Program-made: the position numbers and the translations under genes
Shown here: positions 1 to 36,280 of the stretch, piece after piece
Layout of the letters: each line of letters begins with the position of its first letter
Numbering within the stretch: position 1 is the stretch's first letter
Source of the DNA: Erysipelotrichaceae bacterium
GTDB taxonomy: Bacteria; Bacillota_I; Bacilli_A; RFN20; CAG-449
Direction: 5' to 3'
Length of the DNA stretch: 36,280 nucleotides
Assembly (NCBI GenBank): GCA_015059045.1
Contig: SVBD01000015.1
Location: 1 to 36,280 of the forward strand
The notes under the pieces: model-generated
What the model was told of the DNA's origin: nothing
What the model saw: only the letters and a program-made list of their open reading frames with translations
Database searches by the model: none

Positions 1-13
1 CTGTTAATTTCAT
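1..13 (-). CDS. Start of an unidentified gene running off the left edge (partial)
   Basis: On the minus strand an ATG at 13-11 reads M-K-L-T and leaves the window. An AAGGGG ribosome-binding site lies 9 bases upstream (about 28-23), which makes this a believable start. It follows the acyltransferase gene in the same direction at about 60 bases, so the two are probably one transcript. Only four residues are visible and no function can be proposed. Confidence 0.45.
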
Positions 14-75
14 AATAAAAACCCCTTAAGTCTTTCTAACATTTTAGTTAGTCCAACTTTTGGGGTTAAGTACAT
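10..75 (-). CDS. Possible 21-residue peptide between the acyltransferase and the next gene
   Basis: Directly after the TAA stop of the acyltransferase (78-76) comes an ATG (75-73) opening 21 codons and ending with TGA at 12-10. That TGA overlaps the ATG of the next gene in an ATGA junction. The peptide would begin M-Y-L-T-P-K-V-G and end in a hydrophobic F-L-L, with an amphipathic look. Its own ribosome-binding site is weak, so it may only be translated by reinitiation, or it may be a chance ORF. The overlap with both neighbours suggests a coupling peptide at most. Confidence 0.2.
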   Translation of the reverse strand: MYLTPKVGLTKMLERLKGFLL

Positions 76-1344
76 TTACCCGTTTTTTTCTTTGTGTAAT
101 TTATATATTTCTTCGACTCCAAGACGAATCTTACAAACAATATCCTTATTTTCTTTAGGAACTAAATAATATAATTCTTTTTCGCCAATACAAACGACAT
201 CACCAATTTCATACCAGTTAAAATCAGAATTAATGCAATAAGAGAATAATGGATTTTGATGATAGTCTAAAGAAGAATTAATACCTTTTAAATGGAATCC
301 ATCTTTTGTATGAGTTAGGTGTGCGTCTTCCACTTTATATACGGCTTTATAATTTTTGATTAAATAAACTTCAACATCGCTTTCAATTTTATATTCGCCA
401 GATTCAATTTCTTTTCTTACGCATTCTCTTTCGTATTGATACCACGAAGGAATGTGAGTAATAGTTTCTTTTCCATCAAGCGCTTTAAGATGTCCATGAG
501 GAGTAAGTTCGTGAACTTTACCGCATTTATGACAAGTAAGGGTAATTCCTTTTCCTTCCATAAATCCTTCACTTCCGCATGAAGAACAACGATATAAAAT
601 ACGGTTTAACTTATCAGCGCGGAATGGTTCATTAATTTCAATTTTGTTTTCTTGTTGATATTTTAATTCGTCAAAAGTAAATTGCTTATAGACAATATTA
701 TTAATTTCATCAACACTTAATTTTTCTATTTCTTCTTTTGAAAGTAAACATTCCATTTTTGTATGTATTTTTACTTTTCTAATTTGAAGATTATTATATA
801 AAGGATCACGTAGGAAAGCTCCGGTTGTTTTAATAAATACTACCGGGATTTTTAATAACTTAATGAGTTTTCCTAACGAATCAGGTAGAGTAGTAGAGGT
901 TCCATCATATGTGTATCCGGCTTCTGGATACATAACTATTGGGTTTTTAAATTTCTTAGCGATGTAAATCATGTCTCTAACTAAACTTGGATCAGTAGTA
1001 AATTTTTTAGTTGCAAAACAACCTAAATGTCTTAGTAGTCCTTCTTGATTAACAAATGCATCTTCGCTAGCGACGATATTAAATCTTCTTGGATATAATA
1101 ATTTAAAGATAATTTTTAAATCAGTAAAACTAGAATGGTTCATTAAAGCTAAATAGGATTCTTTTTTATTTAATTTATTCATATTTACTTTTTCTACTTT
1201 TAATTTTGTGCTTAAAAAAGTAGGAATAGATATTAGCCTTACTAAAGTTGAAAGAATGAAAGATTGTTTAATTGGTTTCTTTCTTTTAATAGGAGGAAGA
1301 TTTTTAACTTCGTCATATTTTTTATTTATTACTTTTATTTTCAT
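76..1344 (-). CDS. 1-acyl-glycerol-3-phosphate acyltransferase-like protein with C-terminal zinc ribbon
   Basis: A 422-residue member of the PlsC/LPLAT acyltransferase family, which transfers acyl groups to lysophospholipids at the cytoplasmic membrane face. The catalytic HX4D motif is visible as N-H-S-S-F-T-D (H70, D75), and the P-E-A-G block at 140-143 fits motif III, where the family usually has E-G. The core family protein is about 200-250 residues. Here a second half follows with four cysteines in CxxC pairs (C253/C256 and C271/C274) forming an apparent zinc ribbon, then about 140 residues I do not recognise. The start is ATG with GAGG eight bases upstream (minus strand). It is divergent from the carboxypeptidase gene. 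The acyltransferase call is firm; substrate and the role of the extension are not known from sequence. Confidence 0.85.
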   Translation of the reverse strand: MKIKVINKKYDEVKNLPPIKRKKPIKQSFILSTLVRLISIPTFLSTKLKVEKVNMNKLNKKESYLALMNHSSFTDLKIIFKLLYPRRFNIVASEDAFVNQEGLLRHLGCFATKKFTTDPSLVRDMIYIAKKFKNPIVMYPEAGYTYDGTSTTLPDSLGKLIKLLKIPVVFIKTTGAFLRDPLYNNLQIRKVKIHTKMECLLSKEEIEKLSVDEINNIVYKQFTFDELKYQQENKIEINEPFRADKLNRILYRCSSCGSEGFMEGKGITLTCHKCGKVHELTPHGHLKALDGKETITHIPSWYQYERECVRKEIESGEYKIESDVEVYLIKNYKAVYKVEDAHLTHTKDGFHLKGINSSLDYHQNPLFSYCINSDFNWYEIGDVVCIGEKELYYLVPKENKDIVCKIRLGVEEIYKLHKEKNG

Positions 1345-1505
1345 TGGGGATTACCTCATTATTTTTTATTTTACAATGTTTTTAACTTTTAGAAAAGATA
1401 ATTTTCATAATGGAAGTTATATAGAAGATATAGTATTAAAAATAAGTTTAATTTTTAAAATTTTATGTTAATATTAATATAGGTTATTGTTTGACTGTGG
1501 TAATT

Positions 1506-2522
1506 ATGAAAAAGATAAACTATTTAAAAGAAAATGAAACAATATCATTAATTGCTCCAAGTTTTGGTTGTACATTTGAACCATATTTTACTAGATTACA
1601 AGTGGCAATTAATAATTTAGAAGAAGATGGATTTGTTATTTCTAAAGGGGATAATATCTTTTTAGCTAATCACAAAATTAGAAGTAATACAGCAAGAAGA
1701 TGCGCGAAAGAATTTATGGATGCTTATGAAAGTGAGTCTTCCGCGATTATTTCTGTTGGTGGAGGAGAAATCATGTGCGAGATTTTACCTTACATCGATT
1801 TTGATAAAATAGCTAAATTACCACATAAATTCTTTATGGGTTTTTCTGATAATACTAATTTAACTTATACTTTAGCGACTATTAGTGAAGTTCCAACTAT
1901 TTATGGACCATGCGCTCCAGCATTTGCTTTTAAGCCATACGAACTTAATGCAAAAGATAGTTTAGATTTATTGATGGGTAAAGTTGATAAAACGAAAGGA
2001 TATCCATTTTGGGAAAGAAATAAAGTCAAAAGCGAAGATCCTTTATTAGATCATGTCTACGATGAAATTAAAACATTACGCCTTTATCCAAATAAAGAAG
2101 TAAATGTTGAAGGAAGACTTCTAGGTGGATGCTTAGATTGTTTAATTACTTTATGTGGGACTAAATTTGATAAAACAAGTGAGTATTTAGAAAAATATAA
2201 AGAAGATGGATTTATTTGGTTTTTAGAGGCTTGTGATTTATCCCCAGTTGGTATCCAAAGAGCCTTGTTTCAATTAAGGCAAGCAGGTTGGTTTAAATAT
2301 TGTAAAGGATTTATTATGGGTAGACCACTTTGCTATCGTAAAAGAATGTTTGGAATTACCCATTACACTGCGATTAAAGAAGCTTTAAAAGGAATTAATG
2401 TCCCATTAATTATGGATGCTGATTTAGGTCATTTTGCTCCATCGATGCCTATTATTACTGGAGTAAAAGCTAAAGTGCTTGCTAAAGATAATCAATTCGA
2501 AATTGAATATGTTGATTTATAG
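1506..2522 (+). CDS. S66 family peptidase (LD-carboxypeptidase / MccF-like)
   Basis: A 338-residue serine peptidase of MEROPS family S66. Members trim the terminal D-Ala from murein tetrapeptides (LdcA) or cleave microcin C-type conjugates (MccF). The catalytic serine sits in G-F-S-D-N-T (S114), with candidate partners E241 (F-L-E-A-C-D) and H309 (L-G-H-F-A-P). These match the family's Ser-Glu-His triad in order and spacing. A TTG five codons upstream (1491) is also in frame, but the ATG at 1506 begins the expected N-terminus M-K-K-I-N-Y. The ribosome-binding site is weak (GTGGTA). The stop lies 11 bases before rex, so the two are probably co-transcribed. There is no signal peptide, which fits a cytoplasmic enzyme. 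LdcA and MccF functions cannot be separated here. Confidence 0.88.
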   Translation: MKKINYLKENETISLIAPSFGCTFEPYFTRLQVAINNLEEDGFVISKGDNIFLANHKIRSNTARRCAKEFMDAYESESSAIISVGGGEIMCEILPYIDFDKIAKLPHKFFMGFSDNTNLTYTLATISEVPTIYGPCAPAFAFKPYELNAKDSLDLLMGKVDKTKGYPFWERNKVKSEDPLLDHVYDEIKTLRLYPNKEVNVEGRLLGGCLDCLITLCGTKFDKTSEYLEKYKEDGFIWFLEACDLSPVGIQRALFQLRQAGWFKYCKGFIMGRPLCYRKRMFGITHYTAIKEALKGINVPLIMDADLGHFAPSMPIITGVKAKVLAKDNQFEIEYVDL

Positions 2523-2533
2523 GAGGATAATTT

Positions 2534-3160
2534 ATGAGTAATATTTCTTCAAATACAAAAAATAGACTACCTTTTTATTTAGAATATCTAAATAAGATTT
2601 ATAGTGAAGGTCAAGTTAACGTATCTAGTAGTGGAATTGCTAGTGCATTAAACCTAGGGGAAGTTCAAGTAAGAAAGGACATCGCTAGTGTTAGTAGTAG
2701 TGGTAGACCAAAGGTGGGATATGACGTCGCTAAATTAATTAAGGATTTAGAAGAGTTTTTAGGTTATGGTGATTTAGATGATGCGGTTATTTTTGGCGCT
2801 GGAAAATTAGGTAGAGCATTACTTGATTATCCTGGATTTAATGATTGTGGATTAAATATTGTTTCAGCGTTTGATACTGATGTATCTAAACAAGGTATTT
2901 CAGAATCGGGAAAAATTGTTTCTGATATTTCTACATTTGAAGAATTTAATAAGAAACACCAAGTTAAAATAGGTATTCTTTGCGTACCTGATGAGTACGC
3001 TCAAGAAGTATGTAATCTTATGATTAAAAATGGTATTAAAGCAATTCTAACTTTCTCTCAAGCTCATTTAGAATTACCAGAAGATATTATTGTTAAAAAT
3101 GAAAACTTAGCGTACTCTTTAGCCCTTCTTTCAATTGAATTAAAGAGTAAACACCGCTAG
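2534..3160 (+). CDS. rex: Redox-sensing transcriptional repressor Rex
   Basis: A 208-residue Rex protein, the usual family length. Rex senses the NADH/NAD+ ratio and represses fermentation and respiratory genes when NADH is low. The N-terminal winged helix is at about 10-65, with the conserved V-R-K-D segment at 46-49. The Rossmann domain begins with the dinucleotide-binding G-A-G-K-L-G motif at 88-93. A C-terminal domain-swap helix region ends the protein. It starts at an ATG behind a perfect AGGAGG, 11 bases after the S66 peptidase stop, and is followed by a strong intrinsic terminator. Confidence 0.96.
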   Translation: MSNISSNTKNRLPFYLEYLNKIYSEGQVNVSSSGIASALNLGEVQVRKDIASVSSSGRPKVGYDVAKLIKDLEEFLGYGDLDDAVIFGAGKLGRALLDYPGFNDCGLNIVSAFDTDVSKQGISESGKIVSDISTFEEFNKKHQVKIGILCVPDEYAQEVCNLMIKNGIKAILTFSQAHLELPEDIIVKNENLAYSLALLSIELKSKHR

Positions 3161-3215
3161 AAAATAAAAAAAGACTTAGAAATACAATTTCTACGCCCAA
3201 TTATTATTATACAAC

Positions 3216-3247
3216 AAGTAGACTAAAATTACTAGTCTACTTTTTTT
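3216..3247 (+). terminator. Intrinsic terminator after rex
   Basis: A perfect 9-bp stem, AAGTAGACT (3216-3224) with AGTCTACTT (3234-3242), and a 9-base loop. It runs directly into a T tract. Confidence 0.9.
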
Positions 3248-3260
3248 GTTAGTTTTTATC

Positions 3261-3292
3261 TATAATTAAAGTGTAGATAAAGATATCTACAC
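3261..3292 (+). promoter_or_regulatory. hpf promoter -10 and 5'-end inverted repeat
   Basis: A TATAAT (3261-3266) with only a weak -35 is followed about five bases later by a perfect 9-bp inverted repeat, GTGTAGATA (3271-3279) and TATCTACAC (3284-3292), loop AAGA. With transcription starting near 3272, the repeat would form a hairpin at the very 5' end of the hpf mRNA. It could stabilise the transcript or be a DNA operator. Confidence 0.6.
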
Positions 3293-3325
3293 ACTCTAAT
3301 AATTAACGAAAGGAGACTAACTATT

Positions 3326-3862
3326 ATGAGATGTCAAATCGTTGGAAAAAACATTGCTATTACTGATGCAATGAAAAGAAAGGTTGAAGAAAAACTTTCA
3401 AAAATGGATAAGTACTTTGTAATTAATGAGGATGTAGTTGCTAAAGTACTCGCAAGAACTTACAAAACTATGCAGAAAGTTGAAATTACAATCAACACAA
3501 AAATGATGGATTTTAGAGTAGAAGTTACCGCGAAAGATTTCTACGAAGCAGTAGACTTAGCCCTAGATAAATTAGAAGGGCAAATGAGAAAATTAAAAAC
3601 AAAGTTATGTAGAAGACATAAAGAAAGTTTAGGTGAATCAATCGCATTTGAAAATATTATTAATGAAGAAGATGATGAAAATGATGAAATGGTAAGAGTA
3701 AAAGAAGTTTACTTAAAACCAATGGATATTGAAGAAGCAATTACAAGAATGGAGGCTTTAGGACATAGTTTCTTCTTATATCGAGATGTAGATGATGATC
3801 TAATTTCAGTTGTATATAAACGTTTCGATGGAGGATATGGAGTAATCCAAGGTCGTGAATAA
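3326..3862 (+). CDS. hpf: Ribosome hibernation promoting factor, long form (HPF)
   Basis: A 178-residue long-form HPF. The N-terminal S30AE domain (about 1-100) binds the 30S decoding centre. The C-terminal domain (about 122-178, from V-K-E-V-Y-L-K-P-M to the end) dimerises ribosomes into inactive 100S particles; an acidic linker (E-E-D-D-E-N-D-E) joins them. The length agrees with the long HPF typical of Firmicutes. The start is an ATG behind AAAGGAG. The gene stands alone between the rex terminator and its own terminator. Confidence 0.95.
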   Translation: MRCQIVGKNIAITDAMKRKVEEKLSKMDKYFVINEDVVAKVLARTYKTMQKVEITINTKMMDFRVEVTAKDFYEAVDLALDKLEGQMRKLKTKLCRRHKESLGESIAFENIINEEDDENDEMVRVKEVYLKPMDIEEAITRMEALGHSFFLYRDVDDDLISVVYKRFDGGYGVIQGRE

Positions 3863-3885
3863 AAAACAAATTATTTGTTAATATT

Positions 3886-3914
3886 GAGTTGGGATTTAGT
3901 TTCCCAACTCTTTT
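3886..3914 (+). terminator. Intrinsic terminator after hpf
   Basis: A perfect 9-bp stem, GAGTTGGGA (3886-3894) with TCCCAACTC (3902-3910), a 7-base loop and a short TTTT tail. Confidence 0.8.
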
Positions 3915-4027
3915 GCTATATAAATAAAAAATGGTAATTTATGCATAGAATATGTATATATTTTTTTTATAAGAGAAGAAAAACTATAACAAAATCAAAA
4001 GTTTTTAGTGTCCGAAAAGAAAAAGTA

Positions 4028-4056
4028 TTGAAAAAAATGTGTTTTTTTGATAATAT
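4028..4056 (+). promoter_or_regulatory. Promoter of the first DUF4143 ATPase
   Basis: TTGAAA (4028-4033), a 17-base spacer and TAATAT (4051-4056), placed 32 bases before the start codon. The upstream 3915-4027 stretch is AT-rich and otherwise featureless. Confidence 0.6.
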
Positions 4057-4088
4057 ATAGCTACATAAAATATATAGGAGGGACTATT

Positions 4089-5282
4089 ATGATTTTTAGA
4101 CAAGAATATATAAATAAGATAAAACCATATATTAATATAAAATTGGTTAAAATTCTTTCTGGTATTAGAAGATCGGGTAAGTCTACAATTCTAGAAATGA
4201 TAAGACAAGAACTACTTAGTAAGGGGGTCGATGAAAGTCATATAATTTTTAGAAAATACACTAATGAAGAATACGATAGTAGTTTTACATCTAAGATGAT
4301 GTATGATGAATTGAAATCATCTATTTTAGATGATAAGAAATATTATTTTTTCCTTGATGAATTACAAGAAGTAATTGGGTGGGAAAAAGTTGTAAATAAT
4401 CTATTAGAAAATCATAATTCGGATATATATGTTACTGGTTCTAATTCTAAACTTATGAGTAGCGAAATATCTACTTATCTAACTGGAAGATATGTTTCTA
4501 TACCTATTTATACTCTTTCATTTGGTGAGTATTTGTTATTTAGAAATAACATAAACAAATCTAATAAAGAGCATTTACAGGATTATATTAAATTAGGTGG
4601 ATTCCCATTAATTGCTAGTATTAATGTAGATGCGGATACTACTTATTCTATTGTTGAGGATATATATAATTCAGTAGTTGTTAACGATATTACTAATAAA
4701 CATCAAATCACTAACATAGATTTGTTTAATCGTGTTATAAAATTTGTTATTGAAAATGTTGGTAAAACTTTTTCTGGAAACTCAATTGTGAATTTTCTTA
4801 AGTCAGAAAATAGATCAATATCTATTGAAACTATATATAATTATTTAGAATGGCTAGAAAAAGCATTTGTAATTTATAGATGTAAAAGATATGATTTGCA
4901 AGGAAAAAAGATACTAAAAACACAAGAAAAATTTTATTTAGCTGATCAATCAATAAAATATGCCTTATATGGATTTAATCCAACCAGTATTGCTTCTATG
5001 ATTGAAAATCTTGTTTATTTAGAACTTAAACGTCGAGATTATAATGTATATATTGGCAAATATTATGATAAAGAAATAGATTTTGTCGCTACAAAAAGAG
5101 ATGAGAAAATATATGTTCAAGTATGTCGTGAGCTTCCTAAGGAATCCGATAGAGAAATAAAAAATCTTTTAGATATTAAGGATCATTATCCCAAATTTAT
5201 TGTTACTTTAGATGATTATGCTGGTGGAAACATAGATGGGGTTAAAATAATTCATTTAGTGGATTTTCTTCTTAATAAATAA
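4089..5282 (+). CDS. AAA-family ATPase with DUF4143 C-terminus (first copy)
   Basis: A 397-residue cytoplasmic ATP-binding protein of the AAA_14/DUF4143 family, common in gut bacteria and archaea, whose cellular role is unsettled. Walker A is G-I-R-R-S-G-K-S-T (25-33), Walker B is Y-Y-F-F-L-D-E-L (D90, E91), and a sensor-like V-T-G-S-N-S follows. The C-terminal half holds the DUF4143 winged-helix and nuclease-fold-like segment (E-I-D-F-V-A-T-K and V-Q-V-C-R-E-L-P near the end). The start is ATG 4089 because AGGAGGG lies just before it; an in-frame start at 4047 overlaps the promoter -10. It is a single-gene unit bounded by a promoter and a terminator. A second, clearly divergent family member lies at 24740. 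Confidence 0.85.
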   Translation: MIFRQEYINKIKPYINIKLVKILSGIRRSGKSTILEMIRQELLSKGVDESHIIFRKYTNEEYDSSFTSKMMYDELKSSILDDKKYYFFLDELQEVIGWEKVVNNLLENHNSDIYVTGSNSKLMSSEISTYLTGRYVSIPIYTLSFGEYLLFRNNINKSNKEHLQDYIKLGGFPLIASINVDADTTYSIVEDIYNSVVVNDITNKHQITNIDLFNRVIKFVIENVGKTFSGNSIVNFLKSENRSISIETIYNYLEWLEKAFVIYRCKRYDLQGKKILKTQEKFYLADQSIKYALYGFNPTSIASMIENLVYLELKRRDYNVYIGKYYDKEIDFVATKRDEKIYVQVCRELPKESDREIKNLLDIKDHYPKFIVTLDDYAGGNIDGVKIIHLVDFLLNK

Positions 5283-5300
5283 TTTATAAATTGATAGATT

Positions 5301-5330
5301 AAGGTGCATCTAATTGCACCTTTTATTTTG
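5301..5330 (+). terminator. Intrinsic terminator after the first DUF4143 ATPase
   Basis: Stem AAGGTGCA (5301-5308) with TGCACCTT (5315-5322), loop TCTAAT, tail TTTTATTTTG. Confidence 0.85.
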
Positions 5331-5374
5331 TCATTTATTAATTTATTTCTTCATAACATTTAATGGTGAATATT

Positions 5375-6331
5375 ATGAAAATTATTAAATTTGGTGGAAC
5401 AAGTCTTCAAACTCCTACATTGATTAATAATGCAATAGAAATAATTAAATCATATCAAGATAAGGTAGTTGTTATTATTTCTGCAATTGGAAGAAAAGGA
5501 TTTCCTTATTCAACAGATACTTTAATAGATTTATTAAAAGGTTCTTATTTAAGCAATAAAGAAATGGATCGATATTTATCTATTGGAGAAACCTATGCTA
5601 GTTTAATTTTATCTAACGAACTTAACAAAAGGCATATTAATTCTTACAGCGCTTCTTATAGGGAAGTAGGTTTTACTTGTGATAAGAGTTATCAAAAGGG
5701 CGAAATTGTTTCTTATCAAAAAGATAAAATTAAGCAGTTAATAAACAAATATCAAGTGTTAGTAATACCAGGCTTTATTTCTAAAAGTAACGAAGGAGAA
5801 GTAATCACATTAGGAAGAGGAACATCGGATTATTCTGTAGTCTTGCTAGGAAAAATATTAGAGCAAAATGAGGTAATTTTATTTAAGGATGTTGATGGAA
5901 TTTATCCTACTATTCAATATCCTTTAACAAAGTTAAAGAATTATCAAAATTTGTCATATGAAGAATCGTTAGCCTTATGTAATATCTCTTATGAAGTAAT
6001 AAATAAAAAAGCAATTTTAGAAGCAAGAGAGCAAAATATCAAATTAATAATTAAAAACTTTATTTTAAATGACAAACAAACAATAATAAGTAGTATTTCA
6101 AGTGAAAGAAAAGTGTTAGGATTTAATTTAATTAATAACCAATATTTAATTGCAACATTTTTACAAAATGAGGTAAAAAAAGAATTAGATATCATTTTTA
6201 AAAAGAATCATATTTTTATCAAAAATTATGAAATTTATGATGATTATTTGGCTTTTTCTTTTAATAAATCGCAAAGTTTATTGATTAGACAAATAATTTT
6301 AAGTGTTTATTTTAAAGATATGATTAATTAA
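5375..6331 (+). CDS. Aspartokinase, short form with a reduced regulatory domain
   Basis: A 318-residue aspartate kinase, which makes aspartyl-4-phosphate for lysine/diaminopimelate, threonine and methionine synthesis. The amino-acid kinase signature is complete: K-F-G-G-T-S at 5-10, S-I-G-E, a G-F-I-S segment, T-L-G-R-G-T-S-D-Y-S, and D-V-D-G-I-Y. Aspartokinases normally run to 400-450 residues with two ACT domains. Here only about 70-80 residues follow the catalytic domain, enough for at most one degenerate ACT unit, so feedback control may be lost or altered. ATG 5375 is chosen because K-I-I-K-F-G-G must sit at the N-terminus, with GGTGA upstream. No lysine or threonine pathway genes adjoin it. 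Confidence 0.85.
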   Translation: MKIIKFGGTSLQTPTLINNAIEIIKSYQDKVVVIISAIGRKGFPYSTDTLIDLLKGSYLSNKEMDRYLSIGETYASLILSNELNKRHINSYSASYREVGFTCDKSYQKGEIVSYQKDKIKQLINKYQVLVIPGFISKSNEGEVITLGRGTSDYSVVLLGKILEQNEVILFKDVDGIYPTIQYPLTKLKNYQNLSYEESLALCNISYEVINKKAILEAREQNIKLIIKNFILNDKQTIISSISSERKVLGFNLINNQYLIATFLQNEVKKELDIIFKKNHIFIKNYEIYDDYLAFSFNKSQSLLIRQIILSVYFKDMIN

Positions 6332-6341
6332 GGTTAAATAG

Positions 6342-6398
6342 TTAAAAACAAAGTTTTTAATATACCAATTTTATAAAAAAACAGTTTCAACATTGAAA
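6342..6398. other. Two short AT-rich inverted repeats between aspartokinase and HAD genes
   Basis: TTAAAAAC / GTTTTTAA (6342-6349, 6353-6360, loop AAA) could be a weak terminator. TTTCAA CA TTGAAA (6385-6398) could be an operator half-site pair. A TATAAT at 6468-6473 may be the -10 for the next gene, but no good -35 is seen. Confidence 0.3.
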
Positions 6399-6492
6399 AA
6401 CCTTCGAAAAAAATGAAAAAATTTAATATATTTGAATATATTAATAGATTTATTGAAAACATTTATATATAATTACTTTTGGTGATTATGGA

Positions 6493-7329
6493 ATGGTAAA
6501 AGCTATTGCAACCGATTTAGATGGAACATTGTTCTATCCAAAAAGAAAAATAAGACTTATGCGAGGAGTAAATCGACGCTTTTTAAGCGAGTTTGTTTCT
6601 CAAGGGAAAAAGCTTATTTTAGTTACTGGAAGAAACAAGCACGTAAGTAGTAAAGTTGGTAAAAGAATCAAATCGAATGAACTAACTATTATCGGATGTA
6701 ATGGTGCATTGATAGTTCAAAATGGAAAAGTCATTGAGGAACATCCAATTGAACTAAACAAAGCTAAGGAATTAGTAGATTTACTTAGAAAAGATAAAAA
6801 TGTTAAATCAATTCTGATTTTTACAGATAAGCACAATATCATCGTAGATGACTTAAATGCGAATTTCTTATTTAAAATCATTGGAAGTTTAGGCATGAAA
6901 CTTCAAGGTGTCTATAATGAACCAACAGTCTTTGGAGCAAAGAAAGTTGATAAAGCATTAAATGATCCTAGTGTGAAGTTTTATAAAATAATGCCTTGGT
7001 TTGGAATAAGAAATGGCGAAGAAAAAGCTCGATTAGCATCCTTGAAATATCAAGAATCCGTCGGTGATTCATTTGAAATTTCATGGTCAAGTGATGCAGT
7101 CGAATTTGGAGCGAAAGGAGTAAACAAAGCAAACAGTTTGGAAAAAATCATTTCTTCATTTGGAATTGATAAAGAAGAAGTTCTAGTTTCAGGTGATTCT
7201 GGAAATGATGTAGTCTTATTTGAAAAATTCCCTAATTCGTTTGTAATGAGCCACGCACCAGTTGAAGTCAAAGCTAAAGCTAAATATGAAATAGAAGTTG
7301 TCGCCGATTTAAAAAAATATTGCAATTAG
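6493..7329 (+). CDS. Cof-type HAD superfamily hydrolase
   Basis: A 278-residue HAD phosphatase of the Cof/YwpJ-like subfamily (class IIB cap). These act on sugar phosphates, nucleotides or cofactor phosphates in the cytoplasm. Motif I is D-L-D-G-T-L (D8, D10), motif II is L-V-T-G-R, and motif IV is V-S-G-D-S-G-N-D. Length is typical. The start is ATG 6493, with an upstream GGTGAT. The stop falls 17 bases before the start of the next gene, so they are probably an operon. Substrate cannot be read from sequence. Confidence 0.85.
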   Translation: MVKAIATDLDGTLFYPKRKIRLMRGVNRRFLSEFVSQGKKLILVTGRNKHVSSKVGKRIKSNELTIIGCNGALIVQNGKVIEEHPIELNKAKELVDLLRKDKNVKSILIFTDKHNIIVDDLNANFLFKIIGSLGMKLQGVYNEPTVFGAKKVDKALNDPSVKFYKIMPWFGIRNGEEKARLASLKYQESVGDSFEISWSSDAVEFGAKGVNKANSLEKIISSFGIDKEEVLVSGDSGNDVVLFEKFPNSFVMSHAPVEVKAKAKYEIEVVADLKKYCN

Positions 7330-7346
7330 TAAGGAGAACAAAAAAA

Positions 7347-8198
7347 ATGAATGATGCAACAAGATTTATAATGGGAATTTATCAAGTTTCCCTAATGGTT
7401 AGAGATACACTTGAATACGTTCAAGGAAGACCAGAACATGATGTTAATTTCTATAACCAAAGAAAACAAATTATCAACCATGGTTTAGTTGAAAACTCAC
7501 CTTTATCTCACTTTTTAGCTCAAAATGGTGAAATTGGTGAAAAAATTAGAGCAAATATTAACGAATTTATCGAATTTGCTTATTCTGAAGATTCAACATA
7601 TATTACTTTAGAAAATGGTAAAATTATTGTTGATCACGCTCAAGATTTAAAGGCATTAGACTATGTAATTGGTTTAAGAGAAACTTTAATGGACATCGTT
7701 AAGAAATTTGCTGAAAAAACAAATTCTGAAGGAAATCTAGAACCACAATTAGCGAATTTAATTGCTTTAGATGAATCTTTCTACAGAGTTTTAGGATCAT
7801 TAATCGTATTTGATTTAACACATAAAGCATTCTTAGAATTCAATAAAGCAATGCATGAAAATGGTGGAAAACCATCTCCACAATCTAACTTTGTCATCAA
7901 CGACTTAAAGAGATTAGTTGGATTTACAAAATTCATCCACGAACATAAAGCAAATGCTGATGAAAAATATGAAAAAGCTTATGAATCAAACTTCACATGC
8001 TTAAATTACATGGAAGGTTCAAAACCATTACCAGAAGGAAGCAATATGAAGGCTGAAATTGAAGCTGTACATAATACTTATGTTACATTACTTCAAGAAA
8101 GAGAAGCACCTTGGAGAAGCGTTTATTCTTCAGTATGGAATGAATTAGTCGGCTACGAACAAGGTTTAAGACAAGCAAGAAAAGAACAAAGCAATTAA
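7347..8198 (+). CDS. Conserved-looking cytoplasmic protein, function unknown
   Basis: A 283-residue soluble protein that I do not recognise. It has no signal peptide, membrane segment or known catalytic motif. The composition is rich in charged residues and appears mostly alpha-helical, with a Trp-containing C-terminus (A-P-W-R-S-V-Y...V-W-N-E-L). The start is ATG 7347 because AAGGAG lies just upstream; an in-frame ATG at 7320 overlaps the HAD gene's stop. The tight link to the HAD phosphatase suggests co-expression. The gene uses more C-ending codons (TTC, AAC, ATC) than the lipoproteins nearby, which may reflect good expression. Confidence 0.7.
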   Translation: MNDATRFIMGIYQVSLMVRDTLEYVQGRPEHDVNFYNQRKQIINHGLVENSPLSHFLAQNGEIGEKIRANINEFIEFAYSEDSTYITLENGKIIVDHAQDLKALDYVIGLRETLMDIVKKFAEKTNSEGNLEPQLANLIALDESFYRVLGSLIVFDLTHKAFLEFNKAMHENGGKPSPQSNFVINDLKRLVGFTKFIHEHKANADEKYEKAYESNFTCLNYMEGSKPLPEGSNMKAEIEAVHNTYVTLLQEREAPWRSVYSSVWNELVGYEQGLRQARKEQSN

Positions 8199-8239
8199 TT
8201 GACCTTTCATAAATAAAGTGTTATGATATTTGCTATCAT
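8199..8239 (+). promoter_or_regulatory. Promoter with an inverted repeat over the -10 region
   Basis: TTGACC (8199-8204), a 17-base spacer and TATGAT (8222-8227). A perfect inverted repeat, ATGATA (8223-8228) TTTGC TATCAT (8234-8239), covers the -10 and start point. It could be an operator or a small 5' hairpin. Confidence 0.7.
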
Positions 8240-8254
8240 TTAAGAGGTGAAAAT

Positions 8255-8677
8255 ATGGCAAGAAAATTTAAAACTGCTAGAGAAAGAAAAGAATTCAATA
8301 GTAAAATCGCAGAAATTATCTGGTTATCAATCGCAGGACTTATTATTTTTGTAGGTCTTTTAGGCGCAGTTGCTGGATTATTAATTAATAGTATGAGTGG
8401 AAACTTTAAGTCTAGTCCTCTTTACTTCTTAATTGAAGCACAAGAAGGATTCTTCACTTGGGTTAAAACTTGGTGGGATGCTTACGCATTAACTACATTT
8501 GATAAAACAGGTCTAGTATTAATGGGTATTGGTTTAGTTCTTCTATTAATTGTTTTACTAGTTTATTCTAACAAAGAAGAAGCTCGCGAAAAGAAAGAAA
8601 AAGCTAGAAAATTAAGAGAATCAAATGTTAAGAGATTTGAAGCTCAATTAGAAAACTTAGACGCAAATAAGCAATAA
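8255..8677 (+). CDS. Small two-TM membrane protein, function unknown
   Basis: A 140-residue protein with membrane segments at about 21-45 and 86-104. The loop between them (46-85) is Trp- and aromatic-rich and likely extracytoplasmic. The N-terminus is basic and the C-terminus is a long charged helix (K-E-E-A-R-E-K-K-E-K-A-R-K-L-R) that looks coiled-coil. GAGGTG sits before the ATG. It has its own strong promoter and terminator, so it is a monocistronic unit. No family is recognised. Confidence 0.75.
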   Translation: MARKFKTARERKEFNSKIAEIIWLSIAGLIIFVGLLGAVAGLLINSMSGNFKSSPLYFLIEAQEGFFTWVKTWWDAYALTTFDKTGLVLMGIGLVLLLIVLLVYSNKEEAREKKEKARKLRESNVKRFEAQLENLDANKQ

Positions 8678-8690
8678 TTTTTAATTAATT

Positions 8691-8717
8691 ATCCCTTCTT
8701 AAAAGAAGGGATTTTTT
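8691..8717 (+). terminator. Intrinsic terminator after the two-TM protein gene
   Basis: ATCCCTTC (8691-8698), loop TTAAAA, GAAGGGAT (8705-8712), then a T run. Confidence 0.92.
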
Positions 8718-8807
8718 TATTGTTCAAAATAAATAAAATTTTTTAGACAAATTTTCCAAAAAACCCCGAATTAATTAATAGAAGAAAGTAAGTTATAACA
8801 AACATGG

Positions 8808-8830
8808 CTAGGGTTTACCTAGATTTTTTA
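8808..8830 (+). terminator. Short hairpin plus T run upstream of the CHR operon
   Basis: CTAGG (8808-8812), loop GTTTA, CCTAG (8818-8822), then ATTTTTT. It lies before the CHR promoter, so it may be a back-up terminator or the end of a short leader RNA. The stem is only 5 bp. Confidence 0.35.
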
Positions 8831-8861
8831 TTTTTTAAATGTTTAATGTGAAAATTATTAA

Positions 8862-8880
8862 TGATATAATAATCGCGTAA
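8862..8880 (+). promoter_or_regulatory. Extended -10 promoter of the CHR operon
   Basis: TGATATAAT, a TG-n-TATAAT extended -10 (TATAAT at 8865-8870), with a weak TTTAAT -35 17 bases upstream. Confidence 0.55.
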
Positions 8881-8889
8881 GGGGATTTT

Positions 8890-8940
8890 ATGAATATTAA
8901 AATATATTTTAAATCAAATATGATTTGGAGGGCTAATTAA
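8890..8940 (+). CDS. 16-codon leader ORF directly before the first CHR gene
   Basis: An ATG (8890) with a good AAGGGG site five bases upstream opens 16 codons (M-N-I-K-I-Y-F-K-S-N-M-I-W-R-A-N). It stops at TAA 8938-8940, one base before the ATG of the first CHR gene. It contains the TTGGAGGG ribosome-binding site of that gene, so ribosomes on the leader would cover it. This is a layout typical of translational coupling or leader-peptide control. Whether the peptide matters is unknown. Confidence 0.4.
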   Translation: MNIKIYFKSNMIWRAN

Positions 8941-8941
8941 C

Positions 8942-9517
8942 ATGAGTATGTTATTGTCTTTGTTTTTTATATTCTTTAAAATCGGTGTATTCACCTTTGG
9001 TGGAGGATATGCAATGATTGCTAATATTAAGGAAGTAATCGTTGAAAAGAAAAAATGGATCACTGAAGAAGAGTTTATGCAAATCGTTACTATTAGTGAA
9101 TCTACTCCAGGACCAATTGCTATTAATATGGCAACCTTTATTGGCTATAAGAAAAAAGGTGTACTAGGAAGTGCTTTATCAACACTTGGAGTTGTGTTAC
9201 CTTCGTTTATTATTATTTTTGTAATCTCATTGTTTTTAGAACAATTCATGAATAATCAATATGTTAAATATGCTTTCTATGGAATTAACGCTGCAGTTAG
9301 TTTCCTTATTTTGAAAGCGGGTATTAATCTATTTATTAAATTAGAAAAGAAAGTGTTACCAATTTTAACATTTATTATCGTTTGTATTATCTTATTAGTT
9401 TTTGAAGTTTTAGCTATTAATTTATCATCTATTATCTTTATAGTAATTGGTGGATTAATAGGTATTGTTTATTATGGGGTTATCCAAAATAAAAAGAAAG
9501 AAGGTGATGTAGAATGA
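8942..9517 (+). CDS. CHR (chromate transporter) family protein, first half-size subunit
   Basis: A 191-residue membrane protein with one CHR domain. Bidomain ChrA is about 400 residues; short forms such as this work as pairs. Conserved marks are F-T-F-G-G-G-Y-A-M-I near the N-terminus and S-T-P-G-P-I-A-I-N-M-A-T-F-I-G. About six hydrophobic segments follow. Family members export chromate, but many in anaerobes lie far from chromate exposure and the true substrate is uncertain. The ribosome-binding site is GGAGGG. It overlaps the second CHR gene by 4 bases (ATGA). Confidence 0.88.
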   Translation: MSMLLSLFFIFFKIGVFTFGGGYAMIANIKEVIVEKKKWITEEEFMQIVTISESTPGPIAINMATFIGYKKKGVLGSALSTLGVVLPSFIIIFVISLFLEQFMNNQYVKYAFYGINAAVSFLILKAGINLFIKLEKKVLPILTFIIVCIILLVFEVLAINLSSIIFIVIGGLIGIVYYGVIQNKKKEGDVE

Positions 9518-10092
9518 TTCTACTAGAATTATTCTATGAATTCTTTCTAATTGGCTTATTCACCTTTGGTGGAGGTTATGCCATGATCCCACTTGTAAAG
9601 GAAGTTACATTAAGAAGAGAATGGTTAAGTATTGAACAATTTACTTCTTTCCTTGGAGTTTGTGAATCCACACCAGGGCCAATTGCTATTAATATGGCAA
9701 CCTTTATTGGTTCTTCTCAATATGGTATTTTAGGCGCTATAGTCGCAACTATTGGTGTTGTTTTACCTTCATTTATCATAATTTTATTAATTGCATCTTT
9801 ATTAAAGAATTTTACAGATAATAAATTTTTTAAAGCGTTTATAAAAGGTGTTAAGCCAGTTGTTATTGGCTTAATTATTACTACGGGATTTATTCTTCTT
9901 GTTGAATGTTTTGGTTATGTATCATTAAATGAATTTAATCCAAATTACATATCAATGATATGTTTTGGTTTAATTACATTAATTTACTTTTTATCTAAAA
10001 AAATATTTAAAAAGAAATTATCTGCAGTTATGATTATCTTAATATCAATTGTTTTAGGTATTGGAGTATCTTTAATATTTAATTTGTTATAG
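9514..10092 (+). CDS. CHR (chromate transporter) family protein, second half-size subunit
   Basis: A 192-residue partner of the preceding CHR protein with the same two signatures (F-T-F-G-G-G-Y-A-M-I and S-T-P-G-P-I-A-I-N-M-A-T-F-I-G). Short CHR pairs insert with opposite topology and form a heterodimer, which the 4-base overlap and paralogy support. Spacing to the downstream lipoprotein gene is 7 bases, so all three are probably translated from one message. Confidence 0.88.
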   Translation: MILLELFYEFFLIGLFTFGGGYAMIPLVKEVTLRREWLSIEQFTSFLGVCESTPGPIAINMATFIGSSQYGILGAIVATIGVVLPSFIIILLIASLLKNFTDNKFFKAFIKGVKPVVIGLIITTGFILLVECFGYVSLNEFNPNYISMICFGLITLIYFLSKKIFKKKLSAVMIILISIVLGIGVSLIFNLL

Positions 10093-10099
10093 GAGTTCT

Positions 10100-12100
10100 A
10101 TGGATAAGAAAATAATTTCATTAGTATTAATGTCATTAGGATTAGTTATTACTTCTTGTGGAATTAATAATGATAATTCAAGTGAAAATAATTCTAGTTT
10201 AGAAAGTATTTTACCAAGTGTTAATACTTCTTCTTTTTTATCGTCAGATTCATCTATTTTGGTGACTTCAAATACTTCTATAACATCGATTACAAGTGAA
10301 GAGTTAAGTGAAATTATTTCATCTACAATTATTAGTGAAATAACTAGTGATTTTTCTATAGAAGAATCTTCTAGTAGTGAAGAAGATTCAAGTTCTTTAA
10401 GCGAAAGTTCTTCTATCTCCAATTCAAGTGAAGAATCTTCAGAAACAACAACTATTCCAAATACAAGTGAGACTACATCAACAACAGAAATATCTACAAC
10501 AAGTGAAGTACCATCTACATCGGAAGAAATATCATTAGAAGTAACAAGTGAAGTAATTTCATCTATTATTAGTTCTTTAGTCACTAGTGAAGTAAGTTCT
10601 TTATTATCAACTAGTGAAATAATTAGTAGTGAAGAAATTTCTAGTATTATTTCTAGTGTCGTTACAAGTGAAGAAGTATCTTCTTTAATTAGTAGTGAAG
10701 AAATATTCACTAGCGAAGAAATATCTTCAATTACTTCAGAAATTATTTCTTCTATTGAAGAATCAACTTCAGAAAGTTTTAGTAGTGAAAGTATTACTTC
10801 ATCAGAAGTTATTAGTAGTGAAGAAAGTATTGAATCTATTATTACTTCATCAGAAATAACTACTGAAATTAGTAGTGAATCCACAAGTATTTATGAAGAA
10901 ATTACTTCTTCTTTTGAAGAGTTAGAATCGACTTTAAATTCGTCTATAATTACTTCTAATGAAGTAACTAGTGAAATTTCTAGCGAAGAAACATCAAGTA
11001 TTATTTCTTCAAACGAAGAAAGTTTTACTTCTTCAAATGATAGTTTTGAAGAAATTAGTAGTGAATCTTCTTCAGAAGAAATAACAAGTGAAATTGTTTC
11101 TAATGAATCTTCAGAAATTGTAAGTAGTGAAGAAATTTCTTCCGAGTTATCAAGTGAAGAAATTAGTTCAGAAGAAATTAGTTCAGAAGAAATAATTGAA
11201 ATATATATTCCTGAAGGAGCTAGTGAGATTATTGAATTACCTTCTTTAAGTAATGCAGAAGGAGTTTGTTATAAAGGTAATGTTTATTTATATGGTGGAT
11301 ATGATGGATCAAAGAGATTGAGTAATATTCATATCTATAATGTATATAATAAAAAGACATATGTTTTAGATGTTTCTTTACCAGATGTTTGTACTTCTTG
11401 TAGAGTTGTTTTAGTTGATTCTAAAGCATATATCTTTGGTGGATTAAATAGTAATACATATTTTGATTATATTTTAGAGCATAATCTAGAAACTAATGAA
11501 CTAACAATGTTAGAAACAAGAATGCCAGTAGGTATGAGTTGCTTCTCTATTGGTTATTATCAAAATAATATCTTCCTTTTTGGAGGTAATGGTAGTGATG
11601 GAGGTTCATCTATTTATAAATTTGATTTAGAAACAAAAGAATTTGAAACATTAGAAACTACAATTCCTCATAAAATCTTTAAAACAGGTTGGTGTTATGT
11701 TGATAAGTATTTATATGTTTTTGGAGGAACAAAAGGTCCTAGATTAACTTCTATCTATAGATTTAATATGGAGACATATGAATTAGATTTAATGAGCGCT
11801 AGTATGCCATATCAAATTTCTCAATCTAGATGTCTATATGATGAAGATGGTCACATCTACATTTTTGGTGGAACAAATGAAAGTAATAAGTTATTAAAGG
11901 ATGTATTTGTATATGATATTGAAGAAGATACATTAACTTTATTAGATTCAAAATTAGAGTATGAAACCGCGAATGCGATGGTAGCAAAACACATTGATAA
12001 AGATGGTAATGTCCTCCTCCTTATTCTAGCGGGTAATAATGATTATAGTAATATGATATATTATTTAGACAATAATCAGATTTTTAACTATCAAAATTAA
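10100..12100 (+). CDS. Kelch-repeat lipoprotein with a very long Ser/Glu stalk
   Basis: A 666-residue surface lipoprotein. The signal peptide ends in L-V-I-T-S-C, giving a lipidated C20. Residues about 25-370 are low-complexity, dominated by Ser, Glu, Thr and Ile in shuffled units such as S-S-E-E-I and T-S-E-V-I-S-S. That is an extended, acidic, spacer-like stalk. Residues about 380-660 form about six Kelch-type blades, each with a Y-x-F-G-G core (Y-L-Y-G-G, Y-I-F-G-G, F-L-F-G-G, Y-V-F-G-G, Y-I-F-G-G), so a beta-propeller is displayed beyond the wall. The ribosome-binding site TAGGAG overlaps the stop of the second CHR gene. Family and ligand are not recognised. Serine codons alternate between AGT and TCN. 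The repetitive tract may vary between strains. Confidence 0.85.
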   Translation: MDKKIISLVLMSLGLVITSCGINNDNSSENNSSLESILPSVNTSSFLSSDSSILVTSNTSITSITSEELSEIISSTIISEITSDFSIEESSSSEEDSSSLSESSSISNSSEESSETTTIPNTSETTSTTEISTTSEVPSTSEEISLEVTSEVISSIISSLVTSEVSSLLSTSEIISSEEISSIISSVVTSEEVSSLISSEEIFTSEEISSITSEIISSIEESTSESFSSESITSSEVISSEESIESIITSSEITTEISSESTSIYEEITSSFEELESTLNSSIITSNEVTSEISSEETSSIISSNEESFTSSNDSFEEISSESSSEEITSEIVSNESSEIVSSEEISSELSSEEISSEEISSEEIIEIYIPEGASEIIELPSLSNAEGVCYKGNVYLYGGYDGSKRLSNIHIYNVYNKKTYVLDVSLPDVCTSCRVVLVDSKAYIFGGLNSNTYFDYILEHNLETNELTMLETRMPVGMSCFSIGYYQNNIFLFGGNGSDGGSSIYKFDLETKEFETLETTIPHKIFKTGWCYVDKYLYVFGGTKGPRLTSIYRFNMETYELDLMSASMPYQISQSRCLYDEDGHIYIFGGTNESNKLLKDVFVYDIEEDTLTLLDSKLEYETANAMVAKHIDKDGNVLLLILAGNNDYSNMIYYLDNNQIFNYQN

Positions 12101-12136
12101 TCGACAATTTTCAATATATATCTATTAATTTCTATG

Positions 12137-12190
12137 AAAGTGGTTACATTCCAATTATTGCCTATTATTGGCTTGTAAACACTTTTTTTA
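12137..12190 (+). terminator. Long imperfect terminator hairpin after the Kelch lipoprotein
   Basis: AAAGTG-g-TTACA (12137-12148) pairs with TGTAA-a-CACTTT (12174-12185), and CCAAT / ATTGG (12151-12155, 12167-12171) is nested inside. A T run follows. The 3' arm carries TTGTAA (12173-12178), which with a TG-extended GATAAT at 12196-12201 (spacer 17) may be the promoter of the next gene. Confidence 0.65.
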
Positions 12191-12263
12191 TATGTGATAA
12201 TAAAATTGAACTTACAAATATAAAATAAAAATTTATGTAGTTTTTTAAGGAGGAAAAAATAAT

Positions 12264-14243
12264 ATGAAATTAAGAAAAACCTTAGCGGGTATTCTTGGTG
12301 CTGTTGTCATGCTATTAGGCGTCGGTACTTTTGAGCATGTCAATAAAGAAACAGGGGTACATGCGGCGGATGGTACATATGAAAAAGCAACTTCTATTGC
12401 TGTAGGTGATACTGTCTTATTAGTATGTGACTCAAAAAATATGGAATTAAGTGGTATTTCTACTAGTAGTACAAAATATGGTCTAGGAACAGCGTATACA
12501 GGAGTTCCTGCTGGTGCTTATCAATTGACAGTTGAGGCTGGTTCAACTTCTGGAACCTATGCGTTTAAAAATAGTGATGATAAATATTTATATTGGACAT
12601 CAGGGAATTCTTTAAATGTTAATGGAACATTAGACGCTAAAACTTCATGGAATGTAACTTTTAGTGATGGAAATGCTACAATTAAAAACTCTAATGATAA
12701 TACAAGAATTATTAGATGGAATGCTAGTAGCCCTAGATTTGCTTGTTATACATCAGGCCAAACAGATGTTCAATTATATAAATATGTATTAAATGATTGT
12801 ACACATCCAACTACAACTACAACTACTAAGGATCCAACGTGTACAGAAAATGGTAGTGTGATTGAAACTTGTACAAATTGTGGTGCTGTTGTTTCTGCAA
12901 GTGATATTGATGCAACAGGTCATAATTTTGAAAATGGTGTTTGTAAAAATGATTGTGGACTTGATGCTATTTCTAATGTAAAAAAACTTTTTGACAAATA
13001 TTATAATGATAATCAATATTTAAAAGAAACTATTTTAAATACAACCGATATGGCAGATGAAGAAGTAGAAACATATTTTCATGCAAGTGCTTCTGTTAAA
13101 GAAAGAGAAACATGGTATTATGGTGATACAGAAAATGGAACATCAAGTTTAACAATGTATACAAATGAAGATACAAATGGTGATGGAACTGAAGAAAATG
13201 TTGTATCAACTTATGAAAACAAAGATGGAAAAGTTTATCATACCGGAAAAGGCGGAAATTGGTCAGTAAATTGGAATTCTGTTGAAGAAAAATTTGTAAC
13301 ATTGAAAGACTTTAAGGATTCAACAGATACAGATAAAAACTGGATTTGTGATGATGATAAAAAAGTTTTTACATATAATCTTACACCAGCTACGGCAAAT
13401 AGCGAACACGAAATGACAAGAATGGCTAGAGAATTCATTGCTCCGATGTGGTTAGCTCCTAATGCTGATAATTACAATTATGTTAGATTTTCTAAATTAA
13501 CAGTAGAGGATAAGAGTGGTGTGGGTCTAGTAATGAAATTATATGTTCATAGTGGTGATATAGATGGAAAAGTTACTGATGAAAATGGCGTTTTTGCACA
13601 AGCAACAATTAATAGTGTATACAATGTTGAAATTAATATTGAAGGAAATGGCACTGTAGTTGAAGAAAATAGATTAATTGCAGGAAATCACACAGCAGAA
13701 TACACATTGAATATTCCTGAAGGATATAGAGTGTCTTCCGCAGCTGCTGAAAAAGCAACTATTGGAACAACTACTGAAGGCTTTGCTTTGTCAGAAGCAA
13801 ATGGTAATGTTGAAGTTAATATTGTAGTTGAAGAAAAAACAAATGATCCAATTACAGAAACGCTATCTTTCGAAACAACTGCTAGTAGACAATCGTTAAC
13901 TGAAGAAAAACAAGTTTGGGTTAATGGTGGAATTACTTTTACTAATAATAAAGCAAATTCATCAAGTGTTGTGGCTGATTATTCAAATCCTATTCGTTTG
14001 TATAAAAATTCAGAAATTGTAATTGAAGCAAATCAAATGACAAAAATTGTTATTAATTCTAATGGCACTAGTTCTTATAAAACTGCTTTGGGAACTTCAC
14101 TAGATAATGCTGGTGTTTCATATACAAATGATGGAAGTGCTTATACAATTGAATTTAAAACCGCTGTAGATTCATTTACATTAGTATTGTCTGGCGGACA
14201 AGCAAGATTTGTGTCTATTGATGTAACATATGTTGCTGCTTAA
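12264..14243 (+). CDS. Large secreted protein with a Cys-rich segment, function unknown
   Basis: A 659-residue exported protein. The N-terminus is a signal peptide (K-L-R-K-T-L-A-G, then a hydrophobic core) with likely cleavage near V-H-A-A-D-G at about 33-37. Residues about 38-175 look like a beta-rich binding module. About 178-234 is Cys-rich (C-T-H-P, a Thr run, C-T-N-C-G, G-H-N-F-E-N-G-V-C), a pattern of the kind seen in surface proteins of gut Firmicutes. The middle is unrecognised. The last ~130 residues are another beta-rich module starting at E-T-L-S-F-E-T-T. There is no LPXTG sorting signal or C-terminal membrane anchor, so it is released or bound non-covalently. AGGAGG precedes the ATG. 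No enzyme motif is seen. Confidence 0.75.
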   Translation: MKLRKTLAGILGAVVMLLGVGTFEHVNKETGVHAADGTYEKATSIAVGDTVLLVCDSKNMELSGISTSSTKYGLGTAYTGVPAGAYQLTVEAGSTSGTYAFKNSDDKYLYWTSGNSLNVNGTLDAKTSWNVTFSDGNATIKNSNDNTRIIRWNASSPRFACYTSGQTDVQLYKYVLNDCTHPTTTTTTKDPTCTENGSVIETCTNCGAVVSASDIDATGHNFENGVCKNDCGLDAISNVKKLFDKYYNDNQYLKETILNTTDMADEEVETYFHASASVKERETWYYGDTENGTSSLTMYTNEDTNGDGTEENVVSTYENKDGKVYHTGKGGNWSVNWNSVEEKFVTLKDFKDSTDTDKNWICDDDKKVFTYNLTPATANSEHEMTRMAREFIAPMWLAPNADNYNYVRFSKLTVEDKSGVGLVMKLYVHSGDIDGKVTDENGVFAQATINSVYNVEINIEGNGTVVEENRLIAGNHTAEYTLNIPEGYRVSSAAAEKATIGTTTEGFALSEANGNVEVNIVVEEKTNDPITETLSFETTASRQSLTEEKQVWVNGGITFTNNKANSSSVVADYSNPIRLYKNSEIVIEANQMTKIVINSNGTSSYKTALGTSLDNAGVSYTNDGSAYTIEFKTAVDSFTLVLSGGQARFVSIDVTYVAA

Positions 14244-14317
14244 CATAATTATTGATTCTAAATTAAGTAAGTAGATAGTTTATTTTATTTAAGTATTTAG
14301 TAGTATAATAAATGTTG

Positions 14318-14343
14318 GTCCTTTAAAAATTTATAAGGTTTTG
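14318..14343 (+). repeat. Left terminal inverted repeat of the ISL3-like remnant
   Basis: Begins GTCCTTTAAAAATTT and ends GGTTTTG. It matches the right repeat in 24 of 26 bases (mismatches at repeat positions 16 and 19). Confidence 0.7.
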
Positions 14344-14361
14344 TAGGGCAGGGCAATAAAA

Positions 14362-14381
14362 TATATATTGGCATTGTAGGG
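14362..14381 (+). repeat. Internal direct repeat, copy 1
   Basis: TATATTGGCATTGTAGGG here recurs as TATATTAGCACTGTAGGG at about 14683-14700. Both copies lie just inside the ends of the element in the same orientation. They may be subterminal transposase sites or traces of nested insertion. Confidence 0.5.
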
Positions 14382-14397
14382 TGGGGAGTCAAAACGA

Positions 14398-14577
14398 CTA
14401 CTCATCCTTTTTATGTACAATCAATACAACTCTATTATAAAATCTAATCCTATATTTATAACTACAATATATTTTTTCAAGTGTTTTTATTCTAGAATTG
14501 ATACCTTCAATTTGCCCATTAGATAATTTATCACTATTATATTCAACAAAAGAATTAGTAATATATATTGTTGGTGG
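14398..14577 (-). pseudogene. C-terminal fragment of an ISL3-family transposase
   Basis: Minus-strand translation gives an open frame of about 60 codons closed upstream by TAA (14580-14578) and ending at TAG (14400-14398). The core reads L-S-N-G-Q-I-E-G-I-N-S-R-I-K-T-L-E-K and then Y-K-Y-R-I-R-F-Y-N-R-V-V-L. This is the hallmark end of the ISL3/DDE_Tnp_ISL3 family (S-N-G-x-I-E-G-x-N-x-x-I-K ... F-x-N-R-I-L). The first ~350 residues, with two of the three catalytic acidic residues, are absent, so it is inactive. Confidence 0.75.
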
Positions 14578-14682
14578 TTAAGTTTAGTAATTATATATTA
14601 CTATAGTTTGTAATATTAAAAAAAACTAAGGGTATATATAATTTTTCTTTAAACATAAGTGCGGCATTAAAGAGGAGTACTA

Positions 14683-14700
14683 TATATTAGCACTGTAGGG
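14683..14700 (+). repeat. Internal direct repeat, copy 2
   Basis: TATATTAGCACTGTAGGG, 16 of 18 bases identical to the copy at about 14364-14381 and in the same orientation. Confidence 0.5.
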
Positions 14701-14729
14701 ACTACCCTAAATATTTTTATAGCGGTTTT

Positions 14730-14755
14730 CAAAACCCTAAAAATTTTTAAAGGAC
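14730..14755 (-). repeat. Right terminal inverted repeat of the ISL3-like remnant
   Basis: Ends TTTTTAAAGGAC. It is the reverse complement of the left repeat with two mismatches. The 14756-14830 stretch beyond it is AT-rich with nothing recognisable. Confidence 0.7.
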
Positions 14756-14831
14756 TTAATTTTTTTAATTTCTATAACTATAGTAAATTATTAAGAGTTA
14801 TTGTTGATACATAAAAATAATGATAAATAAC

Positions 14832-14860
14832 TTGAAATAACTAATAGTCAAAATTATAAT
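14832..14860 (+). promoter_or_regulatory. Promoter of the two-gene cassette
   Basis: TTGAAA (14832-14837), 17-base spacer, perfect TATAAT (14855-14860), 30 bases before the first start codon. Confidence 0.7.
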
Positions 14861-14890
14861 TAATAATATATTAATTAATAGAAGTAATTT

Positions 14891-15532
14891 ATGAAAAAAG
14901 TATTTGATAAAATTAAAAATTATATATTCCCAAGTATTTTATTAATTGTTTCAATTGTTTTTATATGGGTTTCTTTTTTAGATAGAGTACATGAAAATTT
15001 TAATGGATTATTCATGAGTTTGGGGGCAGGTTTTATTAGTTCTGGAATTATTAGTTTTTTTATTGAGTTTAAATCAATTTCAAATTTAAGAAAAGATGAT
15101 TATAAATTGTTTTCTATGCAAAAAAGTAAAACAGAAGAATTTTTGGCGACTAATTATTTATTTTTTTATAAAAACATTGGTTTGGATTCTAAAAAGCAAA
15201 TTAATAATCATGAATTAGATTCTATTTTAGATTCGTTATTTAGTTCTGGTAAAATTAATAGTAATTTATTTAATTCTTACAAAAAAGAATTTGATGTTTA
15301 TTTAAAGCAATTAGATAATTACTTGTTAAAGTCAAAAAATATAGTTGATATTAAAGCAAAAATTCAACCATTAAGAGATAGTATTTTAATTTTAATTAGA
15401 GCTTTTGATAATACCAGCAATATTGTTTTAGATAGAAATGAAACTTTAAAATTGACAAAGCGTGTTTATTCGGTTATTAATGATATGTTTAGGGCTTTTA
15501 AAATTAATAAAGAAGCATTTATGGTGAAATAA
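14891..15532 (+). CDS. Two-TM protein with cytoplasmic helical domain, first gene of an accessory cassette
   Basis: A 213-residue protein with two membrane segments (about 11-30 and 38-60) joined by a short loop (D-R-V-H-E-N-F). A roughly 150-residue charged, helical domain follows, with no catalytic motif I can name. The layout (short membrane hairpin plus soluble sensor or effector domain) resembles membrane partners in small defence or stress modules, but that is analogy only. The ribosome-binding site is weak (AGAAG). The stop is 2 bases before the next ATG, so the pair is translationally coupled. The gene is more AT-rich than its neighbours and lies next to an IS remnant, which suggests acquisition. 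Confidence 0.65.
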   Translation: MKKVFDKIKNYIFPSILLIVSIVFIWVSFLDRVHENFNGLFMSLGAGFISSGIISFFIEFKSISNLRKDDYKLFSMQKSKTEEFLATNYLFFYKNIGLDSKKQINNHELDSILDSLFSSGKINSNLFNSYKKEFDVYLKQLDNYLLKSKNIVDIKAKIQPLRDSILILIRAFDNTSNIVLDRNETLKLTKRVYSVINDMFRAFKINKEAFMVK

Positions 15533-15534
15533 TT

Positions 15535-16107
15535 ATGAAGATGTATATTGGATATTCTATAGGGGATTTTGATTTTGATGGTAAAGCAGATTTTGTAATG
15601 TCTGCGATAATTGTTAGATCTAATGAAAAAATAGATACTTTTTATAAATTTATTGAAAACGAAATTGATAAATTAAATATATCTCAAAATAAGAAGAATG
15701 AGATAAAAACAACTTTGTCTTTTAATAGTTTAGAGGAGAATTCAAAAAAAATAATAACCACTATTTTTAAAGAAAACGTAAAAAAAAGATTTAGAGGCAT
15801 AAAATATGTTTCATTAAAAAAAGAATTTACTAAAGAGAATTTTAATGAAATAATGTTTGATAGTCTTATTGCATTGTATAACAATTCTTATGATATTTTA
15901 GATATATATGTATATTTCCCAAATGAAATAGAATATTCTTTATTTGAAGAAAAATTTACTAAATCTAATTTTGTAAATTTAAATCAAGTTATTAAAAATT
16001 ATTCTAAAGGCAATAAAATCGCTAGTACTTTAAGTTTTTGTTTAAGAAAAGATCAAAGTGGTAGCTATTTAAAGGAAAATAAGGTCTCTTTGCCATTAAA
16101 AGTTTAA
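15535..16107 (+). CDS. Unknown soluble protein, second gene of the accessory cassette (distant DUF3800 resemblance)
   Basis: A 190-residue protein without membrane segments. The opening M-x-Y-I-G-Y-S-I-G-D-F-D followed by F-V-M-S-A-I-I-V recalls the first two strands of DUF3800 proteins (Y-I-D-E-S-G ... F-V-L-A-A-V-I-V), which have an RNase H-like fold and occur in defence settings. However, the expected Asp-Glu pair is not conserved, so an active nuclease site is doubtful. The rest is Lys-rich and unrecognised. The stop is followed by a 16-bp palindrome (16108-16123) and, further on, a strong terminator. Confidence 0.6.
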   Translation: MKMYIGYSIGDFDFDGKADFVMSAIIVRSNEKIDTFYKFIENEIDKLNISQNKKNEIKTTLSFNSLEENSKKIITTIFKENVKKRFRGIKYVSLKKEFTKENFNEIMFDSLIALYNNSYDILDIYVYFPNEIEYSLFEEKFTKSNFVNLNQVIKNYSKGNKIASTLSFCLRKDQSGSYLKENKVSLPLKV

Positions 16108-16176
16108 ATTTAGTTGACTAAATGTTAGTTCTTTAATAAAATATAAGTGTGATAATTAAATGTTTTATTATCACTT
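16108..16176. repeat. Palindrome and imperfect hairpin at the cassette's 3' end
   Basis: ATTTAGT TG ACTAAAT is a perfect palindrome (16108-16123). About 20 bases on, AAGTG-tG-ATAAT and ATTATCACTT pair as an imperfect hairpin. Neither has a T run, so they are not terminators; they could protect the mRNA end or mark an insertion boundary. Confidence 0.4.
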
Positions 16177-16285
16177 GTAATCAACATCTTACCTAATATT
16201 GGGTAAATGTAAATTTAATTATTTCATTTCAGAAAAAACATATGAAATAATAAAGAGAATGAACAATAAGTATGTTGAGTGTCTT

Positions 16286-16320
16286 AAAAAGAATCTGTGG
16301 GTAGATTCTTTTTTATTTTA
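16286..16320 (+). terminator. Intrinsic terminator closing the accessory cassette
   Basis: AAAAAGAATCT (16286-16296), loop GTGGGT, AGATTCTTTTT (16303-16313), with a T-rich tail. Confidence 0.9.
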
Positions 16321-16400
16321 CTTTATAGATATTTCTATCTGATTTTATCTTTAAATATATTTTTTTTATAAAAACTATTTTATTTTATAAAATAATCATA

Positions 16401-16406
16401 TATAAT
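16401..16406 (+). promoter_or_regulatory. -10 box of the T-box leader transcript
   Basis: TATAAT at 16401-16406 with a weak TTTTAT 17 bases upstream (16378-16383). Transcription would begin near 16412, at the foot of T-box stem I. Confidence 0.5.
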
Positions 16407-16411
16407 CACTC

Positions 16412-16696
16412 CCAGTGCTTTGAAAAGAAATAGTACTTATATAAGCTTTCTAGCGAGTCATCAATTTGGTGGAAGGATGATATTGACAAGTATAAGGAAC
16501 GCCTCTTGGAGCTACAGCCTGAACTAATAGTAGGGTGTGTCGGGTTCGCCCGTTATCGCGTCTGAGTTTAGTATGAACTCATAGAGTTTCATTATTGCGA
16601 GATAATGATTAACTAAGGTGGTACCGCGTATTTATGTAAGATTATATACGTCCTTAGACTTATTTTTAGTATAAGTTTAAGGACGTTTTTATTTTT
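16412..16696 (+). ncRNA. T-box riboswitch leader controlling the amino-acid ABC transporter
   Basis: The diagnostic T-box AAGGTGGTACCGCG is at 16615-16628. Stem I shows the AGTA (16432-16435) / GAA (16497-16499) loop-E signature beside the specifier and a distal GCGAGTCATC ... GGTGGAAGGATGAT arm. Stem III is TCATTAT / ATAATGA (16589-16595, 16602-16608). Read directly after GAA the specifier is CGC (16500-16502, Arg). Counting one spacer base, as in some T-boxes, it is GCC (Ala). An arginine reading fits the polar amino-acid transporter downstream. Uncharged cognate tRNA would stabilise the antiterminator and let transcription proceed. Confidence 0.93.
16648..16696 (+). terminator. T-box regulated terminator
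   Basis: ACGTCCTTA-g-ACTTAT (16648-16663) pairs with ATAAGT-t-TAAGGACGT (16671-16686), followed by TTTTATTTTT. The 5' arm competes with the T-box antiterminator. Confidence 0.9.
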
Positions 16697-16714
16697 GTGG
16701 AAGGAGATTTATAT

Positions 16715-17521
16715 ATGAAACAATTAAAGAAATGTTATCAAATAATAATTATTTGTTTCTTAACGTTATTAACTAGTTGTTCTACTTCCTTTTATTATGT
16801 AGAACAAATTATTAGTAATAATAAGTTATATGTAGTTACTAATGCTGAATTTGCTCCATTTGAATATAAAGAAGGAAAAGTATTAAAGGGTATTGATATA
16901 GATATTATTAAAGAATATGGAAAATATTTAGGAGTAGATGTAATTGTTACTGATACTGACTTTGATTCCACTTTAGTAAGTGTATCGACTAATAAAGCTG
17001 ATTTAGCAATTGCGGCAATTACTAGAAACGAGAAAAGAGAAAAGAATTTCTTATTTAGTGATAGTTATTACTCAGCTAGTCAAGTAATGATTGTTAGAGA
17101 TGATAGTAAGTATCTAACTTGTTCTAGTGTAGAAGAATTACTTGATGAAGTAAGTAATGATAAAATCAAGATTGGTTGTCAAAGAGGAACCACTGGTCAA
17201 TATTATATTGAAGGTAGTAGTGATTGGGATTTTGAAGGAATTAGTAATTCTACTTGTGTAATGTTTGATAATGGATCAGTTGCCGTAAAAGCTTTAGCTA
17301 ATGGTCAAATTGATGGAGTAATAATAGATTTATTACCGGCTCAAATGTATTGTAAGAAATTTAGTAATGTTAAGATTGTTGATTTAGTTTTAGTAGAAGA
17401 AGAATATGCAATTGCAGTTAATAAAAAGAATACTTCACTAAAAGAATCTTTAAATAATTTTATTAACAAAATAAAAACGGATGGAACATTAGAATCCATC
17501 GTGGAGGTGTATTATGAATAA
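16715..17521 (+). CDS. Polar amino-acid ABC transporter substrate-binding lipoprotein
   Basis: A 268-residue SBP_bac_3 family receptor, lipid-anchored at C22 (L-L-T-S-C). The family's opening is plain: L-Y-V-V-T-N-A-E-F-A-P-F-E-Y, then G-I-D-I-D-I-I, A-D-L-A-I-A-A-I-T-R-N-E-K-R, and F-S-D-S-Y-Y. It delivers a polar or basic amino acid to the permease. ATG 16715 is chosen for its AAGGAGA site; an upstream in-frame GTG overlaps the terminator tail. It is the first gene after the T-box and overlaps the permease by 8 bases. The T-box specifier suggests arginine, less probably alanine. Confidence 0.92.
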   Translation: MKQLKKCYQIIIICFLTLLTSCSTSFYYVEQIISNNKLYVVTNAEFAPFEYKEGKVLKGIDIDIIKEYGKYLGVDVIVTDTDFDSTLVSVSTNKADLAIAAITRNEKREKNFLFSDSYYSASQVMIVRDDSKYLTCSSVEELLDEVSNDKIKIGCQRGTTGQYYIEGSSDWDFEGISNSTCVMFDNGSVAVKALANGQIDGVIIDLLPAQMYCKKFSNVKIVDLVLVEEEYAIAVNKKNTSLKESLNNFINKIKTDGTLESIVEVYYE

Positions 17522-18299
17522 AGTAATAGATAAGAATAAATTAGTTACTTTAATAATATTATTAGTGGTAGGAATAACTTTATTAACATTAGGAATAATT
17601 TTCTTTGATCCTATTATTGAAGGAATTAAAGAAAACTTTGTTTCTAATAATAATTTTATTGAAGTATTAAAAGGATTATTAAATACGATAATTATTACTA
17701 TAGTATCTTTTATTATAGGTATAATAGTTGGAATGATTATTTGCTTAATTCAAGGTTTAGAAGGAGATCATCCTTTAATACTAGTATTAAAGAATATTGC
17801 TAAATTCTATGTTTCTATCTTTAGAGGAACTCCATTAATGGTTCAACTATTAATTATTTATTTTGTCATCTTTGCTTCTTTTAGAGGAGATTCAATTTAT
17901 ATTGCAATTATTGCTTTTGGTCTTAATTCTGGAGCCTATGTTTCTGAAATATTAAGAGGAGGTATTTTATCTCTTCCAAAAGGACAAATGGAAGCAGGAA
18001 GAAGTTTAGGATTAACTTATCCTACAACTATGAGAAAGATTATCTTGCCTCAAGCAATTAGAAATGCTTTACCAAGTTTAGGTAATGAATTTATTTCATT
18101 AATTAAAGAAACATCAATTGTTGGTTTTATTGGAGCCTTTGATTTAACTCTAGCATTTAGAAAAATCGCTAATGATACATTTGATTTTGAAATGGTATAT
18201 ATAGTTATGGGTATTGTATATTTTGTAATAATTTATATTATTACAGTGTTATTAAATAAATTAGAAAGGAGATTATTAAAAAATGTTAAAACTAAATAA
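17514..18299 (+). CDS. Polar amino-acid ABC transporter permease
   Basis: A 261-residue HisM/GlnP-type permease. The hydrophobic segments and the EAA loop that docks on the ATPase are clear (E-A-G-R-S-L-G-L ... [12 protein letters not shown]). [10 protein letters not shown] is the usual family signature. Only one permease gene is present, so it probably works as a homodimer. It overlaps the receptor gene by 8 bases and the ATPase gene by 17 bases. Confidence 0.94.
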
Positions 18300-18996
18300 T
18301 GTCAGCGTTAATTTTGATAATGATTATATTTTAGAAAATATTAATTTAGAAATCTCCAAAGGAGAAATTGTTTGTATTATTGGCCCTTCTGGAAGTGGTA
18401 AATCAACTTTAATTAGAACGATGAATCATATGGTAGTTCCTAGTGTTGGAGAAGTTATCTATAAAGAAGAAGTATTAACTAAAAAGAATATTAATTCTAT
18501 TAGAGAAAAGATTGGAATGGTCTTTCAATCATTTGAATTATTTCCTCATTTAAATGTGTTAGAGAATATTATTCTTGCTCCAGTTCACTTAAAAAAGATG
18601 AATAAAGAAGAAGCAATAGAGAAGGCTAAAGAATTATTAGAAAAGGTCAATTTGTTAGACAAAATTGATGCTTCGGTTAATTCTTTATCGGGTGGACAAA
18701 AGCAAAGAATTGCCATTGTAAGAAGTTTAATTATGTCTCCTGAAGTAATGTTATTTGATGAACCTACTAGTGCGTTAGATCCAGAAATGGTAAAAGAAGT
18801 CTTAAATGTAATTAAAGATTTATCAAAAACAGGAATGACTATTTGTATTGTTACTCATGAAATGAACTTTGTTAAGGAAATAGCAACTAGAGTTTTATTT
18901 GTTGATCAAAAAAGGATTGTTGAACAAGGAACTGTAGAAGATATATTTGTTAATCCTAAAAGTGATAGATTAAAAGAATTTTTACAAAAGATTTAA
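18283..18996 (+). CDS. Polar amino-acid ABC transporter ATP-binding protein
   Basis: A 237-residue GlnQ/ArtP-type ATPase energising uptake. Walker A is G-P-S-G-S-G-K-S-T, the Q-loop is M-V-F-Q-S-F, the signature is L-S-G-G-Q-K-Q-R, Walker B is [13 protein letters not shown], and the H-loop is V-T-H-E-M. Full length for the family. AAAGGAG lies inside the end of the permease gene. It is the last gene of the T-box operon. Confidence 0.95.
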
Positions 18997-19006
18997 TGAA
19001 TTATAT

Positions 19007-19040
19007 GTGTTTTATAGATGTTATAAAACACTTTTTATTT
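19007..19040 (+). terminator. Intrinsic terminator of the amino-acid ABC operon
   Basis: A perfect 10-bp stem, GTGTTTTATA (19007-19016) with TATAAAACAC (19022-19031), and TTTTTATTT. Confidence 0.9.
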
Positions 19041-19101
19041 ATCGTTGTCAAAATAGAAAAATAAGTCTATTGACAATAAATTTAGATTTTTTTGCGAATA
19101 T

Positions 19102-19202
19102 TATACCTTATGGGTTGTAAAAATAATATATATATGCTATATTTATAACATAAAGGGTATAAAAGATATATTTATTAATTAAAATATACCTTAAAGGGTG
19201 CA
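19102..19202 (+). promoter_or_regulatory. Three operator repeats and promoter of the HipBST-like module
   Basis: Three related 18-mers occur in the same orientation: TATACCTTATGGGTTGTA (19102-19119), TATAACATAAAGGGTATA (19144-19161) and TATACCTTAAAGGGTGCA (19185-19202). Their starts are 42 and 41 bases apart, about four helical turns. The promoter TTGTAA (19115-19120), spacer 17, extended TGCTATATT (-10 at 19138-19143) lies among them. Copy 1 covers the -35, copy 2 the start point, and copy 3 includes the ribosome-binding site of hipB. Binding by HipB for autoregulation is the natural reading. Confidence 0.7.
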
Positions 19203-19205
19203 AAT

Positions 19206-19430
19206 ATGAAAAAAGAAAAGAATGAAATAGCAATTTTTGTTAAAAGAAAAAGAAGAGAATATGGACTAACTCAAGAAGATTTCGCAATTAGATCTGGATT
19301 AGGTTTAAGATTTGTTCGTGAATTAGAACAAGGTAAAACTACCTGTAGAATGGATAAAGTTAATCAAGCGTTAGAATTTTTAGGCTATAAATTGAAAGTA
19401 ATAAGAATGGATGGGGTAGAAGATGAATAG
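19206..19430 (+). CDS. hipB: HipB-like XRE-family antitoxin/DNA-binding protein
   Basis: A 74-residue single-domain HTH protein. The helix-turn-helix is L-T-Q-E-D-F-A-I-R-S-G-L-G-L-R-F-V-R-E-L-E-Q-G, with the strand tail G-Y-K-L-K-V-I typical of HipB. It is expected to dimerise, bind the three upstream operators and bridge the HipS/HipT proteins. The ribosome-binding site AAAGGGTG is part of the third operator. It overlaps the next gene by 8 bases. Confidence 0.9.
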   Translation: MKKEKNEIAIFVKRKRREYGLTQEDFAIRSGLGLRFVRELEQGKTTCRMDKVNQALEFLGYKLKVIRMDGVEDE

Positions 19431-19743
19431 GAAAGGTGAAGTTTATTTTAACGATTGTTTATGTGGAATTATTGAAGAAAATGATCAAGGATATTCATTT
19501 CAATATTTAGAAGAATGGATTATTTCTAAAGATGCACAACCTATTTCTAAAACCTTGCCACTTAGTAAAGATCAATATTTTTCTAATAGCTTATTTCCTT
19601 TTTTTGATGGATTAATTCCTGAAGGATGGTTACTTGAAATTGCAATATCTAAATGGAAATTAAAAAGAAATGATAGATTTGGTTTACTACTTACTGTTTG
19701 TGAAGATGTCATTGGCGCCGTCAGTGTGAAAGGAGTAAACTAA
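19423..19743 (+). CDS. hipS: HipS-like protein (stand-alone HipA N-terminal subdomain)
   Basis: A 106-residue protein matching the N-terminal HipA domain alone: F-Q-Y-L-E-E-W, P-I-S-K-T-L-P-L, F-P-F-F-D-G-L-I-P-E-G-W-L-L, R-F-G-L-L-L-T and I-G-A-V-S-V. In two-gene HipBA systems this domain is fused to the kinase. In HipBST systems it is separate and acts as the antitoxin for the kinase HipT. The stop is 1 base before the kinase start, so this is a gene split by design or by ancient fission, not a frameshift: the next ORF has its own AAAGGAG and a fresh N-terminal Cys motif. Confidence 0.9.
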   Translation: MNRKGEVYFNDCLCGIIEENDQGYSFQYLEEWIISKDAQPISKTLPLSKDQYFSNSLFPFFDGLIPEGWLLEIAISKWKLKRNDRFGLLLTVCEDVIGAVSVKGVN

Positions 19744-19744
19744 T

Positions 19745-20674
19745 ATGAGATGTTTATGTTGTAATAAAGAATTAAAAAATCATAATAATTATTGGCATAA
19801 ATCTTGTATTAAAAAATTTTTTAATACAGAAGAATTCCCTAAAATTGACTTAACATCATCAAATCAATTGTTAAATGAATATGCGGAAAATTTAGTTATA
19901 AATAAAGATAGTATTACAGGTGTACAAAAGAAATTATCGTTACATTTAAGTAAGGAAAACGATGAATATCGTTTAACTTTAGTCGGTTATCCTTCTGGTT
20001 ATATATTTAAGCCGGAAAGTGAAGATTACCCTTTTATTGCAAGAAGTGAACATTTGGTAATGAGTATGGCTAATGAATGTGGTATAAAAACTCCACTTCA
20101 TGGGTTAATTTTATTAAATGATAATAGTTATGCATATATAACTAAGAGAATGGATAGAACTGAGAATGGCAAAATTCATATGGAAGATTTTTGTCAGTTA
20201 TTAGAAAGACCAACTGAATATAAATATAATTCTTCACATGAAAGAATAGGTAAAGCGATAGATAAGTATTCTACTTTAAAAAAATTAGATAAAATTGAAT
20301 TTGTTTATAGGACAATTTTTAATTTTATCGTAGGTAATTCTGATATGCACTTAAAGAATTTTTCTTTAATAGAAGAAAAAAATAAATCGTATTTATCTCC
20401 CGCTTACGATTTATTACCGGTCAACATAATTGTTAATGATGAAGAAGAAGTGGCGTTATCCTTAAATGGGAAAAAGAAAAATATCACTAAAAATGATTTT
20501 ATAAAATTTGGTGAAAATATTGGTGTAGAAAAAGAAATCATCAATAAATTGTTTTTAAGATTTATCGCTAAAAAGGAAAAGTTAATTTCTTGTGTTAATG
20601 ATTCATTATTGGATGAAGAAGTTAAAATAAATTTTATTGATTTAATAAATAAACGTATAAATAGATTAATTTAA
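19745..20674 (+). CDS. hipT: HipT-like Ser/Thr kinase toxin
   Basis: A 309-residue kinase of the HipA-like fold. The N-terminus has C-L-C-C ... W-H-K-S-C (C3, C5/C6, H18, C21), a small metal-site-like motif. The Gly-rich loop is S-I-T-G-V-Q-K-K (S56, T58), close to the S-I-S of E. coli HipT whose serines are autophosphorylated. Other kinase features are Y-I-F-K-P (K89), the catalytic loop G-N-S-D-M-H-L-K-N (D200, N205) and A-Y-D-L-L-P (D222) for metal binding. All key residues are intact, so the toxin looks active. Known HipA/HipT kinases phosphorylate aminoacyl-tRNA synthetases; the target here is unknown. The neighbour upstream is a T-box-controlled operon, a regulator that itself senses tRNA charging. 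Confidence 0.9.
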   Translation: MRCLCCNKELKNHNNYWHKSCIKKFFNTEEFPKIDLTSSNQLLNEYAENLVINKDSITGVQKKLSLHLSKENDEYRLTLVGYPSGYIFKPESEDYPFIARSEHLVMSMANECGIKTPLHGLILLNDNSYAYITKRMDRTENGKIHMEDFCQLLERPTEYKYNSSHERIGKAIDKYSTLKKLDKIEFVYRTIFNFIVGNSDMHLKNFSLIEEKNKSYLSPAYDLLPVNIIVNDEEEVALSLNGKKKNITKNDFIKFGENIGVEKEIINKLFLRFIAKKEKLISCVNDSLLDEEVKINFIDLINKRINRLI

Positions 20675-20684
20675 TATAAAAATC

Positions 20685-20740
20685 ACTCTAAATTAATGTT
20701 CCAAATTAAAGTTGGTAATAGTTAATTTAGAGTTTTTATT
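20685..20740 (+). terminator. Terminator after the HipBST-like module
   Basis: A perfect 12-bp stem, ACTCTAAATTAA (20685-20696) with TTAATTTAGAGT (20722-20733). A nested CCAA/TTGG sits in the loop, and TTTTATT follows. The 20741-20890 stretch is AT-rich without recognisable content. Confidence 0.8.
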
Positions 20741-20890
20741 AAAATGTAATAATATATTGATTATTTGTTTTATTTTTACATAAAAAATATCTTTGTGTTA
20801 ATTTTTATATGTTTTTTTAACGTTTTTAAATTATAAATAATTTATATCTTATTTGAAATAATACCTTTGACTTTTAATTGTTTTATCTCA

Positions 20891-20920
20891 TTGTCAAATG
20901 TATTATAAATATGTTATTAT
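20891..20920 (+). promoter_or_regulatory. Promoter of the GntR-manA operon with a shared 16-bp motif
   Basis: TTGTCA (20891-20896), spacer 18, TG-extended TATTAT (20915-20920). The spacer holds TCAAATGTATTATAAA (20894-20909), identical to a motif at 22671-22686 before the sugar ABC gene. It is a likely operator of the GntR regulator encoded downstream. Confidence 0.6.
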
Positions 20921-20943
20921 CTTTTTGGAAAAGAGGATAATGT

Positions 20944-21669
20944 ATGGTTTATCAAAATAATATTCCTTTATATATACAAGTTAAAAATGATATTTATAGA
21001 AAAATAGAAAATAGAGAATATGATAATATGCTTCCTTCAGAGAAGGAATTAATTTCTGTTTATGATGTTTCAAGAGTGACATTAAGAAAAGCCCTTGAAG
21101 AATTAGAAAAAGAAGATATCATTATTAGAAAAGCAGGATTTGGGACATCTATTAATAGAAATAGAAGTGAACTTAAAAACTTTACTTTAGTTCAAAGTTT
21201 TACTAACGAAATGAAAGAAACAGGTGCGAAGAATACAATTACTTTTTCTTCAACAATTTCCATTGTTTTTGCTGATAAAGAAATGATGAAAGTTTTTTCT
21301 TGTAGTAATGATAGAAGATTATATAATTTAAAAAGATTAAGAGGATCAAAAGAGAAGGCAATTGTTTATTCAGATACTTGGTTGAATATAGACATAGATC
21401 TACCAACTACAAGAGATTTCTTATTTGGTTCTTTATATGATTATTTAATTAGTAATAATATTTTATTTTCTAGATTTGAAGAAGAACTAGAGGCTATAAT
21501 GCCTTCAAAAGAATTAAGAGAATTACTTCAACTTGAAAAAGATGGGGCAATTTTAAAAAGAATTAGAAAAGGTTATGATGTAAATAATAATTTAATTGAA
21601 TATACAATTAACTATTATGACGCGAAGCTTTATCGTTACAGCGTAGAAGTCGCATCAATTGAAAGGTAA
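20944..21669 (+). CDS. GntR family regulator, HutC subfamily (UTRA domain)
   Basis: A 241-residue regulator. The N-terminal winged helix (about 1-75) has the GntR signature: P-L-Y-I-Q-V-K-N-D-I, L-P-S-E-K-E-L, V-S-R-V-T-L-R-K-A-L. The C-terminal UTRA domain, which binds small molecules such as sugar phosphates, spans about 95-240. It sits 7 bases before manA and probably controls sugar use. The repeated motif in its own promoter and the 22.7-kb promoter suggests it regulates both. Full length, start ATG behind AGAGGA. Confidence 0.9.
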   Translation: MVYQNNIPLYIQVKNDIYRKIENREYDNMLPSEKELISVYDVSRVTLRKALEELEKEDIIIRKAGFGTSINRNRSELKNFTLVQSFTNEMKETGAKNTITFSSTISIVFADKEMMKVFSCSNDRRLYNLKRLRGSKEKAIVYSDTWLNIDIDLPTTRDFLFGSLYDYLISNNILFSRFEEELEAIMPSKELRELLQLEKDGAILKRIRKGYDVNNNLIEYTINYYDAKLYRYSVEVASIER

Positions 21670-21676
21670 TTAGGTT

Positions 21677-22612
21677 ATGTTTAATGAGAAAGTACTATTA
21701 TTAAGCGCTCCATTAAAAGAAAGAATATGGGGAGGAAGTTATTTTAAAGATGTATTAAAAGTTACAGATAATGAAAATCCATTAGGTGAAATGTGGTCAT
21801 GTTCCGCTCATAAGGAAGGTGAATCACTAATTACAAAAGGAAAATTTATCGGTAAAACATTATCTGAAGTTTTTAATTCAAATAGAGAATTATTTAATAA
21901 TTCTACTCTAGATGAATTTCCAATCTTAATTAAGTTAATTGCTACTTCAGATAAATTATCAGTTCAAGTCCATCCTGATGATGAATATGCAAAAAAATAT
22001 GAAAATCAATATGGCAAGACTGAAGGTTGGTTGATTTTAGATACTAAAGAAGATTCTTCTATTATTGTTGGACATAATGCAAAAGATAGAGAAGATTTAG
22101 TTAGATACATTGAAAATGATGATTATGATCATCTTCTTAATGAAATCAAAGTAAAGGTTGGAGAATTTTATCCAATCCCTTCAAAAACTATTCATGCATT
22201 AGGAAAAAATTTACTTTTACTTGAAGTACAACAATCTAGTGATGTAACTTATCGTTTCTATGATTATCATAGAAAAGATAAAGAAGGAAAAGAAAGACCT
22301 TTACATGTAAATAAAGCTCTTGAAGTCACTTCATTTGATAAATATGATTATCAAATTAAAAACGTATTAAAAGAAAATGAATGTTTAGTTTGGAAGAATA
22401 ATTATTTTGAAGTATATTCTCAAAAAGTTGATAATGAATTTATTTTAAAAAACAGCAATAAAGACTATCTTATTGTCAGTGTTATAGAAGGAAATATCAA
22501 AATTGATGAAGAAAAATTGACTCTAGGAGATAGCTTTATAATCACTTCACTATGTGAAAATCTAAATATTGAAGGTAATGGAAGAATAATTATTACAAAA
22601 AGTTTAATTTAA
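21677..22612 (+). CDS. manA: Mannose-6-phosphate isomerase, class I
   Basis: A 311-residue zinc enzyme interconverting mannose 6-phosphate and fructose 6-phosphate. Zinc-site marks are L-S-V-Q-V-H-P-D-D (Q97, H99), K-T-E-G-W (E116) and I-H-A-L-G, with the catalytic-region R-F-Y-D-Y. The length of about 310-320 matches Bacillus ManA/Pmi. The N-terminal W-G-G is typical. The ribosome-binding site is poor (TTAGGTT), so translation may depend on coupling to the GntR gene 7 bases upstream. Confidence 0.94.
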   Translation: MFNEKVLLLSAPLKERIWGGSYFKDVLKVTDNENPLGEMWSCSAHKEGESLITKGKFIGKTLSEVFNSNRELFNNSTLDEFPILIKLIATSDKLSVQVHPDDEYAKKYENQYGKTEGWLILDTKEDSSIIVGHNAKDREDLVRYIENDDYDHLLNEIKVKVGEFYPIPSKTIHALGKNLLLLEVQQSSDVTYRFYDYHRKDKEGKERPLHVNKALEVTSFDKYDYQIKNVLKENECLVWKNNYFEVYSQKVDNEFILKNSNKDYLIVSVIEGNIKIDEEKLTLGDSFIITSLCENLNIEGNGRIIITKSLI

Positions 22613-22624
22613 TGTTTATAAATA

Positions 22625-22650
22625 AATAGTAGCTATGCTACTATTTTTTT
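22625..22650 (+). terminator. Intrinsic terminator after manA
   Basis: AATAGTAGC (22625-22633), loop TAT, GCTACTATT (22637-22645), then T run. Confidence 0.9.
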
Positions 22651-22659
22651 TAAAAAATA

Positions 22660-22673
22660 TGTAAGCGATTTCA
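22660..22673 (+). promoter_or_regulatory. CcpA-type catabolite responsive element (cre)
   Basis: TGTAAGCGATTTCA matches the cre consensus TGWNANCGNTNWCA at every defined position. It lies about 85 bases before the sugar-ABC ATPase gene, consistent with carbon catabolite control. The window contains no ccpA gene. Confidence 0.75.
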
Positions 22674-22686
22674 AATGTATTATAAA
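22671..22686 (+). promoter_or_regulatory. Shared 16-bp motif, second copy
   Basis: TCAAATGTATTATAAA, identical to 20894-20909. TATTATAAA recurs once more at 22689-22697, and GCAAATGTAAGATAA further on (from 22704) is related. It overlaps the 3' end of the cre site. Confidence 0.6.
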
Positions 22687-22755
22687 AGTATTATAAATGT
22701 GTTGCAAATGTAAGATAATTAATGATACAATCTCATTAGAAGTGAGGTTTTTATT

Positions 22756-23376
22756 ATGGCTTTTTTAGAATTTAAAAATATTGGTAAAATCTACCCTAAC
22801 GGATTTGAAGCTGTTAAAGATTTTAATTTAGAAGTTGAAAAAGGTGAATTTATTGTTTTTGTTGGCCCATCTGGATGTGGTAAGACAACAACATTAAGAA
22901 TGTTTGCAGGTCTTGAAGATATTACTTCAGGAACAATTTCTATCAACGGTAACGTTATTAATGAACTAGAACCAAAGGATAGAGATATTGCAATGGTTTT
23001 CCAAAACTATGCATTATATCCACATATGACTGTTTATGACAACATGGTTTATGGTTTGAAATTTAGAAAGGTACCAAAAGAAGAAATTCAAGAACGTGTA
23101 AGTGAAGTTATGAAGATTCTTGGTTTTGATGATATGTATCTAAAAAGAAGACCTGGACAACTTTCTGGTGGACAAAAACAACGTGTTGCTTTAGGAAGAG
23201 CAATTGTTAGAAAACCACAAGTATTTTTAATGGATGAACCTTTATCAAACTTAGATGCTAAATTAAGAATTCAAATGCGTGCTGAAATTACTAAGATTCA
23301 TAGAAATGTAAATGCAACTACAATTTATGTAACTCACGACCAAACTGTAGAGTTAGTGAACCAAATGAAGAATTGA
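22756..23376 (+). pseudogene. msmK: Sugar ABC transporter ATPase (MsmK/UgpC type), truncated after the H-loop
   Basis: The first ~197 residues are a normal carbohydrate-ABC ATPase of the shared MsmK/UgpC/MalK type: G-P-S-G-C-G-K-T-T Walker A, L-S-G-G-Q-K-Q-R signature, [12 protein letters not shown] Walker B, and Y-V-T-H-D-Q-T H-loop. Family members continue E-A-M-T-M-A-D-R and run to about 360-370 residues with a regulatory beta domain. Here, after T197 (codon ending 23346), nine unrelated residues lead to TGA. All catalytic motifs survive, but the last part of the ATPase fold and the whole C-terminal domain are missing. It keeps its promoter region with a cre site. The sequence downstream belongs to a different gene, so this is a deletion or assembly junction. 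Confidence 0.85.
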
Positions 23377-24437
23377 CTGGTAAATTTTCTTCTTATCAAG
23401 GTTGGTCTGGAGCGGATGGTATTTTTAATGTAAGATTAAATGGTAATCAAGCTATTGGAGAAGAAGGAGATTTATTCTTTAATTTCTCAGATACTTATAT
23501 TGGCGAAGTTAATCCGGTTACCAAAAGAAGAAGTAATTATATTTTTAAAAATAATACTTTTGCTTATTATCAAGATGGGGAAATAGATTTTATTATTGAT
23601 AAAGATCATATTAGTCCAGAAAAGATAGAATCGCGTTCGCCTAATGATGCATTTAACTGGCTAGGAGATAGTTTAGTTATTGGTGATAAATATTACGCAA
23701 CAAGTTTATATATAGCAAAGCAAGGAGTATTAGGATTTGAACAAAGGGGTGAGGATCTAGTTAGATTTAATATTATTGATAAAAAAATCGACTTTGATTC
23801 AAGAACTCCAATAATTGATTTAGAAACAAATAAGTTATCTTATTTTTCTAGTGATGATAAATTACAAATTATCTTTGGCGCGGCTTATTTTGAAAATACG
23901 ATTCAGGCGGGAGCATTAAATCCTGATGGATATATTTATAATTATGGATATCGAGATGATAAAAATGCTTCATATTCACGAGGATTAGTTGTTTCAAGAT
24001 TTAAAGAAGAAGATATTGAAGATTTCTCTAAATATCAATATTTATCTTCTTCAGGATGGGTAAATGATATTACTCAAACAATTCCACTTTGTGAAAGAGT
24101 ATCTTGTGAAATGAGCGTTACAGAAATTAATGATATAAATAGTCCTTATTATGGTAAGTATTTATTAACGTATCAAAAAGATACTATTGGAGCTGAAATT
24201 TATATCGCTATTAGTGATAGTCCATATGGCAAGTTTGAAAACAATCAAGTTATCTATTCAACTCCAGAATTTTTATACATTGATGGAATAAGTCAATATA
24301 ACGCGAAAATGCATCCAACTTTATCAAGTAAAGATAAGTATGTTATTTCGTATAATTTAAATGAAAGTAGTTTTGGTGGAAATGATAATAATGGGGATAT
24401 TTATCATCCTAGATTCATTGATTTATATCAAATTTAA
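23373..24437 (+). pseudogene. Beta-propeller protein (DUF4185/glycosidase-like) lacking its N-terminus
   Basis: The frame opens with a TTG (23373) that overlaps the TGA of the truncated ATPase. No good ribosome-binding site is seen, and homology-like sequence already extends upstream (S-E-P-N-E-E-L before T-G-K-F). The body of about 354 residues contains G-A-D-G-I-F-N-V-R-L, F-F-N-F-S-D-T-Y-I-G, N-N-T-F-A-Y, N-W-L-G-D and a late M-H-P-T-L-S repeat-like segment. This is a pattern of five-bladed propeller glycan-acting or sugar-binding families such as DUF4185. No signal peptide is present although such proteins are often secreted, another sign that the 5' end is lost. Coupled translation from the ATPase stop cannot be excluded. 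Confidence 0.65.
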
Positions 24438-24444
24438 TTATTAT

Positions 24445-24470
24445 AAAGAGCAATTAATTTGCTCTTTTTT
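24445..24470 (+). terminator. Intrinsic terminator after the propeller gene
   Basis: AAAGAGCAA (24445-24453), loop TTAAT, TTGCTCTTT (24459-24467), then T run. Confidence 0.9.
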
Positions 24471-24611
24471 AATAAATTAAAAAAACCATATTTAGCATTA
24501 GTTATTTGTAAGATTAATTATTTTATTATGAATTTCTATTTTTTGTGTGGAAAGATATGGGGCAATAGAAAGTTAATAAATAAATCAAAAAAATGAAGTT
24601 TCTTGTTAAAA

Positions 24612-24691
24612 TTTGCTTTTTCGTGAAAAATATAAATAAAAAAATTTGCTTTTTCGTGTTAAATATGAATAAAAAAGTTTGCTTTTTCGTG
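24612..24691 (+). repeat. Tandem repeat, exact 33-bp period, before the second DUF4143 ATPase
   Basis: TTTGCTTTTTCGTG occurs three times without mismatch at 24612-24625, 24645-24658 and 24678-24691. The linkers are also alike (AAATAT-r-AATAAAAAA between copies). The 33-bp period is about three helical turns, so the sites share one DNA face. The last copy supplies a TTGCTT (24679-24684) that may act as -35 for TATAAT at 24703-24708 (spacer 18). An operator array is the simplest explanation. Confidence 0.85.
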
Positions 24692-24708
24692 CATAGTGGT
24701 TATATAAT
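24679..24708 (+). promoter_or_regulatory. Likely promoter of the second DUF4143 ATPase
   Basis: TTGCTT (24679-24684), 18-base spacer, TATAAT (24703-24708). The -35 lies in the third repeat unit, so a protein on the repeats would block RNA polymerase. Confidence 0.5.
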
Positions 24709-24739
24709 ATATTTATAATAGATATGAGGTGAAGTTATT

Positions 24740-26080
24740 ATGTTAAAAAGAAAAATATATAGTAAACTTATTGAATGGAAAAATAATTCAAATGGAACAA
24801 CTGCATTATTAATTGATGGAGCTAGACGTGTAGGAAAAAGTTTTATTGCAAAAGAGTTTGCTATTAATGAATATAAAAGTCATATTGTTATAGATTTTGG
24901 TATTGCATCAAAAGATGTTTTAGATTTATTTATATATGATAGTTCGAATTTAGATTTGTTTTTCGCAAAGTTGTCAGCATACTACTCAATACCATTATAT
25001 AGAAGAGAATCATTAATAATTTTTGATGAGATTCAACAATTTCCTAGAGCAAGACAACTTATTAAGTATTTAGTTGAGGATGGTAGATATGATTATTTAG
25101 AAACCGGTTCTTTAATTAGATTGAAAAAAAATGTTGAGAATATAATTCTTCCTTCTGAAGAAGAACATATAGAGATGTATCCATTAGATTTTGAAGAATT
25201 TTTGTGGGCACTAGGAGATGAAACGACTATTCCTTTGATAAGAAACTGTTTTGATAAGAAAATATCTTTGGGTGATAGTGTTCATAGAAAGATTATGAAT
25301 GAATTTAGACAATATGTTTTAGTAGGTGGCATGCCTCAATCTGTTAATGCGTATTTAAATGAAAAGAACTTTGAAGCGAGTGATATTGTAAAAAGAAGGA
25401 TTTTAAAATTATACAGAGATGATGTTAGCAAGTTTGCAAGTGGATATGAAAATAAAGTGTTTTCAGTATTTGATGGTATTCCTTCTCAACTTTCTAAAAA
25501 AGAAAAAAAATATTCATTATCTTCTATTAATAAAAATGCAAGATATAGAACATATGAAGATTCTTTTATATGGTTACATGAAGCTATGATAGTCAATAAT
25601 TGCTTTAATTCGACTGATCCGAATATAGGTTTAGCTTTAAGTGAAGATCATACTACACAAAAATGTTATATGGCTGATACAGGATTATTAGTTACACATA
25701 CTTTTATGGATACAAATTTTACTGAAAATAAAATATATAAAGCTATTTTGTTTGATAAATTAGGTATTAATGAAGGAATGATTATGGAAAATGCTGTAGC
25801 TCAAATACTCCGTTCAAATGGTCACAAATTATATTTTTATTCAAGGCATGATAATTTAAATAGAGAAAATAATATAGAAATCGATTTTCTTATTAAAGAA
25901 GGAACGAAGATTTGTCCAATAGAAGTTAAATCAGGCAACTATAATTCACATTCTTCTTTGGATAAATTTAGAATGAAATTTTCATCTAAAATTGGAAACA
26001 GTTATATTTTATATTCGAAGGATGTCATGATAAAAAATGGTATAATCCATTTACCATTTTATATGGCTATGTTTTTATAG
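24740..26080 (+). CDS. AAA-family ATPase with DUF4143 C-terminus (second copy)
   Basis: A 446-residue relative of the 4089 ATPase. Walker A is G-A-R-R-V-G-K-S (27-34), Walker B is L-I-I-F-D-E-I-Q (D96, E97), and a L-E-T-G-S-L-I sensor segment follows. The C-terminal DUF4143 part carries M-A-D-T-G-L-L and the nuclease-like E-I-D-F-L-I-K-E ... I-C-P-I-E-V-K-S-G-N-Y signature (Asp, Glu, Lys in the D-E-x-K arrangement). That signature is better preserved here than in the first copy. GAGGTGAAG precedes the ATG. Single-gene unit. The biological role of the family is not established. Confidence 0.87.
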   Translation: MLKRKIYSKLIEWKNNSNGTTALLIDGARRVGKSFIAKEFAINEYKSHIVIDFGIASKDVLDLFIYDSSNLDLFFAKLSAYYSIPLYRRESLIIFDEIQQFPRARQLIKYLVEDGRYDYLETGSLIRLKKNVENIILPSEEEHIEMYPLDFEEFLWALGDETTIPLIRNCFDKKISLGDSVHRKIMNEFRQYVLVGGMPQSVNAYLNEKNFEASDIVKRRILKLYRDDVSKFASGYENKVFSVFDGIPSQLSKKEKKYSLSSINKNARYRTYEDSFIWLHEAMIVNNCFNSTDPNIGLALSEDHTTQKCYMADTGLLVTHTFMDTNFTENKIYKAILFDKLGINEGMIMENAVAQILRSNGHKLYFYSRHDNLNRENNIEIDFLIKEGTKICPIEVKSGNYNSHSSLDKFRMKFSSKIGNSYILYSKDVMIKNGIIHLPFYMAMFL

Positions 26081-26089
26081 AACTAATGA

Positions 26090-26260
26090 GAAATCAAGAT
26101 AAGAAATTTAATAATTAAGTTATTATATATATTATCGTTAATTATTATTGGGGGTTCTTTATCTTTGCTTGGAATATCAATAATAATTTGGAGTATATGT
26201 GCGAAACGATATGAATCAACAGGTAGTAAAAAAGTGACGATTAATTTTCGTCACTTTTAA
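26090..26260 (+). other. Open 56-codon frame with a membrane segment but no normal start
   Basis: After a TGA at 26087-26089 the frame stays open to TAA 26258-26260. It would encode R-N-L-I-I-K-L-L-Y-I-L-S-L-I-I-I-G-G-S then a second hydrophobic run and a basic tail. No ATG or GTG occurs; ATA (26099), ATT or TTG (26165, with GGGGG upstream) are the only candidates. It may be a decayed small membrane protein gene. The last codons belong to the shared terminator. Confidence 0.25.
26230..26258. terminator. Bidirectional terminator between the ATPase and MFS genes
   Basis: AAAAGTGACGA (26230-26240) pairs with TCGTCACTTTT (26248-26258). The stem has A runs on one side and T runs on the other, so it serves both strands. 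It includes the last codons of the minus-strand MFS gene. Confidence 0.85.
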
Positions 26261-27443
26261 TTTGTTTTTTTCTTGCAATTAAGAAATATATTACATAAAT
26301 TACAAATGATAATAAAATTATAAATCCGGAAATGATAAATACAAATGGATTTCCTTTTGAATATATAGCGCTTCCTATTAATGGTCCAACCACATTACCA
26401 ATTGATAGCATTGTTTGTCTTGCGCCCATTATTTTACCATTGTCTTCTATTGAAGAATATTTTGATAATTCATTTTGTTCAAGTGGAGTAATTATTGATT
26501 TAAAGATACAATAAATTAAATGAGTTGATAGTAAGAAAATCATAATATTTTCTCCAGAAGAGAAAGTGATAAATGTCAACACTGAAGAAAGTAATACAAA
26601 ACTTAATAGAATATAACTAAAGTATTTGTTTTTAATCTTTTTAACAAGTGGAATCAATATTAAATTTGAAGCAGCTCCAACTAAACCGGTCAATAATACG
26701 TAATGTCCAAGTGTTGCAGGTTCATATCCAATATGAATAATATAAGTATCTAAGTATTTGCTAATTAAAACTTGTCCAATTGTTAAAGTAATTAATCCAA
26801 TTAATAATATATAAATTAATGGACTTAGTGAAACTAAACTTTTAATTGAAAATTTAGAATTAGATTTATTAAGATTTTTTTCGATGTTTACATCATTTAT
26901 GAAGAAGATGAATGTTAATGAAGTTAATAAGCATAAAATAAATTGGAAAAGGAAAATTTGAGAAATTGTAAGATTTAAATAGTTATATAAAGATCCTCCA
27001 ATTTCATAACCAAATGATGCTCCTAAAATGGAAAAGCAACTTAGTAATGAAAGATATTTGACTTTCTTTTCAGGAGTAGAAATATCTAAACACATAGAGA
27101 CAAATAAAGTATTTGGAGCGGAAACAAATATTCCCGCGATTACTCTAAAGAATAATATTAATAAAGGATAAGTATTGATAAAACCAAATCCTAATTGGGC
27201 TAATGCATAACCTAGAATTCCTAAAGCAATTAACCATTTTCTTCCGATTTTATCAGATAGGAAACCAAAGATAAATGCACCAATCACTTGTCCTAATGAC
27301 ATTAAAGAGAAAAAGAAGCCAAAATAGTAATCAGGTAGATTTAAACTATTGACGTAAGTTGTAGTTACTGGGTGGACTAAATTGATACAAATAGAATGAA
27401 GAAAGAATAAAATAAAGAAAATATATATTTGATATTTTTTCAT
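26241..27443 (-). CDS. Major facilitator superfamily transporter
   Basis: A 400-residue, 12-segment MFS protein. The conserved loop 2-3 motif is G-F-L-S-D-K-I-G-R-K-W. It is related to drug-efflux type MFS_1 proteins (G-A-R-Q-T and V-G-P-L-I-G-S in the second half). The start is the ATG at 27443-27441, which has AGGAG upstream on the minus strand and begins M-K-K-Y-Q-I-Y-I; a longer frame to 27500 lacks such a site. Substrate unknown. It is divergent from the M42 peptidase. Confidence 0.85.
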   Translation of the reverse strand: MKKYQIYIFFILFFLHSICINLVHPVTTTYVNSLNLPDYYFGFFFSLMSLGQVIGAFIFGFLSDKIGRKWLIALGILGYALAQLGFGFINTYPLLILFFRVIAGIFVSAPNTLFVSMCLDISTPEKKVKYLSLLSCFSILGASFGYEIGGSLYNYLNLTISQIFLFQFILCLLTSLTFIFFINDVNIEKNLNKSNSKFSIKSLVSLSPLIYILLIGLITLTIGQVLISKYLDTYIIHIGYEPATLGHYVLLTGLVGAASNLILIPLVKKIKNKYFSYILLSFVLLSSVLTFITFSSGENIMIFLLSTHLIYCIFKSIITPLEQNELSKYSSIEDNGKIMGARQTMLSIGNVVGPLIGSAIYSKGNPFVFIISGFIILLSFVIYVIYFLIARKKQIKSDEN

Positions 27444-27527
27444 AAATAACTCCTTTCTTAAAACAGATGTTATTATATCATTTAAAATAATTAATAACAT
27501 AATATTTAAAAAATATTTTTAATATTA

Positions 27528-27556
27528 TGAACAATTAGAAAATCTTGTGCTAAAAT
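27528..27556 (+). promoter_or_regulatory. Promoter of the M42 peptidase operon
   Basis: TGAACA (27528-27533), 17-base spacer, TG-extended TAAAAT (27551-27556). Confidence 0.5.
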
Positions 27557-27583
27557 CAAATTATAGAAAGCAAGGTGGCTTAC

Positions 27584-28618
27584 ATGATTAATTTTAATAA
27601 AAAAGATTTTGAATTTTATTCTAAAGAATTATTTTTATGTGATTCTCCAACAGGTTTTACTCATAAAGCAATTGAGTTAGTAAAAGGATTTGTTGGTGAA
27701 TTAGGATATGAATCTAAGGTTTTAAATAACGGAGCTTTAGAAATTTCTATTAAAGGAAAAGATAGCTCTAAAGTCGTTGCAACTAGCGCGCATATTGATA
27801 CTTTAGGTTTAATGGTTCGTTCTATTAAAGGTAATGGTAATTTAGCTTTAACTACTTTAGGTGGACCAAGTACTCCAACTTTAGATGGAGAATATTGTAA
27901 AGTGTATACTCGTGATGGAAGAGTATATCAAGGAACTATTATTTCTACTTCTCCTGCAGTTCATGTTTATAAGGATGCAAATAGTAAATCAAGAGATATT
28001 GATTCACTAGAAGTTAGATTAGATGAAGTAGTTAAATCTAAAACTGATGTTGAAAAACTTGGAATTCAAAATGGTGATATTGTTTGTTATGATACCAAGT
28101 TTACTATTACTGAATCTGGTTTCTTAAAAACTAGATTTATCGATGATAAAGCAAGTGCAGTCATTCTATTAATGTTATTAAAGTATGTTAAAGAAAATAA
28201 CTTAGAATTTAAATATGATACGAAAATTTACTTCATTGTTTATGAAGAAGTAGGACATGGAGCAAGTACAGTTTCTAGTAGTATTGATGAATTTGTTACT
28301 TTAGATATGGGTTGTGTTGGACTTGATTTAGCAGGTAATGAATTTGCTGTTTCAATCTGCGCAAAAGATTCTCATGGACCATATGATTATGAATTAACTA
28401 CTAGATTAATTAATTTGGCAAAAGAAAATAATCTTGATTACACAGTAGATATCTTCCCATTCTATGGAAGTGATGTTGGCGCGGCTAGAAGTGCAGGTGT
28501 TGATTTTAAAGGTGCACTTATTGGTACTGGTGTAGCAGCATCTCATGGCATGGAAAGAACTCATATTAAAGGAATTGAAAATACATTAAAATTGATTTAT
28601 TTATATTTAATTAAGTAG
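27584..28618 (+). CDS. M42 family aminopeptidase
   Basis: A 344-residue metallo-aminopeptidase of the M42 (PepA/FrvX/YsdC) family, tetrahedral cytosolic peptidases that finish peptide breakdown. Metal and catalytic residues are visible in S-A-H-I-D-T-L-G (H70, D72), F-I-D-D-K-A-S, Y-E-E-V-G-H-G-A-S, D-V-G-A-A-R-S and A-S-H-G-M-E-R-T-H. ATG 27584 is chosen with AAGGTGG five bases ahead; a GTG three codons earlier overlaps that site. It leads an apparent operon with the next genes. Confidence 0.92.
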   Translation: MINFNKKDFEFYSKELFLCDSPTGFTHKAIELVKGFVGELGYESKVLNNGALEISIKGKDSSKVVATSAHIDTLGLMVRSIKGNGNLALTTLGGPSTPTLDGEYCKVYTRDGRVYQGTIISTSPAVHVYKDANSKSRDIDSLEVRLDEVVKSKTDVEKLGIQNGDIVCYDTKFTITESGFLKTRFIDDKASAVILLMLLKYVKENNLEFKYDTKIYFIVYEEVGHGASTVSSSIDEFVTLDMGCVGLDLAGNEFAVSICAKDSHGPYDYELTTRLINLAKENNLDYTVDIFPFYGSDVGAARSAGVDFKGALIGTGVAASHGMERTHIKGIENTLKLIYLYLIK

Positions 28619-28631
28619 GAGGGTAAACTTT

Positions 28632-29447
28632 ATGCAAAATATGACAAATGTACAAAAGAAAAGTTTAGTTAATAACATTTTTGTTGCTATTTTGTTATTA
28701 TTAATTAATTTTTCAATTTCATTAGAACTTGGAAATGTTAGTTATTCTTTTTCTGCCACAGGTATTGCTGCATCAATAATTTTAATGGTTGTATTAAATA
28801 AATATCGTAAGGAAAATAGTAAATTAAATATTCTATTTTATATGGCGTTAATTTATCTATTTGTTTTAATTGTAAGTCCATTTGTTATGATGTTAGTTTT
28901 AAATAAACACATGCCAAATATGGAATATTTAGTTAACTTGATGATGAATTTAGAAGCAGCTGGAGACTTAAATTTTGATCAATTAAATGAAATAGTGGAA
29001 TTTTTAGTAAGTTTAAAAGAACCGATAGCTATTTCATTAATTCTTTCATTAGTATTTAGTGAAATACCTTTATGTGCGATGATTTATTTTTCAGGAAAAA
29101 CTTTATTAGTTATTGGTCAAGACGTTTCTTCTAGTTATGGCGAAGAAGCACATAGATACGCGAAAAAGACAATAATTAGCGCATTAGTAACTTCTATTGT
29201 TTCATTAGTTGTTGTCCTATTAGCGTTTGAAGGACTCGGCGGTATTTTATTTACATACGTTGGAGATGTAATGATTGAAGATAACGCTCAAAGTTTATTA
29301 ACTATTTCTGGAGCTTTATCTATTGCTTTAATGGTAGTTTCTATTATGTATTTAGTTTTCTTTATTAAATTCTTAGTTAGAATTAATAAATTAGCAAGCG
29401 ATATTAATGTCAATCAAGACAATAATCCAAATGATTATCAAGGGTAA
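28632..29447 (+). CDS. Six-TM membrane protein, function unknown
   Basis: A 271-residue integral membrane protein with segments at about 14-32, 38-55, 65-90, 131-155, 181-209 and 223-248. The soluble stretch at 91-130 is acidic and Leu-rich. The C-terminus is hydrophilic (D-I-N-V-N-Q-D-N-N-P-N-D). AGGAGGG precedes the ATG, 13 bases after the peptidase stop. I do not recognise the family. Confidence 0.75.
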   Translation: MQNMTNVQKKSLVNNIFVAILLLLINFSISLELGNVSYSFSATGIAASIILMVVLNKYRKENSKLNILFYMALIYLFVLIVSPFVMMLVLNKHMPNMEYLVNLMMNLEAAGDLNFDQLNEIVEFLVSLKEPIAISLILSLVFSEIPLCAMIYFSGKTLLVIGQDVSSSYGEEAHRYAKKTIISALVTSIVSLVVVLLAFEGLGGILFTYVGDVMIEDNAQSLLTISGALSIALMVVSIMYLVFFIKFLVRINKLASDINVNQDNNPNDYQG

Positions 29448-29451
29448 GATT

Positions 29452-29976
29452 ATGAAAAAATTATTAATTGTAGTAGATTATCAAAATGATTTTGTTTCAG
29501 GTAGTCTTGGTTTTGAAAAAGCAAAAGAATTAGATAAGTTAATTTATAATAGAATTAAAGAATATAAAGAAAATAATGATCAAGTAATTTTCACTTTTGA
29601 TACACATTATGAAAATTACATGGATACAGTAGAAGGTAAGCATTTACCAGTTAAACATTGCTTAAAAGGAAGTGATGGACATAAACTATATGGTAAAGTA
29701 GCAACTTTATTTGATGAACACGATATTAGTTTTGAAAAAACTACTTTTCCTTCTTTAGAGTTAGCTAAATATTTAGAAAATAAAGAATATCAAAGTGTAG
29801 AACTTTGTGGCTTAGTATCTAACATTTGCGTTCTTTCAAATGTCATTATGGTAAGAAGTGCTTTACCTAATGTAGAAATTTATGTTGATAAAAACTTAAC
29901 TATGAGTTTTGATGAACAAATGAATGAATATTTTCTAAAGATATTAGAAGGATTACATATTAATGTAATAGGATAA
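29452..29976 (+). CDS. pncA: Nicotinamidase (cysteine hydrolase family)
   Basis: A 174-residue isochorismatase-fold enzyme that deamidates nicotinamide to nicotinate for NAD salvage. The catalytic triad is D9 (V-V-D-Y-Q-N-D-F), K96 (F-E-K-T-T-F) and C126 (S-N-I-C-V-L). The metal site is D50/H52 with H64 or H69 (G-K-H-L-P-V-K-H-C). ATG 29452 starts exactly at the family N-terminus; an upstream in-frame ATG at 29407 lies inside the membrane-protein gene. The site AAGGGTAAG is adequate. The next gene begins 2 bases after the stop. Confidence 0.9.
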   Translation: MKKLLIVVDYQNDFVSGSLGFEKAKELDKLIYNRIKEYKENNDQVIFTFDTHYENYMDTVEGKHLPVKHCLKGSDGHKLYGKVATLFDEHDISFEKTTFPSLELAKYLENKEYQSVELCGLVSNICVLSNVIMVRSALPNVEIYVDKNLTMSFDEQMNEYFLKILEGLHINVIG

Positions 29977-29978
29977 TT

Positions 29979-30235
29979 ATGAAAAAGTAATTAATATTAT
30001 TCATGCAAAAAAATTATTATTAGAAAGGGAAGTTTTAGTTTATAAGCCTTTTAATGAACAAGTTACTTATTTGGCTTTAAAGGACGAAAAAAGAATTACT
30101 AAATTTAATAATAATGTAAGATATAATATTTCATTTGAAGAATTAGAAGAAATATTAGATAATAACAATGTATATATCTTTGAAAAAGATAATAACGTAG
30201 AAATTAATCAGGAATTTAAAAAGTTAATTCAATAG
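29979..30235 (+). pseudogene. Small gene of about 85 codons interrupted by a -1 A-tract shift
   Basis: An ATG at 29979 with AGGA upstream reads M-K-K-stop because the A run at 29982-29986 has five As. With six As it would continue in the open frame M-K-K-V-I-N-I-I-H-A-K-K-L-L ... F-K-K-L-I-Q to TAG 30233-30235. That frame has no other ATG or GTG start. The stop TAG overlaps the upp ribosome-binding site. The product would be a soluble, acidic-helical protein with the segment S-F-E-E-L-E-E-I-L. I do not recognise it. It is either a sequencing error in a homopolymer, a true frameshift, or expression by slippage. Confidence 0.55.
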
Positions 30236-30246
30236 GAGGTAAAAAT

Positions 30247-30873
30247 ATGTTAACTGTTTGTAAACACCCATTAATTAGTGTAAAACTTTCTATTCTTAGA
30301 GATGAAAGAACTAAATCCAAAGAATTCAGAGAAAGTTTAGATGAAATTGCTTCTTTAATGACTTATGAAGTATTTAAAGATGTTGAAGCAATTGAATCTG
30401 AAGAAACTATTCATACTCCAACTGGCGTTACATTACCTAAAGTAAAATTAAGTCACAAAATTATTCTTGCTCCAATTTTACGTGCAGGTATTGGAATGGT
30501 TGATGGAGTAAGAAATATGATCCCAACTTGTAGAATTGGTCATATTGGTATGTATCGTAACGAAGAAACATTAGAACCTGTTGAATATTACTTTAAATTA
30601 CCAGTTGTTGAAAATCCTTTAGTAGTAGTTGTTGATCCAATGCTTGCTACTGGTGGAAGTGCAATTGCTGCAATCTCTGCAATTAAGAAAAGAGGATACA
30701 AAAATATTCGTTTAATGTGTTTAGTAGGCGCTCCAGAAGGTGTTAAAGCAGTTAACGAAGCTTATCCAGATGTACCTATCTTCTTAGCAGCTCTAGATGA
30801 AAAATTAAATGAAAAAGGATATATTCTTCCTGGCTTAGGTGATGCTGGAGATAGAATTTTCGGTACAAAATAA
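30247..30873 (+). CDS. upp: Uracil phosphoribosyltransferase
   Basis: A 208-residue enzyme converting uracil and PRPP to UMP. Family marks are H-P-L-I-S at the N-terminus, I-L-R-A-G-I-G-M, the PRPP loop [11 protein letters not shown], and the uracil-binding end [12 protein letters not shown]. Exact family length. TAGGAGG precedes the ATG. It belongs with pncA in a nucleotide/cofactor salvage cluster. Confidence 0.96.
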
Positions 30874-30908
30874 AAATTAATTAATATCATATTACATAGG
30901 AGATATCT

Positions 30909-32009
30909 ATGGAATTTAATATTCTTCAATATGTTAAATGGCGTGGAGACTTATCTTTTGATGTATCACCTTTCAATGAAGTTGATGCATTAGTTTTAAA
31001 TATGGTTTCCTTCCTTGATTATTCTGAGGAGCTAGATAGATTTCCTTCGACCAAAGTGAAGACTATTGAAGAATTTGTTAATGATCATTTTTCAAAAAGG
31101 GATATTGATAAAATTAACTTAGGGCTAATTATTCCTAAGGAAGTTGTAAAATTAACTCATGAAGTATCTTTATCTAATCGATATAAGGATCTTCTTGCGG
31201 GAAACTTTATCAATGTAATTGATTTTTCTAAAGCAGAGCAATTTTCTGCGATGACTTATCTACTACCAAATAATCAAATTTACGTATCTTTTAGAGGTAC
31301 TGATGATACTCTTGTTGGCTGGGGAGAAGATATTAATATGATTGCTTCCTTTCCAGTTCCAGCGCAAAGAGATGCTTGTAAATATTTAAATAAAATTGCT
31401 TCAATATATCCAAATTATAAAATTATTATTGGGGGACATTCTAAAGGAGCAAACCTAGCAATTTATGCAGCGACTTACTGTCGAGATGATATTAATAATC
31501 GTATTATTAAAGTCTATGCTTTTGATGGTCCTGGATTTTATCAAAATAGAGTCAATCAAAAGAAATTTGTCTTAATTAAAGAAAAGATTGATAGAATAGT
31601 TCCTTCTTCTTCAATTGTTGGAAGAATCTTTGATATTGATGTAGAACCTCACATTATTAAAAGTAATACGACAGGTCTTGATCAACATAATCCATTTTCA
31701 TGGCAAATAACATATGAGAAATTTATCGTTGTTAGTTCTTTTAGCGAAACATCTGATAAAATTAAAAAAGAATTCGTCGCTTTAGTTTCTAAAATGAGCG
31801 AAGAGGAAAAGAAACATTTTGCAGAAGACATTAATAAATATATTTATGCATTAAATCAAAATCATTTAATTGAGTTTGTTAATTTGAAAAATATTATTTC
31901 TTTATTTACTAATAAATATAAGATGAAGCATAAAAATATTAGATATTTGTTAAAACTATATCTCGTATTACAAAAGAATAAGGCAATTAAAGCAAAAATT
32001 AATAAATAA
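30909..32009 (+). CDS. Mbeg1-like / DUF2974 alpha/beta hydrolase
   Basis: A 366-residue protein of the Mbeg1-like (DUF2974) lipase-like family. The nucleophile elbow is G-G-H-S-K-G-A-N-L-A (S178), preceded by the oxyanion-region V-S-F-R-G-T-D-D-T. The N-terminal Y-V-K-W-R-G-D-L-S-F is the family opening. It is cytoplasmic (no signal peptide). Its substrate is not known. TAGGAG precedes the ATG, 35 bases after upp, and a terminator follows. Confidence 0.88.
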   Translation: MEFNILQYVKWRGDLSFDVSPFNEVDALVLNMVSFLDYSEELDRFPSTKVKTIEEFVNDHFSKRDIDKINLGLIIPKEVVKLTHEVSLSNRYKDLLAGNFINVIDFSKAEQFSAMTYLLPNNQIYVSFRGTDDTLVGWGEDINMIASFPVPAQRDACKYLNKIASIYPNYKIIIGGHSKGANLAIYAATYCRDDINNRIIKVYAFDGPGFYQNRVNQKKFVLIKEKIDRIVPSSSIVGRIFDIDVEPHIIKSNTTGLDQHNPFSWQITYEKFIVVSSFSETSDKIKKEFVALVSKMSEEEKKHFAEDINKYIYALNQNHLIEFVNLKNIISLFTNKYKMKHKNIRYLLKLYLVLQKNKAIKAKINK

Positions 32010-32014
32010 TATTG

Positions 32015-32040
32015 ACCACATTAATAAAATGTGGTTTTAT
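32015..32040 (+). terminator. Intrinsic terminator after the Mbeg1-like gene
   Basis: ACCACATT (32015-32022), loop AATAA, AATGTGGT (32028-32035), TTTTAT tail. A TTGACC at 32012-32017 in its 5' arm may also serve as -35 for the next operon. Confidence 0.75.
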
Positions 32041-32050
32041 ATTATTATAA

Positions 32051-32072
32051 TATATGCGTATATACACATATA
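32051..32072. promoter_or_regulatory. Near-perfect 22-bp palindromic operator for the ArsR repressor
   Basis: TATATG-c-GTATATAC-a-CATATA: 20 of 22 positions are self-complementary. It lies 20 bases before the ArsR start codon and abuts a TATAAT (32046-32051). Its form agrees with ArsR/SmtB metal-repressor operators. Confidence 0.75.
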
Positions 32073-32091
32073 TTTAAATAGAGGTAAAAGT

Positions 32092-32385
32092 ATGAGACAA
32101 TATGAAAATGAAGAAATACTATTGCATACATCAGAATTTTTTAAAGCATTATCTGATTATTCGCGTTTAAAAATAGTTTCATCACTATTAAATAATGAAT
32201 TATGTGTAAGTGATATTTGTAAGAAAGTTGAAATGAGTCAAACAGCTGTATCATATCAATTAAAGTTATTAAGACAAATGCATTTAGTCAAATATAGAAG
32301 AAGTGGTCAAAATGTATTTTATTCAATAGATGATCAACATGTTTATGATATTATCACTAAAGCAATTGATCATATTAAGGAGTAA
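32092..32385 (+). CDS. ArsR/SmtB family metal-responsive repressor
   Basis: A 97-residue winged-helix repressor. L-K-I-V-S-S-L-L-N-N-E-L-C-V-S-D-I and S-Q-T-A-V-S-Y-Q-L-K-L-L are the ArsR DNA-binding core. The alpha-5 end D-D-Q-H-V-Y-D-I-I-T-K-A-I-D-H-I carries Asp and His spaced like the zinc site of CzrA/SmtB, and E-L-C-V-S-D-I has the Cys seen in CadC-type ELCV(C)D, although only one of those Cys is present. ATG 32092 has AGAGGT ahead. The stop is 2 bases before the P-type ATPase. It would repress the operon until metal binds. Confidence 0.9.
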   Translation: MRQYENEEILLHTSEFFKALSDYSRLKIVSSLLNNELCVSDICKKVEMSQTAVSYQLKLLRQMHLVKYRRSGQNVFYSIDDQHVYDIITKAIDHIKE

Positions 32386-32387
32386 TT

Positions 32388-34532
32388 ATGGATAAACTTA
32401 TTTATACTACTTATTATTTTGAAGGTATTGATTGTCCTAATTGCGCGAGTAAAATTGAAAGAGCGTTAAATAAGGAAGATAGAATCATTTCAGTAAATAT
32501 TAATTTTATCAATCAAAAAATTGTTGTAGAGCACGCTCAAAAAGACGATGTTTTTGAACTTGTTCTATCAATATGTCAAAAGGTTGAACAAGATGTTAAT
32601 TTATATAAAAATAAACCAAAAAAAATGTATATAAATCACCATCATAGTCATCGATATGATGATATTTGTATTGACAATAATTGCGTTAGAGAAAATTTGG
32701 CTAAAAAATATTTTCCATTATTAGGCATTGTATTAGCAATAGCGGCTTTAACATTGCAAATATTTGATCGATTCTTTGTTATTCGAACAGTATTTTTTGT
32801 TGGTAGTTACCTTATTCTAGCTAGAAAATTACTATTAAAATGTTTAAATGCGTTTAAACATAAAGATATTTTTAATGAAAATACATTAATGGTTATTGCT
32901 TCTGTTGGTGCTCTTTGTATTGGTGAATCAATTGAAGCAATTATGATAGTTATTTTAAATAGTATTGGCGAACATTATCAAAATAAAGCTATTAAACATA
33001 CAAAAAGTTCAATTGAAGATATGATTGAGGATGATAATTCTAAAGTTACATTATCTTCTTTAAAGGAAGTTTTTCCAGATCAAGTTAAAGTTGGTGATGT
33101 AATTATTATTAAACCTGGGGGAAAAGTTCTTTTAGATGGGATATTACTATCTTCTTCAGCTGTTTTAGATATGAAAAGTTTGACTGGTGAATCTTTACCA
33201 GTGAATAGAAATAAAGATGAAGAAATTCTTTCTGGATCAATTAATTTTGATAAAGTAATTGAAATCAAAGTAACTAAAGAATATCAAGAATCTACTATTT
33301 CAAAAGTTAAAAAATTGATCGAAGAAGCAAATGATAAAAAGGCTAAATCTCAAATATTTATTACTAAATTTGCAAGAATTTATACACCTATTATCATTTT
33401 AGCGGCACTTTGCGTGTTCTTTATTAAGTATTTTGCTTTTGAAGATTTACTTATAAATGCATTAAATAGTATGTTTTCTATTTTAGTAATTGCATGTCCT
33501 TGTGCACTAGTTATTTCTATTCCACTTTGCTATTTTTCTAGTATTGGTGCTTGCTCTAAAAAAGGTGTTTTAGTTAAAGGTGGAAATTATTTGGAAACTT
33601 TAACTAATGTGGATACATTTATTTTTGATAAAACAGGAACCTTAACAAAAGGCAATTTTGTTGTCAAAAAAATAATATCTAATAACGAAGAAGAATTGTT
33701 AGATATTATAAATAAAGTGGAACTTCATTCATCTCATCCAATTGCTTTGGCAATTAGAAATTATTATAAAAAAGAGATTAATGTTTCTAATGAAAGCGAA
33801 TATATTGAATATTCGGGAAAAGGAATTGTATTGAAAGAGAATACTCATACTTATTGTGCGGGTAATTCTTCTTTATTAAAAGAATTTAATATTGCTTTTG
33901 AAGAAGTAAATGAAAGTGGAACATTAGTTTATGTGTCAAAAGATAATGAATGTCTAGGTTATGTAATTTTAGATGATGAAATTAAAGAGGAATCAAAAGC
34001 ATTATTGGAATATTTGAAAAAGAATAATTACACTACTTATCTATTATCAGGTGATAGAAAGAAAAGCGTCGATAATGTTGGTGATTATCTTCAAATTGAT
34101 AATTTGTATCATTCATTATTACCACATGAAAAATATAGCATTGTTGAAAAAATTAAAAAAGAAGGAAATAAAATTGTTTATGTCGGTGATGGAATTAATG
34201 ATTCCCCTTCTTTAAAAATTAGCGATGTAGGTATTTCAATGGGTTCGATGGGAGCGGATATCTCTAAAGAATGTGCGGATATTATTATTGTTAATGATGA
34301 TATTAGTAAAATTATTGATGTAATTAAAATAAGTAAGTTTACTAAAAAGGTTGTAATAGAAAATATAATAATGATTTTATTTGTTAAATTAATTGCTATA
34401 ATTATAGGTGCCAGCGGAATACTTGGTTCTTTAGCGATGTTCTTATCGATTTTTGCCGATGTAGGTGTATGTTTATTAAGTATACTTAATACTTTGAGAA
34501 TTTTAAAAAGCAAAAAATGTCGAAATAAGTAG
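32388..34532 (+). CDS. Heavy-metal exporting P1B-type ATPase (Zn/Cd/Pb type)
   Basis: A 714-residue pump. The N-terminal HMA domain has C-P-N-C (C16, C19), followed by a His-rich stretch (H-H-H-S-H-R) near 83-90. Membrane metal site C-P-C is at 370-372, phosphorylation D-K-T-G-T-L-T at D414, the H-P element S-S-H-P-I-A-L-A-I follows, and the hinge G-D-G-I-N-D is at 600-605. The late D-V-G-V-C-L-L membrane segment carries the Asp typical of Zn/Cd/Pb (P1B-2) pumps. Complete length. It forms an operon with the ArsR repressor. Confidence 0.93.
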   Translation: MDKLIYTTYYFEGIDCPNCASKIERALNKEDRIISVNINFINQKIVVEHAQKDDVFELVLSICQKVEQDVNLYKNKPKKMYINHHHSHRYDDICIDNNCVRENLAKKYFPLLGIVLAIAALTLQIFDRFFVIRTVFFVGSYLILARKLLLKCLNAFKHKDIFNENTLMVIASVGALCIGESIEAIMIVILNSIGEHYQNKAIKHTKSSIEDMIEDDNSKVTLSSLKEVFPDQVKVGDVIIIKPGGKVLLDGILLSSSAVLDMKSLTGESLPVNRNKDEEILSGSINFDKVIEIKVTKEYQESTISKVKKLIEEANDKKAKSQIFITKFARIYTPIIILAALCVFFIKYFAFEDLLINALNSMFSILVIACPCALVISIPLCYFSSIGACSKKGVLVKGGNYLETLTNVDTFIFDKTGTLTKGNFVVKKIISNNEEELLDIINKVELHSSHPIALAIRNYYKKEINVSNESEYIEYSGKGIVLKENTHTYCAGNSSLLKEFNIAFEEVNESGTLVYVSKDNECLGYVILDDEIKEESKALLEYLKKNNYTTYLLSGDRKKSVDNVGDYLQIDNLYHSLLPHEKYSIVEKIKKEGNKIVYVGDGINDSPSLKISDVGISMGSMGADISKECADIIIVNDDISKIIDVIKISKFTKKVVIENIIMILFVKLIAIIIGASGILGSLAMFLSIFADVGVCLLSILNTLRILKSKKCRNK

Positions 34533-34553
34533 TACGATTTTTCCTAATAACCT

Positions 34554-34583
34554 TTGATTTAATATTTGCTAGTTTATTATAAT
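34554..34583 (+). promoter_or_regulatory. Promoter of the XRE-membrane regulator
   Basis: TTGATT (34554-34559), 18-base spacer, TATAAT (34578-34583), 22 bases before the start codon. No terminator is obvious between the P-type ATPase stop and this promoter. Confidence 0.6.
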
Positions 34584-34605
34584 AAAGCCCAGAAGGGATT
34601 ATTTT

Positions 34606-35055
34606 ATGCATAATAGATTATCAAATGTTATACAAGAGTTAAGAAAACAATATAATTTTACTCAAGAGGAACTAGGACAAAAATTAGGAGTAACAAATAA
34701 AACCGTTTCTAAATGGGAAATTGGTGTAATCTCCCCAGATGTAACATCACTTGTTTTATTAAGTGAATTATTTAATATAACATTAGATGAATTAATAAAA
34801 GGATTTGGGGATGAAGATTTTGAAGAAGATTTTTATGGAAGTAAAAGAATGAAAAGCAAGACAAAAAGTAAATTAGCAACTATTGCCTTTATATTTGGAT
34901 GTGCTGTAATGATTGTTACAAATGTGATAATCATTAGGTATTTCTTTGTTATTGGAATGATTAATATTGGCATTACATCATTATTACTTTTAACGCGTTT
35001 TATAAAATGTCATTTAGTTAAAGCTAAAAAAAATAGAAAAACAAGAACCGAATAA
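34606..35055 (+). CDS. XRE-family HTH protein with two membrane segments
   Basis: A 149-residue protein. The HTH domain spans 1-65 (F-T-Q-E-E-L-G-Q-K-L-G-V-T-N-K-T-V-S-K-W-E-I-G), a typical Firmicutes XRE module ending L-D-E-L-I-K-G. An acidic linker (68-78) leads to membrane helices at about 89-110 and 113-131 and a basic tail. This suggests a membrane-tethered regulator that may sense envelope state or a partner. The small membrane protein encoded next is a possible partner. Confidence 0.85.
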   Translation: MHNRLSNVIQELRKQYNFTQEELGQKLGVTNKTVSKWEIGVISPDVTSLVLLSELFNITLDELIKGFGDEDFEEDFYGSKRMKSKTKSKLATIAFIFGCAVMIVTNVIIIRYFFVIGMINIGITSLLLLTRFIKCHLVKAKKNRKTRTE

Positions 35056-35161
35056 TTTATTTATCAAGAATATTTAATATGTTATTTAGTTGATTTGGTA
35101 GATCAATGTTTTAATTTTACTTTTAAAATCAAATATAATATTATTAAATAGAGGTGACCAA

Positions 35162-35500
35162 ATGGAAAAAGAGAAGAAATATTCTCCAAATAATAAAGGC
35201 TATAGTATAGTTTGTTCTTTTTTGTTAATCGTGGCTAATATAATTTTTTTATTTTGGACTATAGTTTTAATTGAAGAACAAATTAGAACTGGCTTGGGAT
35301 TTGGTACGAATTTAGAATTACTTGTTTTAATTCCAATTATACTTTTTATATTAACAATCCCAATTATAATTATGGAACTAGTTTTTCTTTCGCTATCTTA
35401 TTTTTTTAGGGTCACTAAAAAACAATTTGTAGTTAATATAATTTCGTTTTTAATTTTGATTTTACAAATTGCTTTGATTTTTTTGTTTATATATATTTAA
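35162..35500 (+). CDS. Small three-TM membrane protein, function unknown
   Basis: A 112-residue protein with membrane segments at about 15-37, 50-79 and 90-111. AGAGGTGA precedes the ATG. It lies between the XRE-membrane regulator and the phosphopantetheinyl transferase, whose start is 15 bases after this stop. I do not recognise the family. Confidence 0.7.
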   Translation: MEKEKKYSPNNKGYSIVCSFLLIVANIIFLFWTIVLIEEQIRTGLGFGTNLELLVLIPIILFILTIPIIIMELVFLSLSYFFRVTKKQFVVNIISFLILILQIALIFLFIYI

Positions 35501-35515
35501 GTGGGGAATAAAACT

Positions 35516-36097
35516 ATGATTAATGTATTTATATATGATTCAAGAAAAAACAAGGAATATGATGAAAAGTTGTTTCCAGAATCATTACGTTTTTATTTAA
35601 AAAACAACAAAAAAGATGAAATTTCTTATATTGCATATAGTTTGTTAATTGACATTTTAAAGGACTATTATAAAGTAGAAAAGATAGACTTTGATTTTAC
35701 AAATAAACCAATATTAACTACAGATGAAGTTAATTTTAATATTTCTCATAGTGGTAATTTTATTGCAATTGGTGTATCTTGTCAAAATGAAGTTGGTATT
35801 GATATTGAGTCTTTGGAAAGAGATATATCAGATAACTTATATAATAGAGCATTACATCCGCAAGAAATAATAAGTAAACCAGAAACATGTGATAAGAAAA
35901 CTCATTTTTTAATGTGCCATACTAGAAAAGAGGCATTTTTAAAGTGGCGTGGAACAGGATTTAATGTTCACCCTAATAGTTTAAATACATATTATTTAGA
36001 TCATTTACCAATATATAATTTAGAAAAAGAAAAACTTATTCTTTGTGTAGCGGGTGCGAGTGATGGAAGGGTTTCAATTCATAAGGATTTATATTAA
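35516..36097 (+). CDS. 4'-phosphopantetheinyl transferase (Sfp-like)
   Basis: A 193-residue member of the superfamily that attaches phosphopantetheine to carrier proteins. Signatures are N-K-P-I-L-T, F-N-I-S-H-S-G-N-F, N-E-V-G-I-D-I-E-S-L, and the (W/R)-K-E-A-F-L-K-W segment in H-T-R-K-E-A-F-L-K-W-R-G-T-G-F, with Mg-binding Asp and Glu. It is shorter than Sfp (about 220-230). ATG 35516 is preferred over GTG 35501 because GTGGGG then acts as its ribosome-binding site. No carrier protein, NRPS or PKS gene lies in the window. Confidence 0.88.
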   Translation: MINVFIYDSRKNKEYDEKLFPESLRFYLKNNKKDEISYIAYSLLIDILKDYYKVEKIDFDFTNKPILTTDEVNFNISHSGNFIAIGVSCQNEVGIDIESLERDISDNLYNRALHPQEIISKPETCDKKTHFLMCHTRKEAFLKWRGTGFNVHPNSLNTYYLDHLPIYNLEKEKLILCVAGASDGRVSIHKDLY

Positions 36098-36153
36098 TTT
36101 TGACATTTATTTATAAAATATATAATATTTTTTAATAATATTTAAAAAAAGTA

Positions 36154-36167
36154 AGAAAACGCTTACA
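36154..36167 (-). promoter_or_regulatory. Second CcpA-type cre site
   Basis: Read on the minus strand it is TGTAAGCGTTTTCT, matching cre except for T in the last position. It lies immediately upstream of a consensus promoter, so catabolite control of the last gene is likely. Confidence 0.65.
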
Positions 36168-36174
36168 TTTTTGG

Positions 36175-36203
36175 TTGACATAGTGATATTTAAGTAATAT
36201 AAT
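36175..36203 (+). promoter_or_regulatory. Consensus sigma-A promoter
   Basis: TTGACA (36175-36180), 17-base spacer, TATAAT (36198-36203): both hexamers perfect and the spacing ideal. This is the strongest promoter in the window. Confidence 0.9.
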
Positions 36204-36250
36204 CTTAATGAATATATTAAATAATATTTTATTATTAGGAGGAAAATATT

Positions 36251-36280
36251 ATGAAAAAGAAAATTATTTTAAGCAGCATT
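36251..36280 (+). CDS. Start of a gene running off the right edge (partial)
   Basis: ATG at 36251 behind AGGAGGAAAATATT reads M-K-K-K-I-I-L-S-S-I, which looks like the beginning of a signal peptide. With a cre site and a very strong promoter, an abundant secreted sugar-binding lipoprotein would fit, but only ten residues are visible. Confidence 0.6.
   Translation, partial: MKKKIILSSI

What the first reader, a model, noticed from the sequence alone, without database searches (positions are those of the whole stretch)
24612..24708. Exact 33-bp tandem repeat in front of a DUF4143 ATPase
TTTGCTTTTTCGTG recurs three times with no mismatch at exactly 33-bp steps, with similar linkers. This is too regular for chance even in AT-rich DNA and puts all copies on one helical face. 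The last unit supplies the probable -35. The first ATPase (4089) has only a loosely similar CCGAAAAG stretch. Copy-number change by slippage could also tune expression.
Basis: seen in the sequence. Interest (0 to 1): 0.6.

Follow-up and report, generated by a model that had tools for sequence, protein, structure and literature searches.

The report
Private iteron operator of DUF4143 ATPase
The three exact 33-bp repeats are a self-addressed control sequence in the promoter of a horizontally spread AAA+ ATPase that is catalogued as a candidate phage-defence gene; relatives in several phyla keep the same 33-bp spacing while each subfamily uses its own DNA word, so the protein most likely binds its own promoter as a spaced multimer.

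Summary
In detail: TTTGCTTTTTCGTG occurs three times, exactly, at 33-bp steps (24612, 24645, 24678), and nowhere else in the 1.44-Mb genome. It is not a strain curiosity. Eighty homologues (55-79% identity, several phyla) nearly all carry 2-6 copies of AACTTGCTTTTTCGTG(C/A)AAAAT before the gene; neighbouring copies are 33 bp apart 122 times, 32 twice, 34 once. Cores are 93% identical between neighbours but linkers only 40%, so spacing is selected, not left over from slippage. The last copy supplies the -35. More distant relatives (27-52% identity), in the same host family, on plasmids and in viral contigs, use quite different words, again at 33 (or 32) bp; several words coexist in one genome. 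In 50 genomes the arrays sit only at the ATPase promoter, bar three near-relict copies. The gene (AAA_14 ATPase, winged helix, PD-(D/E)xK) is PADLOC 'PDC-S01', a common but unvalidated defence candidate. Best reading: a cognate operator for self-repression by a DNA-bound multimer. Binding and repression are inferred, not shown. No held paper describes it. The window's other ATPase (4047-5282) belongs to a subfamily without 33-bp arrays.

The parts
24610..24625 (+). iteron 1 core (AATTTGCTTTTTCGTG)
   Evidence: core extent from the logo of 126 upstream copies
24643..24658 (+). iteron 2 core (AATTTGCTTTTTCGTG), 33 bp after iteron 1
24676..24691 (+). iteron 3 core (AGTTTGCTTTTTCGTG), 33 bp after iteron 2, overlaps the promoter
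24679..24684 (+). probable -35, TTGCTT, inside iteron 3
   Evidence: sequence; -35/-10 geometry conserved in orthologues; T enriched in last copy
24703..24708 (+). probable -10, TATAAT, 18-bp spacer here (17 in the consensus of orthologues)
24726..24731 (+). probable ribosome-binding site GAGGTG
   Evidence: sequence
24740..26080 (+). 446-aa ATPase: AAA_14 (21-155), helical lid, winged-helix region (about 237-291), PD-(D/E)xK domain (302-446; E350, D382, E395-x-K397 conserved); PADLOC PDC-S01

Best explanation
The array is the cognate operator of the ATPase that it precedes. Shown by comparison: a 16- to 22-bp word, repeated 2-6 times at a fixed 33-bp step, overlaps the promoter, is found at the ATPase gene and almost nowhere else, and has diverged together with the ATPase across phyla while the step stayed fixed. 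Inferred: the ATPase itself binds each word with one protomer (or one unit of an oligomer), neighbouring protomers touch across the 33-bp step (about three helical turns), and the assembly on the last copy covers the -35 and spacer and so represses the gene. Inferred further, and less sure: nucleotide state or an invader signal that pulls the ATPase off its own array raises its expression. Words are private, so that several paralogues in one cell do not cross-regulate.
For: Best repeat lag 33 in 72 of 81 upstream regions, no such signal in a control 0.8-1.1 kb upstream; spacings 33 x122, 32 x2, 34 x1. With a free gap (step 21-51 bp), 58 of 59 pairs in 34 genomes had 33 and one 32. Linkers 40% identical against 93% for cores. 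Divergent paralogues: lag 33 in 23 and 32 in 5 of 41, expected 0.01 per lag, with many different words, several in one genome (G403: L123, L125, L129, L151). Independent set from viral contigs: 15 of 27 at 33, one at 34. Plasmid and phage-record relatives. Arrays only at the ATPase in 50 genomes bar three. Word similarity tracks protein identity (Spearman 0.66; r = -0.65 between word distance and identity). Flanking genes are not conserved, so no partner gene travels with the word. The ATPase has a winged-helix region and an AAA+ core; the nearest solved folds include DNA-bound Orc1/Cdc6.
Against: No binding or expression data. Which domain reads the word is unsettled: one analysis favours residues 306-340, another 231-260, and the effects are small. 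Foldseek matches are of low TM-score (0.17-0.36 by query length). Solo arrays without the gene exist (L192, L193, and after the gene in L056), which plain autoregulation does not predict unless they are relicts. Activation in place of repression cannot be excluded for the upstream copies.
Confidence: 0.72

Rival explanations
1. A host transcription factor binds the repeats and controls the ATPase as part of a host regulon.
For: Operator arrays for host regulators are common in general (own knowledge).
Against: Arrays are confined to the ATPase promoter in 50 genomes. One genome holds several ATPases with unrelated words at the same step. The same word precedes orthologues in hosts labelled as different phyla.
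Confidence: 0.06
2. The array is a minisatellite: an expanded tandem repeat kept regular by slippage, with no or weak function.
For: Copies 1 and 2 of the window share linkers (15/19); some arrays (L053, L055) have near-identical linkers; copy number varies.
Against: Linkers 40% identical against 93% for cores; the same 33-bp step in unrelated words; promoter-specific constraint in the last copy.
Confidence: 0.04
3. The array is an address for the ATPase as a mobile or maintenance element: the ATPase-nuclease acts on the arrays (copying, homing, segregation or immunity of the element), and promoter control is a side effect, as with plasmid Rep proteins and their iterons.
For: Gene plus array is the only conserved unit and is spread widely; solo arrays exist beside other DUF4143 genes, in one case next to a DNA methyltransferase; in L056 the gene lies between two arrays; private words resemble iteron incompatibility (own knowledge); PD-(D/E)xK residues are conserved.
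Against: No duplicated target sites or shared element ends were seen, though they were not searched for systematically; three solo cases in 50 genomes fit relicts of lost copies; a nuclease that cuts at its own promoter would need self-protection.
Confidence: 0.13

Closest known systems
PDC-S01 (PADLOC phage defence candidate; AAA_14-DUF4143, COG1373-like)
   Same: P0001 matches PDC-S01 models over its full length (E 5e-110). PMC12988326 calls it the fourth most common defence across prokaryotes and an ATPase fused to a PD-(D/E)xK member.
   Different: The passages read treat only prevalence and phylogeny; [quoted passage not shown]
Plasmid Rep proteins with iterons (RepE/F, pPS10 type)
   Same: Directly repeated private words beside the gene of the protein that binds them; autorepression; orthogonality between relatives (own knowledge).
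   Different: Here the binder is an AAA+ ATPase with a nuclease-like domain, the genes are mostly chromosomal, and no replication function is seen.
Orc1/Cdc6 initiators on origin DNA
   Same: AAA+ core plus winged helix on DNA; DNA-bound Orc1/Cdc6 structures are among the first Foldseek matches.
   Different: TM-scores 0.24-0.27 by query length only; no origin; an extra PD-(D/E)xK domain; 33-bp direct repeats in a promoter.
STAND ATPases of the Avs type
   Same: Related AAA+/STAND fold among the Foldseek matches (Avs3, Avs4) and defence use.
   Different: No large sensor repeats; no upstream arrays known to me.

Membership tests
PDC-S01 | match to the PADLOC PDC-S01 models over the whole protein | tested here: met
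   E 4.8e-110, residues 1-446
PDC-S01 | AAA_14 ATPase with DUF4143 / PD-(D/E)xK | tested here: met
   Pfam AAA_14 and DUF4143 over their cut-offs; Walker and nuclease motif residues conserved
PDC-S01 | phage-defence activity | not testable with these tools
   described as a candidate, validation pending for most
Iteron-type autoregulated operator | direct repeats of one word with fixed spacing next to the binder's gene | tested here: met
Iteron-type autoregulated operator | overlap with the promoter | tested here: met
   last copy holds the -35
Iteron-type autoregulated operator | word specific to its own protein, co-diverging with it | tested here: met
Iteron-type autoregulated operator | the gene's own product binds the word and represses | not testable with these tools
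   needs binding and reporter assays
Dispersed genomic repeat | copies at many unrelated sites | tested here: not met
Mobile element with iteron ends | conserved ends or target-site duplications around gene plus array | tested here: inconclusive
   flanking genes not conserved; one gene lies between two arrays; no ends identified

The most novel reading that the evidence does not exclude
PDC-S01 ATPases are self-addressed DNA switches: each assembles as a phased multimer on its private array in its own promoter, and the array is the sensor itself. Invading DNA or an activated nucleotide state strips the ATPase off, which both derepresses the gene and frees the nuclease domain. Word diversification would then keep the many paralogues orthogonal and perhaps make arrays tradeable addresses for the element.
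Probability: 0.2. Interest if true: 0.88.

Novelty: new variant of a known kind. Interest (0 to 1): 0.7.

Why it matters
The family behind PDC-S01 is reported as one of the commonest candidate defence genes in prokaryotes, yet no mechanism for it was found in the held papers. A promoter array of fixed pitch with a private word per subfamily gives it a concrete DNA ligand, a predicted stoichiometry along DNA and a simple reporter assay, and predicts a natural library of orthogonal repressor-operator pairs readable from genome sequence alone.

Tried and rejected
Dispersed repeat: rejected. Slippage minisatellite as the main cause: rejected by linker divergence. Regulon of other genes: the non-ATPase arrays (L192, L193, after the gene in L056) resemble the local ATPase promoter array and look like relicts; L192 lies before a DNA methyltransferase but its sequence departs from the promoter just after the -10. 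The same word before the first ATPase P0002: no; its subfamily shows 39-bp arrays in 4 of 27 and weaker 40-42-bp repeats. Phage-borne arrays with this exact word: none in viral contigs. Mapping the word-reading residues: two settings of one analysis gave different regions (306-340 against 231-260), so inconclusive; an earlier per-column mutual-information test was diffuse. Solved structures by sequence: only chance-level matches. NCBIfam and PHROGs: nothing useful. Paper searches for DUF4143, COG1373, the motif, PDC-S01 and iterons found no description. The careful tree did not finish; the quick tree was used.

Full report
What is there. The three TTTGCTTTTTCGTG copies are exact, 33 bp apart, in the 302-bp gap between the DUF4185 gene (ends 24437) and the ATPase gene (24740-26080). 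They form the strongest tandem repeat of the window. The own genome (1.44 Mb) has no other exact copy.

The gene. P0001 has AAA_14 and DUF4143 domains and matches the PADLOC candidate PDC-S01 with E 4.8e-110. AlphaFold2 on an alignment of 67 relatives gave mean pLDDT 89.7. I read the model as an AAA+ core (1-157), a helical lid (163-232), a winged-helix region (about 237-291) and a PD-(D/E)xK fold (302-446) with E350, D382 and E395-x-K397 conserved; the domain limits are my reading of the secondary structure. Foldseek ranks ORC/Cdc6, Apaf-1/NLR/Avs STAND proteins and RuvB first, at low TM-score.

Orthologues. A scan of genome contigs found 80 homologues of 55-79% identity. Their upstream regions nearly all show the array. 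The best repeat lag was 33 in 72 of 81 regions and 34 in 5 more, while a control stretch 0.8-1.1 kb upstream scored like shuffled sequence. Scored with one motif, adjacent copies are 33 bp apart 122 times, 32 twice, 34 once; the commonest copy number is three. With the step left free between 21 and 51 bp, 58 of 59 pairs in 34 genomes were at 33 and one at 32. The core is AACTTGCTTTTTCGTG followed by C or A and AAAAT. Neighbouring cores are 93% identical, linkers 40%. Hence selection holds the spacing; recent duplication does not explain it.

Promoter overlap. In the last copy TTGCTT stands 17 bp before TATAAT in the consensus (18 bp in the window). The first T of that -35 is 92% T in last copies but 66% T (25% C) in upstream copies, Fisher p = 3e-5. 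In a few Lachnospiraceae and Eubacteriaceae the last copy overlaps the -10 region instead (L068, L069, L071, L075, L086). A protein on the last copy should therefore hinder RNA polymerase; this is inference.

Word changes, pitch does not. In the same host family the ATPase has relatives of 28-52% identity, up to eleven matches in one genome. Their upstream regions have arrays with other words, such as TGATTGCGCTTTTT, AAACTCGCTTGAAAAAGTTT, GTGCCAAAAAGTGTA, TTCCTTTTTTTTGA, GGAAAAACCGG and TGCGTAATTGCAAT. Of 41 regions, 23 have a 13/14-match repeat at lag 33 and 5 at 32, with 0.01 expected per lag. The own-genome paralogue (C5:6883-8220, 51% identical) has TATATTGCGTATTATATA at about 33-34 bp. 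Relatives on plasmids and in phage-labelled records from Bacteroidota, Agathobacter and Collinsella show the same. A set drawn afterwards from viral contigs, not chosen for any motif, gave 15 of 27 at 33 and one at 34. Word similarity rises with protein identity (Spearman 0.66). Sets are partly redundant, so the counts are not independent events.

Why the ATPase itself is the likely binder. The word is confined to the ATPase promoter in 50 genomes apart from three extra arrays and two chance-like 3-mismatch sites. Flanking genes fall into small or single clusters, so nothing else travels with the array. One host (G403) holds several ATPases with unrelated words at the same step. The quick tree mixes host phyla, although MAG binning errors are possible. 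The only factor common to all arrays is the ATPase family. Binding itself is not shown.

Which residues read the word is open. One partial-correlation setting favoured residues 306-340 and another 231-260, with small effects.

Other subfamilies. The window's first ATPase (4047-5282) matches a different PDC-S01 model best. Its relatives lack 33-bp arrays as a rule; 4 of 27 have 39-bp arrays and others weaker 40-42-bp repeats. A third group (L195, L205, L196) has 23-bp arrays. The period may thus be set by subfamily; this rests on few cases.

Extra arrays. L192 (next to a DNA methyltransferase gene and another AAA_14 gene) and L193 (next to another DUF4143 gene) carry near-copies of the local ATPase promoter array without the gene, and in L056 a second array directly follows the gene. 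I read them as relicts of lost copies; a role as addresses of a mobile element is not excluded.

Known work. PMC12988326 ranks PDC-S01 fourth among defences across prokaryotes, reports repeated transfer between domains, and says that validation is pending for most such candidates; PMC13356809 finds it the most frequent single locus in rumen genomes. COG1373 is listed among transferred gut genes in PMC10782964. Searches found no account of upstream arrays. The library holds open papers only, so a subscription paper or preprint may exist.

Verdict. Self-repression by a DNA-bound multimer is the best-supported mechanism (0.72 for the cognate operator reading as a whole); derepression by invaders is speculation.

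Noticed in passing
L166, L167, L175, L176, L186, L177, L188 (relatives of window 4047-5282): Upstream repeats at 39-42 bp, some with inverted parts (for example TTTTTTCGGTTTAAAACCAAAAAA in L175); possibly the operator type of the other PDC-S01 subfamily.
   Followed up: partly
L195, L205, L196: A third DUF4143 group has 23-bp direct repeats (TGACAATATGGCGAA; ACCTGGGAAATTCCGG; TTCTACATTTTCCGGAATG) before the gene.
   Followed up: partly
L192 1-2601 (G439:C184): A solo copy of the 33-bp array without its ATPase lies before a DNA cytosine methyltransferase gene and beside another AAA_14 gene, about 11 kb from the intact locus.
   Followed up: partly
L056 2950-5540: The ATPase gene lies between two arrays, a further single iteron follows about 1 kb downstream, and the lipoprotein-like neighbour gene appears on both sides; looks like a tandem duplication with loss.
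   Followed up: partly
L231 1-2682 against window 24740-27500: In a congener the slot beside the same MFS transporter gene (78% identical) is taken by a different AAA_14-DUF4143 ATPase; two other congeners have none there.
   Followed up: partly
G000 (own genome): At least seven DUF4143 ATPase genes in a 1.44-Mb genome; two of them in this window.
   Followed up: partly
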